Assembly: GCF_947499295.1 (NCBI RefSeq)
Contig: NZ_CANMNP010000008.1
Span: forward strand, 124,001 to 188,000
Source of the DNA: an uncultured Roseibium sp.
GTDB taxonomy: Bacteria > Pseudomonadota > Alphaproteobacteria > Rhizobiales > Stappiaceae
Reading direction: 5' to 3'
DNA: 64,000 nt
Both the position numbers and the translations under genes were made by a program. Shown one piece after another: positions 1 to 64,000 of the stretch; the stretch's first letter is position 1, and each line of letters starts with the position of its first letter. The notes under the pieces were generated by a model that was given only the letters and a program-made list of their open reading frames with translations, did not search any database and was not told the DNA's origin.

Positions 1-525
1 CACGCCCTTTTCAAGACGGCGGGTCAACGCACCATCCTTCGCCATGTCAAAGTCACCGCGCCCGCCATATCCGACCGACTTCACCGTTTCGGCGACAAGC
101 AGCAACGCATCCATGCGGGTTTCATCCCAGGCATCGATCATGTGTTCCAGGTTGGGTTTTACCCCTTCAATCCAGTAGCAGGTGTCGGCATTCAACTGGA
201 AAAACGGTTCTTCGCCAAGCAGCGGTAAGGCTTTCTTGATGCCGCCTCCCGTTTCCAGGAGTTGTTCGCGTTCATCGGAAATGAGGATATCCATATCCTG
301 GCGTCGGCGCACATGCACCTCGACAAGATCAGCCAGATAATGGACATTGACGACACATGTCTTCACACCTGCTGCCGACAGCCGGTCCATGCCATGATCG
401 ATCAATGCCTGACCATTCACCTCAATGAGCGGTTTCGGCGTCGTTGCCGTCAAAGGACGCATGCGTTTGCCGAGACCTGCTGCCAGGATCATGGCTTTCG
501 ATGGACGGAACCGTGTGTTGGTCAT
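1..525 (-). CDS. murU: MurU-like sugar-1-phosphate nucleotidyltransferase (3' end outside window)
   Basis: The N-terminal 175 residues are visible; the rest lies beyond the left edge. The protein opens MTNTRFRPSKAMILAAGLGKR, the glycine-rich nucleotide-binding signature of sugar nucleotidyltransferases, followed by a TPKPL motif. Known MurU proteins join MurNAc-1-phosphate to UMP in a peptidoglycan-recycling bypass; other relatives make GDP-mannose. The preference for MurU is inference from context: the gene follows, 46 bp downstream, a phosphotransferase of the AmgK type, which would supply the sugar phosphate. The ATG at 525 is the only sensible start, since the nearby upstream ATG is out of frame. 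Confidence 0.75.
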   Translation of the reverse strand, partial: MTNTRFRPSKAMILAAGLGKRMRPLTATTPKPLIEVNGQALIDHGMDRLSAAGVKTCVVNVHYLADLVEVHVRRRQDMDILISDEREQLLETGGGIKKALPLLGEEPFFQLNADTCYWIEGVKPNLEHMIDAWDETRMDALLLVAETVKSVGYGGRGDFDMAKDGALTRRLEKGV

Positions 526-571
526 GGATCATGCTCAATTGATAGTAGGCCGGCATCGCACCATTGCAGGT

Positions 572-2098
572 TCAATGCCGGAAACCGTTGTACCAGTCTT
601 TCAATTCCGACAGATTCGGCCTGTCGAGCACCCGGTCGAGATAGCCTAGCATACGCGGCAAATGGCTCAAATAAGCCGGCTTGCCGTCCCGCCTGGCCAG
701 CCTGACGAAGATGCCGATGATTTTGGAAATCCGCTGTGCTGCCAGCACCGAATAAGCGGCGGAGAACCCAACCTTGTCAAAACCCTGCGACTGATTTTCC
801 CTCAACGAGACATAAGCATCAAATAGGGCTGATTCCAGATCTTGACTGATATCCGTTCGGGCATCGAGCAGCAGTGACGCAACATCATAAGCCACCGGAC
901 CGAAGACCGTATCCTGAAAATCGATCAGGCCGATCCGGTCGGTTCCGCTTGCGTCCCGCTGCCAAAGCAGGTTGGGCGAATGAAAATCGCGTAAAACCCA
1001 ACCAAGTTGCGCAGAGGATATGGATCGCAACGTCTTGCGCCATAGGCCTTCAAATGACGCCCGCACGGTGTCGTCAATCGCCCGGCCGGTCTTTTCGGGA
1101 ACATACCAATCCAGAAAGAGCGACGCTTCGGTGATCAATGCCTCGGATGAATAGCCAGGTACCTGGTAGGTCCGGTTTCCCTCAACCGGAATTGATCTTG
1201 GCCAAGTCTCACCATGCATTCGTGCCAGAACTTCAACGGCGGCGTAATACCGTTCCGAGACTGGAGCACCGTTCATGACAATGGTGTCGCGGCCCAGATC
1301 CTCAGCCAGGACGAGCCCCTTTTCAGGCTCAGCTTTGTAGACCCTTGGCGCCCGAAAACCGCGGTCACTGAGTTCCGTTCCAATCGCCAGAACAGAGCGG
1401 CAATCCTGTGCCAAGTGGACTCGCTCCATATAGTTGGAGACGCTTTGAGCGAGCGTGTTCTGGTGAAACGGCCAGCGCATCAGCACAGCCGAGCTGTCAT
1501 TCGTGGTAACCGTTTCGAAGGTCCGTAACGATGCGTCGCCAGCCAGGAACCGCCGTTCAGCGCCTGGGAACGAAGACTGTTCCAGAAAAGCCCTGATCTC
1601 GTGCGTTTCCCGAATTCGATCCTGCCAGGACGGGTCCGAGGCGTGAAACCGGAACACACGTTTGTCCTCGGCCTCATCGGGCTGGGTGATCTGGATCCAT
1701 AGGGCTTTTTCCGGCAAGAGTTCCCCTGCCTTCTCCGGCCACTCAATCAATGCCGCCCCGGTTTCCAAAAGATCATCGAGACCCAGCTCTTCAAGTTCTT
1801 CGGCTTCTTCAAGGCGGTAAAGATCAAAATGTGACAGGTCGAACCGATCGAACTCATATGTCTGAACGAGCGTAAAAGTCGGACTTGGTACTTCCAGCTC
1901 CGGATCGTTTGCGAGGGAACGGACAAGTGCGCGCGCCAGCGTCGACTTGCCAGCCCCCAGGTCTCCTGAGAGGCAGACAACATCGCCGGTTCCCAAGACC
2001 ACGGCCAGATCATTTGCCAGGCGCTGCGTATTCGCTTCGTCGGCAATCGTCAGTTCAAGAAAAAAGTCTGGAATGGACCGCAGCTGGTGATCTGCCAT
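572..2098 (-). CDS. tsaE: TsaE - AmgK-like phosphotransferase fusion protein
   Basis: The 508-residue protein has two domains. Residues 1-155 are TsaE, the ATPase subunit that supports the t6A37 tRNA modification, with Walker A GDLGAGKST at 45-53. Residues 170-508 are an aminoglycoside-phosphotransferase/choline-kinase fold with a catalytic-loop Asp371 and Asn376 (RDFHSPNLLW) and the metal-binding IDFQD near 392-396. That fold is shared with AmgK, the anomeric MurNAc/GlcNAc kinase. TsaE alone is about 150 residues, so this is a true fusion in one frame. The downstream MurU-like gene supports a cell-wall sugar kinase role, but the substrate is inferred. It follows divL after 21 bp and is probably cotranscribed with it. 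Confidence 0.88.
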   Translation of the reverse strand: MADHQLRSIPDFFLELTIADEANTQRLANDLAVVLGTGDVVCLSGDLGAGKSTLARALVRSLANDPELEVPSPTFTLVQTYEFDRFDLSHFDLYRLEEAEELEELGLDDLLETGAALIEWPEKAGELLPEKALWIQITQPDEAEDKRVFRFHASDPSWQDRIRETHEIRAFLEQSSFPGAERRFLAGDASLRTFETVTTNDSSAVLMRWPFHQNTLAQSVSNYMERVHLAQDCRSVLAIGTELSDRGFRAPRVYKAEPEKGLVLAEDLGRDTIVMNGAPVSERYYAAVEVLARMHGETWPRSIPVEGNRTYQVPGYSSEALITEASLFLDWYVPEKTGRAIDDTVRASFEGLWRKTLRSISSAQLGWVLRDFHSPNLLWQRDASGTDRIGLIDFQDTVFGPVAYDVASLLLDARTDISQDLESALFDAYVSLRENQSQGFDKVGFSAAYSVLAAQRISKIIGIFVRLARRDGKPAYLSHLPRMLGYLDRVLDRPNLSELKDWYNGFRH

Positions 2099-2119
2099 GT
2101 TTGCTCTCTGGCCAGCGAT

Positions 2120-4630
2120 CTATTCGGCAGCGGCCTGGTCCGCCTGTTCAGGCCGAGCCGGGAAAGCACATGTGACCGTCGTGCCATTGCCTTCATCGGA
2201 ATCGATCTCAACAGAGCCTCCGTGGAGTTCCACGAAGCTCTTGACGATGGCAAGACCAAGGCCCGCACCCTGTCGCCGTGCGCCTGTGTCGTGACCGACA
2301 AACCGATTGAAGACCTGTGTCAGGATTTCGGCCGGAATACCGTAGCCATGGTCCTTGACGATGAATTTCACCGTATCGTCTTCACGGCTGCAGCTGACAT
2401 CGACGACACCGTTTTCCTCAGAATAGCGAACGGCGTTGGCAATCAGATTGAACAGGACCTGACGCAGCCGTTTTTCGTCGGCGATCATCATGCCGATGTC
2501 GGCAGGGACCTGCGTCCGCAGATTGATCTTTGCTTCGGCGATCCGGTCCTTCAACCCTTCAACCGCCGCAGAGACCGTTGAGGCGACGTCAACCTCACCG
2601 AGGTCCAATTCCATGATACCGGCATCGAGCGTAGCCAGATCAAGAATATCGTTGATGATGGCGAGCAGTGCAGAGGATGAAGACTGGATATATTCCGCGT
2701 ATTCGCCCTGCTTTTCGGAAAGTTCGCCAAATTTCGGATCGGCCAGAAGCTGGGCAAATCCGATGATGTTCGTCAGCGGCGAACGCAGCTCATATGACAC
2801 ATGCTGGATGAAGGCGTTTTTGATCTGGTCTGCCTGCTGCAGAGCCTCGTTCTTTTCAAGCAGCGCCCGCTCGACATTCACGCTATCGGTCACGTCGACG
2901 AAAGTGACAAGCGTGCCACCGTCCGGCAGAGGTACCGTGGCGTAATCCAGAACGTCACCATTGTGCCGCTCAAGACGGCTGACATTTTGAGTGCGGTTGT
3001 CCAGAAGGCCGGTGACGTTGCCGGCAAGCAGATCCCAAGCCTCTTGTTCCGTGTCGCTCAGAACACAGGCTGAAACAACTTCTTTCACATGTGGAAGTTC
3101 CGCCAGTTGGTCTTCTTCAAGGCCCCAAATGCGGCCGAATGCAGGGTTCCAAAGTCGAAGGCGCCCGTCCGAGCCGAACACGGCAACAGCTTCAGACAGA
3201 TTGTCGAGCGTTTCGCCCTGAACCCTTGTGAGCGCATTGTACCGGCTTTCCAGATCCAGCTGCTCAGTCACGTTCTCATAGATATAAGTGACGCCGCCTT
3301 GCGGATGCGGATTGGCGATCACGCGTAAGGTGCGTCCATCGGGCAGGTGCCACCAGCTTTCCCGCGCTTCAAGAGACTGGTAGCTCTCCAGCATCTTGTT
3401 GCGCCAGACCCGGTAGTCGGCCTGTTCGGGCAGCTTGCGTGCGGCCCGGAGTGCGTCGAGTACGGCACCGTCTTCCGGCTGGCCTTCCAGGAAGGACGGG
3501 TCCAGGTCCCATAGCTGACGGAACGCGGCATTGTAGAATTGCAGTTTTCGATCGCTGCTGAATATCGCGACAGCGGCCGCCAGTTGGTCAAGTGTCCGGC
3601 CATGAAATTCTTCGGCACGGCCCATTTCCTTGCGGGACTGCTCCAGCTCACTGATGTCCACGGCAATACCGGCCCCACCGACATTCGCATTGACATCAGT
3701 AACTTCGAAGACGCGGCGTTCACCAGACGCCACAATTGGAATGCGGGCTGAAAAGCAACCGTCCTCTGTTCGCTTCACAGCCATAGCGGTGCGGGCTGCC
3801 GCATCAAGGAAAGTGGCCCCCTTCTTAACGGCTGCATCTGCCGTCGGCATCTCGACCGCCTCTGCATAGGCCGCGTTTGCCCAGATCAGATTGCCCTCGG
3901 CATCTCTTTGCCAGGCAGGTGCCGGCATGGCGTCAAGCAATGCGTGCAGCATATGCAGCTCGCCCGAAATCTTGGCGTTGCGTGCAGCAAGCTCGGCTTG
4001 CATTTGCCGTTCGCCTGTCAGATCACGTAACCGAAGCACCACAGCACCGCCCGTCGTACGGCCAAGCGCCTCGACATAGCTGCCGGTCCGGGTCTTCAAT
4101 GTCGTGGTGAAGGCTTCTCCCGTCCGGAACAACAGATCCAGATGCCTTTCCAGATCACCCGCGCATTTGGCTGTCAGCCAACTGCCGAAGGCCAGCAATT
4201 GCGCCGGAGGACGCGGAACACCGGATGTTTCGGGGAGGATGCCCCAAATCTGAGGCATTGCACCATTGCCGGTCCAAACAATCACCCGCTGTTCATCGGT
4301 GTTGAGCATGGCTTCAAGCCGGTCTACCCGGAACTTGAGGTCGCTCTTTTCCTTTTCCAATGCACTGGTAATCTGGGCCGACTGCTTACGATGGCGGACA
4401 AGTGCGATGGCAGCGGTTACGGCAAATGCGCAGATGCCACCAAATGCACCAAACAGGATCATTGCACCGGGATTGATTGCAGCGGCGGTGTCGGCGAGCA
4501 TGTCGGCTGAGGCCGGAACGCTGGACAAGCCAAAGGCCGTCAACGCCGTACCACCAAGCGCAACTGTTTTCGGACTCCAATCTCGCCACGTCGCGCGTGA
4601 TCGCGCGCCGTCCCTGCTGCCTTTCGGCAT
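2120..4630 (-). CDS. divL: DivL-like multi-PAS histidine-kinase homologue with Tyr at the phospho-acceptor site
   Basis: This 836-residue membrane protein has a hydrophobic N-terminus (22-44), a transmembrane segment (52-77), several PAS-like sensor regions (about 100-590), a dimerisation domain and a HATPase domain (N-box ANAVRYSEENG near 731, G-boxes DHGYGIP and GAGLGLAI). The H-box reads SYELRSPL, so residue 613 is Tyr where histidine kinases have the phosphorylated His (SHELRTPL). This is the hallmark of DivL, the cell-cycle pseudokinase that couples DivK to CckA-CtrA in alphaproteobacteria. Position next to ahcY and tsaE also matches. An ordinary PAS histidine kinase is the alternative, but the Tyr substitution argues against it. 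The ATG at 4630 has AAGGGG upstream. Confidence 0.85.
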   Translation of the reverse strand: MPKGSRDGARSRATWRDWSPKTVALGGTALTAFGLSSVPASADMLADTAAAINPGAMILFGAFGGICAFAVTAAIALVRHRKQSAQITSALEKEKSDLKFRVDRLEAMLNTDEQRVIVWTGNGAMPQIWGILPETSGVPRPPAQLLAFGSWLTAKCAGDLERHLDLLFRTGEAFTTTLKTRTGSYVEALGRTTGGAVVLRLRDLTGERQMQAELAARNAKISGELHMLHALLDAMPAPAWQRDAEGNLIWANAAYAEAVEMPTADAAVKKGATFLDAAARTAMAVKRTEDGCFSARIPIVASGERRVFEVTDVNANVGGAGIAVDISELEQSRKEMGRAEEFHGRTLDQLAAAVAIFSSDRKLQFYNAAFRQLWDLDPSFLEGQPEDGAVLDALRAARKLPEQADYRVWRNKMLESYQSLEARESWWHLPDGRTLRVIANPHPQGGVTYIYENVTEQLDLESRYNALTRVQGETLDNLSEAVAVFGSDGRLRLWNPAFGRIWGLEEDQLAELPHVKEVVSACVLSDTEQEAWDLLAGNVTGLLDNRTQNVSRLERHNGDVLDYATVPLPDGGTLVTFVDVTDSVNVERALLEKNEALQQADQIKNAFIQHVSYELRSPLTNIIGFAQLLADPKFGELSEKQGEYAEYIQSSSSALLAIINDILDLATLDAGIMELDLGEVDVASTVSAAVEGLKDRIAEAKINLRTQVPADIGMMIADEKRLRQVLFNLIANAVRYSEENGVVDVSCSREDDTVKFIVKDHGYGIPAEILTQVFNRFVGHDTGARRQGAGLGLAIVKSFVELHGGSVEIDSDEGNGTTVTCAFPARPEQADQAAAE

Positions 4631-4788
4631 CTTATGATCCCCTTAGTGCCGCCTTGACCCGTTTTTTGCGGGCTGCAGCTCCCGGATTCTGGGAGCAAAT
4701 CAAAGACATCTGCCTCTTGGCCTTTGATTCGCTTAAACCATAACCTTTTTGAGAATCACGCAGAAGAGTCCGTTGCTGAAAAGTTAAC

Positions 4789-4823
4789 AGGACCCTTCAA
4801 ATTGAAGGGTCCTGCATTTTTTT
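4789..4823 (-). terminator. Intrinsic terminator after ahcY
   Basis: A 12-bp perfect stem (AGGACCCTTCAA / TTGAAGGGTCCT, 4789-4813) lies 66 bp past the ahcY stop. On the minus strand it is followed by a weak TTAACTTTT tail. On the plus strand a run of seven T follows (4817-4823), but no plus-strand gene ends here. It may be bidirectional in form; its use by ahcY is inferred. Confidence 0.6.
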
Positions 4824-4878
4824 GTTCACAGCACCGAATCGAGGCGATCACTACATCTAGTGTATCTCCAATCGAAAA

Positions 4879-6267
4879 TCAGTACTTGTAGTGTTCTGAC
4901 TTGAACGGACCAGCCTTATTAATCCCCAGATATTGGGATTGCTCGTCGGACAATTCAGTTAACGTGACACCAAGTTTTTCCAAGTGCAGGCGAGCGACCT
5001 TCTCGTCCAGGTGCTTGGGCAGCACATAAACTTCGTTCTTGTACGCGTTGCCTTTGGTGAAGAGCTCGATCTGCGCCAGAACCTGGTTGGTAAAGCTTGC
5101 AGACATCACGAAGCTCGGGTGGCCGGTTGCATTGCCGAGGTTCACCAGACGTCCCTGCGACAGAAGGATCATCCGCTTGCCATCCGGAAACTCGTACATG
5201 TCCACCTGATCCTTGACCGGGCGAAGCTTTGTGTTCTTCAAAGCGGCAACCTGGATCTCGTTGTCGAAGTGGCCAATGTTACAGACGATCGCCATGTCCT
5301 TCATGCCACGCATGTGGTCAAAGGTGATGATGTCCTTGTTTCCGGTTGCGGTAACATAAATGTCGCCTTCCGGCAGCGCCTGCTCCATGGTCTTGACTTC
5401 AAATCCGTCCATGGACGCCTGCAATGCACAGATCGGGTCGATTTCAGTGACGATCACGCGTGCACCCGCGCCAGCCAGTGACTGGGCAGAACCCTTGCCG
5501 ACATCGCCATAACCGCAGACCACGGCAACCTTGCCGGACATCATGACGTCGGTGCCGCGGCGGATACCGTCGACCAAAGATTCGCGGCAACCGTAGCGGT
5601 TGTCGAACTTGGATTTGGTGACACTGTCATTGACGTTGATCGCCGGGAACGGCAAGGAGCCGTTTTTCTGCATTTCGTAAAGACGCAGAACACCGGTTGT
5701 GGTTTCTTCCGAAACGCCCTGAATCAGGCTCTTTTGCTTCGTGAACCAGCCCGGGTTTGCAGCCATGCGCTTCTTGATCTGCGCAAAGAGGCATTCTTCT
5801 TCTTCAGAAGTCGGATTTTCAATGAGACCTGTTTCTCCGGCCTCAACTCGCGCGCCAAGAAGGATGTACAGCGTTGCGTCGCCGCCATCATCGAGGATCA
5901 TGTTCGCACCTTCGGGGAAGTCGAAGATCTTGTCGGCATAATCCCAGTATTCTTCCAGCGTTTCGCCCTTGATGGCGAAAACCGGAACACCTGCTGCTGC
6001 AATGGCTGCTGCTGCCTGGTCCTGCGTGGAATAGATGTTGCAGGACGCCCAGCGAACTTCAGCACCCAGTGCGACCAGCGTTTCGATCAATACCGCTGTC
6101 TGGATGGTCATATGCAATGACCCGGCGATACGAGCGCCCTTGAGCGGTTTGCTTTCACCGAATTCAGCACGGCAAGCCATCAGGCCCGGCATTTCGTGTT
6201 CGGCAATTTCAATCTCGGTGCGGCCCCAGTCGGCGAGCCCCATATCCTTGACAATGTAGTCGGTCAT
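4879..6267 (-). CDS. ahcY: Adenosylhomocysteinase (S-adenosylhomocysteine hydrolase)
   Basis: At 462 residues it has the full length for bacterial AhcY. It cleaves S-adenosylhomocysteine to adenosine and homocysteine, keeping the SAM methylation cycle running in the cytoplasm. Visible signatures are the NAD-binding [10 protein letters not shown], the substrate-region [24 protein letters not shown] and the C-terminal KSEHYKY tail. The gene lies between divL and a serine hydrolase and ends before a strong hairpin. Its leader is over 200 bp, contains two stacked inverted repeats, and lies downstream of a 22-bp palindrome, so it is probably regulated on its own. The start [15 protein letters not shown] is the conserved N-terminus. 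Confidence 0.98.
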
Positions 6268-6372
6268 AAATGTGTCCTGCTGTTTGAGCCAGCGTTAAAG
6301 GCCAGGCCTTGAGAAGGGCAATGAACCAGCCGATTACTTGAAACGAGACAAGCATGGCGGCAGCCCCAGGCT

Positions 6373-6420
6373 GATTTCCGGAAAACCTTCCGGAAATCCT
6401 GCGGCGGTTTATACCCGCCT
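6373..6420 (-). promoter_or_regulatory. Stacked hairpins in the ahcY leader
   Basis: Two inverted repeats sit between ahcY and the upstream palindrome. The first has perfect 11-bp arms GATTTCCGGAA / TTCCGGAAATC (6373-6398) with a 4-nt loop. The second has GGCGG / CCGCC arms around GTATAAA (about 6402-6419). They would form adjacent hairpins in the ahcY 5' untranslated RNA. I do not recognise a known SAH or SAM riboswitch core. Function is unknown. Confidence 0.4.
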
Positions 6421-6440
6421 CACGAACATGACGCAATAAA

Positions 6441-6462
6441 GATATAAAGAATTCTTTATATC
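6441..6462. promoter_or_regulatory. 22-bp perfect palindrome upstream of ahcY (possible SahR-type operator)
   Basis: Both halves read GATATAAAGAA towards the centre, giving a perfect 22-bp palindrome, 173 bp upstream of the ahcY start and just after the stop of the preceding hydrolase gene. From memory, AT-rich ATAAAGA-type palindromes are operators of SahR, an ArsR-family regulator of SAM-cycle genes in Proteobacteria. The assignment is inference; no sahR gene is in this window. Confidence 0.55.
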
Positions 6463-6484
6463 ATTTAAATTTCCTTACCTGATC

Positions 6485-7579
6485 TCAGTTCAGCAGTTCA
6501 GTGAGAATGTCGAAGGTTACGGAAACATCATCATTGGCTTCAGCAGAAAGGTAAACGACTGTCACACCACGGTCCGCAACATGGCGCACATCAGCGGAAA
6601 ACCCGACATCTCCGCCCGAGTGGCCTACCACCTGTCCCAGATCAGGCTCGGTTTCAATTTCAATTCCCATGCCATAGCCCTCACCGATCGGGTCTTGCAG
6701 CAGACGCATGACACTTTCCTGGTTCAAGACGTCCCTTTCGTTAAAAAGGGCAAAATAGAATGCGGCGATGTCTTCAGCGCTTGCTACCAGTCCACCATCG
6801 CCGAACCCGAAACCTAAGAGCAAGTCATCAACAGACTGGAGGCCGCCGCCGAAATCCTCATTGCCCTGAACAAAGTCTTCCGGCCCTAAACCGAACCCGA
6901 GTACCTGCACATTTTTGATACCGATCGGTAAGAAAATGTTTTGAGCGAAAACCTTGTTCATCGAAGAGCCGGTTGCCTCTTCAAGAATGATTTGCGCCAG
7001 CAGATAGTTTGTATTCGAATAGTCATACGCGTTCCCAGGAGCAAAAAGATGCTTCTCATCCGCGATCGTTCCAGCTGCCCAGTGAAGAACCTCTTTGGCG
7101 GTCTCGCCAGCCACGACCCTTCTCAGGCTTTCCAGATAATACGCTTCATCCAGATAGTCCGGCAGCCCACTCGTCATGGTGAGCAGATGAGCAATGGTCA
7201 GATGATCCTTGCCATCCAGAACGTCAGCAATGTCAGACGGCAGCCATTTTGACACTTTGTCATCAACATCCAGAAGGCCCTTTTCGTTGAGCTGCAACAG
7301 GGCAACGGACAAAAACAGCTTGCCGAGCGAAGCGGTCAGAAAGCGACTGTCCGGCGTGGTCGGTGGACCAGATGGACGTTCCTCGCCACAGGTCAGCCAA
7401 GCCTTCGCATCAGGTGTCTGGACATAGAGCACCCGAGCCGGGCCAAGCGCCGAACAGTCCGGCCCGTAGATGTCACGAAGTAGCTCTTCCAGATCGTCTG
7501 TTGAGTGCGCCTGCAGTGGCTGCAGGAAAACAACGCTGACAATCGACAAAAGACATGCGAGACGGGACGGGCTGCACAT
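6485..7579 (-). CDS. Secreted serine hydrolase, beta-lactamase/DD-peptidase (class C) fold
   Basis: The 364-residue protein has an N-terminal signal peptide (about 1-25, ending LQAHS) and so is probably periplasmic. It carries the penicillin-binding/beta-lactamase-C motifs: nucleophile SLGK at 84-87, YSN at 187-189 and a C-terminal GHSGGD in place of KTG. Such proteins include esterases, D-aminopeptidases and class C beta-lactamases; HSG in the third motif is more usual in esterase/peptidase relatives than in true AmpC. The substrate cannot be told from sequence. The gene starts 12 bp downstream of cfa and is likely cotranscribed with it. Confidence 0.88.
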   Translation of the reverse strand: MCSPSRLACLLSIVSVVFLQPLQAHSTDDLEELLRDIYGPDCSALGPARVLYVQTPDAKAWLTCGEERPSGPPTTPDSRFLTASLGKLFLSVALLQLNEKGLLDVDDKVSKWLPSDIADVLDGKDHLTIAHLLTMTSGLPDYLDEAYYLESLRRVVAGETAKEVLHWAAGTIADEKHLFAPGNAYDYSNTNYLLAQIILEEATGSSMNKVFAQNIFLPIGIKNVQVLGFGLGPEDFVQGNEDFGGGLQSVDDLLLGFGFGDGGLVASAEDIAAFYFALFNERDVLNQESVMRLLQDPIGEGYGMGIEIETEPDLGQVVGHSGGDVGFSADVRHVADRGVTVVYLSAEANDDVSVTFDILTELLN

Positions 7580-7591
7580 GACGAACTGACC

Positions 7592-8896
7592 TTAATTTCG
7601 GTAGAGGTCTTCACGTGTCGGCGGCATGCCGGACAGGCCTTTGGTTCGCCGGGAGGTCACCGTCTGAAAAATTCCAATCGAGCCGCGTTCAAATCCCAGC
7701 GAAACGCCGATCAGATAGGCCAACCAAAGACGGTATTTCTCTTCGCCAATTTCCGCTATGGCAGCATCCTTCACCGCCATCAGGTTCTCGGCCCACAGCC
7801 GCGTGGTTCTGGCGTAGTGCTCGCGCCAGGCTTCCACATCGTGCACCTCAAAGCCATGAGCCTCGAGATTGGTCAAAGTCCAACCGATATGGTCAACCTC
7901 GCCACCAGGGAAGATGTAACGCACAAGCGCCTGATATTCCGGCTTCTTGCGGCGAAAGGCCTTCAAATCCTTCTTGCCGCGCCTGGTGATTGCATGGTGG
8001 AGGTAAAGTCCGCGCGGCTTCATAAGGCGATGCACGCTCTGGAAATAGTTGTCATAGTTGTCGAGACCGACAGCTTCGAACATTCCGATGGAAGAAATCT
8101 TGTCGAACTTGCCCTCCATCTCGCGATAGTCGATCAGCTTGACCGTGACCTTGTCTTCCAGTCCGCGCTCTTTGATCCGTTCCTCGGCGAGTTTCAGCTG
8201 CTCTTCGGCCAACGTGACCCCAACAGCGTTGACGCCATAGTGTTCGGCAGCGTGACAGATAAGCGCTCCCCAACCACAGCCGATATCGAGCATGCGCTCA
8301 CCGGGCTTCAGCCGCAGTTTGCGGCAAATCATGTCCAGCTTGTCTCTTTGCGCTGTCGCCAGATCGTTCGACCAGTCGGTGAAATAGGCGCAAGTGTAGA
8401 CCATCTCCGGATCGAGAAAGAGCCGATAGAAGTCATTGGAAACATCATAGTGAAAGGCAATGTCGTCCTTTCGACTGCCTGAGCTGCGGTCTGCTGCACG
8501 CCCAGCGTCCAAACCGTCGGTCTGCCCCTTACCGGCATTGCCGCCCAATAGCAGTGGCAATGCGTTTTTCAAAAGCAACCTCTTCCTGAGCCGCTTCCGA
8601 ATTTCTCGGCCTTTGACCTTGGGCCTCTTGTCCGCGAAATCGAAAATCGTGCCACCGCGCGGATCGATCCTGCCTTCCGAGTACAGATCTACAACTGTCT
8701 TGATGCCGGGACGGCGCAACAATCGCGTCAGCGCCGTTTGACCGAGTGCGATCCGCATTCCATCTTCCGGCATTCCTGCAGGCACGCGGCTTCCGTCCCA
8801 GAGTTCAAATCCGAACTCAAGCTCGAGCGCTTCGTGAATATGGGTCAAAACCGCCGTTGCAGATGAAATCAATCGGTCTTCGGAGTTACCTGCCAT
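7592..8896 (-). CDS. cfa: Cyclopropane-fatty-acyl-phospholipid synthase
   Basis: The protein has 434 residues from the ATG at 8896, which has AGGAG just upstream; a TTG four codons earlier is less likely. It transfers a methylene group from SAM to double bonds of membrane phospholipid acyl chains, an acid and stationary-phase adaptation. The SAM-binding motif LDIGCGWGALICHAAEHYG is clear, as are the preceding YDVSNDFYRLFLDPEMVYTC segment and the later GMFEAVG and FPGGE elements. Placement between HPr and ahcY links it to the ChvG/ChvI acid-response neighbourhood by position only. SAM use creates SAH, the AhcY substrate, which may make the neighbourhood meaningful. Confidence 0.95.
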   Translation of the reverse strand: MAGNSEDRLISSATAVLTHIHEALELEFGFELWDGSRVPAGMPEDGMRIALGQTALTRLLRRPGIKTVVDLYSEGRIDPRGGTIFDFADKRPKVKGREIRKRLRKRLLLKNALPLLLGGNAGKGQTDGLDAGRAADRSSGSRKDDIAFHYDVSNDFYRLFLDPEMVYTCAYFTDWSNDLATAQRDKLDMICRKLRLKPGERMLDIGCGWGALICHAAEHYGVNAVGVTLAEEQLKLAEERIKERGLEDKVTVKLIDYREMEGKFDKISSIGMFEAVGLDNYDNYFQSVHRLMKPRGLYLHHAITRRGKKDLKAFRRKKPEYQALVRYIFPGGEVDHIGWTLTNLEAHGFEVHDVEAWREHYARTTRLWAENLMAVKDAAIAEIGEEKYRLWLAYLIGVSLGFERGSIGIFQTVTSRRTKGLSGMPPTREDLYRN

Positions 8897-8953
8897 CGTT
8901 CTCCTCAATAAAGCTGACGGGAATGGCCCGAAGTTGCGGAATGGGCAATAAGT

Positions 8954-9238
8954 TCAGTCGGTCTCGCCGAAGCCGCTTTCAACCAATTCTGAAATCGCAG
9001 TCAAAGCCTCTTCAGCGTCAACACCGGCAACGCAGACCTTGATGCAGCACCCCGGGCTGGCAGCCAACATCATCAATCCCATAATCGACGTGCCACCGAC
9101 GGTCTGACCATCTTTGGACACATTGACATCAGCCTCGAAGGTTTCGACCAGTTTCACAAGTTTAGCCGAAGCCCGCGCATGAAGGCCGCGTCGGTTGACA
9201 ATGGTGAGATCTCTTTCCAACGGTGTGTCTGTTGTCAT
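8954..9238 (-). CDS. ptsH: HPr phosphocarrier protein
   Basis: This 94-residue HPr has the active-site histidine in NRRGLHARAS (His20) and the regulatory serine in GGTSIMGLMMLAA (Ser51), the site phosphorylated by HPr kinase. It lies directly downstream of EIIA and close to hprK. No EIIB or EIIC sugar permease is near, so it belongs to a regulatory PTS branch, as in other Hyphomicrobiales. The ATG at 9238 gives the conserved family length; the open frame continues upstream only inside the EIIA gene. Confidence 0.96.
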   Translation of the reverse strand: MTTDTPLERDLTIVNRRGLHARASAKLVKLVETFEADVNVSKDGQTVGGTSIMGLMMLAASPGCCIKVCVAGVDAEEALTAISELVESGFGETD

Positions 9239-9248
9239 GTTTTTTTTA

Positions 9249-9653
9249 TTAGTTCTGTCCCGACAGCACCTGACTTGCAACGGAAATGTATTTTTGCCCT
9301 GCCTGGCGGGCCTCATCGACGGCGTCTGCCAACTCGCGGTCTGCCCTGACACTGGCCAGCTTGATGAGCATGGGCAGATTGACCCCCGCAACCACTTCAA
9401 CAGACTTACTGTCCATGACCGAGATTGCCAGGTTTGAGGGTGTTCCGCCGAACATATCGGTCAGCAAAACCACGCCCTTGCCGGAATTGGCCGCTTCGAC
9501 CGCCGTCAAAATGTCCTGCCGACGCTGTTCCATATCATCATCCGGACCAATGGAAATGGTTTCGACCTGTTCCTGGGGCCCGACAACATGCTCCAGCGCC
9601 GCCTTGAATTCCTCGGCGAGACGCCCGTGGGTCACAAGTACTAGTCCAATCAT
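9249..9653 (-). CDS. PTS EIIA component, mannose family
   Basis: The 134-residue cytoplasmic protein accepts phosphate from HPr on the histidine of VTHGRLAEEF (His9). The DMFGGTPSNLA motif is typical of the EIIA-Man fold. In alphaproteobacteria this protein works with HprK and HPr as a signalling cascade rather than in sugar import; no permease is present here. The gene lies 10 bp upstream of ptsH and 136 bp downstream of hprK. That gap contains a small hairpin (9693-9713, arms GTTCCGG/CCGGAAC). It is annotated manX or ptsM in different genomes. Confidence 0.93.
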   Translation of the reverse strand: MIGLVLVTHGRLAEEFKAALEHVVGPQEQVETISIGPDDDMEQRRQDILTAVEAANSGKGVVLLTDMFGGTPSNLAISVMDSKSVEVVAGVNLPMLIKLASVRADRELADAVDEARQAGQKYISVASQVLSGQN

Positions 9654-9789
9654 GTGTCGTTCGGCCTGACTATCGTGTGTTATCTGCTCAGAGTTCCGGT
9701 CAGAACCCGGAACGCGCCGGGCGTTTATCAGTCTGATGCACTCTCTTCAACCGTTTGCAGACATGCAAGCAAAAAAGACCTTCGATCCC

Positions 9790-10257
9790 TTAAATATAAT
9801 CAAGGTTGCCGGGAAGCAGCTTGCGAAGGGCCCAGCGTATCATGCGCATGCTGTTGAAAGGCTGATCGGCTGGACATTTGAGGACCGGAAGCTGGATGCC
9901 CTCCAGCACCACATGGTCCAGGCAGCTTTCAGGCAAACGTTCCAGTTCCTGCAAAGGCTGAAGGTCGATAACAAGGTGCACCTGTGCTCGGCGTTCAAAA
10001 GCCTGTTCGACAAGTCCGAAACCACGCACTTCCATTCGCCCGCGGATCGTCTCTGGCGCTTCAGCGATAAGCCGCGCACCCTGCACACTCAAATGAACGT
10101 AGTCGTCAGAGACGAGGCGCCCGAAGTTTCCCCGCGACAAGGCCACTTCTATCAAGAGGTCACACAGCGACGTCTTGCCGCTTCCGGCATCTCCCCGGAT
10201 CAGCAATCCGATCGTGCCGACAATGGCGCAATTCGCATGGACTGCACCGGCTGTCAC
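9790..10257 (-). CDS. hprK: HPr kinase/phosphorylase, short alphaproteobacterial form
   Basis: At 155 residues it holds only the C-terminal kinase domain; the Firmicutes enzyme has about 310. Walker A GDAGSGKT is at 22-29. LVSDDYVHL and the later RGRMEVRGFG segment match the family signature. It phosphorylates HPr at the regulatory serine. The start is GTG, overlapping the chvG stop as GTGA, so the two are translationally coupled. This places PTS control in the same transcript as the ChvG/ChvI acid-sensing system. Confidence 0.92.
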   Translation of the reverse strand: MTAGAVHANCAIVGTIGLLIRGDAGSGKTSLCDLLIEVALSRGNFGRLVSDDYVHLSVQGARLIAEAPETIRGRMEVRGFGLVEQAFERRAQVHLVIDLQPLQELERLPESCLDHVVLEGIQLPVLKCPADQPFNSMRMIRWALRKLLPGNLDYI

Positions 10258-12074
10258 TTACCCGGTCCAAGCGGCAGATAAATAGCAAACCTTGCTCCGG
10301 CGATTTTCTGGCTGCCATCCGCGCCCTGCTCAATTCGATTCGTCGCCGTCAAGGTGCCGCCATGCGCCTCGATGATCTGCCGTGAAATCGACAGGCCGAG
10401 ACCTGAATTGTTTCCGAACCCTTCCCCGTCTGGCCGGTCGGTATAGAAGCGTTCAAAAATCCGGTCGGTGTTTTCTGCGCGGATGCCGGGGCCGTCGTCA
10501 TCGACCATGATCTTGAACCCACGCCCCTCCCGGCTGAGGTCAACCCGAACTGTTCCGCTTGGAGGTGAAAACGAACGAGCATTGTCAAGAAGGTTGCTCA
10601 TGACCTGACCCAGGCGAATATCATGGCCTTGCATTTCATAAGGCTTGACCCCTTGTGCATCTGCGACCGCCAACTTGACACTGGCACCTTCAGAACCGGC
10701 CATCTGATTGGCCGCGTCTGCCATGTTGCGCAGCAATTCCGCGATGTCGATGGTTTCGGCCTGGATCCTGGCAAGCTCAGCATCAAGACGCGAGGCGTCG
10801 GAAATATCGCTGATCAACCGGTCGAGACGGCGGACATCGTGCTGAATGACCTCCATCAGCCGATCCTGGGAGTTTTTCGACTTTGCCAGCGGCAGCGTTT
10901 CAACGGCACTGCGCAGAGAGGTCAGCGGGTTCTTCAATTCATGCGCAACATCCGCCGCGAACCGCTCAATTGCATCGATCTTGTCGTAGAGTGCATTTGT
11001 CATTTCACGGAATGAACGAGCCAGATGGCCGATTTCATCCTGACGATCTGAAAAATCCGGGATCTCCTCGCGCGAAGCCGAAGACCCTCGCCGCACGCGG
11101 TCGGCTGCCGCGGCGAGGCGGCGCACCGGTCCGGCGATCGTTCCTGCCAGCAGGATAGACAACAGGATCGTCACGGTAGCCGCAAACAGGAAGACCCTGA
11201 TGATCGCTATTCGCTCGGCCCGTACGATGGCATCAATATCGCCACCCTGTGTGGAGAGCAGCAATGCTCCCAAGACCGCACGGAACCTCTGTATCGGAAC
11301 GGAAACCGAGACAATCAACTCCCCCCTTTGGGAGATTCGCGTCACACTCGCCGGTGACCCGGCAAGCGCCGCTTCGACTTCCGGATACGCCCGACCGTCG
11401 CCTCCCCCAACTTCCTGATAAAGCGGCAGGTCACCCTGCTGAAGCCAGCGCTTGGTCCATTGCCAGAGCGCATTCCAGAAGCCTTCTTCCTCGGCCGTTG
11501 GCGGCGGCAGGTCAAAACGCAGGATCTGAGCGCTGGAATAAAGATGCCGGGAATCAAGGATCAGGATGCCTTCAGGGTCATAGATCCTGGCACGGGTCTT
11601 TGTCGGCGAAATCAGACGGCGCAGTACCGGGCCAACACGTTCGGGATTGATCGGAAAGTCCAGACTGTCGAGATCATCCGTTGTCGGCGTAATGCTTTCG
11701 CCGGCCTGCAGCTGCAACAGGCGCTCAGGATCTACGGTGATTGTGCCTGTATCGACCGTGGCCGAGGCTGCAATCGCGCCAGCAATGATTTCACCTTGTG
11801 TGAGCAGGCTTTGAACACGGGCATCAATCAGACCCGCGCGAAACTGATTGAGGTACAAAATGCCGATCACGAGCGCCAGCAGACCGACAAGGTTGATCGC
11901 GATGATCCGGCGCGTCAGAGACGAAAGGACATAAGTTCCGAAGATTCGGCCCAGCTGATTGAGAAGACGTCTTCGGATGCGCTTGTTGCCGAGCCGGCGC
12001 AAGCGCGAGCGCTCCGAACCGTTTGCAGGTTCAGTTGCCGTGCCGACTTCGACGCTCTCGCTTTCAACCGCCAT
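10254..12074 (-). CDS. chvG: ChvG sensor histidine kinase
   Basis: This 606-residue inner-membrane kinase has transmembrane helices near 57-77 and 288-312 flanking a periplasmic stimulus-sensing domain. HAMP, HisKA with His378 (DVAHELKNPL) and HATPase (DDDGPGI, GLGLSISRQI) follow. ChvG (ExoS, BvrS) senses low pH and envelope state and phosphorylates ChvI; in rhizobia and Brucella it controls succinoglycan, outer-membrane proteins and host interaction. The 39-bp gap to chvI and overlap with hprK show an operon. A long Arg-rich cytoplasmic N-terminus (20-45) precedes the first helix. Confidence 0.96.
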   Translation of the reverse strand: MAVESESVEVGTATEPANGSERSRLRRLGNKRIRRRLLNQLGRIFGTYVLSSLTRRIIAINLVGLLALVIGILYLNQFRAGLIDARVQSLLTQGEIIAGAIAASATVDTGTITVDPERLLQLQAGESITPTTDDLDSLDFPINPERVGPVLRRLISPTKTRARIYDPEGILILDSRHLYSSAQILRFDLPPPTAEEEGFWNALWQWTKRWLQQGDLPLYQEVGGGDGRAYPEVEAALAGSPASVTRISQRGELIVSVSVPIQRFRAVLGALLLSTQGGDIDAIVRAERIAIIRVFLFAATVTILLSILLAGTIAGPVRRLAAAADRVRRGSSASREEIPDFSDRQDEIGHLARSFREMTNALYDKIDAIERFAADVAHELKNPLTSLRSAVETLPLAKSKNSQDRLMEVIQHDVRRLDRLISDISDASRLDAELARIQAETIDIAELLRNMADAANQMAGSEGASVKLAVADAQGVKPYEMQGHDIRLGQVMSNLLDNARSFSPPSGTVRVDLSREGRGFKIMVDDDGPGIRAENTDRIFERFYTDRPDGEGFGNNSGLGLSISRQIIEAHGGTLTATNRIEQGADGSQKIAGARFAIYLPLGPGK

Positions 12075-12113
12075 TCAGGCTCGCTCTAAGGTATTTGGAC
12101 CTTCACCGTCCAG

Positions 12114-12827
12114 TCAGGCTTCCCGGAACCGGTAGCCAACACCATAAAGTGTTTCGATCATGTCGAAGTCGTCGTCAACAACCTTGAACTTTTTCCGGAG
12201 TCGTTTGATGTGGCTGTCAATGGTCCGGTCGTCGACATAGACCTGATCATCATAGGCTGCATCCATCAAAGCGTTTCGGCTTTTTACGACACCCGGGCGC
12301 TGCGCCAGGGCGGACAGGATCAGGAATTCGGTGACCGTTAGCGTGACCGGCTTGTTGTTCCAGGTGCAGGTGTGCCGCTCCTGATCCATAACAAGCTGGC
12401 CGCGTTCCAGCAGTTTGTCGGCGTCGTCACGCGGGGCGGAGGCATCCTTTGGCTGCGCCCGGCGCAACACCGCGCGGACACGCTCGACCAGTAGACGCTG
12501 CGAAAACGGTTTGCGGATAAAATCGTCTGCGCCCATCTTCAGACCGAACAACTCGTCGATCTCATCATCTTTCGATGTCAGGAAGATAACCGGTAAATCG
12601 GAGTTCTGGCGAAGCCGGCGAAGCAACTCCATCCCGTCCATGCGCGGCATCTTGATATCGAAGATCGCCAGCTCCGGCGGGTCGGTCTGCAATCCATCCA
12701 AAGCCGATGTTCCATCGGTATAAGTCTGGACGCGATAACCTTCCGCCTCCAGCGCAATTGAGACTGAAGTCAAAATATTACGGTCGTCATCGACCAAGGC
12801 AATTGTCGGCATGCTTTGTTTTTCCAT
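12114..12827 (-). CDS. chvI: ChvI response regulator
   Basis: The 237-residue OmpR-family regulator has a receiver domain with phospho-acceptor Asp57 in [12 protein letters not shown] and a C-terminal winged helix ([14 protein letters not shown]). The receiver sequence is almost the canonical ChvI of Agrobacterium. A second in-frame ATG at 12812 ([10 protein letters not shown]) matches the usual shorter N-terminus and may be the true start; neither site has a strong Shine-Dalgarno. It is divergent from pckA, which is a reported ChvG/ChvI-influenced gene in Agrobacterium. Confidence 0.96.
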
Positions 12828-13324
12828 TTCCGGCTACGCACCGATGGCAAGCTTTAGTGTATCACACAGCGTTTGGCCTGCTAAATGCGCATAAATTAAG
12901 GCAAACCGCATGAAGAGATGCGTTGAAAATTTGAAAGTCGCCCTAATCGAAAGCATTGATGGAGTGCGCGCCGAGAAAATTCAAGATGTCGCGGACGACG
13001 TGGCCAATAAAGGACTTAGACGCGACCAGGCAAAGAGTACGGACGCAGATTCGAGAACATTGATACGCGAGTTTGGCGCGTTTTCTTTCGAATTTTCCGC
13101 CAATCCGAACATTCCGAAGGTTTCGGTTTTTTATTCGCATTCCAAATTAAACATTGGAAAATAAACGTAGGATTTTAATCGATTAAACAATGACATAGCA
13201 CTTTTGGTGGTCTTGCTGCCCCTTGGGCATTCCACTAGGTTCGCAGCCCTCAACGCCGGATCTGTTCACTTTTTTGCTTGTCCGGCAGCGACAAACACGC
13301 CCACATCACGAGGACTGCGGGAAC
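12828..13324. other. 497-bp divergent intergenic region between chvI and pckA
   Basis: No gene can be supported here. An 84-codon frame on the plus strand (12910-13164) has no recognisable product and an opposing frame overlaps it. The plus strand shows a weak candidate promoter for pckA: TTGCTG at 13213-13218, 17 bp, then TAGGTT at 13236-13241. The middle (13080-13200) is AT-rich. Control elements for both chvI and pckA should lie here. Confidence 0.5.
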
Positions 13325-14935
13325 ATGAAAGAAGTCGGTGTCAGGAATCCTTCCAAAGGTTGCGATATTTTTGGTTTCAAGGGCCTGAAAGCGCTCTATT
13401 GGAACCAGAACGCGCCTACACTTTACGAATATTCTCTTTCTCGCGGTGAAACCCGGCTTGCAGCCGGTGGTGCAATCGTTGCCGAAACCGGCATTCACAC
13501 TGGCCGATCCCCGAAAGACAAATTCGTCGTGAATGACGAAAGCACCAGAAATACGGTCTGGTGGGACAACAATGCACAAATGTCCAAGACGCAGTTTGAT
13601 CAGCTTCTGTCAGATTTTCTTCAGCACGCGGAAGGAAAGGAGCTGTTTGCACAGGACCTTTATGGGGGCGCCGACGCGACACATCGTCTACCGGTACGCG
13701 TCTTCACCGAATATGCCTGGCATTCGCTCTTCATTCGCAACCTTTTGCTGCGCCCAGAACTTGGCGAACTCGACGGCTTCGATCCTGAGATGACAATTGT
13801 CGATCTGCCAAGCTTCAGAGCCGATCCCGACAAACACGGCTGCCGTTCGGAAACTGTTATTGCCTGTGACCTAACCCGAAAGATCGTTCTGATCGGGGGT
13901 ACGTCCTATGCCGGTGAAATGAAGAAGTCGGTCTTCACGATGCTCAATCACCTGCTGCCGGCAAAGGGCATTATGTCAATGCACTGCTCGGCGAATGTCG
14001 GCGCTGATGGTGACACCGCGGTTTTTTTCGGTTTGTCAGGCACCGGTAAAACGACGCTTTCAGCCGATCCTGGCCGAACGCTGATTGGCGATGACGAACA
14101 CGGATGGAGCGAAAGCGGTGTCTTCAATTTCGAAGGCGGCTGCTATGCCAAGACCATCAAGTTGTCCAAGGAAGCCGAGCCGGAGATTTATTCCACGACA
14201 CAGCGCTTTGGCACAGTCCTTGAAAATGTCGTGCTCGATGCCGCGCGGGTACCGGATTTTGACGACGGGTCAAAGACCGAAAACACACGTGCCGCCTATC
14301 CGATCCACTTCATTTCCAACGCAAGCGAAACCGGCTGCGCGCCGGTGCCAAAAACCATCATCATGCTGACGGCAGATGCGTTTGGCGTGATGCCGCCCAT
14401 CGCGCGCCTTACACCGGCACAAGCCATGTATCACTTCCTGTCCGGATACACGGCGAAGGTTGCTGGAACCGAGAAAGGCGTCACCGAACCCCAGGCGACA
14501 TTCTCTACCTGTTTCGGCGCACCATTCCTGCCCCGCCATCCGTCAGAGTATGGCAACTTGTTGAAAGAGCTTATCGCCAAGCACAATGTCGATTGCTGGC
14601 TGGTCAACACCGGCTGGACAGGAGGCGCTCACGGAACCGGCCATCGCATGCCGATCAAGGCCACACGCACTTTGTTGCAGGCCGCGCTTTCCGGAAACCT
14701 GAATGGCGCTGAATTCCGAACGGATCCCAATTTCGGTTTCGACGTTCCTGTTGAAGTTTCCGGTGTCGAGACAAGAATGCTCACGCCACGGGATACATGG
14801 GCCGACAAGGACGCATATGACGTTCAGGCATCGAAACTCGTTCAGATGTTCGTCGACAATTTTGAGACTTTTGAAGCCCATGTCGACGGCGCTGTGCTGA
14901 GCGCTGCCCCCGCCTTGAGGGTCGCCGCTGAATAA
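13325..14935 (+). CDS. pckA: Phosphoenolpyruvate carboxykinase (ATP)
   Basis: The 536-residue enzyme converts oxaloacetate and ATP to phosphoenolpyruvate, the first committed step of gluconeogenesis from TCA intermediates. Motifs include [14 protein letters not shown], the P-loop [11 protein letters not shown] and the kinase-2 LIGDDEHGW. The ATG at 13325 gives the standard rhizobial length; an upstream in-frame start would add an unrelated 34-residue tail. It is divergent from chvI and ends in a strong terminator, so it is monocistronic. Confidence 0.98.
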
Positions 14936-14967
14936 AAGCCCAACAATATTGTCCCACCCAACTTGAT

Positions 14968-14995
14968 CGGCGCCGGGCCTACCGGCGCCGTTTTT
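14968..14995 (+). terminator. Intrinsic terminator of pckA
   Basis: A 9-bp GC-rich stem CGGCGCCGG / CCGGCGCCG with loop GCCTA is followed directly by TTTTT. It starts 33 bp after the pckA stop. Confidence 0.9.
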
Positions 14996-15132
14996 CTTTG
15001 GGATCCACTAGCATTCAAGGCCGCGCACATCGCCCAAGGCCAACTAGGACTTAAGCGCACTTTCTTAGCTGTCAGAAAAGCCTATATTGGGAGGCCCCGC
15101 GACTGAACCGGGCTCACGAAGGAGCGCTTTTC

Positions 15133-15465
15133 ATGACCACCGAAACATCCTCGATACCCGACGCTCTGAAAACCGCGGAGGCCTGGCGGAATTCCGGTCG
15201 GCCGGTAGCGCTGGCCACAGTGATAGAGACCTGGGGCTCAGCTCCTCGTCCCGTTGGCTCGCATCTGGTGATCGACGCAGATGGCAATTTCGAGGGATCC
15301 GTCTCGGGAGGGTGCGTGGAAGGCGCTGTCGTTGCAGAGGCAATCGATGTGATCGATACCGGCCGGCCGACCACCCTTGAGTTCGGCGTTGCCGATGAAA
15401 CCGCATGGCAAGTCGGGCTTTCCTGCGGTGGCCGCATTCGTGTTTACGTTGAACCTGTCAACTGA
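15133..15465 (+). CDS. XdhC/CoxI-family protein, N-terminal domain only
   Basis: This 110-residue protein matches the first half of XdhC. It has the VIETWGSAPRPVGSHLVID and SGGCVEGAVV motifs, ending SCGGRIRVYVEPV. XdhC binds molybdenum cofactor and passes it, after sulfuration, to xanthine-dehydrogenase-type enzymes; CoxI does the same for CO dehydrogenase. Here the Rossmann half is a separate gene at 16114, with a LysE exporter between them. No molybdoenzyme is in the window, so the client enzyme is unknown. It begins an operon of four genes running to 18416. Confidence 0.9.
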   Translation: MTTETSSIPDALKTAEAWRNSGRPVALATVIETWGSAPRPVGSHLVIDADGNFEGSVSGGCVEGAVVAEAIDVIDTGRPTTLEFGVADETAWQVGLSCGGRIRVYVEPVN

Positions 15466-15479
15466 CTTCAGGACCTGTC

Positions 15480-16109
15480 GTGCTCAATATTGAAACTCTT
15501 CTCGCTTTTGCTGCCGCCACTGCCCTCTTTGCCTATATGCCAGGTCCCGCGTTGCTTTATACCGCTGCGCAAACGATCGCACGCGGCAAGAGAGCCGGTT
15601 TCATGGCGGCTTTGGGCATACATCTGGGCTGCTATGTACATGTTTTTGCCGCAGCTTTCGGCCTTTCGGCGATTTTTACCGTCGTTCCAACGCTCTATTT
15701 TGCGTTGAAGCTCCTCGGAGGCATTTACCTGGTGTTCCTGGGCGTGCAGATGATCCGTACACGAATGGTTGCCGGATCAACGCCCGACCTGCCTCAAAAA
15801 ACGGTTCGCCGAGCCTTTGTCGACAGCATCCTGGTTGAAGTCTTCAATCCCAAAGTGGCAATTTTCTTTATCGCCTTCCTTCCTCAGTTCGTCAGCCCGG
15901 ACGCCGGCTTTCCAATCTGGCTTCAGTTTCTGATCCTCGGCACGTTCGTCAACTGCGCGTTCACATCTGCGGACGTGGTGACGGTTCTGTTCGCAAGCGA
16001 GGTGAAAAAACGGTTGACCAAGTCCTCGAAAGTTCAGGATCTCACACGCTGGCTAGGTGGGTCGCTGCTGGTTGGACTTGGCCTCAAACTGGCAACGGAC
16101 CGCGCGTGA
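15480..16109 (+). CDS. LysE/RhtB-family amino-acid exporter
   Basis: The 209-residue inner-membrane protein has about six hydrophobic segments and the family pattern PGPALLYTAAQTIARGKRAGF near the N-terminus, with FNPKVAIFFIAFLPQFV mid-protein. These transporters export amino acids such as lysine, threonine or homoserine; the substrate is not readable. The start is GTG at 15480 with AGGA upstream. It lies 14 bp after one xdhC-like gene and 4 bp before the other, so it is part of that transcript, an unexpected partner for cofactor maturation. Confidence 0.9.
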   Translation: MLNIETLLAFAAATALFAYMPGPALLYTAAQTIARGKRAGFMAALGIHLGCYVHVFAAAFGLSAIFTVVPTLYFALKLLGGIYLVFLGVQMIRTRMVAGSTPDLPQKTVRRAFVDSILVEVFNPKVAIFFIAFLPQFVSPDAGFPIWLQFLILGTFVNCAFTSADVVTVLFASEVKKRLTKSSKVQDLTRWLGGSLLVGLGLKLATDRA

Positions 16110-16113
16110 CACC

Positions 16114-16809
16114 ATGGATCTTTCTCTTCTCAAACAGTTGAACAGAGACCGGGAGAACCGCTGCGCGGCGATCCTTGTTACACACATGTCGGATGGCACA
16201 CAGCGGCTTGTGCACAAGGATGACAAACTTTCCAGCGATCCGCTTGCCGAAGAACTTGAGCGCAGGTTTCGATCCGGCAAATCCGGAACTGTCGAAACAG
16301 ATCACGGCAACTTTTTTCTGACGGTTTCTGTACCGGCCCCCCGCCTTGTGATCATCGGGGCCGTTCATATCAGCCAGGCGCTTGTTCCAATGGCCGAAAT
16401 GGCCGGTCTCGACGTTACCGTGATCGACCCGAGGACCGCGTTTGCAACAGAAGACCGTTTTCCAGGCAGTTCATTGAAGGCTGACTGGCCGGAAAACGTT
16501 CTCAAAGACGCGCCCTTGGATGCCTACACCGCCCTGGCTGCCGTAACTCACGACCCGAAGATAGACGATTTCCCGTTGATCGAAGCCTTGAAGACCGAAT
16601 GTTTTTATGTGGGCGCACTCGGCAGCAGAAAAACACACGGCAAGCGTCTTGAGAGATTTAAAGAAGTCGGACTGACCGACCGTCATTTCGACCGCATTGA
16701 TGCCCCCATCGGACTTGATATCGGCGCGGCCTCGCCTCAGGAAATTGCAGTTGCCGTGCTCGGGTCCATCATTCTTGCACTGCGTAAAGCTCCGGAGACC
16801 GCCAGATGA
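16114..16809 (+). CDS. xdhC: XdhC-family protein with C-terminal Rossmann domain
   Basis: The 231-residue protein begins at the ATG at 16114, 4 bp after the LysE stop. Residues 1-75 form a divergent CoxI-like region. From about residue 80 the XdhC C-terminal Rossmann domain follows (APRLVIIGAVHISQALVPMA, VTVIDPRTAFATEDRFP, then YVGALGSRKTHGKR). It is thought to guard and deliver molybdenum cofactor. Its stop overlaps the start of the MoeA/MocA fusion as ATGA, showing translational coupling to a cofactor-modifying enzyme. Confidence 0.9.
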   Translation: MDLSLLKQLNRDRENRCAAILVTHMSDGTQRLVHKDDKLSSDPLAEELERRFRSGKSGTVETDHGNFFLTVSVPAPRLVIIGAVHISQALVPMAEMAGLDVTVIDPRTAFATEDRFPGSSLKADWPENVLKDAPLDAYTALAAVTHDPKIDDFPLIEALKTECFYVGALGSRKTHGKRLERFKEVGLTDRHFDRIDAPIGLDIGAASPQEIAVAVLGSIILALRKAPETAR

Positions 16810-18416
16810 AATTCGGGCCTTGCCCTCCGGAAGAGGCAGCTGGTTGCATTCTGGCGCACAAGACCAAACTGGGCGAGCGCACCTTGAAAAAGGGGCATGT
16901 GCTTACTCTGGAAGACTGCAAAGAGCTGTCTGCAGCCGGAGTTAGCACGGTTGTCGTCGCCCGTCTTGAAGCCGGTGATATCGGCGAAGACGAAGCCGCA
17001 ACACGTCTTGGACTTGCAGCCAGAGGCAAGGGGCTCGTCGTTGATACTGCCGTGACAGGCCGCATGAACCTATACGCGGAGCAGGATGGCATTCTGGTGA
17101 TTGACGAACAGGCAATAACAAACGCCAACAGGATTGATCCGGCGATCACATTCGCAACGCTCGCCAATCACACGAAGGTCGCAGACGGTCGTATGGTCGC
17201 AACAGCGAAAATCATTTCATTCGCTGTTCCCGAGGCCAAGGTGGCAGCAGCTGCTGAGGCAGTACGCCAGGCTGTTCGGATCCGTCCCTTCAAATCCTAC
17301 AAGGTCGGTCTTGTTGCGACGGAGCTGCCTCACCTCAAATCAGCGACGATGGACAAGACAAGGCGGGTGCTGGAACAACGCCTGAGACCAAGCCAAAGCG
17401 AAATCCTTGAAGAAATACGCGTGCCCCATTCAGAGCCGGAAGTGGCGCGGGCTATCAAAGCTCTGGCGGACAAAGGGGCCGATTTTCTGGTGCTCTTCGG
17501 AGCCTCAGCCGTGGTTGATCGTCATGATGTTCTACCCGCCGGACTGGACCTGGCCGGAGGGAAAGTCAAGCATCTTGGGATGCCGGTTGATCCCGGCAAT
17601 TTGCTCATGCTTGGAGAGTTTGATGGCAAACCTGTGCTTGGAGCTCCCGGATGCGCCCGCAGCCCGAAGGAAAATGGCTTCGATTGGGTGCTTGATCGAT
17701 TGATCGCGGGCCTGGAGGTGGGTTCCGATGAAATTACGGCGATGGGAGTTGGAGGCTTGCTGATGGAAATCGGAACAAGACCACAGCCACGCGAGGCAAG
17801 ACGCACAAGCGAAGCAACGAAGATTGCTGCAGTCATACTTGCCGCCGGAAAATCCTCACGCATGCGTGGACCCAACAAACTGCTTGCCGAACTGGACGGA
17901 AAAGCCCTCGTTCGGCACGCGGCGGAAGCCGCCACGAATTCCGACCTGACCCAGACAATTCTGGTGACGGGTCATCGCGCCGATGACGTTTCTGCGCCTA
18001 TTGTCGATTTGCCGGTCACAGTGGTTCACAATCCGGACTTTTCTGACGGCATGGCAGGTTCAATACGCGCCGGAATGGACGCTCTGGAGGCCGATACGGA
18101 TGCCGTGATCATTCTCCTTGGTGATATGCCGCGCATTGATGCGAAGGTTCTGAACACTCTCATTGCCGCATATGGTGCGAAGAAGAACAACCTGATCATC
18201 ACTGCGACCGCAGATGGAAAGCGCGGAAATCCCGTTCTTTGGGACAGGCGCTATTTCTCGGCGCTGAAGTCATTGAGCGGTGATGTTGGTGCGCGTCACC
18301 TGATTGCGGACAATCCGGGCTTTGTGGCCGAAGTTGAAATCGGTGCCGCTGCCCGACTGGATCTCGATACACCCGAGGCACTGCAAAAGGCCGGTGGCGT
18401 TCTTCCGGAAGACTAG
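16806..18416 (+). CDS. Molybdopterin-binding / MocA-type NTP-transferase fusion
   Basis: The 536-residue cytoplasmic protein has a molybdopterin-binding (MoeA/MogA-like) region at about 1-330 and a MobA/MocA nucleotidyltransferase at about 340-536, marked by VILAAGKSSRMRGPNK (343-358) and LLGDMPRIDAKV. MocA-type enzymes make molybdopterin cytosine dinucleotide, the cofactor form used by the xanthine-dehydrogenase family. That fits the coupled XdhC gene. Such fusions are known in alphaproteobacteria. The chemistry is inferred from the family. Confidence 0.9.
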   Translation: MKFGPCPPEEAAGCILAHKTKLGERTLKKGHVLTLEDCKELSAAGVSTVVVARLEAGDIGEDEAATRLGLAARGKGLVVDTAVTGRMNLYAEQDGILVIDEQAITNANRIDPAITFATLANHTKVADGRMVATAKIISFAVPEAKVAAAAEAVRQAVRIRPFKSYKVGLVATELPHLKSATMDKTRRVLEQRLRPSQSEILEEIRVPHSEPEVARAIKALADKGADFLVLFGASAVVDRHDVLPAGLDLAGGKVKHLGMPVDPGNLLMLGEFDGKPVLGAPGCARSPKENGFDWVLDRLIAGLEVGSDEITAMGVGGLLMEIGTRPQPREARRTSEATKIAAVILAAGKSSRMRGPNKLLAELDGKALVRHAAEAATNSDLTQTILVTGHRADDVSAPIVDLPVTVVHNPDFSDGMAGSIRAGMDALEADTDAVIILLGDMPRIDAKVLNTLIAAYGAKKNNLIITATADGKRGNPVLWDRRYFSALKSLSGDVGARHLIADNPGFVAEVEIGAAARLDLDTPEALQKAGGVLPED

Positions 18417-18487
18417 TGCGGAGCACATTCTTACCAAAGATTAACCCGGTATGCACTCAGTGCAGGTCCGCAATGCCAGGTATACTA

Positions 18488-18516
18488 TTGCAATTTTGTG
18501 ACATGCCGCTTATGTA
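18488..18516 (+). promoter_or_regulatory. Candidate promoter of the GcrA-like small gene
   Basis: TTGCAA (18488-18493), a 17-bp spacer and TATGTA (18511-18516) resemble a sigma-70 promoter. It would give a leader of about 150 nt that contains a small hairpin, ATCCTC/GAGGAT at 18610-18628. No GANTC methylation site lies in the promoter. Confidence 0.35.
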
Positions 18517-18671
18517 ATGCCTGCGCTTGCTGAAGGGTGCCCTTTGCGGGCTGGGCCTGGTTGTGGTCTGAAGCGCCTATAAATCCGATTTCTAACAAGA
18601 GCTGTTCGGATCCTCTCCTCCCGAGGATGGTCGAGCGCTTTTGTTGCTTGGCGAGAATAAAGGAAAACGAC

Positions 18672-18881
18672 ATGGCTGACTTGTCTCTCCCGCGTCCGGG
18701 CTGCTGCAAATGGGCAGAAGGCGATGCTGGTAACTACATCTTCCCGTGCAACACCCGCGTTGAAGCAGGTGTTTCTTATTGCTCGGAACACAGCGCAATC
18801 GTCTACATCCCGCCGGAAGAGCGTCGCCGCAACCGTTCCGGTGGCGGTGGCATGAGCCTGTCATTCCGCCGCGCGGCATAA
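18672..18881 (+). CDS. Stand-alone GcrA C-terminal-like domain, 69 residues
   Basis: The protein contains a compact motif, CCKWAEGD, then F-x-C, G...YC...H, and a tail YIPPEERRR. This matches the C-terminal sigma-70-binding part of the cell-cycle regulator GcrA (C-[RK]-W...GD...C...YC..H...Y-x-P...RRR). The N-terminal helix-turn-helix of GcrA is absent; the reading frame before the ATG is open only by chance and lacks that motif. AAGGAAAA sits correctly upstream of the ATG, and a good terminator follows. A role in binding sigma factor without DNA binding is inference. Confidence 0.75.
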   Translation: MADLSLPRPGCCKWAEGDAGNYIFPCNTRVEAGVSYCSEHSAIVYIPPEERRRNRSGGGGMSLSFRRAA

Positions 18882-19278
18882 CTGAATTCAAGCTGCTTAG
18901 AAACAATAGCAGTTCTTTCGTGGGTCACCCACGTACCTTTAGACCCGGCCTCTGTGGCCGGGTTTTTTATTGTCTGCTTGCAACATACCTCTGAGCTATT
19001 CAAAACTGATCGGCAAAAAAGAGAACCAGCACAACCAAAGCTGCACATTGAACAGACCTGTTCTATTAAAGATTTAGATAGCATGTAAATTCTACTTATT
19101 TTCTGTATTTAATTATTCTCAACATCTCTTACTTCTGCAAAATTAACGCCAACACTAAAGTCTTCGGAGTCAGTTTTCTTAAAGTTGTAAACATTAATCT
19201 TTTATTCCGAATGCTCATGTACGTTAGAATGGTCTATATTCAATCCAGGCAGACCAATCGACAAAGGGCGAGTCCTGT
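18882..19278. other. 397-bp AT-rich intergenic region
   Basis: It contains a 15-bp palindrome CGTGGGTCACCCACG (18919-18933) and the terminator of the preceding gene. A markedly AT-rich stretch (about 19060-19230) follows, leading to the diguanylate cyclase. I see no gene in it. The base composition contrasts with the coding neighbours and probably marks the promoter region of the cyclase gene. Confidence 0.5.
18943..18968 (+). terminator. Intrinsic terminator of the GcrA-like small gene
   Basis: Stem ACCCGGCC / GGCCGGGT with loop TCTGT is followed by six T. It begins 61 bp after the stop. Confidence 0.9.
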
Positions 19279-22200
19279 ATGGAAGTCTCGCAACCGCCAA
19301 ATGAATCCGATCGGCTCAAGGCGCTTCATGCCTTGCAGATCCTGCATTCTGAAAGACTGCCGGAGTTCGATGCCGTTGTTGAAGCTATTGCTACCGTATT
19401 TGATTGCCCGATCTCGCTGATATCCATTGTTGGTGAAGATGAGCAGTGGTTCAAAGCCAAATGCGGTCTTGATGCCGACAGCACGTCACGAGATGTGTCC
19501 TTTTGTCAGCACGCAATCCATTCCAACGACTTATTCGTCATTCCAGATGCACGAAAAGATGAGCGCTTTCGCGACAATCCGCTGGTCGTGGGCGATCCCT
19601 CTATTCGTTTTTATGCCGGCTGCCCGATATCCATCGATGGTGAAAACAGACTGGGGACCTTGTGTGTCATCGATCGCGACCCAAGATCGCCGAGCGAGGA
19701 CCAGCTGACGCAGCTCAAACGGTTCGGAAAAATTGTCGAGGGTTTGATCAAGTCGCACAGGGCAGAACTTCAGGTGCAGGATGCACTCGATAGGGCCGAA
19801 GCGGAAAGTAGGCTCGCCACGCAGGAAAGTGAACTCCTTGAAGAAATTGCGACTGTATCCGGCGTAGGCGGTTGGGAACTGGACCTCGACACCAACCAAT
19901 TGATCTGGACAGACAAAACCCGGGAATTGCACGAAGTTGATGCCGACTTTGTTCCGAGCGTCGATACCGCACTTTCGTTTTATGCACCCGAAGGGCGTGA
20001 AATCATCAGTGCTGCCGTTGCCCGTGGCATTGAAGAAGGTATCGGGTGGGATGTCGAGCTGCCTTTCATAACCGCAAAGGGCAATGAACTCTGGGTTCGG
20101 GCCGCAGGACGACCCATTCTTGACAACGGCCGTGTTTGCAGATTGGTCGGCGCATTTCAGGACATCACCGAAAGGCTCGTGTCCGAAAAAGCGGTCCGGC
20201 GTTCTGAAGCCGTGCAGCGCACAACGCTGGAAACCCTTCGCGAGGGCATACTGGTTCTGAGCGCAAGCGGCCGGATCCAGTCATATAATCCTGCAGCAGC
20301 CAAGTTGCTCGGACTGGCAGATGAGGCTGCAGCAGGTCAGAAGATCCAGGACCTGATTGCAGGTATCCAGTTTCACACAGAAGACGGCAAGGTGGACCAT
20401 GATGTCCTGGCAAGGGCTGCAAAGCTGCCGCACGAGGTCAACAATCACATCGTCAAGATGAACCGTCCCGATGTATCTTCATCGGTCTGGCTTCGAATTG
20501 ATGCAAATGCCACTGCGGGCACCGGTGGTGCCGGACTGGATGTCGCCGTCGTTTCGCTCGCGGACATAACCGAGACGAAACTCCAGGCTGAAACGCTGCA
20601 GGTTGTCTTTGACAATATACACGGTGGGCTCGTCTACTATGATGAAGACCGTCGACTTGCAGCCAACAACGAATACTTTCAGCAGCTTCTGAAGTTGCCG
20701 AAGGAGTTTATTGACAGAAAAGCATCGCTTCAAGATGTGGCCGGTTTCCTGGCACGTCGAGGAGATTTCGGGCCAGGCGATCCTGACAAGCTCGTCAAAG
20801 AGCGCTTCTCCGTCTTTGACAATCCGGAACCGCATGTTTACGAGCGCGCCGGACCAGATGATACGACGCTTGAGATTCGGGGAAATCCCACGCCCAGCGG
20901 TGGCCTGGTAACAAGTATCTTCGACATCACGGAGCGCAAGCGGACAGAACAATCGCTCAAGATTTCGGAAGCCGTCAATCGTGCCACCTTGGCAGCTGTT
21001 TCCGAAGGCATCTTGTTGTTTGATTCAAACGGCATCATTCAGGTCTGCAATCCTGCGGCTGCCGGCATGGTCGGGTACCGGGCAGACGAGCTGGCCGGAA
21101 TGGCGGTCCAGGATCTGGACATCAATATTCAATGCAGCCTCAATGACCTGGACTGCGACCCGTTCGTTCTTGCAGTGGATGATCCTGATTTCGTCACGGA
21201 CTTGATTGCCAACGTGACGCCGCATGATAGCAAGACCAGCATCTGGCTGCGTGTGAACGCAAGGTCAATCGACCCTTCAGAAGAGTTCGGCCTGAAGGGC
21301 GTTGTCGTTTCGATGGCGGACATTACGGAGACGAAGGCGCAGGCTGACCAGCTTCAAACGATCTTCGACAATGTGCCCGGTGGTTTTGCCTATTTCGATG
21401 CGAGCTATCAACTGGCCTTCTACAATGACGAACTGATCGAAACACTGCAGGTACCTCGCGATCTCCTCGAACAGAAGCTGCACCTGCTCGACTACTTCAA
21501 GTTCAATGCTCAACGCGGTGACTATGGCCCCGGCGACCCGGAAGTTCTTGCTCTAGAAAGGTTCAAGGCGTATCCGCCAGATCAACCCCACGCATTTGAA
21601 CGGTCAACATCAGACGGTCGCTATCTCGACATCAGGAGCACGCCACTGCCAAGTGGCGGCTTCATCTACAATTTCTTCGATATTTCCGAGCGCCGACGCA
21701 TGGAAGAAAAGATCGCAGAAAGCGAGCGCCAGGCGCATCTTCGCAATGACGAGCTTGAAGCCATTCTTGCCAATATGCGCCAAGGCGTCAGCGTCTTCGA
21801 CAAAACGGGGCGTTTGTCCCTTTGGAACCAGCAATATCTTGAGATTTTCGGCAAGCCAGAGGGTGAAGTCCGCAAAGGTGCGAGCCTTGTCGAACTGATT
21901 GAAGCAGAAAAAGCGCGCGGTGAATTTGAAGGTGATGTCAAGGCTCATGTCATGGACCTGATGATCCAACTGTCTGCCGGCGACGTCGTCCGTTCAAAAT
22001 TCAAACACCCCAGTGGCAGGGTGGTCAGTGCAGTTCATGCTCCCATGCCGGGCGGTGGATGGATTGGCACCCATGAAGACGTCACTTCGCAAGAACTGGC
22101 TGCTGAAAAGATCGAATATGCAGCACATCACGATATGCTCACCGGTCTTGCCAACAGAACTTTGTTCAACAAGACGCTGGATGAAGCACTCGACCGCGCC

Positions 22201-22638
22201 ATCGTTTCAGAACACACAGGCGATCTGCTGTTGCTGGACCTGGACCGTTTCAAACCCGTCAACGACACCTTTGGCCACGATGTCGGAGATGAAATTCTCA
22301 AACAGGTCGCGGAACGAATGAAGGCGTGCGTGCGCTCAACCGATCTCATTGCTCGGCTCGGCGGCGACGAATTCGCTATTATTCTCAACTGCACCGGAGA
22401 ACATACAGCCGAAATTGCCGCGCGCATTGTCAGTAACATCGAGCGGCCGTTTTCGGCTCTGGGACATACCGTCTCCATTGGCGTTAGCGTCGGAATTTCA
22501 CCAATCTTCGGCGAAACCGAAGATGTGAGCCCGATCATCAAGCAGGCTGACATCGCTCTTTACGAGGTGAAGAAGAACGGCCGCAACGGTTTTCGGTTTT
22601 TCGATGGCAATCTGACCGGGGGCCCCACAGTCAACTGA
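19279..22638 (+). CDS. GAF/multi-PAS diguanylate cyclase
   Basis: The 1119-residue soluble protein is predicted to make cyclic di-GMP. Order: GAF (about 20-155), PAS (190-300), a PAS plus PAS-7 module (306-558), a second copy of that module (562-808), another PAS-7 (820-935) and GGDEF (945-1110). The active site GGDEF (1028-1032) is intact, and the inhibitory I-site RSTD (1019-1022) lies exactly five residues before it. No EAL domain and no membrane segment is seen. The tandem modules align through SEAV-x-R, NPAAA, DITETK and RGD[FY]GPGDP. The gene stands alone after an AT-rich region; its signal is unknown. Confidence 0.93.
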   Translation: MEVSQPPNESDRLKALHALQILHSERLPEFDAVVEAIATVFDCPISLISIVGEDEQWFKAKCGLDADSTSRDVSFCQHAIHSNDLFVIPDARKDERFRDNPLVVGDPSIRFYAGCPISIDGENRLGTLCVIDRDPRSPSEDQLTQLKRFGKIVEGLIKSHRAELQVQDALDRAEAESRLATQESELLEEIATVSGVGGWELDLDTNQLIWTDKTRELHEVDADFVPSVDTALSFYAPEGREIISAAVARGIEEGIGWDVELPFITAKGNELWVRAAGRPILDNGRVCRLVGAFQDITERLVSEKAVRRSEAVQRTTLETLREGILVLSASGRIQSYNPAAAKLLGLADEAAAGQKIQDLIAGIQFHTEDGKVDHDVLARAAKLPHEVNNHIVKMNRPDVSSSVWLRIDANATAGTGGAGLDVAVVSLADITETKLQAETLQVVFDNIHGGLVYYDEDRRLAANNEYFQQLLKLPKEFIDRKASLQDVAGFLARRGDFGPGDPDKLVKERFSVFDNPEPHVYERAGPDDTTLEIRGNPTPSGGLVTSIFDITERKRTEQSLKISEAVNRATLAAVSEGILLFDSNGIIQVCNPAAAGMVGYRADELAGMAVQDLDINIQCSLNDLDCDPFVLAVDDPDFVTDLIANVTPHDSKTSIWLRVNARSIDPSEEFGLKGVVVSMADITETKAQADQLQTIFDNVPGGFAYFDASYQLAFYNDELIETLQVPRDLLEQKLHLLDYFKFNAQRGDYGPGDPEVLALERFKAYPPDQPHAFERSTSDGRYLDIRSTPLPSGGFIYNFFDISERRRMEEKIAESERQAHLRNDELEAILANMRQGVSVFDKTGRLSLWNQQYLEIFGKPEGEVRKGASLVELIEAEKARGEFEGDVKAHVMDLMIQLSAGDVVRSKFKHPSGRVVSAVHAPMPGGGWIGTHEDVTSQELAAEKIEYAAHHDMLTGLANRTLFNKTLDEALDRAIVSEHTGDLLLLDLDRFKPVNDTFGHDVGDEILKQVAERMKACVRSTDLIARLGGDEFAIILNCTGEHTAEIAARIVSNIERPFSALGHTVSIGVSVGISPIFGETEDVSPIIKQADIALYEVKKNGRNGFRFFDGNLTGGPTVN

Positions 22639-22651
22639 CACCGTGTCCATG

Positions 22652-22680
22652 AAAAAACGCGGCCCGTTTCCGGACCGCGT
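22652..22680 (-). terminator. Terminator of the atp operon
   Basis: On the minus strand an ACGCGGTCC / GGGCCGCGT stem (one G-T pair) is followed by a run of T (22652-22657 read as A on the plus strand). It lies 31 bp past the atpC stop and between convergent genes. Confidence 0.85.
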
Positions 22681-22711
22681 CATCAATCAGATTGGCCGAT
22701 TGAAAGTGGTT

Positions 22712-23119
22712 TCAAGCCTTACTCAAGGCCTCAACCACATCTTTCAACTGTGCCAGAGTGTTTTCAGCACGCTGTTTCGTCGCATCGTCCTTGGCATCAG
22801 CCACGTCTTCTTCAGCGTTTTTGATCGCCTGATCAAGCTGTTCCCGGCTGATTTCGCCCACAGGCACGGCCTGTTCTGCCAAAACAGTCAGGCCACCCGC
22901 TGCAACATCAGCAAAACCGCCACGCACGAAATACTCGTCCCAACTGTCGCCTTCCCGGCGCACTTTCAGGATGCCGGGTGTGATCGTCGACATGAACAGG
23001 GCGTGGTCTTTCAGGACGCCAAACTCGCCTTCGGTGCCTGGAACAACAACTTCAGACACCTGTTCGGAGAGGAGCTGGCGCTCCGGCGAGACCAACTCAA
23101 ACTGGAAAAGTTCGGCCAT
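22712..23119 (-). CDS. atpC: ATP synthase F1 epsilon subunit
   Basis: The 135-residue subunit of the F1 rotor stalk has the N-terminal beta-sandwich ([31 protein letters not shown]) and a shorter helical C-terminus. It inhibits and couples rotation. It is the last gene of atpHAGDC, 92 bp after atpD, with a strong hairpin in the gap that may protect or separate the messages. Confidence 0.97.
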
Positions 23120-23173
23120 TTGGCGTCTTCCTTGTCAGTCAAAACTCAGATGGGCAACCCATCAGACTAAGAA

Positions 23174-23197
23174 CCGGACACCTTGCACGGTGTCCGG
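23174..23197 (-). other. Intercistronic hairpin between atpD and atpC
   Basis: A perfect 9-bp stem CCGGACACC / GGTGTCCGG with a 6-nt loop lies in the atpD-atpC gap. On the minus strand only TTCTT follows, so full termination is unlikely. mRNA stabilisation or tuning of epsilon dosage is inference. Confidence 0.5.
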
Positions 23198-23211
23198 AGA
23201 TTTTAAGAGCC

Positions 23212-25546
<2,335 letters not shown>

Positions 25547-25579
25547 GGCCGCCCCTGCTCCTTATCCCGGCGTGTGGTC

Positions 25580-27109
25580 TTAAGCGAAGTTCTTGGCGAA
25601 CGCGTCGACGGCAGCTTTCAGCTTGCCGGTCAGTTCGTCGTCGAGAGCCTTCTTTTCCCAAATGGCGTCCAGCAGATCCTGGTGTTCACCACGCAGGAAC
25701 AACAGCAGGCCTTCTTCGAAATCCTTCACCCGGTCGACCGGATGCGTATCGAGATAGCCGTTCACGCCAGCGTAGATCACTGCAACCTGCTCTTCCGTTT
25801 TCAGCGGCGAGAACTGCGGCTGCTTCAGAAGTTCGGTCAGGCGCGCGCCACGGTTCAGCAGGCGCTGCGTGGTGGCATCGAGATCGGAGCCGAACTGCGC
25901 AAATGCTGCCATTTCGCGGTACTGAGCAAGTTCACCCTTAATCGGGCCGGCAACCTGCTTCATCGCCTTGATCTGCGCGGAAGAACCAACGCGGGAAACC
26001 GACAGACCGACGTTCACTGCCGGACGGATACCCTGATAGAAAAGGTCGGTTTCCAGGAAGATCTGACCGTCAGTGATCGAAATCACGTTGGTCGGAATAA
26101 ACGCGGAAACGTCGTTGCCCTGGGTCTCAATGACCGGAAGCGCTGTCAGGGAACCGCGGCCATGCTCTTCATTGAGCTTCGCCGAACGCTCCAGCAGACG
26201 GGAGTGCAGGTAGAAAACGTCACCCGGGAACGCTTCACGTCCGGGCGGGCGGCGCAGAAGCAAGGACATCTGACGATAGGCAACAGCCTGTTTGGTCAGA
26301 TCGTCGTAACCGATCACGGCGTGCATGGAGTTGTCACGGAAGTACTCGCCCATGGCGCAACCGGAGAACGGTGCAAGGAACTGCAGCGGGGCTGCATCGG
26401 AAGCTGTTGCGGCGACAACGATGGAATATTCCAGTGCGCCTGCATCTTCCAGAGTCTTAACGAACTGAGCGACAGTGGAGCGCTTCTGCCCGACCGCAAC
26501 GTAGATGCAGTATAGCTTGGCGTCTTCATCATCGGAAGCGTGCAACGGCTTCTGGTTCAGGAAAGTGTCGAGAATAATCGCTGTCTTGCCAGTCTGACGG
26601 TCGCCGATGACAAGTTCGCGCTGACCACGACCAACCGGGATCAAGGCGTCGATTGCCTTCAGGCCGGTCGACATCGGCTCGTGAACGGATTTACGCGGCA
26701 GAATGCCAGGCGCCTTAACGTCCACACGGCGACGTTCGGTCGCTTCGATCGGGCCCTTGCCGTCAAGCGGATTGCCGAGCGGGTCAACAACGCGGCCCAG
26801 CAGACCCTTGCCAACCGGCACCTCAACGATGGCGCCGGTCCGCTTGACGGTGTCGCCTTCTTTAATGTCACGGTCGGAACCGAACAGAACGACACCGACG
26901 TTGTCGGATTCCAGGTTAAGAGCCATGCCCTTAATTCCACCTGGGAATTCGACCATTTCACCAGCCTGAACTTTGTCCAGACCATAAACACGGGCGATAC
27001 CGTCACCGACGGAGAGCACCTGACCAACTTCAGAAACTTCGGCTTCCTGGCCAAAGCTCTTGATCTGGTCCTTGAGGATTGCGGAGATTTCCGCGGCCCG
27101 AATATCCAT
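25580..27109 (-). CDS. atpA: ATP synthase F1 alpha subunit
   Basis: The 509-residue non-catalytic nucleotide-binding subunit has P-loop [22 protein letters not shown] and [14 protein letters not shown]. The ATG at 27109 shares one base with the atpH stop (TGATG), so the two are translationally coupled. The full length matches the family. Confidence 0.99.
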
Positions 27110-27669
27110 CAGCCGACCTCTTTCATCGCGAACTTGAGTGAATTGAGCTTGGTACGCAGCGAAGTATCGATCATACGTGAGCCGACCTTGACCACGAGGC
27201 CACCGATCAGAGCAGGATCAACTTCCGCTACGACGTTTACAGATTTGCCCGTGGAAGAAGACAATGCTTCCTTCAGGGCGGCGACATGTTCGTCGGACAA
27301 TGGGGCTGCGGAGGTTACCTCAGCCGTTTCCTCGCCTCGCTTGTCTGCAAGCAGTGCGTGGTATGCCTTGATCATGCCGGGAAGAACGAAGAGGCGCCGG
27401 TTACGGGCGGCCAACTTCACAAAATTTGCAGCGAGGCCGGAAATGCCTGCTTTTTCGAGAAGTGCAGTGAGCGCTGCTAGCTGCTCCTCAGCACTAAATG
27501 CCGGGCTCTTCACTAGACGGTCGAGATCTTCACTTTCGGCAAGCATGCCTTCGAAAGCGGCGAGATCCCGTTCCACGTCAGACGTTACGCCTTCGCCCTC
27601 TGCAAGGTCGAGAAGGGCGGACGCGTAACGCTGTGCCACGCCGGATACGAGAGATACGTTGTCAGTCAC
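27109..27669 (-). CDS. atpH: ATP synthase F1 delta subunit
   Basis: The 186-residue stator subunit binds the top of F1. The GTG at 27669 gives [20 protein letters not shown], the usual alphaproteobacterial N-terminus and length; the frame is open 45 codons further upstream but that extension is unlike the family. The C-terminal [20 protein letters not shown] matches the delta/OSCP signature. It is the first gene of an F1-only operon; F0 genes are elsewhere, as is usual in Hyphomicrobiales. Confidence 0.95.
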
Positions 27670-28007
27670 CAGGTCCGTGCTCTCTGACTTTTTCCAGACC
27701 CGCAAAACGGCCAGCGTTCGCAAGGTATTGAAAAAATGAATGATTTCGAGGTCAGAAGGTATGACGGTTAAACCGTTCCCCCAAAGCCGCGCCTCAATTA
27801 GCACAGGGTTTCCCAGTGTGCAACTTCGCCAAAAGACTGTTTTTGACGATTCATAGGGGTTTTTTGATAGGCAGGCCTAAAAAGCCATGAAGATCAATGT
27901 CTCCACGCCCGTCTAAACCTTTAGACGGTTTTCCTGCGGCTGCGATTTTTTTGGGACGCACGGCCCTAAAGCTTCCTGGCATCGTCGAGGATCCGCTCGC
28001 GGCAGCC
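27670..28007. other. 338-bp region upstream of atpH
   Basis: No gene is supported. It holds the candidate atp promoter (27795-27823) and a perfect 9-bp inverted repeat CCGTCTAAA / TTTAGACGG separated by two bases (27909-27928). The repeat lacks a T run on the minus strand, so a terminator for the DUF1428 gene is doubtful; it could be an operator. Confidence 0.5.
27795..27823 (-). promoter_or_regulatory. Candidate promoter of the atpHAGDC operon with internal dyad
   Basis: On the minus strand TTGCAC, a 17-bp spacer and TAATTG form a good sigma-70-like promoter about 125 bp before atpH. The spacer contains an almost symmetric dyad CACTGGG-AAA-CCCTGTG with one mismatch, which could be a regulator site. 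This is read by eye. Confidence 0.45.
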
Positions 28008-28367
28008 TTAATAGCTGACAAGAGGCTCAAAACCGCCGAAGATCATGCGCTTCATGCTCATGATTTCGTTGGCATTCGGCATGACCTCCTCCCATCGGGG
28101 ATCCGATTCCATCGTGGCCATACAGGCATCTGCCGTTTTTTGGTCCGGCCAGACAATCCAGGAAAACACTACAGTCTCATCGTCTTCCTTTTTAACAGCC
28201 ATCGGAAAAGACGTGACTTTTCCGTCCGGCACCGCCACGCCCCATGCCTCACAGCAATTCAAGGCGCCGTATTCCTTGAAGAGAACCCACGATTTCTCTG
28301 CGATTTCTTTGTAATCTGCTTTTCGCGCCGTCTTCACCGGTAACAAAAACCCCTGAACATAGGTCAT
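28008..28367 (-). CDS. DUF1428 (YbaA-like) family protein
   Basis: This 119-residue cytoplasmic protein has the family features MTYVQGFLLPV at the N-terminus, FKEYGAL, EAWGVAVPDGKVTSF, and WPDQK followed by MPFD-like MSMKRMIFGGFEPL at the end. The fold is a dimeric alpha/beta (ferredoxin-like) barrel; the function is unknown. A strong AGGAGGG lies upstream of the ATG. It is divergent from a MarR regulator across a 74-bp gap filled by a long palindrome, so it is very likely the target of that regulator. Confidence 0.9.
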   Translation of the reverse strand: MTYVQGFLLPVKTARKADYKEIAEKSWVLFKEYGALNCCEAWGVAVPDGKVTSFPMAVKKEDDETVVFSWIVWPDQKTADACMATMESDPRWEEVMPNANEIMSMKRMIFGGFEPLVSY

Positions 28368-28399
28368 TCACTTGCCCTCCTGGCTGGAAACAGACGCAA

Positions 28400-28445
28400 G
28401 CATCGCATATGATTATGTTGATATCAACGTAATCATATGCGATGC
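28400..28445. promoter_or_regulatory. 46-bp near-perfect palindrome, probable MarR operator
   Basis: Reading outwards from the centre GATATC at 28422/28423, bases pair for 23 positions on each side with a single mismatch (28416 against 28429). The half-site includes GCATATGATTA and GTTGAT. It lies between the divergent DUF1428 and marR genes and covers the marR start codon at 28442. MarR dimers bind palindromes of about 16-20 bp, so this could hold more than one dimer. Confidence 0.8.
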
Positions 28446-28888
28446 ACCCAGATCTGCCACTTTCTACAACACATGAAGTCCGCGACCGCTGTCTTTGCCT
28501 TCATCTTCAGCGCGCTGCGCGTCACGTTGGACGCCGGTTTGATGAGGCATTGCGGCCACTCCAGCTGACGAACGGGCAATTCTCCTTACTCATGGCGCTG
28601 AACCGGCCCGGCGCGCCAAAACTGGGAGAAATCGCCACTTTACTGGTCATGGACCGCACCACGTTGACTGCAAATCTGAAGCCTTTGGTGCGCCGTGACC
28701 TGTTGACGATAGAACCGGACCCCTCGGACCGGCGAAGCCGCAGGCTGCTGCTTAGCGACAAGGGTCGAAAGCTATTGATCGACGCCATGCCTGTCTGGCG
28801 CGCTGTTCATGACGCGATTGATGCCGAACTGGCATCGGTCGACAGCGCACCTATCCGGAAGCAACTGCTAGCTCTCAGTTTCGATTGA
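28442..28888 (+). CDS. MarR-family transcriptional regulator
   Basis: The 148-residue winged-helix regulator shows the family core: LTNGQFSLLMALNRPGAPKLGEIATLL (helix 2-4), MDRTTLTANLKPLVRRDLL (recognition helix) and the wing DPSDRRSRRLLLSDKG. The first ATG lies inside the long palindrome and has no Shine-Dalgarno, so translation may be leaderless or weak. No better start is seen downstream. It probably represses itself and the divergent DUF1428 gene. The ligand is unknown. Confidence 0.92.
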   Translation: MHPDLPLSTTHEVRDRCLCLHLQRAARHVGRRFDEALRPLQLTNGQFSLLMALNRPGAPKLGEIATLLVMDRTTLTANLKPLVRRDLLTIEPDPSDRRSRRLLLSDKGRKLLIDAMPVWRAVHDAIDAELASVDSAPIRKQLLALSFD

Positions 28889-28909
28889 GATGACCTCTTT
28901 GCCACCTCA

Positions 28910-31108
28910 TTAGAGAAAGTGCTGCGGATCGATGTCCACCTGCACCCTTAAACCCCTTGTCGGTTTCGGGCCCTCCGCGAGCCAACGCCGCAAATACGTC
29001 TGTAGGTCAAATTGACGCGGGGCCATCGCCAGCAATCGAAACCGATATCTTCCGCGCACCATCGCGAGAGCTGCCTCTGCCGGGCCGAGCAATGTCACTG
29101 CCTGATCGTGGGGAGCTGCCCGCGCCAGCGCTCTGGCGTAGCCTTCAGCGAATGACTTGTCTGGTCCGGACACAATGAGCGCTGCCAACCTTCCAAAAGG
29201 AGGCAATCCAGCTGACCGCCTTGCTTCGATTTCCGCCTGATAAAAGGCATGTTTGTCGCTCGACAACAACGCCTTGATCACCGGATGATCAGCATTATAG
29301 GTCTGAAGATAGCCCCTTCCGCCTCCGGTTACCCGGCCCGCCCGGCCGGTCACCTGCGCAAGCAGCTGAAATGTTTTTTCAGCCGCTCTCGGGTCCCCAT
29401 GGGCGAGACCCAGATCGGCATCGACAACGCCGACCAGTTTCATCTTTGGAAAATTATGCCCTTTGGCGACAAGCTGCGTACCGATCACGATGTCGGCACC
29501 GCCTTCTTCGACGATTTTCATTTCCCGTTTCAGTCGCTCGGGCCCACCGGCAATGTCGGAGGAAAGCACCAGCGTGCGCGCCTCGGGGAAAAGATCCGAG
29601 ATTTCTTCGGCAATCCGTTCTACTCCAGGTCCGCACGCCACAAGGCTGTCACTGCTCTGACAGGACGGACAGGAATGCGGAACCGGTTCGGAATGACCGC
29701 AATGATGGCAGACGAGCTTTTTTTGAAACCGGTGTTCCACCAACCATGCGCTACAATGCGCGCACTGGAACCGATGACCACACGTTCGGCAGAGCGTTAG
29801 CGGCGCATAGCCACGCCGGTTCAAAAACAAAAGCGACTGATCGCCGCTGCCGAACGTTTCGCGAATCCCGTTGATGAGAGCGGGCGCAAGCCATCGGCCG
29901 CGCTCCGGACCATCCAGACGCATGTCAATTGCGTGCAGGTCCGGCAGCGACGCGCCTGACGCGCGTTCAGGCAACTCGTATAGATCATACCGTCCCTGTT
30001 GCGCATTGACGATGCTTTCAACCGAAGGCGTTGCGGACGCCAGAACCACGGGAAACTTCGATATGTGTCCTCTGACGACTGCCATGTCCCTGGCACTGTA
30101 GGGAACCCGGTCATCCTGTTTGAATGCTGCGTCATGTTCCTCATCTACGATAATCAAGCCGAGTTCCTTGAACGGCAGGAACAAAGACGAGCGAGCGCCG
30201 ATGACAACCCTGACATCGCCGGAGGCTACGCCGCGCCAGACACGTGCCCTATTGCGAGGTGTAATTTCCGAATGCCACTCAGCCGGATAAACGCCGAACC
30301 GTTGTTCAAACCGACGCAGGAATTGTTCGGTCAGTGCTATTTCCGGCAAAAGCACCAATACTTGCCGGTCCCGTCGCAACGCTTCTGCAATCGCCTCGAA
30401 ATAGACTTCCGTCTTTCCCGATCCGGTTACGCCGTCGATCAGCGCGACACTACCGCCTTGTTTGGAGAAGCCGCTGATCAAGCCTTCCGCAGCAGCCTGT
30501 TGAGAAGACGTCAAAGGTTTTTGTGAATAATCGATCTGTGGTTTGGGAAGCGGCAAGGCCGCCGGCATCATGACCACTTCCAAAACGTCCTGATTGATCA
30601 GACCGTCGATGACCGATGGAGAAACCCCTGCTGCGTGGGACAATCCGCTTTTTGTCCAGGCAAAACCATCTTCCATCGTGGCAAGGACACGCCCGCGAGC
30701 TGCCGTCATCCGGTCCGGCTCAGCGCCGTCAATGCGTCGAACGCCCGGAACGGGCGCTTCCGGTTCCAGGGCTTCCTCGGAACGCAGCACCATACGCAGC
30801 ACCATTCCGGGTGCTCCGAGCGTCCAGGAGGCGACCCAGTCAACGAAACGGCGCAATTCCTCATCAAGTGGGGGTGTTTTGTCATAGACCCTTGAAATGG
30901 ATTTCAGCTTTTTGGGATTAATTGCTGCGTCCGGCTGATCGTCCCAGACAGCCCCGATCACTTCACGAGGACCTAGAGGCACCTTGACGATTGTGCCTGG
31001 CACCACAGTCTCACCAGGCGGCACCTTGTAGGTATAGGCATCCGGCACGGCAATGGGCACCAGAACACTGGCAATCGTTTCAGGCAGTTCTGGGTCGTCA
31101 AACAGCAC
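28910..31108 (-). CDS. priA: Primosomal protein N' (replication restart helicase)
   Basis: The 732-residue helicase reloads the replisome at stalled forks. It has the N-terminal fork-binding domain (PDAYTYKVPPG), Walker A GVTGSGKTEVYF, the DEEH box IVDEEHDAAFKQDD and the zinc-binding cysteine cluster C-x2-C...C-x2-C...C-x2-C...C-x2-C around GHRFQCAHCSAW, CHHCGH and CPSCQ. GTGRAG-like helicase motif VTGRAGRVTGGG follows. The start is GTG at 31108. Its position near xerC, fsa and the atp operon is conserved in Hyphomicrobiales. Confidence 0.97.
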   Translation of the reverse strand: MLFDDPELPETIASVLVPIAVPDAYTYKVPPGETVVPGTIVKVPLGPREVIGAVWDDQPDAAINPKKLKSISRVYDKTPPLDEELRRFVDWVASWTLGAPGMVLRMVLRSEEALEPEAPVPGVRRIDGAEPDRMTAARGRVLATMEDGFAWTKSGLSHAAGVSPSVIDGLINQDVLEVVMMPAALPLPKPQIDYSQKPLTSSQQAAAEGLISGFSKQGGSVALIDGVTGSGKTEVYFEAIAEALRRDRQVLVLLPEIALTEQFLRRFEQRFGVYPAEWHSEITPRNRARVWRGVASGDVRVVIGARSSLFLPFKELGLIIVDEEHDAAFKQDDRVPYSARDMAVVRGHISKFPVVLASATPSVESIVNAQQGRYDLYELPERASGASLPDLHAIDMRLDGPERGRWLAPALINGIRETFGSGDQSLLFLNRRGYAPLTLCRTCGHRFQCAHCSAWLVEHRFQKKLVCHHCGHSEPVPHSCPSCQSSDSLVACGPGVERIAEEISDLFPEARTLVLSSDIAGGPERLKREMKIVEEGGADIVIGTQLVAKGHNFPKMKLVGVVDADLGLAHGDPRAAEKTFQLLAQVTGRAGRVTGGGRGYLQTYNADHPVIKALLSSDKHAFYQAEIEARRSAGLPPFGRLAALIVSGPDKSFAEGYARALARAAPHDQAVTLLGPAEAALAMVRGRYRFRLLAMAPRQFDLQTYLRRWLAEGPKPTRGLRVQVDIDPQHFL

Positions 31109-31367
31109 CGGGTTTCAGGTCCTCACCGTCGTTTGCCAGTTTGTCCAGTACATGTGGCAACACCTCGAAATTGAAAAAAACAATGCCGCCGTCTCGCTCA
31201 AGCGCAAGCTCCGTTAGTCTTGAGGTACGTACCGCAAAAAATTCATCCACCGAAGAATCAGGGGTTCTTCTTGTCATCATCCTAGGGTAAAGAGAGCGCA
31301 GCTGACCACGCAAACGTTTTGCCCCGCTACCGGGAAAAGACATCCGGCGACTAAACGGGCGCCTCAC
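31098..31367 (-). CDS. Possible small protein overlapping the priA start
   Basis: An 89-codon frame ends 11 bp inside priA, which would allow translational coupling. It has no recognisable domain; the centre ([20 protein letters not shown]) is hydrophilic and could be helical. Two ATG codons at 31280-31283 are alternative starts. Codon third positions are not clearly GC-biased. It may be chance, and I include it only because priA otherwise has a poor ribosome site and 274 bp of empty sequence upstream. Confidence 0.25.
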
Positions 31368-31382
31368 AGGGAGTACGAATTC

Positions 31383-32036
31383 ATGAAATTCTTTGTCGAC
31401 ACTGCCGACGTTACGGAAATCAAGGAACTGGAGTCCACCGGTCTACTGGACGGTGTGACAACGAACCCGTCGCTGATTGCCAAATCCGGCCGTGATTTCA
31501 AGGAAGTGATCGCGGAAATCTGCTCGATCACAGAAGGCGATGTTTCTGCAGAAGTTGCTGCAACCGACTTCGATACAATGATCAAGGAAGCCAACGTGCT
31601 TCGCGCGATCGCAAATAATGTGGTCATCAAACTTCCGTTGACTTTCGACGGCTTGAAAGCTTGCAAGAAGCTGACAGAGGAAGGCACGAAGACCAACGTC
31701 ACGCTGTGCTTCTCCGCGAACCAGGCTCTTCTTGCCGCCAAGGCCGGTGCAACTTACATCTCGCCGTTCATCGGTCGTCTTGATGATATTCATGCGGACG
31801 GTCTCGAGCTGATCAGGGAAATCCGCGTCATCTATGACAACTACGGTTACGAAACCGAAATCCTGGCGGCATCTATCCGCACACCGAACCACGTAAAGGA
31901 TTGCGCCATCATCGGCGCCGATGTTGCAACCGTTCCCCCCGCAACGTTGAAAAGCCTCGTCAAGCACCCTCTGACCGATAAGGGTCTTGAAGCTTTCCTC
32001 GCCGATTGGGCGAAGACCGGGCAGAGCATTCTTTAG
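31383..32036 (+). CDS. fsa: Transaldolase / fructose-6-phosphate aldolase family protein
   Basis: The 217-residue protein is the short form of the family. [31 protein letters not shown], the Schiff-base lysine in [11 protein letters not shown] and [28 protein letters not shown] are all present. It works in the pentose phosphate pathway as transaldolase or as a fructose-6-phosphate aldolase; the two activities cannot be separated by eye. A good GGGAG lies upstream. It is convergent with a membrane hydroxylase gene 14 bp away. Confidence 0.93.
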
Positions 32037-32050
32037 GCAAATACGAAACG

Positions 32051-32998
32051 TTACGACGCTGCAGTGGACGCATCGGGCTCAACGGTCCGGTGCGTTTCTG
32101 GTTTTGCCGGGTCATCGGGTGCGGACGCTCGAACTTTGCGTGAAGGGCGCACCAAGTTCAGAACCATCTTGCCCCACACGGCAAATGGATAAAGGATCAG
32201 TTTCACGACATCGTTTTCCGGAACGCCTTTCGCACCCAACGGTTCATGGCAAGGACCGGGAACAAAATATGTGCCAAAGGCAAGATCGAATATCGGGAAG
32301 ATATTTGCGAGGTTCTTGCCGTAGGCTTCCGGAAAATCGGCATGGTGCCATTGGTGCATGCGCGGCGATGCGATCACATATTTGAACGGTCCGTGATCCC
32401 AGTCGACATTGAGATGGACATACATGCTGTGCAGCGTCAGCAGAACGGCTCCCATTCCCATCGATCCTGTCGGGAAACCCAACCAGCTGAGGAGCAGGAT
32501 GTAAGACAGGCCCATCACGACAGACTCAAGAAAGTGAATCCGATAGGCCGTAAGTGCATTCATATCCGGGTCGGAATGGTGAATGGCGTGGATGGGCCAA
32601 AACCACCTGTGATGCATCAATCGATGGTTCCAGTAGTTGGCGAAATCGTAGCAAACGATCGCCAGTGGAACGAGCAGCCATGCCGGAACGCCTTGCCAAA
32701 AGCTCTCGTCGATGCCGGGCAGACCAATTGCGTCATAAAACTGCTTTACCGGGTAGGTAAGCAGCAGCACCGCAGGTGCAAACAGCAGGCTGACCCACCA
32801 GAAAGCAATATTGGCACCAACACTTTTCAGCAGCCGCCGTGGCCAGGAGAACCTATAACCACGCCGATGCAGATCAACCAAAACAACCACAAGAAGAAAA
32901 GCGATGGTTGCTGCAAAAGTCAGGCTTTCAAGACGGTTGTTGACCAGAAACAAAAACAGTTCCTGTAGCCGTTGGGCAAAGTCAGCCAATACGTCCAC
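32051..32998 (-). CDS. Sterol desaturase / fatty-acid hydroxylase family membrane protein
   Basis: The 315-residue protein has about four to five hydrophobic segments and the di-iron histidine clusters HRLMHH, HAIHHSD and HQWHHAD typical of the superfamily. Bacterial members hydroxylate lipids, for example ornithine lipids or carotenoids; the substrate is not determinable. The C-terminus after about residue 285 is polar and low-complexity (RPSRKVRASAPDDPAKPETH). It stands alone, divergent from xerC. Confidence 0.9.
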   Translation of the reverse strand: MDVLADFAQRLQELFLFLVNNRLESLTFAATIAFLLVVVLVDLHRRGYRFSWPRRLLKSVGANIAFWWVSLLFAPAVLLLTYPVKQFYDAIGLPGIDESFWQGVPAWLLVPLAIVCYDFANYWNHRLMHHRWFWPIHAIHHSDPDMNALTAYRIHFLESVVMGLSYILLLSWLGFPTGSMGMGAVLLTLHSMYVHLNVDWDHGPFKYVIASPRMHQWHHADFPEAYGKNLANIFPIFDLAFGTYFVPGPCHEPLGAKGVPENDVVKLILYPFAVWGKMVLNLVRPSRKVRASAPDDPAKPETHRTVEPDASTAAS

Positions 32999-33132
32999 CG
33001 GGGCAACTCCTTACAAAACTCAACAAGCGTTTTAGCAACCCTTGCTTAAGTGACGGTAAAGTCGCCGCTGTCTATTCATCGCATCAAAATCCGTTCCATC
33101 GTTAACGGAACAGTTGCCTGTTCTGAGTGTAA

Positions 33133-34101
33133 ATGAGGATCATGCGCACGAATTCTGACGAACAAAATGCCTTGCTGACCACGGCCCAGCCTGATCTTAA
33201 TCACCGGCTGGAACTTTGGCTGGATCACCTGTCAGACGAGCGGCGCCTTTCGGACAAGACTCTCCTGGCCTATGAGCGGGATCTGCGTCAGTTTCTGCGG
33301 TTCTTGACAATGCACTTGGGTGGAGCGCCGGCCCTCAAGGACATTGCGGCCTTGCGCCCGGTTGATTTTCGAAGCTTTCTGGCAAACCGCCGCCGCCAGG
33401 GTGTGCAAAGCCGTTCTCTGGCACGTGGACTTGCCGGGATTCGGTCCTTTCTGAGGTTTTTGGAAAGACGCGGAGAGGTCAATGCGGCCGCTTCGGCAGC
33501 AGTGCGTCCACCCCGCCAGGCCCGCTCTCTGCCCAAACCCGTTTCCTCGAAAGATGCCGTCGATATCACCAGCGGCGATTTCGGGATGGAATCAGAGGCT
33601 TGGATCGAGGCCCGGAACGCTGCGGTACTGACGCTCCTTTATGGCTGCGGATTACGCATTTCAGAGGCGTTATCATTGACAGGCGGCGCGGCGCCGAAAC
33701 GTGTAACAAAGACGATACGGATCATCGGAAAGGGTGGCAAAGAACGAATTGTGCCAATTCTGCCCGCCGTCAGCGAAGCCATCGAGCAATATCTGAAACT
33801 CTGTCCATACGCGGTCAGTGCAAATGGCCCGCTGTTCCTCGGCGCACGTGGCGGGCCACTCAATCCCCGTATGGTCCAGCTGGCCATGCAGCGCTTGCGT
33901 GGAGCACTCGGTCTGCCAGACAGCGCGACGCCTCACGCCTTGCGCCATTCCTTTGCGACCCATCTGCTGGCCGGCGGTGGCGACCTCAGAACCATCCAGG
34001 AACTGCTTGGACATGCCAGCCTTGCCTCGACGCAGATCTACACAGAGATCGACAGTGCGCACCTTCTGAAAGCTTACGACAAGGCCCACCCCAGAAGGTA
34101 A
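33133..34101 (+). CDS. xerC: Tyrosine recombinase XerC
   Basis: The 322-residue recombinase resolves chromosome dimers at dif. The N-terminal SAM-like domain (LELWLDHLSDERRLSDKTL...) is followed by the catalytic Arg in GCGLRISEAL, Lys in GKGGKERIVP, HALRHSFATHLL, the LGHASLASTQIYTEI segment and nucleophile Tyr. A second ATG at 33142 is possible, with GAGGA just before it. The context (priA, fsa) and absence of other phage genes show a housekeeping recombinase, not an integrase. Confidence 0.93.
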   Translation: MRIMRTNSDEQNALLTTAQPDLNHRLELWLDHLSDERRLSDKTLLAYERDLRQFLRFLTMHLGGAPALKDIAALRPVDFRSFLANRRRQGVQSRSLARGLAGIRSFLRFLERRGEVNAAASAAVRPPRQARSLPKPVSSKDAVDITSGDFGMESEAWIEARNAAVLTLLYGCGLRISEALSLTGGAAPKRVTKTIRIIGKGGKERIVPILPAVSEAIEQYLKLCPYAVSANGPLFLGARGGPLNPRMVQLAMQRLRGALGLPDSATPHALRHSFATHLLAGGGDLRTIQELLGHASLASTQIYTEIDSAHLLKAYDKAHPRR

Positions 34102-34122
34102 AATATTACCTGTTTCAGTGAG

Positions 34123-34626
34123 TCATTCCTGTCTTGGCAAGACATACACCGAACGTGTTTTGTCATCAGGAAAGACTTCCCGCGCAATCACCTCACCACC
34201 CAGCTTTTGAACGAGTTTGCGGGCCGCTGCATTGGCATCATCCATATGCGTTTCCACCAAAGGCCAACCATAGTTGTCATAGGCGTGCTTGATCGCAACT
34301 TTTGAAACTTCGACGGCCGCGCCAGTCCCCCGGGCTTCGGGCAGCAGCCACCAGGTCAGCTCGCGCCGGGGCCAGCCATCCGGCCAGACAAATCCGCAAC
34401 CACCGATCGCAGGCCCGCCTTGTTTCGGCACGATCATCCAAAGTCCATAGCCGCGCAGGTGCCAGTGTCCGACGTGCCCAGCAAGGGCCCGCCAGGACTG
34501 ATCATCCCGCAGCGGTCCACCGTAGAAACGGGATGCTTCGGCATCTGAAAAAAAGGCGCGGTATACGGCTAGGTCTTGCGCCTCGGGTGGGCGAAGCAGA
34601 AATCGCTCACTGCTGAGTGATTGCAT
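34123..34626 (-). CDS. GNAT-family N-acetyltransferase
   Basis: The 167-residue protein resembles RimJ/RimL-type acetyltransferases: TERFLLRPP-like SERFLLRPPEAQDLAVY, GPAIGGCGFVWPD, ELTWWLLPEARGTGAAVEVSK (acetyl-CoA loop) and VETHMDDANAAARKLVQKLGG. The substrate is unknown. I chose the ATG at 34626; the upstream start at 34686 is TTG and adds a charged tail unlike the family. It is convergent with xerC. Confidence 0.88.
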   Translation of the reverse strand: MQSLSSERFLLRPPEAQDLAVYRAFFSDAEASRFYGGPLRDDQSWRALAGHVGHWHLRGYGLWMIVPKQGGPAIGGCGFVWPDGWPRRELTWWLLPEARGTGAAVEVSKVAIKHAYDNYGWPLVETHMDDANAAARKLVQKLGGEVIAREVFPDDKTRSVYVLPRQE

Positions 34627-34768
34627 ACTAACTCTCTGTTTTACTTGGAGGGATTTTTTAACGACACTGTCACTTTTCAAATGCAATTCTAGCAGGTGCG
34701 GCGGTAATCGGTTAGGTTGAAGTCAATCACTCGACGTTTTTTCACCGAAGGCACGTGGGAGAACAGAC

Positions 34769-35173
34769 ATGCGCATGGTGATCCTCGCAATCGCCCTATT
34801 GATGATGTCCGCGGCCCCGTCTCTTGCACAGCGGATCTACTGCCCGATCCCAGAAGATGGCACCTGGGTCAATCCGGATGCCGAGCCCAAACAAATCTCG
34901 CGTATCGAAGTGGAGAGCCGCTGCGAAAATGAACAGGTGAACGTGCGTGTCCGAGCCTTTACGTCCTGCATTCCGCGAGACTGCAAATGGGGTTGGACCA
35001 AAGCGGAGCTGCGTTCAGATGGTGCTGTCGTGGTATTGTTGGTCGGCTTTCTCAGCAGTAAGCAGATTACCTTGAAAGCTTTCGGGGATCTTCTCGACAC
35101 CCATGTCGTGAATATCGTCAATGACTTGTCGGAACCTCGACGTGAAGTAACTTACAATCTCAGGCGAAAGTGA
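34769..35173 (+). CDS. Small secreted hypothetical protein
   Basis: The 134-residue protein has a signal peptide (1-20, ending SLAQ). The mature part contains four cysteines (YCPIP, SRCEN, TSCIPRDCKWGW), suggesting two disulfides in the periplasm. I do not recognise a family. The region CKWGWTKAELRSDGAVVVLL followed by hydrophobic strands suggests a small beta-rich domain. AGAACAGAC precedes the ATG. It stands alone between the acetyltransferase and another small secreted gene. Confidence 0.7.
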   Translation: MRMVILAIALLMMSAAPSLAQRIYCPIPEDGTWVNPDAEPKQISRIEVESRCENEQVNVRVRAFTSCIPRDCKWGWTKAELRSDGAVVVLLVGFLSSKQITLKAFGDLLDTHVVNIVNDLSEPRREVTYNLRRK

Positions 35174-35291
35174 TGCTGTTTTGCGCAGCAAAATACAATC
35201 GATCCCCGTTTTTTCCTTGCCAGATCGTCGTTTTTTCTTACCCTACGTAAAGTCGCGTCGTTCTAACGCGGCCAGAAGACGGAGGCAGAGC

Positions 35292-35525
35292 ATGCGTCTA
35301 TTAAGCACCGGTGTTGCGGCCCTCGCCCTGACAGCATTTGCAGTTGTTCCTGCAAATGCCTGTTCCTGGGGAAAGACCGCAAAGTCGAAAAACATGACCG
35401 TCGCGGACACGACCGTCATACCCGAAGTTGACACGGATGTTTCCATCGCGACCAATGATCTGAGCGACGAAACACTAAAAGAAGCAATCGTTCTACCGGT
35501 TCCAGGCGACAAACCAGCCGAGTGA
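35292..35525 (+). CDS. Very small secreted hypothetical protein
   Basis: The 77-residue protein has a clear signal peptide (1-24, ending PANA) before CSWGKTAKSKNMTVADTTV. GGAGG lies at the right distance from the ATG at 35292; the frame is open further upstream but without a ribosome site. The mature part is about 53 acidic residues with no known domain. The CSW start is not a standard lipobox. A strong terminator follows, which supports it as a real gene. Confidence 0.7.
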   Translation: MRLLSTGVAALALTAFAVVPANACSWGKTAKSKNMTVADTTVIPEVDTDVSIATNDLSDETLKEAIVLPVPGDKPAE

Positions 35526-35553
35526 ACCGGCTCCTCTAAAGAGCTCCAATCAT

Positions 35554-35581
35554 GTCCCGCTGCCTTGCAGCGGGACTTTTT
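35554..35581 (+). terminator. Intrinsic terminator
   Basis: Stem GTCCCGCTG / CAGCGGGAC with loop CCTTG is followed by TTTTT, 28 bp after the small secreted gene. Confidence 0.9.
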
Positions 35582-35687
35582 GCAGAAGCCTTGCACATTT
35601 TCTGCTGAAATCGGCCCTCAAGGCGCCGCGAAGCGGATGCACCACAGCTCATATTGGCAGCAACCAAGTATCGGGGTGCGGTATCTC

Positions 35688-36647
35688 ATGATTTCAAGGC
35701 GATTGTTTTTAAAAGGGCTTGGATGCGCCGTTCTTGGCGCGATTTCGGCACCCGCCTATGCGATCGGAGTTGAACCCTTTCGCCTGACGGTCAAAGAGTA
35801 TCGACTGACACCGCCCCGCTGGCCCAAAGACCTCCAGCTCACGGCCGCACTGATCGCCGACCCTCATATTTGTGACCCATGGATGAATTTGGAGCGGCTG
35901 AAATTCGTGGTTGGCCGCACCAACGCCCTCAAACCGGATATCATCCTGATGCTAGGGGACTACGTGGCGAGCCACAAATGGCAGTACGATGCAATTCCAC
36001 CGCAGGAGTGGGCAGACATTTTCGGCGACCTGAATGCGCCGCTCGGCACACATGCCATCCTTGGGAATCACGACTGGTGGGATGACCATGAAGCCCAACT
36101 GACCGGCCGAGGCCCAACGAAGTACGGTCAGGCCCTCCTCAACGCCGGAATACCGCTCTACCAGAACCGCGCTGAACGTTTCACCAAAGACGGCAAAGCC
36201 TTCTGGCTGGCCGGACTTGATGACCAGCTTGCCCTTTTTCCGAGCCGCAAGCGAAAGCGGAAATACTGGCGTGGCATGGACGACCTGACAGGGACCCTTG
36301 ACCAGGTGATTGACGACGCGCCCGTGCTACTCATGGCGCATGAGCCAGACATAATCCGAAAGGTGCCTTCTCGCGTGAGCCTGACCGTCAGTGGTCACAC
36401 ACATGGTGGTCAGATCGATGTCATGGGTTACAAGCCCGCATTCCCCAAGAAACACGGGAAAGACCACATCTATGGTCATATCATCGAGACCGAAGGAACA
36501 ACTCTGATGCGCCATTTGAGCCTCAGAACGAACCCAAGACACCTGATCGTGTCCGGCGGTCTTGGATGCTCGATCCTGCCGGTCCGCTTCGGCGTACCGC
36601 CGGAAATCACGTTGGTTCACCTCGGCGCTGCCAAAACAGCTTCTTGA
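35688..36647 (+). CDS. Tat-exported metallophosphoesterase
   Basis: The 319-residue protein starts MISRRLFLKGLGCAVLG, an exact twin-arginine signal, so it should be exported folded. The calcineurin-like metal motifs are ADPHI, LGDYV, GNHDWWDD, AHEPD and GHTHGGQ. Members include YkuE-like lipid or UDP-sugar phosphodiesterases. The ATG at 35688 is chosen because it places the Tat motif at the N-terminus. The gene is preceded by a terminator and has no obvious operon partner. Confidence 0.92.
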   Translation: MISRRLFLKGLGCAVLGAISAPAYAIGVEPFRLTVKEYRLTPPRWPKDLQLTAALIADPHICDPWMNLERLKFVVGRTNALKPDIILMLGDYVASHKWQYDAIPPQEWADIFGDLNAPLGTHAILGNHDWWDDHEAQLTGRGPTKYGQALLNAGIPLYQNRAERFTKDGKAFWLAGLDDQLALFPSRKRKRKYWRGMDDLTGTLDQVIDDAPVLLMAHEPDIIRKVPSRVSLTVSGHTHGGQIDVMGYKPAFPKKHGKDHIYGHIIETEGTTLMRHLSLRTNPRHLIVSGGLGCSILPVRFGVPPEITLVHLGAAKTAS

Positions 36648-36707
36648 CATGCCGTGATGTCATCGAAAGGTGCTTGAGCGCTAACTTTCAGCAGAAACCA
36701 GCGGTCA

Positions 36708-37346
36708 CTACACTGCCGGGTGGGTTTGCGAGCTGTCTTGACGGTACTCCCGAATAGCCTGCACGAAAATCTGGATTGCAGAGCTCAGGAACAGACCCGC
36801 CATCAATCCAGCAACAATCAGGTCAGGCCAGGCGGTTGCCGTGCCCCAAACGCCGAAAGCCGCCAACATAACCGCCACATTGCCGATTGCATCATTTCGC
36901 GAGCAAAGCCAGACGGACCGAACATTTGCGTCCCCATCCTTGTATCGCACAAGCAACAACACGCTGAAGAGATTAACTGCCAAGGCAAGAAAGCCGATTG
37001 ACCCCATCACCGCAGCCCGTGGAACGCCAAGAACAAACACTTGGTAAAGCGTTGTCGCCGCAACCCAAAGACCCATGAGAAAAAGGCTGCTTCCCTTGAA
37101 GAGAGCAGCAAGCGCGCGCGTCTTCAGGGAGGCGCCAATCACAGCAAGTGAAATGCCATAGGTCACGGCATCGCCAAAGAAGTCCAGGGCATCGGCCTGA
37201 AGAGCTTTGGACCCGGCCGCCTGACCTGCTGCCATTTCCACGACAAACATTGCCCCGTTGAGCGCAATCACCAACCAAAGACGACGGCGGTAATCTTGCG
37301 ACATGCCGTCAAAACGTTGATTTGAAGCGCCGCAGCACGCGCCCAT
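36708..37346 (-). CDS. Cation diffusion facilitator-type transporter
   Basis: The 212-residue inner-membrane protein has about six hydrophobic helices, with ALQADALDFFGDAVTYGI in helix 2 and SRNDAIGNVAVMLAAFGV in helix 5, matching the metal-site D/H-x3-D pattern of CDF exporters. The C-terminal cytoplasmic domain is missing, as in short CDF proteins. An N-terminal CCG pair (MGACCGASNQ) may bind metal. It is divergent from a MerR regulator with a MerR-type promoter, so it probably exports zinc, cadmium or lead. Confidence 0.88.
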   Translation of the reverse strand: MGACCGASNQRFDGMSQDYRRRLWLVIALNGAMFVVEMAAGQAAGSKALQADALDFFGDAVTYGISLAVIGASLKTRALAALFKGSSLFLMGLWVAATTLYQVFVLGVPRAAVMGSIGFLALAVNLFSVLLLVRYKDGDANVRSVWLCSRNDAIGNVAVMLAAFGVWGTATAWPDLIVAGLMAGLFLSSAIQIFVQAIREYRQDSSQTHPAV

Positions 37347-37393
37347 GGTTCACTCCTTGCCGAATCGGCCACTTGAATTTCCGTCTTTTGACC

Positions 37394-37424
37394 TTTCTAA
37401 TTCCTATAGCGACTAGAGCTTCAA
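37394..37424 (-). promoter_or_regulatory. MerR-type promoter of the CDF gene
   Basis: On the minus strand TTGAAG (37419-37424), an over-long 19-bp spacer and TAGAAA (37394-37399) form a promoter. The spacer holds the dyad CTCTAG-TCG-CTATAG, close to operators of CadR/PbrR/ZntR regulators (CTATAGTAACTAGAG type). A long spacer that needs twisting by a MerR activator is the hallmark. Confidence 0.7.
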
Positions 37425-37434
37425 GAGGTTTTTG

Positions 37435-37854
37435 ATGGATTTTTCAATCGGAGAGCTGTCCCGCGAAACCGGGGTGAAGGTGCCAACGATCCGGTATTAT
37501 GAAAAAGAAGGTTTGCTGGAAGCGCCCTTGCGGACCGAAGGCAACCAACGCCGGTACCGCCACTCGGATCTTGAAAGGTTGCGCTTCATCAGACACTGCC
37601 GCGACCTGGGGTTACCGATGCCAGCGGTTCGGGATCTTATCGAACTCAGCCAACACCCCGACAAACCTTGTGCCGAAGCGGACCTGATTGCGGTGGAACA
37701 GCTCAAGGCTGTCCGGCAACGCATCACGCATCTGCAGAGACTTGAGTCCGAGCTAACCCGTATTGCCGACAGCTGCCAGGGTGATCACACAGTCACAGAG
37801 TGCAACGTTCTCAGAGCATTCGCAGATCATGGGCTTTGCAAAGATGATCACTGA
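37435..37854 (+). CDS. MerR-family metal-responsive regulator (CadR/PbrR/ZntR type)
   Basis: The 139-residue regulator has the MerR helix-turn-helix (FSIGELSRETGVKVPTIRYYE, GNQRRYRHSDLERL), a coiled-coil dimer helix, and metal-site cysteines: Cys in PDKPCAEAD, DSCQG and TECNVL near the end. That arrangement fits divalent soft metals rather than redox or copper. ATG at 37435 with AAGAGG upstream. It overlaps the tail of the convergent membrane-protein gene by 7 bp. Confidence 0.9.
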   Translation: MDFSIGELSRETGVKVPTIRYYEKEGLLEAPLRTEGNQRRYRHSDLERLRFIRHCRDLGLPMPAVRDLIELSQHPDKPCAEADLIAVEQLKAVRQRITHLQRLESELTRIADSCQGDHTVTECNVLRAFADHGLCKDDH

Positions 37855-39380
37855 GCATGAGGGAGAATTCGCGACGTTGTTTCGTCACCGAAGATTTTGA
37901 CCGACACGCCCTCATCCAGTTTTTCCAGTCGCAGAATCCGCCACCGTTCAACGGGAAGATTGCAGGACTGCCGACCCAATACACAAGAAAATTGCGGGAC
38001 CCGCCGATAGTCCGGGTCCGACCACACTTTTTCAGCAATGTCATGCCGACCCTTGAGATATCCTAAAATCGTGTACTCGCTCACGTACCAGACATCGCCT
38101 TCCTCGAGGTCGTACAAACTTGTCGGACGCCCCTTGGGAAAGGTTCCGCCCCACGTCCAGGCGAGTGCGCCCAGGGTGTTTTGGTTCAGATAGTGCTGAG
38201 CCATGGTTTCATCGACAAACACGCGCTGACCATCTGACAGATCCTTCTCATAGGCAGCTATCACCGCTTCAGAATTCTCCACTCGTTCTGAAATAAAATA
38301 GAAGCTGAAGAAATTGGCCGATAGGGCCAGAAAAAGGGTGGCAAATAGAGTTGCCTTCACTTTGAGCCACCTGGTTCCGACAGCAGCATCCAACGCGATC
38401 AGGAAAACCATTGAAGCCGCGAGGTTCCGGATCAAAGCTTTGTCGTGGAGGAAGGCCGCCAAAAACTGACCTGCCGCCAGTGCAGTGCAAATTGCAGCAG
38501 CGGCGTGGTTGTGACGAAAGACGAGCGCTGAAGCCCCAGCGAACAGGACCGCGCGAAGAATCGCCTCGTCATTGAAGCCACCACCCGTTGATCGGCCGGC
38601 ATGGAAGGTGAACTGCTCAAGAAACTCGGCAAACTCGAAATCAATTGACAGTGCAAACACCGCGAGCGCCAACAAGAGCGCTGCAAGACCTTCGCAGATA
38701 ATTCGCAACAGTCTTGCCTGACGCGTTGCCAGGCGCCAGATCTCCAACACCGCAATAGCACCGAGGCTCCAGGCAAAAAGCGAAGGCGCTGCAAGAGGCG
38801 CAATGCCGAAAAGAAACTTGCTGAATATGCTCATTACAGCGCGCGGTCCTGCCTGCCCCCTGGCACGGGAAGCCTCAGCGCGCAACAACGGAAGAGACAC
38901 GCTCAAGCCCGACACGAATATCAAGGCACCCGTCAGCTCCAGGCGAAATCCGGTAACAACGTACAATGGGGCAAAAAGGAGCGGTGTGAAAAGCGCGGCA
39001 AGCCGCAAATCCAATCGCAAACAGATGATCACGAAAACCAGGTTGGTCAGCGCAAAGCACAAAAACTCAAATGCAAGCAGCGCCGTGGTGTCGGTTCCAG
39101 AAACTGAAAAAAACAGTCCGGCGAAGATCAGATGCAGCCTCGGCTGCAAATGGTAGTTTTCAAGGCCGGGAAACTGGACCGCGAGCAGACTGTTCCAGTG
39201 GCGCCCGCTCTCGGCAAATTCCATTGCCCAGGGAACGAAAAAAAGGTCATCCACATTGGCAATGCTGCGGTCTGGCCAGAAGAAAACCAGGCCGCAAAGC
39301 AAAGGCAGCCCCATCACAGCCATAAAAAAAAGTATGCCTGCTTTGTTATTCAATCCATTTGCAGGTTCGTTAAGTGCCAA
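37848..39380 (-). CDS. Polytopic membrane protein, GT-C glycosyltransferase-like
   Basis: The 510-residue protein has about ten to twelve transmembrane segments in residues 15-370 and a periplasmic-like soluble C-terminus. The first loop carries adjacent acids (RSIANVDDLFFVPWAMEF), as in lipid-linked GT-C enzymes, and ENYHLQPRLHL follows. I cannot name a family with confidence. The gene is on the opposite strand to merR and their 3' ends overlap by 7 bp. A role in surface glycan assembly is inference. Confidence 0.7.
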   Translation of the reverse strand: MALNEPANGLNNKAGILFFMAVMGLPLLCGLVFFWPDRSIANVDDLFFVPWAMEFAESGRHWNSLLAVQFPGLENYHLQPRLHLIFAGLFFSVSGTDTTALLAFEFLCFALTNLVFVIICLRLDLRLAALFTPLLFAPLYVVTGFRLELTGALIFVSGLSVSLPLLRAEASRARGQAGPRAVMSIFSKFLFGIAPLAAPSLFAWSLGAIAVLEIWRLATRQARLLRIICEGLAALLLALAVFALSIDFEFAEFLEQFTFHAGRSTGGGFNDEAILRAVLFAGASALVFRHNHAAAAICTALAAGQFLAAFLHDKALIRNLAASMVFLIALDAAVGTRWLKVKATLFATLFLALSANFFSFYFISERVENSEAVIAAYEKDLSDGQRVFVDETMAQHYLNQNTLGALAWTWGGTFPKGRPTSLYDLEEGDVWYVSEYTILGYLKGRHDIAEKVWSDPDYRRVPQFSCVLGRQSCNLPVERWRILRLEKLDEGVSVKIFGDETTSRILPHAQ

Positions 39381-39401
39381 TTGTCACCTGACTGTTTCAA
39401 C

Positions 39402-39438
39402 AAAAAACCGGGAGCTCTTTTCACTTAAGAGCCCCCGG
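39402..39438 (-). terminator. Terminator of the lpd operon end
   Basis: On the minus strand a 12-bp stem (CCGGGGGCTCTT / AAGAGCTCCCGG, one mismatch) is followed by six T. It lies 57 bp past the lpd stop. Confidence 0.88.
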
Positions 39439-39494
39439 CTTCCAACCGTTATTCTGCACCGCTGTTCTGATTGGCCGAAAAACCGACGGTTCTT

Positions 39495-40898
39495 TTAGGA
39501 ATGTATCGGCTTGGCAAACGCACCGAGTGCTGCCTCCTTGACCGCTTCTGACATGGTCGGATGAGCATGGCATGTCCGGGCAAGGTCTTCCGAGGACCCA
39601 CCAAATTCCATAAGAACTGCAGCCTCGTGGATCATCTCACCAGCGCCAAAGCCTACTATGTGAACGCCAACGACGCGGTCTGTTTTGGCGTCAGCCAAAA
39701 CCTTGGCAAAGCCATCCGTCTGGTTCATGGCGCGTGCGCGGCCATTGGCCGTGAACGCGAATTTGCCGGTCTTGTACTCTACGCCATCGGCCTTCAATTC
39801 TTCTTCGGTCTTGCCGACAGAAGCCACTTCCGGCTGGGTGTAAACGACGCCTGGAATGACATCGTAGTTCACGTGACCTGCCTGGCCTGCCAAGATCTCT
39901 GCAATGGCCACGCCTTCGTCCTCGGCCTTGTGGGCCAACATGGGGCCGGCAACAACATCTCCGATGGCATAGATACCGTCGACATTCGTCTTGTAGTGCG
40001 CATCGATCTGAACCCGGCCACGCTCGTCGAGCGCAACGCCTGCACTGTCCAGTCCAAGTCCTTCCGAATAGGGACGGCGGCCGATAGCGACCAGGACGAT
40101 GTCCGCTTCAATGGTTTCCGCGTCACCGCCTTTTGCCGGCTCCACGGTCACGGCTAGGCCTTTGCCTTTTTTCTCAACGCCGGTGACTTTGGAGGAAAGC
40201 TTGAATGCCATGCCCTGCTTTTTCAGCATCCGCTGGAAGTTCTTCGACACGTCTCCATCCATCGGGCCAAGGATCTTGTCCATGAACTCAACCACGGTGA
40301 CTTCGGACCCGAGACGGTTCCAGACCGAACCGAGTTCCAGTCCGATCACACCGCCCCCGACGACGACCATCTTTCCGGGAACCTTCTCCAGCTCCAGAGC
40401 ACCGGTCGAGGAGACAATCAGTTTTTCGTCAATCTCAACACCCGGCAAAGGCATGACATCGGAGCCGGTGGCGATCACGATATTTTTCGTTTCGACCACG
40501 GAAACCGTGCCATCATCGGCCGTAACCTCGACTTTGCCCTGGGCCAGGATCTTGCCAGTGCCGGTATGCACATCGATCTTGTTCTTCTTCATGAGGAACG
40601 CAACGCCGCCGACATTGGCGTCCACCACATCAGATTTGTGTTTCATCATCGCCGGCAGATCGAGTTTCGGCTTGCCCGCCTTGATTCCGATCTTTTCAAA
40701 CCCATGTCCGGCTTCGTCAAACATTTCCGATGCATAAAGCAGCGCTTTGGACGGAATGCAGCCGATGTTGAGGCAAGTGCCACCGAGGGTCGCCCGTTTT
40801 TCAACGACGGCCGTCTTCAGGCCAAGCTGTGCGGCCTTGATTGCGCACACATAGCCGCCCGGGCCGGTTCCGATGACGACGAGATCATATTGGGACAT
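39495..40898 (-). CDS. lpd: Dihydrolipoyl dehydrogenase (E3)
   Basis: The 467-residue flavoprotein reoxidises lipoyl groups of 2-oxoglutarate dehydrogenase. FAD motif VVIGTGPGGYVCAI, redox disulfide GGTCLNIGCIPSK (Cys42, Cys47), NAD motif VVGGGVIGLELGSV and the C-terminal catalytic HAHPTMSEAVKEAAL are intact. The ATG at 40898 gives the conserved N-terminus MSQYDLVVIG. It lies 43 bp after an SDR gene and at the end of the suc gene block. Confidence 0.98.
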   Translation of the reverse strand: MSQYDLVVIGTGPGGYVCAIKAAQLGLKTAVVEKRATLGGTCLNIGCIPSKALLYASEMFDEAGHGFEKIGIKAGKPKLDLPAMMKHKSDVVDANVGGVAFLMKKNKIDVHTGTGKILAQGKVEVTADDGTVSVVETKNIVIATGSDVMPLPGVEIDEKLIVSSTGALELEKVPGKMVVVGGGVIGLELGSVWNRLGSEVTVVEFMDKILGPMDGDVSKNFQRMLKKQGMAFKLSSKVTGVEKKGKGLAVTVEPAKGGDAETIEADIVLVAIGRRPYSEGLGLDSAGVALDERGRVQIDAHYKTNVDGIYAIGDVVAGPMLAHKAEDEGVAIAEILAGQAGHVNYDVIPGVVYTQPEVASVGKTEEELKADGVEYKTGKFAFTANGRARAMNQTDGFAKVLADAKTDRVVGVHIVGFGAGEMIHEAAVLMEFGGSSEDLARTCHAHPTMSEAVKEAALGAFAKPIHS

Positions 40899-40941
40899 TT
40901 TGGTCGCCTTTGCCTCTTTCACTTCTGGTTGGAATTCAAAT

Positions 40942-41700
40942 TCATGGGAGGATCGACCGGCCGCCGGAAACGTCGAGAATGGCGCCGGTCGTGTAACTGG
41001 AACTGTCTGAAAGCAACCAGATGATGGCTTCTGCAACCTCGTCCGCAGATCCGGCACGTTTCATTGGAAGCTTCGACTGCAACTGCGCAACGCGATCCGG
41101 CAAGCCACCAGACGCATGCAGTTCCGTATCGATAATGCCAGGCCGAACAGCGTTTACGCGGATGCCTTCGTCAGCGACTTCCAAAGCCAGGCCAACCGTC
41201 ATTGTGTCGATCGCGCCCTTTGAGGACGCGTAGTCGACATATTGTGACGGAGACCCAAGCTTGGAGCCCGCCGAACCGAGATTCACGATGGCACCACCAT
41301 TGCCGCCATGCCGCGTCGACATTCGCTTGATCGCTTCGCGCGCACAGAGGAACGAACCGACCACGTTGATGGAGAACATTCTGGTCAAACGTTCGGCGGT
41401 CATTTCGTCGACACGTTGAGAAAAATCGACGACACCCGCATTGTTGACGAGCCCGGCCAGCTGCCCAAGTTCATCGGCTGCGTTGAAGAGAGCAAGAATG
41501 TCAGCCTCACGTGACACATCAGCCTGAACTGCAACAGCCTTTCCACCAGCCGCTGCAATGTCTGCGACCACGGCGTCTGCAGCCGCCTTGTTGCCGGCAT
41601 AATTCACCACTACGGCATGGCCCAAAGCGCCGGCCTTGCGGCAAACACTGGCGCCAATACCTCGGCTGCCGCCTGTGACGATAAGAACTTGATCGGTCAT
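40942..41700 (-). CDS. Short-chain dehydrogenase/reductase (FabG-like)
   Basis: The 252-residue protein has the cofactor motif VTGGSRGIG, NNAGVVDFS, the serine-tyrosine-lysine site with YVDYASSKGA and the C-terminal VSGGRSIL end. It probably uses NAD(P)H; the substrate is unknown. The ATG at 41700 yields MTDQVLIVTGG. It sits between the small secreted protein and lpd. An SDR at this place also occurs in other Hyphomicrobiales, to my memory. Confidence 0.93.
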   Translation of the reverse strand: MTDQVLIVTGGSRGIGASVCRKAGALGHAVVVNYAGNKAAADAVVADIAAAGGKAVAVQADVSREADILALFNAADELGQLAGLVNNAGVVDFSQRVDEMTAERLTRMFSINVVGSFLCAREAIKRMSTRHGGNGGAIVNLGSAGSKLGSPSQYVDYASSKGAIDTMTVGLALEVADEGIRVNAVRPGIIDTELHASGGLPDRVAQLQSKLPMKRAGSADEVAEAIIWLLSDSSSYTTGAILDVSGGRSILP

Positions 41701-41726
41701 ATTGTCTCCGGCTGAGACCCCTCTTG

Positions 41727-42143
41727 CTACCTGATCGGACGCAAATTGTCCGTCGCTCGCCCTTTGGCCCAAGTGCCAAAGAGAGAACCATCGGGGTTGA
41801 TTTGATAGATCACAGGGTCGGCCTCTCCCCAGTTAACAACGAGCTGGTTTCCCTTGACAGGCCCCTGGCCGTGGAATGTGTCGCCAGCAATTTCCCAGCG
41901 GATATAGGCCGTGTTGTCTCTCACAGTAATGGTGGCCCGGCCCTGATAAGAGGCCCCGCTCGGATTGGTGCCCTGAACCGTATAGGTGCCTTCAATCTGC
42001 GGTGCAAAGACGGCTTTAGGCGCAGCAGGGGCCGGGTTCGATAGCCATGGCAACGAGGTGAGGGCCATTACAGCCACAATCAGAGCGGCAGCAAGCTTTC
42101 TAAAGAGTGGCAGCAGTGAAGCTTTCGGTGTCCTTATGCCCAT
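41727..42143 (-). CDS. Small secreted beta-rich protein
   Basis: The 138-residue protein has an N-terminal membrane/signal segment (about 18-42, ending NPAPAAPKA) and a repetitive beta-strand domain: GTYTVQGTNPSGASYQGRA, YIRWEIAG, TFHGQGPV, LVVNWGEADPVIYQI and GTWAKGRATDNL. The pattern of alternating G and W suggests a small lipocalin/avidin-like sheet; relatives are sometimes labelled fibronectin-binding, which I cannot confirm. AAGGAGG is well placed before the ATG at 42143. Function unknown. Confidence 0.8.
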   Translation of the reverse strand: MGIRTPKASLLPLFRKLAAALIVAVMALTSLPWLSNPAPAAPKAVFAPQIEGTYTVQGTNPSGASYQGRATITVRDNTAYIRWEIAGDTFHGQGPVKGNQLVVNWGEADPVIYQINPDGSLFGTWAKGRATDNLRPIR

Positions 42144-42163
42144 CAGTCGCCTCCTTGTCAGAA

Positions 42164-42778
42164 TTACTGTTCGGCCATGGCCAGTCGCAAACCAAAGCCT
42201 GCAAATGTTGCAGCGACGGTACGGCGCATCCAGACGAGCACCCTGTCGCTGCGCAAGATCCGTTCGCCAACGAGCGATGCAAACATGCCGTAAACGACAA
42301 AAACCACGAATGTCATCACCATAAAGACACCCCCGTGCAAGAGCATCTCCAAGGTCGGATTGCTTGCAGCCGGACTGACGAACTGAGGCAGGAATGCCAG
42401 AAAGAAGACCGTCAGCTTGGGATTGAGGATGTTGATCAGGAAACCGGTCCAGGCCGTTGAAGCAAAACCCTTGGCCTTGCTTTTGTCGGCCTTCAGATCC
42501 ATTGGTCCGCTGTCTCTCAACGTTTGCCATGCCAGATAGAGCAGGTAGGCAACGCCAGCATATTTGACAGCTGTGAACACCAGCGCACTGGTGTGCATCA
42601 AAGCCGCAAGGCCGATAACCGATGCCAGAATAGCCGGAACGATTCCGAAAGTGCACCCGAGGGCGGCGGCGATGGAAGCCTGCCGCCCCTTACCAAGGCC
42701 AACGGCCACGGTATAGACAACCCCTGTTCCGGGAACCAGCACCACGATCAGGGCGGTTATCAAGAACTCCAGACTCAT
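42164..42778 (-). CDS. LysE/RhtB-family amino-acid exporter
   Basis: The 204-residue inner-membrane protein has about six helices, PGTGVVYTVAVGLGKGRQASI after the first helix and ILNPKLTVFFLAFLPQFV in the middle. It is a second, divergent relative of the exporter at 15480. It is 37 bp after odhB and in the same direction, interrupting the odhB-lpd block. Substrate unknown. Confidence 0.9.
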   Translation of the reverse strand: MSLEFLITALIVVLVPGTGVVYTVAVGLGKGRQASIAAALGCTFGIVPAILASVIGLAALMHTSALVFTAVKYAGVAYLLYLAWQTLRDSGPMDLKADKSKAKGFASTAWTGFLINILNPKLTVFFLAFLPQFVSPAASNPTLEMLLHGGVFMVMTFVVFVVYGMFASLVGERILRSDRVLVWMRRTVAATFAGFGLRLAMAEQ

Positions 42779-42815
42779 GATGCGGTCCCTTTTCTTCGGG
42801 GTCGGCCGGTCCGGA

Positions 42816-44324
42816 TTACAGATCCAAAACCAGGCGCTGCGGGTCTTCCAGGCTTTCCTTGACGCGGACCAGGAAGGTTACAGCTTCCTTGCCATCGACA
42901 ATGCGGTGGTCATAGGACAGAGCCAGATACATCATCGGGCGGATCACCACCTGACCGTTAACGGCCATAGGGCGCTCCTGGATCTTGTGCATTCCTAATA
43001 TGCCCGACTGGGGAGCATTCAGGATCGGTGACGACATAAGCGAACCATACACCCCGCCGTTGGAGATGGTGAAGGTGCCGCCGGACATGTCTGCCATGCC
43101 GAGCTTGCCGTCCCGGGCCTTGCGACCAAGATTGCCGATTTCCTTTTCGATTTCGGCAATGGACATTTCATCGGCATCACGCACAACTGGCACCACTAGA
43201 CCCTTGTCTGTGCCGACTGCAACGCCGATGTGGCAGAAGTTCTTGTAAATGATATCGGTGCCGTCGATCTCGGCATTTACTGCCGGGATTTCCTTCAGCG
43301 CATGCGTGACCGCCTTGGTGAAGAAGCCCATGAACCCGAGCTTGACACCGTGTTTCTTTTCGAAAAGGTCCTTGTACTGCTTCCGAAGCTCCATCACCGG
43401 GCCCATGTCCACTTCATTGTAAGTGGTCAGCATGGCAGCCGTGTTCTGGGCGTCTTTCAGGCGGCGGGCGATGGTCTGGCGCAGTTTGGTCATACGCACC
43501 CGCTCCTCGCGCGCATCGTCCTGAGCTGCAACCGGACCACGCGGAATGGCAGCAGCAGCTGGCGCTGCAGCCGTTGCACCCGACGAGATCGCGTTGATGA
43601 CATCTTCCTTCAGAACCTGACCACGTTTGCCGGACCCGGCAACCTGATCGGCAGAAAGGTTGTTTTCTGCCATCATTTTCTGAGCAGAAGGCGCAGCCGG
43701 CATGGATGAGCCGGAAACCGCCGCAGGAGCTGAGGTGGCCGCAGCCGCAGCAGCAGCCGGTGCTGCAGCGGCACCCGCGCCAGAAGGATCGATCTGGCAA
43801 AGAAGAACACCGGGTTGAATGGTTGCACCGGTTTCAGCCGCAATTTTGACCACAGTGCCTCCAACAGGAGCCGGCACCTCCTGAGCAGCCTTATCTGTCT
43901 CAAGCTCGACGAGCGTATCATCGGCCTTGACCGTGTCACCGACCTTGACGCTCCACTCTCCCACCTCGGCTTCCGTCACGGATTCGCCAGCGCTTGGAGC
44001 AACCACGTCGACCAGTTCGGCGGCACCAGAGGATTTTGCCGCCGGAGAGCTTTCTTTCTTGGCTGGTGCCGAAGCTGCAGCGACCGCGCCTTCGGCGATC
44101 TGGCCGAGAAGAGCTCCGACTTCAACCGTATCGCCTTCGTTGACCACAATGCTTTCCAACGTGCCTGCCGCTGGAGCCGGAACCTCAACCGTCACCTTGT
44201 CGGTTTCCAGTTCCACCAGCGGCTCGTCCTGACTGACGGCATCCCCCGGTTTCTTGAACCATTGTGCAATTGTTGCTTCAGAAACGGATTCACCCAGCGT
44301 GGGCACGCGAATTTCGGTTGCCAT
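42816..44324 (-). CDS. odhB: 2-oxoglutarate dehydrogenase E2 (dihydrolipoyl succinyltransferase) with two lipoyl domains
   Basis: The 502-residue core of the OGDH complex transfers succinyl to CoA. It has two lipoyl domains (about 1-76 with Lys43 and 104-180 with Lys145, both in ETDK), two Ala/Pro-rich linkers, a peripheral-subunit-binding domain (209-248) and the catalytic domain with YDHRIVDG (His473, Asp477). Most proteobacterial OdhB proteins carry one lipoyl domain and have about 400-420 residues. It follows sucA after a 73-bp gap containing a UUCG hairpin. Confidence 0.97.
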
Positions 44325-44364
44325 GGTCGCCTTCTCTTAAAATTACCTGGCCAAGTCTTGAGAA

Positions 44365-44382
44365 GAGGGCCCGAAGGCCCTC
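44365..44382 (-). other. UUCG tetraloop hairpin between sucA and odhB
   Basis: On the minus strand GAGGGCC-TTCG-GGCCCTC forms a 7-bp stem closed by C(UUCG)G, an exceptionally stable RNA loop. It lacks a long T tract (TTCTC follows). It lies 15 bp past the sucA stop. A processing or 3'-end-protection element is inference. Confidence 0.6.
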
Positions 44383-44397
44383 CCGAACGGGATACGT

Positions 44398-47385
44398 TTA
44401 GTTTCCTAGTGCCTCTTCGAGGAATGCCTGCAGCTGTGCCAGATGGGCCGACATCAGGCCGGTTGCCGTCGAAGCCATCGCCGCCCGCCCTGCATAGCGC
44501 GGACGCTTGTGTTTGGCATCAATCTGACCGAGCACCCACTCAATGTAGGATTCAACGAAGAACCAGCTACCCATATTCTTGGGCTCTTCCTGACACCAGA
44601 CCATTTCAGCCTGCGGGAAGCGCGCCAACTCGAGCATCAGAGCCTTCTTCGGGAACGGATAGAGCTGCTCAATTCGCATAAGATAGACATCATTGATGCC
44701 GCGCTTCTCACGCTCTTCAAACAGATCGTAATAGACCTTGCCGGAACACATCACGACACGACGGATCTTGTCGTCCGCAACCAGCTTGCTTTCGGCGTTG
44801 AGGTTCGGACCCCAATCATCCCAAAGCAGACGGTGGAACGTTGAATCCGGGCCAAGCTCTTCGATCTTCGAAACGGCTTTCTTGTGGCGCAGAAGGGACT
44901 TCGGCGTCATCAGGATCAGCGGTTTGCGAATGTCACGGCGCAGCTGTCGGCGCAGAATGTGGAAGTAGTTTGCCGGTGTCGAACAGTTCGCCACCTGCAT
45001 GTTGTCTTCCGCACAGAGCTGCAGATAACGCTCCAGCCGCGCTGATGAGTGCTCCGGACCTTGGCCCTCGTACCCGTGCGGCAGCAGGCAGACCAGACCC
45101 GACATGCGAAGCCACTTGCGCTCGCCTGAAGAAATGAACTGGTCGAACAAGACCTGCGCACCGTTGGCAAAGTCGCCGAACTGCGCTTCCCACATGGTCA
45201 GTGCACGCGGCTCGGTGAGCGAATAACCATATTCAAACCCGAGCACAGCTTCTTCGGAAAGCATCGAGTTGATGACTTCGTAGCGTTGCTGATCCGGAGA
45301 AATATGGTTGAGCGGGATATAGCGGCTTTCGTTTTCCTGGTCATAAAGAACAGAGTGACGCTGAGAAAACGTTCCGCGCTCACAATCCTGACCTGAAAGA
45401 CGGATCGGGTGCCCTTCTTTCAGGAGCGACGCGAAAGCAAGTGCTTCAGCTGTTGCCCAATCGATGCCTTCACCGGTCTCGATCATACGCTCACGATGGT
45501 TCATGAAGCGGGCAATGGTCCGGTGGATGTTGAAGCCGTCCGGCACATGTGCCAGAGCCCGGCCCATATCCTTCAACTCCTCGAGCGGCAGCCCGGTTTG
45601 ACCGCGCCGGGGATCGTCTTCATCACCCGCGCGTTTCATGCCGGCCCATTTGCCGTCGAGCCAGTCCGCCTTGTTGGGCTTGAAGGCCTGACCGGTGTCG
45701 AATTCCTCATCCAGATGCTTGCGCCATTCCGCCTTCATCTGATCGACGTCTTCCTGCGAAAGCAGACCTTCGCTGATCAGACGTTCGGAATAAAGCTGAA
45801 GTGTCGTCGCATGCTTGCGGATCTTGCGGTACATGATCGGCTGCGTGAACGCCGGCTCGTCGCCTTCATTGTGGCCGAAGCGGCGATAACAAATCATGTC
45901 GATAACCACCGGACGATGGAACGTCTGGCGGTATTCGATTGCGATCTTGGCGGCAAAGACGACCGCTTCTGGATCGTCCGCATTGACGTGGAAAATCGGC
46001 GCTTCGATGACCTTGGCCATATCCGACGGATAGGGTGAGGACCTCGAGAAGCGCGGATTGGTCGTGAAGCCGATCTGGTTGTTGATGATCACGTGGATCG
46101 AACCGCCGGTGCGGTGACCGCGCAGCGCCGAGAGGCCGAAACACTCGGCAACAACACCCTGGCCGGCAAAGGCCGCATCGCCATGCAACAGCAGCGGCAA
46201 TACCGTGTCGCGATCAACTTCGGTGGTTTCGATGAAATTGCCGTTTTCGTCGGCGGCCAGCTGATCCTGTTTGGCGCGAGCCTTGCCCAGAACGACCGGG
46301 TTGACGATCTCCAGATGCGACGGGTTCGCCGTCAGCGACAAGTGAACATTGTTGCCGTCGAAATTCCGGTCAGCAGATGCCCCGAGATGATATTTCACAT
46401 CGCCTGAGCCTTCAACTTCATCAGGCGCATAGGACCCGCCCTTGAACTCATGGAAGATGGCGCGGTGCGGTTTCCCCATCACCTGGGACAGCACATTCAG
46501 GCGGCCTCGGTGCGCCATGCCGAAGACGATATCCTTCAAGCCCATCTGGCCGCCACGCTTGATGATCTGCTCCAACGCAGGGATCAGCGCTTCGCCGCCA
46601 TCAAGACCGAAACGCTTGGTGCCGGTGTATTTGACGTCGAGAAACTTTTCGAAGCCCTCCGCCTCGACAAGCTTGTTCAGGATGGCCTTCTTGCCTTCAG
46701 AGGTGAACGCAACCTGTTTGTCCGGCCCCTCAATGCGCTCCTGTAACCAGGCCTTGGACGCCGGGTCGGAAATATGCATGAACTCGACACCGAGCGTGGA
46801 ACAGTAGGTCCGCTTCAGGATGTCGAGCATCTCGCGGATTGTGGCGTGTTCCAACCCGAGAACGTGGTCGATAAAGATCGGCCGGTCCCAGTCGGCTTCC
46901 GTGAAACCGTAGGATGAGGGATGCAGCTCCTCATGATCGCCCTTGCCGCTCAGGCCGAGCGGATCAAGATCTGCATGCAGGTGACCACGCATGCGATAAG
47001 CGCGGATCATCATCAGGGCACGGACGGAATCGCGGGTTGCCTGGTGTACCTGAGCGTCCGAAATCGGTTCACCCTTGGCTTCGGCTTTCTTTTTGAGCTT
47101 GTCGCCGATTTTCTGCTCGATCGGCGCCCAATTGCCGTCAAAAGCATTGACGAGATCGCCATTTGCTTCAATCGGCCAGTCCTTGCGTTTCCAGGTCGCC
47201 CCGCGTGCCTCTTTCAAAACGGCGTCTTTTTCGTCCTGGAAAGACGCAAAGAATTCCCGCCAATCGGCGTCCACCGAATTCGGATCCGTTTTGTACTGTG
47301 CGTAGAGGTCTTCGATATAGGCTGCGTTGGCGCCGTAAAGCAACGACGTCAGTGCGAATACGTTGTTCGCTTCCTGCCGTGCCAT
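44398..47385 (-). CDS. sucA: 2-oxoglutarate dehydrogenase E1 component
   Basis: The 995-residue thiamine-diphosphate enzyme decarboxylates 2-oxoglutarate in the TCA cycle. Features: N-terminal E2-binding stretch (YIEDLYAQYKTDPNSVDADW), GMAHRGRLNVL, the ThDP motif GDAAFAGQG with downstream NNQIGFTT, and FGHNEGDEPAF. The length is typical. AAAGGAC lies before the ATG, behind a small GCGGAG/CTCCGC hairpin. It is in line with sucD (205 bp upstream) and odhB. Confidence 0.98.
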   Translation of the reverse strand: MARQEANNVFALTSLLYGANAAYIEDLYAQYKTDPNSVDADWREFFASFQDEKDAVLKEARGATWKRKDWPIEANGDLVNAFDGNWAPIEQKIGDKLKKKAEAKGEPISDAQVHQATRDSVRALMMIRAYRMRGHLHADLDPLGLSGKGDHEELHPSSYGFTEADWDRPIFIDHVLGLEHATIREMLDILKRTYCSTLGVEFMHISDPASKAWLQERIEGPDKQVAFTSEGKKAILNKLVEAEGFEKFLDVKYTGTKRFGLDGGEALIPALEQIIKRGGQMGLKDIVFGMAHRGRLNVLSQVMGKPHRAIFHEFKGGSYAPDEVEGSGDVKYHLGASADRNFDGNNVHLSLTANPSHLEIVNPVVLGKARAKQDQLAADENGNFIETTEVDRDTVLPLLLHGDAAFAGQGVVAECFGLSALRGHRTGGSIHVIINNQIGFTTNPRFSRSSPYPSDMAKVIEAPIFHVNADDPEAVVFAAKIAIEYRQTFHRPVVIDMICYRRFGHNEGDEPAFTQPIMYRKIRKHATTLQLYSERLISEGLLSQEDVDQMKAEWRKHLDEEFDTGQAFKPNKADWLDGKWAGMKRAGDEDDPRRGQTGLPLEELKDMGRALAHVPDGFNIHRTIARFMNHRERMIETGEGIDWATAEALAFASLLKEGHPIRLSGQDCERGTFSQRHSVLYDQENESRYIPLNHISPDQQRYEVINSMLSEEAVLGFEYGYSLTEPRALTMWEAQFGDFANGAQVLFDQFISSGERKWLRMSGLVCLLPHGYEGQGPEHSSARLERYLQLCAEDNMQVANCSTPANYFHILRRQLRRDIRKPLILMTPKSLLRHKKAVSKIEELGPDSTFHRLLWDDWGPNLNAESKLVADDKIRRVVMCSGKVYYDLFEEREKRGINDVYLMRIEQLYPFPKKALMLELARFPQAEMVWCQEEPKNMGSWFFVESYIEWVLGQIDAKHKRPRYAGRAAMASTATGLMSAHLAQLQAFLEEALGN

Positions 47386-47590
47386 GTCCTTTAGCGGAGG
47401 TTTGCTCCGCCCTTTTTGTTAAGGCGGGCCGAAAATAAGACCCGCGGCCGGTTCCCTACAAAGACCAATGAAATCATCGGCCCCTCGAATAAGTGTTACG
47501 GCACACAATTTGCGCCGCAACCCATCCTTTCACTATGCAACAGGAAACGTAAACCGTTTCCGTGCACTAACCGCAAATAATCCTGCGATT

Positions 47591-48496
47591 TTAGCTCTTC
47601 AAGACTTCGAGAAGTGTCTCACCAAGCTTTGCAGGAGACGGAGACACCTTGATACCGGCCGCTTCCATCGCCTCTATCTTGTCTTCCGCACCACCTTTAC
47701 CACCGGAAATCACGGCACCGGCATGGCCCATTGTCCGGCCAGGAGGCGCGGTACGGCCTGCAATGAAGCCAGCCATAGGCTTCGAGCGACCCTTCTTGGC
47801 CTCATCCTTCAGGAATTGAGCAGCCTCTTCCTCGGCTGAGCCGCCGATTTCGCCGATCATGATGATGGATTGAGTTTCATCGTCAGCCAGGAACATCTCC
47901 AGGACATCGATGAACTCGGTGCCCTTGACCGGGTCGCCCCCGATGCCGACAGCAGTGGTCTGCCCAAGTCCGGCGACGGAGGTCTGATAGACGGCCTCAT
48001 AGGTCAGAGTACCGGAACGGGAAACAACGCCGACGGAGCCCTTTTTGAAGATAGAGCCGGGCATGATGCCGATCTTGCACTCTTCCGGAGTCAGAATGCC
48101 TGGGCAGTTCGGTCCAAGCAGACGTGAATTGGACTTGTCCAATTTTGCCTTCACCTTGACCATATCAGCAACCGGAATGCCTTCGGTGATGCAAACGATG
48201 AACGGGATTTCCGCATCGATTGCCTCGATGATCGCAGCACCGGCACCCGCCGGCGGGACATAGATCACGGATGCATCCGCACCTGTTGCGTCCTTCGCTT
48301 CGCTGACCGAAGCGTAAATCGGCAATTGAGCGGCGCTTTCAACGCTGCCCCAGGTTTCGCCACCTTTTTTCGGGTGCACACCGGCAACCATCTTGGTGCC
48401 ATAATATTCAAGTGCCTGTTCCGTATGGAACGTACCGGTCTTGCCGGTCAGGCCCTGAACGATGATTTTCGTGTCTTTATTGACGAGGATCGACAT
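47591..48496 (-). CDS. sucD: Succinyl-CoA synthetase alpha subunit
   Basis: The 301-residue subunit binds CoA and carries the phosphohistidine in [20 protein letters not shown]. The N-terminal [12 protein letters not shown] and GPNCPGI motifs are present. Its ATG immediately follows the sucC stop (TAAATG), so both subunits are translationally linked. It catalyses the substrate-level phosphorylation step of the TCA cycle. Confidence 0.98.
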
Positions 48497-49696
48497 TTAC
48501 GCGCCCCCCTTGACGGCTTTCACGATTTTCTGGGCGGCGTCGTCGAGATCATCAGCGGCGATCACGTTAAGGCCGCTTTCGTTGATGATTTTCTTGCCGA
48601 GCTCCACGTTGGTGCCTTCCAGACGCACAACGAGCGGAACCTGCAAGCCGACTTCCTTGACGGCTGCAACAACGCCTTCCGCGATCACGTCGCAGCGCAT
48701 GATGCCACCGAAAATGTTCACCAAAATGCCCTTCACGTTCGGATCGGACGTGATGATCTTGAAGGCGGACGTCACTTTTTCCTTCGACGCGCCGCCGCCG
48801 ACATCCAGGAAGTTTGCGGGCTCTGCGCCGTAGAGCTTGATGATGTCCATGGTTGCCATGGCCAGGCCGGCACCATTGACCATGCAGCCGATATCACCCT
48901 CGAGCGCGACATAAGCGAGGTCATGTTTGGACGCTTCGATTTCCTTGGCGTCTTCTTCCGTTTCGTCGCGCAGCGCCATGATGTCGTCGTGGCGGAACAG
49001 GGCGTTTCCGTCGAAGGAGACCTTGGCGTCAAGGACACGCAGATGTCCGTCCTTCATGACGATGAGCGGGTTCACTTCCAGAAGGCTCATGTCTTTTTCG
49101 ACAAAGGCCTTGTGCAGGATCGGGAACAGCGTCATGCCATCGTCGCGTGCCGCACCTGTCAGTTCAAGCGCATCACACAATTGGCCCGCATCAGCAGCGG
49201 TGACACCCGTTTCAGGGTCGATCGGCAGCGTGATGATTTTTTCAGGCGTCTCTTCGGCAACCGCCTCGATATCCATGCCGCCTTCGGTGGACACCACGAA
49301 TGCGGGCCGTCCAACCGTGCGGTCGACAAGGATGGAGAGATAAAGTTCGCGCTCGATGTCAGCGCCATCTTCGATGTAAAGGCGATTTACAACCTTGCCC
49401 GCAGGGCCGGTCTGCTTGGTTACCAGCGTGTTGCCGAGCATTTCCTTGGCATGGGCAGTGACTTCATCCAGTGAGAAAGCCAGGCGAACCCCGCCTTTGG
49501 CATCTTCCGGCAATTCCTTGAATTTGCCTTTGCCACGGCCACCAGCGTGGATCTGTGTCTTGACCACCCAAAGCGGGCCGGGAAGTTTCTTTGCGGCAGC
49601 TTCTGCCTCATCGGCTGTAAAAATGGCCACGCCTTCTGCGACCGGCGCACCGAATTGCTTCAGCACTGCCTTGGCCTGGTATTCATGAATATTCAT
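48497..49696 (-). CDS. sucC: Succinyl-CoA synthetase beta subunit
   Basis: The 399-residue ADP/GDP-forming subunit has an ATP-grasp domain with [16 protein letters not shown] at the start, [18 protein letters not shown] and the nucleotide-site [19 protein letters not shown] is well placed before the ATG. It follows mdh after 79 bp that contain a terminator-like hairpin. Confidence 0.98.
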
Positions 49697-49758
49697 GTGT
49701 CTCCCCCGTTTTCGGAGGACCGCTCTTTCAAATGATCGAAAAAGCGGCCGCTAAGTTC

Positions 49759-50753
<995 letters not shown>

Positions 50754-50911
50754 TTACGTAAGATGGAACTCTATGCCATCCTCTGATGACTGAAGATGGC
50801 ACTACTCTCTTTGCCGCCCCTGCGCAAGTTCGCCAAAAGAATATTGCGCGAGGCGAAGCAAAATTTCTCGTTTCTTCCCGTCTGCGTAATTCTCCTATAC
50901 GGAATGCAGAC

Positions 50912-52093
50912 TTAAGCGTGTACTGCCCGATTGTCTCCCGCAAGGTACGCTTCGGACCTCATTTCGATCAAGCGTGAGGCCGTGCGATCGAATTCAAAAG
51001 CTTCCGTGCCATCTTCTCCGACATAGAGCTCCTGCGGCTCTGCTTCCGCTGAAATGACCAGCTTGATGCCGTTGTCGTAAAGCGTATCGATCAGGTTGAT
51101 GAACCGCTTTGCCTCATTGCGCCGCGCACGCGACAAGACCGGCACATTGTCCAGGAAGATGGTGCTGTAGGCATTGGCGATACGGAGATAGTCACTCGCG
51201 CCGAGCGGCTGCATGCAAAGGTCATCGAACGTAAATCTCGCAGCACCCGATGCGACCGAAGGCACCGGTATGACACGGCCCTTGTTTTCCAGCTCTTCGG
51301 AATGAGGCTTCATTCCATGTGTAAGCTTTGTGAAAAGCGCGTCCATCTGGGCATTTGCGTCGTTGCCCAGCGGCGTGACATACACAGGTGCTCCAGCAAG
51401 TTTCTCCAGCCGATAGTCAGTCGGTGAATCCAGATGCAGAATTTCCACGCGCGACTTCAGCATTTCGATAAACGGCACAAACAGTTGTCGGTTCAAACCA
51501 TCCATATAGAGCCGTGACGGCTCGACATTGGAAGTTGCGACCACCACCACACCACGCTCGAAAAGCTGCGTAAACAAACGGCCAAGGATCATCGCATCTG
51601 CAATATCGGTGACCGAAAATTCATCGAAGAGCAGCAACCGGGTTTCATCGGAAATCTTTTCGGCGACCGGTGGGATCGGATCATCTCCCTTGACCTCACC
51701 GCGCTTGTGCGCCTGCCGGTGCGCATGAATGCGCTCATGCACGTCGGTCATGAATTCATGGAAGTGAACCCGACGCTTTCTGCGGATCACGGTGACCTCA
51801 TAAAAGAGATCCATCAGCATTGTCTTGCCACGGCCAACACCGCCCCACATGTAGAGGCCCTCGACCTTTGCCCAAAGCTGGTTCTTCTTGTTGGCAAACA
51901 GCCAGCCAAGTGAACTCTTCTTTGAGGCCAGACGGGTTTCGGCAAGGCGAGTGTTCAAAAGATCAAGATGATAAACCGCTTCTCTTTGGACAGGGTCCTC
52001 AGTGATCTCACCGGACGCGATCAGAGCATCGTAGCGGGCGCTCATGGCGCGGTTAACCGGCAGTTCCATATTCAAGGGTGCTGCTCCATCCAT
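50912..52093 (-). CDS. zapE: ZapE / AFG1-like ATPase
   Basis: The 393-residue P-loop ATPase has GLYMWGGVGRGKTMLMDLFY (Walker A), a DEFSVTDIADAMIL Walker B and EFMTDVHERIH, all diagnostic of the AFG1 family. ZapE associates with the FtsZ ring in E. coli; mitochondrial AFG1 handles membrane proteins. An ATG eight codons downstream is a possible alternative start. It lies 173 bp upstream of mdh, in the same direction. Confidence 0.92.
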   Translation of the reverse strand: MDGAAPLNMELPVNRAMSARYDALIASGEITEDPVQREAVYHLDLLNTRLAETRLASKKSSLGWLFANKKNQLWAKVEGLYMWGGVGRGKTMLMDLFYEVTVIRRKRRVHFHEFMTDVHERIHAHRQAHKRGEVKGDDPIPPVAEKISDETRLLLFDEFSVTDIADAMILGRLFTQLFERGVVVVATSNVEPSRLYMDGLNRQLFVPFIEMLKSRVEILHLDSPTDYRLEKLAGAPVYVTPLGNDANAQMDALFTKLTHGMKPHSEELENKGRVIPVPSVASGAARFTFDDLCMQPLGASDYLRIANAYSTIFLDNVPVLSRARRNEAKRFINLIDTLYDNGIKLVISAEAEPQELYVGEDGTEAFEFDRTASRLIEMRSEAYLAGDNRAVHA

Positions 52094-52255
52094 GAGAATT
52101 CATGGGGCGGTGAGTATCCAAGGCGCAGGTTGCTAAAAACCCTTGGGCGAAATACGGTCAAATTGCCGCAGATGCAAGTCATGAAATTATCCCAGGGCGC
52201 ATTGCCGAGGCTCGAAATTTTCATTCAACCGATTGAAATCAAAGGTTTTCAACAT

Positions 52256-52801
52256 ATGCCCGTAGTTCTGTGCGAGCACGATCCCAACTGGAAGGAAGAA
52301 GCGGAAAAGATCATTTGCGATCTGCAACAAGCGCTCCTGGACAACGTAACCGGCTTTGAACATGTCGGTTCGACCGCCATTCCAGGCATCAAGGCAAAAC
52401 CCAAACTGCATATCGACATTCTTTTAAAACCCTCCGCAGATCTTGGCGAGTTGCGCCGTCGCCTGGTCTCGGCCGGATATGCCGACCATGGCAACCGGTT
52501 TCGGCCTGACGAAGTGCAGTTGACCCGACAGACGGCCAAACGGCTTGCTTCCGATCACCCTAATCAAAATGAAACGCTCATGAACCACCGCGTTTGTCTG
52601 TGCAAGGCCGGGTGCGCTGCAGCGGCAGACAGGGTTGCCTTTCGGGACAGGCTAATCAGCGAGCGGACACTTGCGCTGCAGTATGAGGCTCTCAAGGAGC
52701 GACTTGCTTCGAACCACAAAACCGGCCCGTTTTGGTCCGACTACTCTGCGGGTAAGACCGCCTTTATCAAGGAAGTACTGGCTTCGCCAATAGGGCGCTG
52801 A
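52256..52801 (+). CDS. GrpB/UPF0157-family nucleotidyltransferase-like protein
   Basis: The 181-residue protein has the family core VVLCEHDPNWKEEAEKI, FEHVGSTAIPGIKAKPKLHIDIL, RHRVCL-like MNHRVCLCKAG and AFRDRLISERTLALQYEALK. These belong to the nucleotidyltransferase superfamily; the physiological role is unclear. I chose the ATG at 52256 because it puts the conserved start at the N-terminus; the frame is open further upstream. It is divergent from zapE. Confidence 0.85.
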   Translation: MPVVLCEHDPNWKEEAEKIICDLQQALLDNVTGFEHVGSTAIPGIKAKPKLHIDILLKPSADLGELRRRLVSAGYADHGNRFRPDEVQLTRQTAKRLASDHPNQNETLMNHRVCLCKAGCAAAADRVAFRDRLISERTLALQYEALKERLASNHKTGPFWSDYSAGKTAFIKEVLASPIGR

Positions 52802-52854
52802 TATCGCAAGCTCTTAGTTTAAGGCCCCTGGAGACCGACAGCCCGGTCCCTGGT

Positions 52855-53316
52855 TCAAGGCAGATTGTTCTGTGCGATGAATGCCTTGATGTCGTTGAGT
52901 TCCTTAATCAGCTTCTCGGCTCTTTGTCCATCCACGCCGATGGCGCAACCCAGGCCCTGAGGAACCGAAAGTGCCGTTTTGTAGAGACCCTTGCCACTCT
53001 CGGTCAGGAACACCTGAACGCGCCGCTCGTCTTCCGCGCTTCTTTGACGTGTTACAAAACCAAGTTTCTCAAGCCGCTTTACCAAAGGGGTAGCAGTTGC
53101 CTGGTCCACTTCGAGGCTCCTGGCAATGTCCTGCACCAGAATGCCGTCGTTCTGCCACAACACCATTAGCGCCAGATATTGCGGATAGGTGACACCCATC
53201 GTCTCAAGCAGAACCGCATACTCCTTGGTGATCGCCCTTGATGTCGAATAAAGAGCGAAACACAGCTGATCCTCTATTCTGAGCAGGCCTTTCTCGTCCG
53301 TCGTACAGCTTTCCAT
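52855..53316 (-). CDS. MarR-family regulator (OhrR/SarZ-like)
   Basis: The 153-residue regulator begins LRIEDQLCFALYSTSRAIT, with MGVTYPQYLALMVLWQNDGILVQDIARSL, DQATATPLVKRLEKLGFV and wing SAEDERRVQVFLT. This resembles OhrR, a peroxide sensor, and the early Cys in QLCFALY is at the OhrR redox position. The target here is likely the divergent hydrolase-ridA pair, not ohr. Peroxide sensing is therefore plausible but inferred. Confidence 0.9.
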   Translation of the reverse strand: MESCTTDEKGLLRIEDQLCFALYSTSRAITKEYAVLLETMGVTYPQYLALMVLWQNDGILVQDIARSLEVDQATATPLVKRLEKLGFVTRQRSAEDERRVQVFLTESGKGLYKTALSVPQGLGCAIGVDGQRAEKLIKELNDIKAFIAQNNLP

Positions 53317-53509
53317 GATGCGTCCTATTAGATAGTGCGCAAATTTTTAGACCAATGCGGCATATGTTTCAAGGCTCCCCGTCTCTAACCGACTGAAATC
53401 AGTCATATTTTCGATCCCTTCAGAAAATGCTTGACTTCACATATGTTAAATAGCTTACAAATAAATAGTGCACTAATTAATTGCTTACCCTTTTTCAAAG
53501 GAAACTATC
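53317..53509. promoter_or_regulatory. AT-rich divergent control region with repeated TAGTGC sites
   Basis: ATAGTGCGC occurs at about 53332-53340 near the marR start and TAGTGCACTA, a perfect palindrome, at 53466-53475 before the hydrolase. The shared ATAGTGC core on both sides suggests operators for the MarR protein. TTGACT near 53429 may be a -35 box. Read by eye only. Confidence 0.4.
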
Positions 53510-54274
53510 ATGACCTCACTCCGAAACTTCCTTGCGAGCGCCGCAATGGCAAGCGCCATGATCTGGTCGTCCGGTCAGGCAATCGCTTCAGATCTGAAAG
53601 CCAATTCAGTTGTCCTTGTTCACGGTGCATTCGCCGATGGGTCAAGCTGGAGCAAAGTAACGCCCTTTCTGGAAGCTGCCGGTCTTGAAGTGATCGCTGT
53701 TCAGAACCCGCTTGAATCGCTCGCCGGCGACGTTGCATTCACCAACCGTGCGATTGATCGCGCAGAAGGTCCCGTGGTTCTGGTTGGCCACTCCTGGGGC
53801 GGCATGGTAATCACCGAGGCCGGCGGACATGACAAGGTCCAGTCTCTGGTCTACGTGGCCGCCTACGCACCAAATGAGGGACAATCCCTTGGTGAAGCTG
53901 CCGAACTCGAAAAGTTCCCTGCTCCGGGCATAGGCGCGCTGCAAAAAGATGAACACGGTTATTTCTTTCTGTCGAAAGAGGCGACCGCGAAATACTTCGC
54001 ACAAGATCTGCCAAAGGATCAGACCGATTTCATCGCGGCAAGTCAGGGACTTTTGAACAGCTCTGCACTTGGAGAGCCGGTCAGCACCACAGCATGGAAA
54101 GAAAAACCCAGTTTTTATGCCATCGCCGGCGAGGACCACATGACACCAACAGGGCTCCAACGCGAGTTCGCGAAGAAGATTGGTGCCGTTTCCAAGGAGA
54201 TAGCGTCAAGTCATTCCATCATGGTTTCCCAGCCGGAATTTGTCGCCAATCTCATCATCGAAGCAGCCAAATGA
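53510..54274 (+). CDS. Secreted alpha/beta hydrolase
   Basis: The 254-residue protein has a signal peptide (about 1-27, ending AIAS) and a complete hydrolase core: oxyanion motif VLVHGAFADGSSW, nucleophile elbow GHSWGG (Ser95), acid in AGEDHMTP and catalytic His in SSHSIM near the end. The fold is like EstC/salicylate-esterase-type hydrolases. AAAGGAAA precedes the ATG. It is followed 22 bp later by an exported RidA and is divergent from a MarR gene, so the pair is probably induced together. Confidence 0.9.
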   Translation: MTSLRNFLASAAMASAMIWSSGQAIASDLKANSVVLVHGAFADGSSWSKVTPFLEAAGLEVIAVQNPLESLAGDVAFTNRAIDRAEGPVVLVGHSWGGMVITEAGGHDKVQSLVYVAAYAPNEGQSLGEAAELEKFPAPGIGALQKDEHGYFFLSKEATAKYFAQDLPKDQTDFIAASQGLLNSSALGEPVSTTAWKEKPSFYAIAGEDHMTPTGLQREFAKKIGAVSKEIASSHSIMVSQPEFVANLIIEAAK

Positions 54275-54296
54275 TATTCATTTGAAGGAGGACGAA

Positions 54297-54776
54297 ATGA
54301 ATCGGAAATTCAAAACAATAGCTGCGGCCGCAGTGACTTTGGCAGCTCTGAACGGGGCCGCCATCGCGGAAGACAGCCGCACGCCGGTCTATGTCGCGGG
54401 GAACAAGCCAATTGCCCCCTATTCACCGGGAATCAAGCTTTCAAACGGAATGCTGTTTGTCTCCGGACAGATCCCCTATGTTGAAGGTGCAATTCCCGAC
54501 GCGGCAAAAAATGACGTCAAGGCCCAAACCAAAATTGTCATGGAGAACCTGCGCGGCGTTTTGAACGAGGCCGGATACACTTTCAACAATGTCGTCAGGG
54601 CGACCGTCTTTATCACCGATATGGACAATTATGGCGCGTTCAACCAAGTCTACGGCACCTATTGGTCAGAAGGAGACATTCCGCCTGCACGAGCCGCCGT
54701 CGAAGTGGGCGCACTTCCCGGTTCTAAACCCGGTGCGCCGGTGATGGTTGAAGTCTCAATGATTGCAGCGAAATAG
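54297..54776 (+). CDS. Exported RidA-family protein
   Basis: The 159-residue protein has a signal peptide (1-24, ending AAIA) followed by a RidA/YjgF domain with SNGMLFVSGQIP, NVVRATVFITDMDNY and PPARAAVEVGALP. Arg132 and Glu152 occupy the imine-deaminase positions. Cytoplasmic RidA destroys reactive enamines; an exported one must have another substrate. GGAGG lies before the ATG at 54297. It is downstream of the secreted hydrolase and ends before a hairpin. Confidence 0.92.
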   Translation: MNRKFKTIAAAAVTLAALNGAAIAEDSRTPVYVAGNKPIAPYSPGIKLSNGMLFVSGQIPYVEGAIPDAAKNDVKAQTKIVMENLRGVLNEAGYTFNNVVRATVFITDMDNYGAFNQVYGTYWSEGDIPPARAAVEVGALPGSKPGAPVMVEVSMIAAK

Positions 54777-54788
54777 TTCGCAAACGAC

Positions 54789-54823
54789 AAAAGGGCTGCA
54801 TCCGGATCAACCGGACGCAGCCC
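54789..54823 (-). terminator. Bidirectional-type terminator between convergent genes
   Basis: A 13-bp stem GGGCTGCATCCGG / CCGGACGCAGCCC (one mismatch) has loop ATCAA. On the minus strand TTTTG follows. It serves the DUF7662 gene and probably stops ridA transcription too. Confidence 0.75.
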
Positions 54824-54856
54824 CCAACCAATTTGAAAATCCAAGTTGGTCGTACG

Positions 54857-55642
54857 CTATCGCAAAATCAGCGTCGTCTTGCGGCCGTTTTGCATTTCTT
54901 GCAGATAAAGAAGCTGCGCTACGAGATAACACTCGGATTGATCATCCAAATTCGCTTTCCGGCCACGACCGTCGGTCAACAGCCAGGCGTTTCCTGACTT
55001 GACCACGTCGCACTCAATCGGGTCCGTCGGATCGAACCCGGCTTTCTTGATGAGTTCCAGTCCTTCCTTTTCGGAACTGGCTTCCTCAACGCCTTTCACC
55101 TGCATTCTCAGACCGCGATAGGTCTTCTGCACGGCAAGCGCTGCGACGATTACAGTTACAACGTCATCGCCATCCATTGCCGCGAACCGCATCACGCCGC
55201 CGCCTTTTGGAATGGTCGAGTTGGAACACGGTGTTCTTTGCACATCCCCAAGCGGCGTCCACTCCGAACGAAGTGTGACGGTCGCCGGTTGCCGAAGGGC
55301 ACCCATCTCCTTTGCCAGCCGCTTCTCGGCAGCACGTTGAGGGTCACGCCCCAGTCGTTCGGAACGTGCTGGCTTGCCGGCAAGAATTGTCCCTCCGATG
55401 CGCAGGCGGCGGAAGACGATGACATCCCGCATGAGGTCGGTTCGCTCCACACGCCAACCAGCGTCCAGCCAGGCATTCTGATGCACCAGACTGCCGCCCG
55501 AATTAGCCCACCATGTTCTGTGTTCGCGGGCGCTTTTCGGCAATGATGAACCGATGATTTCTTCGACTTCATACAGCTTGGCGGCCCAGACAACATCGTC
55601 TAGTCGAGCCAGGTGTTCGCGCAATGGTTCGTATTTGGACAT
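54857..55642 (-). CDS. DUF7662-domain protein with extra C-terminal domain
   Basis: The 261-residue protein starts MSKYEPLREHLARLDDVVWA. Its first 80 residues match DUF7662 (EVEEIIGSSLPKSAREHRTWWAN, AWLDAGWRVERTDL, VIVFRR). The rest (about 110-261) is a separate alpha/beta region I do not recognise. The ATG at 55642 has GGAAAGG upstream, while earlier ATGs lack a ribosome site. DUF7662 is often near restriction or nuclease genes, but none is seen here. Function unknown. Confidence 0.75.
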   Translation of the reverse strand: MSKYEPLREHLARLDDVVWAAKLYEVEEIIGSSLPKSAREHRTWWANSGGSLVHQNAWLDAGWRVERTDLMRDVIVFRRLRIGGTILAGKPARSERLGRDPQRAAEKRLAKEMGALRQPATVTLRSEWTPLGDVQRTPCSNSTIPKGGGVMRFAAMDGDDVVTVIVAALAVQKTYRGLRMQVKGVEEASSEKEGLELIKKAGFDPTDPIECDVVKSGNAWLLTDGRGRKANLDDQSECYLVAQLLYLQEMQNGRKTTLILR

Positions 55643-55716
55643 TCGCACAGCCTTTCCGGTAGCCATGCAAATATACACTCATAGCGCGTACTGTAAAGTA
55701 AAAACACGGAGGTGTT

Positions 55717-56244
55717 TTAACGGAACAACGAGATGGGTGATCCGGAGGAGGTTTGACCGTTAAACTGCCCGGGAGAGCTGGAATAAAGCTGTGCGACGAT
55801 CACACCGGAACCGTCCTTCAAAACGACTTGATTGCCGTTCAGATCCCAAGCCGAGATTCCTGACAATGCAGGCGTAGCACAACCTCTGGTATTAGCCCGG
55901 TAGCCGCCGGACCAGGTCGTCAGCGTCATAAACGCCATGCAGCTGTCACCCGAGGAAGACAGCTTCCAACCGCCCAAAAGATCGGTTCGGCCAACTTCCT
56001 TCGCACCGGACGGTGCAGCAACTGGATTGCTCGCAAGGTCCGTCGGAGCAGCGTTCGGATCGGTCAAGGTTGTGCCCGGTGGAGGTGCGTTGGGATCGAG
56101 TGGATCAAGTGTCCCAGTTCCGACCGGAGTTGTCGGTGTCGCAGGCAGCGGAGCCGCGTAGTTCCGATTGCCCGATAGCCGTTGGCAAGCGGCTGTCAGA
56201 ACCACCAGACCAACAATCAAAACGAACTTTCCCGCACGCATCAT
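55717..56244 (-). CDS. Omp19-like outer-membrane lipoprotein (AprI/Inh protease-inhibitor fold)
   Basis: The 175-residue lipoprotein has lipobox LTAAC at about 16-20, a proline-rich tether (30-70) and a C-terminal beta-barrel: GGWKLSSSGDSCMAFM, GYRANTRGCATPAL, ISAWDLNGNQVVL, AQLYSSSPGQFNGQT. This closely follows Brucella Omp19, a lipoprotein protease inhibitor; two cysteines match its disulfide. The second Met at 56241 is an alternative start. It probably protects the cell from host or environmental proteases, by homology. Confidence 0.88.
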   Translation of the reverse strand: MMRAGKFVLIVGLVVLTAACQRLSGNRNYAAPLPATPTTPVGTGTLDPLDPNAPPPGTTLTDPNAAPTDLASNPVAAPSGAKEVGRTDLLGGWKLSSSGDSCMAFMTLTTWSGGYRANTRGCATPALSGISAWDLNGNQVVLKDGSGVIVAQLYSSSPGQFNGQTSSGSPISLFR

Positions 56245-56374
56245 GACGAATCAATCCCTCACCTTCGTCCCCATATGGTGCATCTCTTAGCCCACAATTT
56301 GTCGAAAATCCAAAATCACGAAAAAAATGCACATGAAGCACCGCTATTTTTGACTTGGATGGCAGTGGCAACGG

Positions 56375-56830
56375 TCAGGCAACGTCCCGAACCGCCGGCG
56401 AGGCCGGTAACCCAGGCGGTACCAGCAATCGATCGATCACTGTCCTGATCTTCAGAAAGTAGCCTGCACTTGCCGTGAAGCCCTCCGCCAGCGGAGGCTT
56501 TCCAGCAATGCTCCACCAGTGGCTAGAGGTGGTTGCCTTCCAATGTGATGGCTGATCGATCGGCGCCAGGTCAGCCAGGTAAATGACCCTGTCGGGAACA
56601 ACTGCATAGGGCAGCAGGAAAATGTCGACCGGCTTTGGCGTCAAACCCCTGGCATCCAAACCTTCGGCAGCAAGAAGTCTTTCGACATGCCTGCTCAGCC
56701 GCCCAGATGGTGCAGACGCTGCAGAAAAGGCTCGTATCAGACCATTCGCCTTCGAATTCAGATAGGCTTCCGCGAGAGGACCGAGCAGAGCGTTGTCCGG
56801 GCACAGGAACAGCAAGGTGGTGTTTGACAA
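56375..56830 (-). CDS. Degenerate low-molecular-weight phosphatase/arsenate reductase fold protein
   Basis: The 151-residue protein starts at TTG 56830, which has AAGGGG eight bases before it and puts the P-loop at the N-terminus. The P-loop reads LFLCPDNALLGPLAEAYLN, where the LMW phosphatase consensus is C-x5-R-S/P-x-AEA. The Cys is kept (Cys10) but the essential Arg is Leu, so phosphatase activity is unlikely. The frame is open 106 codons further upstream without likeness to a family. It may be a sensor or a pseudoenzyme. Confidence 0.6.
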   Translation of the reverse strand: MSNTTLLFLCPDNALLGPLAEAYLNSKANGLIRAFSAASAPSGRLSRHVERLLAAEGLDARGLTPKPVDIFLLPYAVVPDRVIYLADLAPIDQPSHWKATTSSHWWSIAGKPPLAEGFTASAGYFLKIRTVIDRLLVPPGLPASPAVRDVA

Positions 56831-57059
56831 GACGTCACCCCTTCTTAGAACAACGTAAATGATGCGCCAGCAGCGACATGCTCCTATCCCTCCTTCAGGT
56901 AAAGAATATGACAGGAGAAGTTCGCCTCCTGTTTTCATGAGGATATCTTTGGAACAAAGACACGAATTCGAATATTCGTCTGTGCCGGGACTGTGACCCT
57001 TATCTTCATCGCCCACGCCGTCCTGACGGTAGGTCCATGAATTTGAATTGGAGCCAATG

Positions 57060-57437
57060 ATGTCAATTGCACTGTGGTGCATCCTGATTGCCGCAATTTT
57101 GCCGATCCTGTCTGCTTTTCCTGCAAAGCTGAGCAAGGACTTCAACAACGCCCTGCCGCGAGATCCGGACTATTGGCGTGAAGGATTCAGGGCGCGCGCG
57201 CAGGCGGCTCAAGCCAACGGCTTCGAAGCGTTTCCGTTTTTCGCGGTTTCCGTTTTTGTCGCAATGAGCCAGGGCGCAGATCCACATTGGATCGACAGAT
57301 TGGCTGTTTTGTTCGTGCTTTTGAGACTGATCTATGTGTTCTGCTACTGGATGGATCGGTCGACACCACGGTCGCTGGCATGGGCGGCGGCTTTCTTGAC
57401 GATCGTGGGACTGTTCACCAGCTCCTTGTGGAGTTGA
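57060..57437 (+). CDS. MAPEG-family membrane protein
   Basis: The 125-residue protein has four transmembrane helices and the family segment FPAKLSKDFNNALPRDP followed by RARAQAAQANGFEAFPFFAVSVF, the MAPEG signature (RAxxNxxE-like RAQAAQANGFE). These proteins include glutathione-linked eicosanoid enzymes in eukaryotes; bacterial roles are unclear. GGAG precedes the ATG at 57060; ATG at 57057 is also possible. It is divergent from the phosphatase-fold gene. Confidence 0.88.
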   Translation: MSIALWCILIAAILPILSAFPAKLSKDFNNALPRDPDYWREGFRARAQAAQANGFEAFPFFAVSVFVAMSQGADPHWIDRLAVLFVLLRLIYVFCYWMDRSTPRSLAWAAAFLTIVGLFTSSLWS

Positions 57438-57554
57438 AATGCAACAAGGCGATATTTAGATCGGTAAATTCTTCAAGGAGAGTTTGCACCACAGGTTCTA
57501 TTTCGCTAACGATGCAGGGACGCGTAGCAGGTTACCGATGGGCAGAGGTGCAGT

Positions 57555-58448
57555 GTGCGGACGACAGACCAGACGACAAACGCCTTGCCGGCTCGGCGTG
57601 AGGCTGCGCTCCAAAAGCAGGCTCCAGAACAACATATAGTTGATTCCCTGATCGCCGAACGCGGAAAACTTGTGATGGCCAGCCCCTGGTGGCCCATCAT
57701 CAAACCTTTTGCATACAAGATACTGCGCTACAAATCCGCGGTCGATATGGCGGACAAGATTGCTCAAATGGAAGCCGTAGACTGCTTTGCCCATTTGAGC
57801 AGTCTGCTTCAGCTTGATGTGACAACCATTGGCCTGGAGCGCGTTCCCGCTCAAGGACCCGTGGTTCTTGTTTCAAACCATCCGACCGGTATTGCCGACG
57901 GCATTGTTCTTTACGATGCGATCAAGGCCTGCCGCGATGATCTGTCCATTTTCGCCAACAGGGACGCAATCCGAATCAACCCACGGCTGGCGGACATGAT
58001 TGTCCCCGTCGAATGGCGGGCCGATTTCAAGAGCCGGACAAAGTCGAAAGAAACCCTGAAACTCGCCTCATCCGCATTTACGAAAGAACGCGTTGTGGTG
58101 CTCTTCCCATCCGGACGTCTTGCCCATTGGCATCAAGGAAAGTTGACGGAACGCCCCTGGATGACGTCTGCATTGGCTTTGGCTCGAAAAAACAAAGCGC
58201 CGATCATCCCCATGCATATGGGAGGACGCAATTCGGGCCTCTTCTATTTCCTTGCCAGGGTGTCGACAGAATTGCGCGACATGACAGTTTTCAATGAGTT
58301 GCTCAATAAGAAGAATGCCAAGTTCAGCGTCCATTTCGGCAAACCTATCCGCCCGGAGCGACTTGCGGGTGATCTCAGCGATCTTGCCGAGCAGATGCGC
58401 GTTCACTGTGCCGAAACCCTGGCGACAGATCCGGACGCCGAATTCTGA
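57555..58448 (+). CDS. PlsC-like lysophospholipid acyltransferase
   Basis: The 297-residue protein has the acyltransferase motif NHPTGIADG (HX4D), a later INPRLADMIVPV, LFPSGRL (motif III) and IIPMHMGG (motif IV). It should acylate a lysophosphatidic-acid or ornithine-lipid precursor. The start is GTG at 57555 with AGAGG upstream. It stands alone between MAPEG and recQ. Confidence 0.88.
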   Translation: MRTTDQTTNALPARREAALQKQAPEQHIVDSLIAERGKLVMASPWWPIIKPFAYKILRYKSAVDMADKIAQMEAVDCFAHLSSLLQLDVTTIGLERVPAQGPVVLVSNHPTGIADGIVLYDAIKACRDDLSIFANRDAIRINPRLADMIVPVEWRADFKSRTKSKETLKLASSAFTKERVVVLFPSGRLAHWHQGKLTERPWMTSALALARKNKAPIIPMHMGGRNSGLFYFLARVSTELRDMTVFNELLNKKNAKFSVHFGKPIRPERLAGDLSDLAEQMRVHCAETLATDPDAEF

Positions 58449-58565
58449 TTTTCACATGCCCTGTTGAATGGCGAAACCGGTCATCCACAGGTGCGATTTC
58501 CCCTTCATTGCCCTGACTGTGCGAATAAGACATGGTGCGGATGAAGAAAGGGAACCTTCTCGCTC

Positions 58566-60455
58566 ATGCCAGTTTCGCCCGCGATTGCCGCGCAGGATAC
58601 CCTGCCCGTTCAGCCCGCCGTCGCGCCGCCGGTTCTTCCCGAACCAAAGCCGCTTGCAGTTTTGCAGCAGGTGTTCGGCTACGGCAGCTTCCGGGGCAAA
58701 CAACAAGCCGTCATTGAGACCTTGAGTGAAGGCAATGACGCTGTCGTTCTGTTTCCGACCGGTGCCGGGAAGTCTCTTTGCTTTCAGATCCCCGCACTTT
58801 GCCGTCGAGGCGTCGGCATTGTTGTATCGCCCCTGATTGCGTTGATGAAAGACCAGGTCGGCGCTCTGCAGGCCGCCGGAGTAAAAGCAGCGGCCCTCAA
58901 CTCGGCACTCTCGCCGGATGAGCAGGATGCGCTGCGGGAAGACCTGCGGCGAGGGATTGTCGACCTCCTTTATGTGACACCCGAGCGTCTTGGAAATGAG
59001 AGTTTCCGCCGTTTCCTGGACACGCTTGACATTGCCCTGTTTGCGATCGACGAAGCGCATTGCGTCAGTCAGTGGGGCCACGATTTCCGGCCAGAATACC
59101 TGTCTCTTTCGTGCCTTCGCGAGCGTTATCCGGGCGTGCCAAGGGTTGCTCTGACCGCCACCGCAGACCCGCACACCCAAAAAGACATTCTGGCCCGGCT
59201 GCAGCTGGAAGAAGCTGAAGTCTTCTCTTCCAGCTTCGACCGGCCCAACATTCGCTACGAAATCGTGGAACGGACCAACCAGCGTCAACAGTTGCTGGAC
59301 TTTCTGAAAAAACATGAAGGTGAAAGCGGTATCGTCTATTGCCTGTCACGGGCGAAGGTTGAGGATATAGCCGACTGGCTAAGTGCCAAGGGAATAAAAG
59401 CACTTCCCTACCATGCGGGTCTGCCGACAGGGCAGCGCGCGGCCAATCAGGATGCCTTCCTTCTTGAAGAAGGGCTTTGCCTTGTGGCAACGGTCGCCTT
59501 TGGTATGGGGATCGACAAACCCGACGTTCGTTATGTCGCCCATCTCGATCTGCCGTCTTCCGTTGAAGCCTACTACCAGGAAACGGGGCGTGCCGGTCGC
59601 GACGGAGCACCAGCCGAAGCCTTTATGGCTTATGGCATGGCCGACCTTGTGCAGCGCCGACGCATGATTGCGGAAGGAGATGCCCCCGAAGAAGTGAAGC
59701 GGGCGGAGAATGCCAAACTGAATGCGCTGCTTGGCATTTGCGAAACGGCCGGCTGCAGACGGCAAGCCCTTCTTGCACATTTCGGAGAAACCTACGCAAA
59801 CCCTTGTGGAAACTGCGACACGTGCCTGTCACCGGTTGAAACCTGGGATGGGACCGAAGCTGCGCAGAAACTCATGTCTGCGATCTACCGCACCGGCCAG
59901 CGCTTCGGCACCGGTCATGTGATTGATGTTCTCATGGGTAAATCGAACGAGAAAACCAATCGTTTCGGACATGACGCTTTGACCGTTTTCGGGATCGGTC
60001 AGGATGTCCCGCAAAAAACCTGGCAATCAATTGCCAGGCAGTTGGTCGCAGCCGGTTATGTGGATGTCGACCACGCCCAATTCGGAGCCTTGGTATTGAC
60101 CGAAAAGGCGCGCAGCGTCTTGCGCGGCGAACAAACACTGGCCTTGCGCAAGGACCGCAACGCTGCGGGCCTGAAAAGAACACGCACCTCCCGGACCGCT
60201 TCAATTGCAGACGAATTGGATCACGAGGACAAACTCTTGTTTGAGCGGCTGCGCAGGCTCAGAACCCAGATTGCCCGGGATCAGAGCGTTCCGCCCTATG
60301 TTGTTTTTCCCGACGCGACGCTCGCAGGCATCGCTGCGGCGCGTCCAGTGACCAAAGATGCTCTGCTTGCTGTCTCCGGCGTCGGACAATCCAAACTTGA
60401 AAAATACGGCGAGACGTTCCTCGATCTGGTTGAAGCGTTCGAGGCCGGGGTATGA
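58566..60455 (+). CDS. recQ: ATP-dependent DNA helicase RecQ
   Basis: The 629-residue 3'-5' helicase acts in recombination repair. Residues 33-370 hold the helicase core ([53 protein letters not shown]), then the zinc cluster ([12 protein letters not shown]...CGNCDTC), a winged helix and an HRDC domain at about 550-629. The N-terminal 25 residues are Ala/Pro-rich. Length matches other alphaproteobacterial RecQ. Confidence 0.97.
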
Positions 60456-60530
60456 ATTCGTTTACCTTAACGCATTCTTGATAGGTTTCACCCGACAAAA
60501 CCCTCAAAGGTTGTATTCAGGGGTCTATCC

Positions 60531-61190
60531 ATGCGTTTCACGCCGCTTGTTGTCATCGCCATGTCAGTCGGGGTTTCTGTTTCCGAAGCAGCAGACATTC
60601 CGACAGACGTTCTTCCTGTTGCACAATTCGGATCGCCGGAAAATCTGCGTCTGAAACCCGTGGGCTGGACAGGCTTCAATGCCGTTCTGTTTGCCGGCGG
60701 TGGTTTTCTGCAAGGAACCGATAGTCTGGGATTGGATGCTTTTTTCAGGTCTGCGCTCTTCGGAGGATCGCTTGGATACGATCATCAGTTCAACAGTATC
60801 GTGTTTGGCGCAGGCGTCGAAGGCGCGTTCACGAATTTTCGCGGCAACTCCAGCTCGGGCAATTTCAGGCAGAAATCCAATTGGCTCTCAAGCGCAACCG
60901 TCAGGATTGGATACGATGTCGGACGGTTCATGCCATATCTGTCCGGCGGTATCGGCTTCGGCAACTACGAAATTGAGCGAAAGAGCGATGGTGCCAGCGA
61001 CGAAAACACCCAAGTCGGGTATGTTCTCGGTGGAGGGCTAGAGGCCCGCATCACCGAAGGCCTCTTTGCAAGAGCCGACTACAAACACTACGAATTCAGC
61101 GACCAGCGATACAGTGTCCCGGGGACACAAAGTTTTACGGCTGAAGGCAACGCAGACATCTTTCAGGTCGGAGTTGGTTACCGCTTTTGA
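60531..61190 (+). CDS. Outer-membrane beta-barrel protein (Omp25/31-like)
   Basis: The 219-residue protein has a signal peptide (1-20, ending SEAAD) and eight amphipathic strands. NWLSSATVRIGYDVGRFMPYLSGGIGFGNY, DYKHYEF and the C-terminal VGVGYRF end, an aromatic BAM signal, are typical of the porin-like barrels of Brucella Omp25/31 and Bartonella Hbp proteins. The ligand is unknown. It is convergent with the next gene, 22 bp away. Confidence 0.9.
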   Translation: MRFTPLVVIAMSVGVSVSEAADIPTDVLPVAQFGSPENLRLKPVGWTGFNAVLFAGGGFLQGTDSLGLDAFFRSALFGGSLGYDHQFNSIVFGAGVEGAFTNFRGNSSSGNFRQKSNWLSSATVRIGYDVGRFMPYLSGGIGFGNYEIERKSDGASDENTQVGYVLGGGLEARITEGLFARADYKHYEFSDQRYSVPGTQSFTAEGNADIFQVGVGYRF

Positions 61191-61212
61191 TCTTCAGGCG
61201 ATTTCGGGCTGA

Positions 61213-61734
61213 TCACGCTTCCGGGCGCAAACAGAGCTGATAGACACCTGTCAGGTTGCCCAGCGTCTCTTCGTCCGGATGCGTCAGAAATTCGTCGATG
61301 ATTTCCCGCAACGCAAGATGCATCTGCCGATGCTGTCGCAGGCGGCGGTAAGAGGAGCCGAGCTTGTAGATCTGGTCGATTTCCTCACGAGTGAACAGGT
61401 CGAGACCCGCAATCCCCAGAACCACGCCAAGGTCGGCGTGAGTGCGGCGGCACAGATTGTGTGCGACCAGAAAACCGAAAAGACCTGTCACGAACCTGTT
61501 TTCGAAAGACAGATGATTGAAGTCCCGCCCCACGACAGCCAACACGACCTTCATGATGACCACAGTTGCCTCGGCCGTGAATTCGGTCGGAGTATTGGTG
61601 TCCCTGATTTCCAGATCGGTTTCTTCCAGCAAACCGGCAAGGCCGGCGCGCAGGCGATCTTCCGTTTCTACGGCCCTCAGTTCGGAAATGAATTCCGGCT
61701 CCGCTGCAGTTCGACTTCCAAACAAGCTTAGCAT
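61213..61734 (-). CDS. Conserved-looking hypothetical protein
   Basis: The 173-residue cytoplasmic protein is mostly helical. Its ends are MLSLFGSRTAAEPEF and THPDEETLGNLTGVYQLCL. A central segment FVTGLFGFLVAHNLCRRTHADLGVVLGIAG is hydrophobic but short of a clear membrane span. I do not recognise a family. It is convergent with the barrel protein and follows a 140-bp gap. Confidence 0.65.
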   Translation of the reverse strand: MLSLFGSRTAAEPEFISELRAVETEDRLRAGLAGLLEETDLEIRDTNTPTEFTAEATVVIMKVVLAVVGRDFNHLSFENRFVTGLFGFLVAHNLCRRTHADLGVVLGIAGLDLFTREEIDQIYKLGSSYRRLRQHRQMHLALREIIDEFLTHPDEETLGNLTGVYQLCLRPEA

Positions 61735-61874
61735 ACCAGCGCCCTCCCAAGGGTGAGCCCACGAAATAAATTGTAGCGCAAAGTTACCTTACGGCAAACA
61801 TGATAAAGCCTACGGCTGATTTTTCATTCATACAGTGATACGCAACACATTTCGGGCGCTGGGTATGCCCGTCT

Positions 61875-62519
61875 TTAAGACCCGGCTTTCGGTATGCCCT
61901 TGAAGGCTTCGTCCCCCCATACAGACTTCACCCGCGCATCGCGGCCGCAAGCCTTGCGATAGCCCTTGTAGGCCTCCGCCCGGGTGACATAGCCGAACCT
62001 CGTCAGGGTGCGGACATCGCTTTTATAATAGGCCTGATGGTAATCCTCAGCAGGCCAGAAGACCGCTGCACCCTCGATCGGGGTCACAACCTTGCCGCCA
62101 AGGATCTTGTTGGCTTTATCGAGTTCCTGTTTGGCCTGTTTCGCCTGAGCATCGTCCAATGGATGAATGGCTGTTGAATACCCAAAACCCCTATCGCAGA
62201 ACTGACCACCGGCATCCGTCACATCGACCGTGCGCAAAAAGATCGCGACAAGGTCTGCATAACTGATTTTGCTTTCGTCGAAGTCGACTTTCACGACCTC
62301 ACGGTGACCACCGCGTTCATAGTTCTTGTATGTCGGGTTTTGTGTCTTCCCGCCGGCATAGCCGGACACCACATCCCTCACACCGGGCAACTTTTCGAGA
62401 TCAGACTCAACGCACCAAAAACATCCACCTGCAAAAACGGCCGTTCCAGCCTGTGCGGGAGAGAATTGAGCGGCGCCAAGCATCAGGGTGGCGAGAATAA
62501 GGGGCAGCTTACGCTTCAT
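61875..62519 (-). CDS. msrA: Periplasmic peptide methionine-S-sulfoxide reductase MsrA
   Basis: The 214-residue protein has a signal peptide (1-24, ending PAQA) and the MsrA site AGGCFWCVE (Cys33, Cys36). SGYAGGKTQNPTYKNYERGGHREVV, QYRSAI-like FGYSTAI and EDYHQAYY are characteristic. It repairs oxidised methionine in exported proteins. GGAGG precedes the ATG at 62519; the open frame further upstream lacks a signal. The cytoplasmic paralogue is not in the window. Confidence 0.93.
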   Translation of the reverse strand: MKRKLPLILATLMLGAAQFSPAQAGTAVFAGGCFWCVESDLEKLPGVRDVVSGYAGGKTQNPTYKNYERGGHREVVKVDFDESKISYADLVAIFLRTVDVTDAGGQFCDRGFGYSTAIHPLDDAQAKQAKQELDKANKILGGKVVTPIEGAAVFWPAEDYHQAYYKSDVRTLTRFGYVTRAEAYKGYRKACGRDARVKSVWGDEAFKGIPKAGS

Positions 62520-62774
62520 CAGTAATCCTCCATCGGTTACCACAAAGAGGTAACGTAACGCGGGAGAGTGGCAACTCAACTCACATGGCCGTCCCAGCAC
62601 AAGAGCGTGAGTGTCACGTGACAAAACCAGATAAGGGTGCATGGACCCCAGGTACCGCTGCTGCCAGCGCAATAGACAAAAAGGCCGCGATAGAGATCAG
62701 GCGAGCCGTGAGGCCCGCCCGGTATCGCTTCAAAAGACCCGCATTTAAGTGGGGCAACGACGTCTCGATTGGGT

Positions 62775-64000
62775 CTATGCCTGCTGGCCTGACCAATCGA
62801 TGCGTTGTGTCACGAACATTGTCACTGCCAGTGCAACGAATGCAATGACGGATCCGATCAGCAAAGCGTAGTCCTGCTCGCGCATGAGCGCGTACAAAAC
62901 ACTGAAAATGCTCGCCAAAACCAGAAACATAACCAATCCTGCGACCTTGCTGCGAAGCGATGTGCCAACATACGCAGCGTTCAAAACAGTCGCCGCCAGA
63001 GCGGCTATCAGATAGGCCAACGCATAGCCAACGTGTTCTGCGAAGGCGAGCAACATGACATAGAAGATGATCAAGGCCAGCCCAACCAAGCCATACTGGA
63101 TCCAGTGGAAGTGCCATCCGGACCGCATCTCGAGCACAAATACTGCGAGAAATGTCAAGCTGATGAAACCGATGGCGTATTTGAGCGATCGGGAAATTGT
63201 CTGATAGAAATCAACAGGTTCAACGAATTTCACGCCCAGCATCTTGTCCTGAAGGGGCACCGAATTGGTGACCAGAACTTTCGGAATGCCACGAGCCAGA
63301 TAGGGGATGGTCCATTTGGCATCAAATCCGCTTTCAGAGATCTCACGGGTTTCGGGCAGGAACGCCCCCGTGAATCCAGGATGTGGCCAGTCAGACTTGA
63401 GAGCTACCTTGGTGGTTTGTCCGGCAGGCGCTACATAAATTGCCCTGGAGCCATTCAATTGCAGCGGAATGTCGAACGTGAAACCGTCTCGCCATGTTGC
63501 GTGTGGAATGGCAACGTTAATGCCTGAAGGGCTTTGAGCACGGCCCGCCCGGTATTGCGGGTTCATCTCAAGGGGTCCAAGGCCCGGCTCGAATGGCAGA
63601 GACTGCGCTCCATTCAGCTTCAGGCTGACTTCGCTTTTCAGCGCCCGGACATCACCGATACCGATGGTTAGCAGGGCATGGTTGTAGGCAACGGTAATTG
63701 TCCCCCCATGCATGGCGCGGAACATATTGGTAGGACGCGCGGCAAAGCGACCACGCAATTGCAAGCTCCCGTGATAAACCGGCAGTGAATAGATTGACTT
63801 TTTGCGGTCCTCGACAGCAATGTCACCTCCAATTTCCAATACTTCTGGAAACAGGACAGCCGCGCGCTGTACAACCTTGGTCACGCTCTTGTCGTCGATC
63901 TCCTGCCGGTAAGTCTCCGTGTAGGGAACCACCAGATACGGGCCGTTCACTTCCTGCGTACCTCCCCAGGATTTTGCGATATCACGCGCGACCTCTTGCG
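62775..64000 (-). CDS. creD: CreD-family inner-membrane protein (5' end outside window)
   Basis: The visible 408 residues are the C-terminal part; the frame stays open to the right edge (EVARDIAKSWGGTQEVNGPYL). The NGPYLVVPYTE motif, a large periplasmic region and about six C-terminal transmembrane helices (from SRSLKYAIGFISLTFLAVF onwards) identify CreD. It is linked with envelope stress and beta-lactam phenotypes in Enterobacteria; the function is not settled. No creBC genes are seen on this side. The 255-bp gap before msrA holds no gene I can support. Confidence 0.92.
   Translation of the reverse strand, partial: QEVARDIAKSWGGTQEVNGPYLVVPYTETYRQEIDDKSVTKVVQRAAVLFPEVLEIGGDIAVEDRKKSIYSLPVYHGSLQLRGRFAARPTNMFRAMHGGTITVAYNHALLTIGIGDVRALKSEVSLKLNGAQSLPFEPGLGPLEMNPQYRAGRAQSPSGINVAIPHATWRDGFTFDIPLQLNGSRAIYVAPAGQTTKVALKSDWPHPGFTGAFLPETREISESGFDAKWTIPYLARGIPKVLVTNSVPLQDKMLGVKFVEPVDFYQTISRSLKYAIGFISLTFLAVFVLEMRSGWHFHWIQYGLVGLALIIFYVMLLAFAEHVGYALAYLIAALAATVLNAAYVGTSLRSKVAGLVMFLVLASIFSVLYALMREQDYALLIGSVIAFVALAVTMFVTQRIDWSGQQA

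Follow-up and report, generated by a model that had tools for sequence, protein, structure and literature searches.

In the 64-kb window (the whole stretch of DNA analysed, 64,000 nucleotides from an uncultured Roseibium sp.), a near-perfect 46-bp palindrome at 28400-28445 sits between two divergent genes, a DUF1428 gene on the minus strand and marR on the plus strand. It is probably the operator of a single MarR dimer, enlarged by a template-switch mirror copy and governing mirror-image promoters of marR and DUF1428. At the centre of the palindrome, a single MarR dimer would bind and regulate its own gene, and in most relatives this operator would lie between the -35 element and the -10 element or start, the transcript beginning probably at or beside the marR ATG. 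One repressor dimer bound at the dyad would block marR and the divergent DUF1428 gene together, and a ligand releasing the repressor would free both. I infer MarR binding, the start sites and the control of DUF1428 from sequence comparison.

The two arms of the palindrome (28400-28422 and 28423-28445) abut without a spacer and pair at 22 of 23 positions, the sole unpaired position being T28416/G28429, the seventh from the dyad. Base composition predicts 8e-8 centres that pair at 22 or more of the 23 positions, and the runner-up among spacerless 23-pair windows across the 64 kb reaches 16/23. The original prediction, a near-perfect 46-bp palindrome with the start codon of marR inside it, thus holds on both points, the ATG (28442-28444) lying at the outer end of the right arm. 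Three parts can be told apart: a left outer arm (28400-28413), which mirrors the marR side and sits where most relatives have TTGACA; an operator-like core (28414-28431); and a right outer arm (28432-28445), to which sequence and arm pairing assign the marR start codon. A dispersed, REP-like repeat was considered and rejected, since the paired arms occur at one place only in the 6.4-Mb genome; the 16-base arm end, with up to two mismatches, occurs at two other places, both single and without a mirror partner. An intrinsic terminator (a stem followed by a T run) was rejected as well, the interval 28200-28650 containing 0 terminator-like sites.

The gene marR (28442-28888, plus strand) encodes a MarR-family regulator of 148 residues, whose product matches the MarR winged-helix models PF01047 (39.5 bits, cut-off 24.6) and PF12802 (33.4 bits, cut-off 27). 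None of the 9 listed NCBIfam subfamilies (Saro_0803, BagL/FevM, OhrR, HpaR, MarR and others) reached its cut-off, the top score being 46.9 bits against cut-offs of 200 and 230. For marR, an upstream start is excluded by an in-frame TAA at 28430-28432, and no alternative in-frame start occurs from there to residue 12. The divergent gene (28008-28367, minus strand, 119 residues) matches the DUF1428 model PF07237 with 129.7 bits (cut-off 27), and a Shine-Dalgarno-like AGGAGGG can be read off the sequence ahead of it (28375-28381, minus strand). Between the end of DUF1428 and atpH lies a perfect 9-bp inverted repeat with a 2-nt loop (27909-27928), next to which TTTT follows on the plus strand.

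The central 18 bp of the palindrome, TATGTTGATATCAACGTA (28414-28431), belong to a motif that recurs at the start of marR across relatives. With at least 13 of 18 positions matched, it is found in 184 of 187 loci, the window's own included, while the score of 13 was reached by 1 of 187 shuffled regions and 4 of 178 distinct real regions. The loci comprise 45 from named genomes and 142 from searches at the level of genus, family, order and class; the order and class searches are samples of larger groups, and 65 of the 142 are short stretches. Set aside were 24 same-genus loci that hold distant paralogues (L056-L079, at most 39% identity), together with similar matches without a locus, and the operator counts exclude 21 plasmid records carrying marR relatives, L157 and L158 among them. 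A clear operator was absent from three loci: L148, where the contig ends, L183 and L195. None of 12 pattern matches in viral contigs encoded a marR relative. Merging duplicates reduced the 184 regions to 178 distinct ones. A matrix built from 176 of these, the window clade's own being left out, gives the window core 33.2 bits on its better strand and 30.5 on the other; the next-best score in the whole 64-kb window is 6.1. The exact string GTTGATRTCAAC occurs genome-wide once beyond the palindrome, within a 308-codon open reading frame, which fits a local regulator, and the 18-bp form with up to three mismatches occurs at four further genomic places, compared with two per strand for a reversed control pattern; I propose no wider regulon from these counts. 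An operator in this family is expected to be a palindrome of about 16-20 bp in the regulator's own promoter, and the predicted 18-bp core is of this kind. The comparison therefore supports the idea that a MarR operator overlaps the start of marR, and the identification of the 18-bp core as that operator; its conservation there predicts autorepression of marR.

The length of the palindrome had been taken as a possible sign that two dimers bind. Forty-six base pairs would indeed accommodate about two dimer footprints, and the arms are completely conserved in the window clade. Against cooperative binding of two or more MarR dimers stand the relatives, which retain the 18-bp core only, and the matrix, which yields one site, at 28414: the best other position in 28370-28480 scores -13.7, the outer arms being unlike the core. 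Two-dimer occupancy is accordingly very unlikely. The outer arms might instead form a symmetric site for a second, different protein around the MarR core, a reading to which their conservation in the clade and the 6-bp palindrome CATATG within each of them lend something; I give it an equally low probability, because the paired arm copy is found nowhere else in the genome and the reading comes without a known candidate protein. A single MarR dimer at the core is the reading retained below.

The arrangement around the operator in relatives suggests how the marR promoter would normally be built. A hexamer matching TTGACA in 5 or 6 positions lies 15-21 nt to the left of the dyad in 133 of 178 distinct regions, compared with 9 of 534 control places. 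The first in-frame ATG of marR lies 14-21 nt to the right of the dyad in 148 of 178 regions, at exactly 17 nt in 99 of them. Among the 118 regions that combine both features, 113 have a -10-like hexamer ending 5-8 nt before the ATG; the commonest form is CATAAT (21 of these 118, and 34 of all 178 on the marR side). Given the usual distance between a -10 element and the transcription start, this spacing places the start on or near the marR ATG, so that the marR mRNA is likely to be leaderless in most relatives. A 4-base Shine-Dalgarno core was found at -18 to -4 (15 nt) before marR in none of 115 regions, an earlier set of the family regions, an absence that is partly forced since the operator fills that place. 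The layout is not universal: the ATG lies 9-11 nt from the dyad in 18 regions and 30-60 nt away in 10, it is absent from the searched range in two, and eight regions have an additional in-frame ATG upstream of the operator. Leaderless translation, part of the original prediction, is thus likely for most relatives and unsure for the window itself, where TTGACA is absent. It is absent from 45 of the 178 regions, including both rows of the window clade; as 43 of the 176 others also do without it, its absence from this clade is in itself nothing special.

In the window, the interval 28200-28650 contains two promoter-like sites, compared with 0.3 expected, and they are mirror images of each other. 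TGGAAA-17-TATGAT (28385-28413, plus strand) points toward marR and has its second hexamer in the left arm; GTGGCA-17-TATGAT (28432-28460, minus strand) points toward DUF1428 and has its second hexamer in the right arm. Each matches only 9 of 12 consensus positions, and both would place transcription starts near the dyad, in which case the window marR may carry a leader of about 20 nt lacking a Shine-Dalgarno sequence. Alternatively, a promoter of the family type would start the marR transcript at the ATG, with a poor -35 element (CATATG in the place of TTGACA). Read outward, the left arm gives CATAAT, the commonest -10-like hexamer on the marR side of the family.

These start sites bear on the suggestion that the palindrome is a dual DNA/RNA switch, in which both arms would be transcribed into the marR mRNA and a hairpin would conceal the start codon. 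RNA spanning 28390-28470 does fold very stably (-36.2 kcal/mol, z -9.4) and takes the AUG into the stem. However, the only plus-strand promoter-like site in 28200-28650 would start transcription near the dyad, none begins upstream of 28385, and the family layout would start the transcript at the marR ATG; in either case the left arm would remain outside the mRNA. RNA beginning at the dyad or at the ATG is structurally unremarkable (z 1.3 each), and the long arms are missing from nearly all relatives. A hairpin hiding the start is therefore highly improbable. On the DUF1428 side, the RNA fold has a z of 0.8.

Unlike the core, the long arms are confined to few genomes. Outer pairs 10-23 are matched at 14 of 14 positions in no region but those of the window and its two relatives, the others having at most 9. 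Arms of at least 23 (one mismatch allowed) occur in 3 of 178 regions, namely the two window-clade rows and L012, and all others have at most 15; shuffled regions reach at most 11 and 460 real control stretches at most 12, apart from one of 17. The window clade consists of three genomes of a single genus (G000, G016 and G017), the coordinates of G016 matching those of Labrenzia sp. THAF82 (L005). Conservation of the arms, proposed as a test that could refute the original interpretation, thus gave a divided answer: the outer arms are missing from nearly all relatives that have the regulator and are perfectly conserved in the three-genome clade.

A template-switch product is expected to have arms that pair better than those of relatives and that centre on an inverted repeat already in place. 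The palindrome fits this, since 184 of 187 loci have the core repeat and the clade and L012 alone have the long arms. In the window clade, the marR side of the operator, comprising the -10-like element and the start codon, would have been mirror-copied to the opposite side, most simply in one template-switch event; the copy would have displaced the usual TTGACA position and left mirror-image -10 elements around a single operator. Template switching is a known route from imperfect to more perfect palindromes, and mutations of this class associated with quasipalindromes are alike in that an imperfect inverted repeat is made more perfect (PMC7202029), whereas for the window palindrome the product alone is visible. 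A template-switch origin of the long arms is inferred from this product because no sufficiently close relative shows the state before copying; beyond the copied arm, relatives are too distant and their alignment too loose for a comparison of ancestral sequence. L012, an uncultured Sphingomonadaceae genome unrelated to the window clade, has at 2950-3003 an inverted repeat around the same operator; its 24-bp arms differ from perfect pairing at one position, are separated by a 6-nt spacer and end at the marR start codon. This mirror appears to have arisen independently of that in the window clade, which suggests that the operator layout may be prone to mirror copying.

If template switching built the long arms, these could be a neutral by-product, inert beyond the core. 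The known perfecting of palindromes by this route fits such a history, as does L012, whose lineage built its own version; in L012 the nearest long upstream open reading frame is codirectional with marR, and minus-strand frames are also present. By contrast, the window and its two relatives share all 46 bp without a change. Over the same distance, marR has 58-59 differences in 447 bases, 39-41 of them at third positions; at the latter rate, 26-28% of third codon positions, about 12-13 changes would be predicted in 46 bases. This conservation compares two lineages, the window and a pair differing from each other at 10 of 1100 bases, with marR third positions as yardstick. DUF1428 differs at 35-37 of 360 bases, and the other 32 intergenic bases outside the palindrome, with 2 changes, are likewise well conserved. 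In addition, the absence of TTGACA means that another element must provide the promoter if marR is expressed. Inert arms are therefore unlikely. For the preferred reading, an enlarged single-dimer operator with two mirror-image promoters, a fuller history can be proposed, of which I am doubtful: a single template switch would have turned a leaderless one-way promoter into a mirror divergent promoter, brought DUF1428, already resident beside it, under the regulator and supplied, in the mirrored ATG, the start of a leader peptide. From this ATG a possible leader frame of 11 residues, MLASVSSQEGK (28368-28403, minus strand), runs up to the ATG of DUF1428. The case for it is weak; the peptide is identical in the relative and both nucleotide differences are silent, these being two changes only.

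DUF1428 itself lies between priA and atpH, with no marR in the stretch, in 11 other genomes of the genus (L162-L171 and L176), none of which has a match to the window marR at E 1e-35. In L176, DUF1428 matches only in part, and in L169 and L171 the search shows a TGA inside the match. A priA tree of 14 rows supports the window clade (96/94) and does not fix its placement, favouring neither a gain of marR in the clade nor a loss from the other genomes. More widely, 72 of 187 loci show DUF1428-like sequence, the clade included and with many stretches too short to reveal it, and DUF1428 was called as the longest divergent open reading frame in 21 of 115 regions; the pairing of marR and DUF1428 thus recurs. 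Judged by eye from the translations, the divergent partner differs among many relatives and seems to be one of several small proteins (VOC-type, DUF1428, DUF899-like and the like), DUF1428 being the one tested.

Among known MarR-family systems, HucR of Deinococcus radiodurans is likewise divergent from an enzyme gene, that for uricase, with a single intergenic site, and ligand increases expression of the divergent genes (PMC5487221). It differs in partner gene and operator, and the accessible text of that paper describes no 46-bp mirror including a start codon. CrtR of Corynebacterium glutamicum is likewise a divergent regulator with perhaps one genomic site; its deletion derepresses its own gene about 2-fold, and the crtR gene is reported to be leaderless (PMC5401885). 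As far as that account's accessible text goes, its site is short, contains TTAA and is no long palindrome, and the organism belongs to another phylum. Leaderless mRNAs have been reported in numbers in Alphaproteobacteria, with 375 in Caulobacter crescentus (PMC4117421) and 171 in Sinorhizobium meliloti (PMC3616915), whereas those of the marR family are predicted from promoter spacing. The literature search found no account of this marR operator or of the 46-bp palindrome, and nothing linking DUF1428 with MarR. Judged by title, none of the matches listed for the 10-base operator core concerned a MarR regulator, and none of those for the core together with MarR concerned bacteria.

The palindrome lets the part that probably binds the repressor be separated from a part that would have been added later, and offers a testable case in which a single replication error could create a symmetric divergent promoter. 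For Alphaproteobacteria, the comparison predicts a group of MarR regulators that would be autorepressed and, for the most part, translated from leaderless transcripts.
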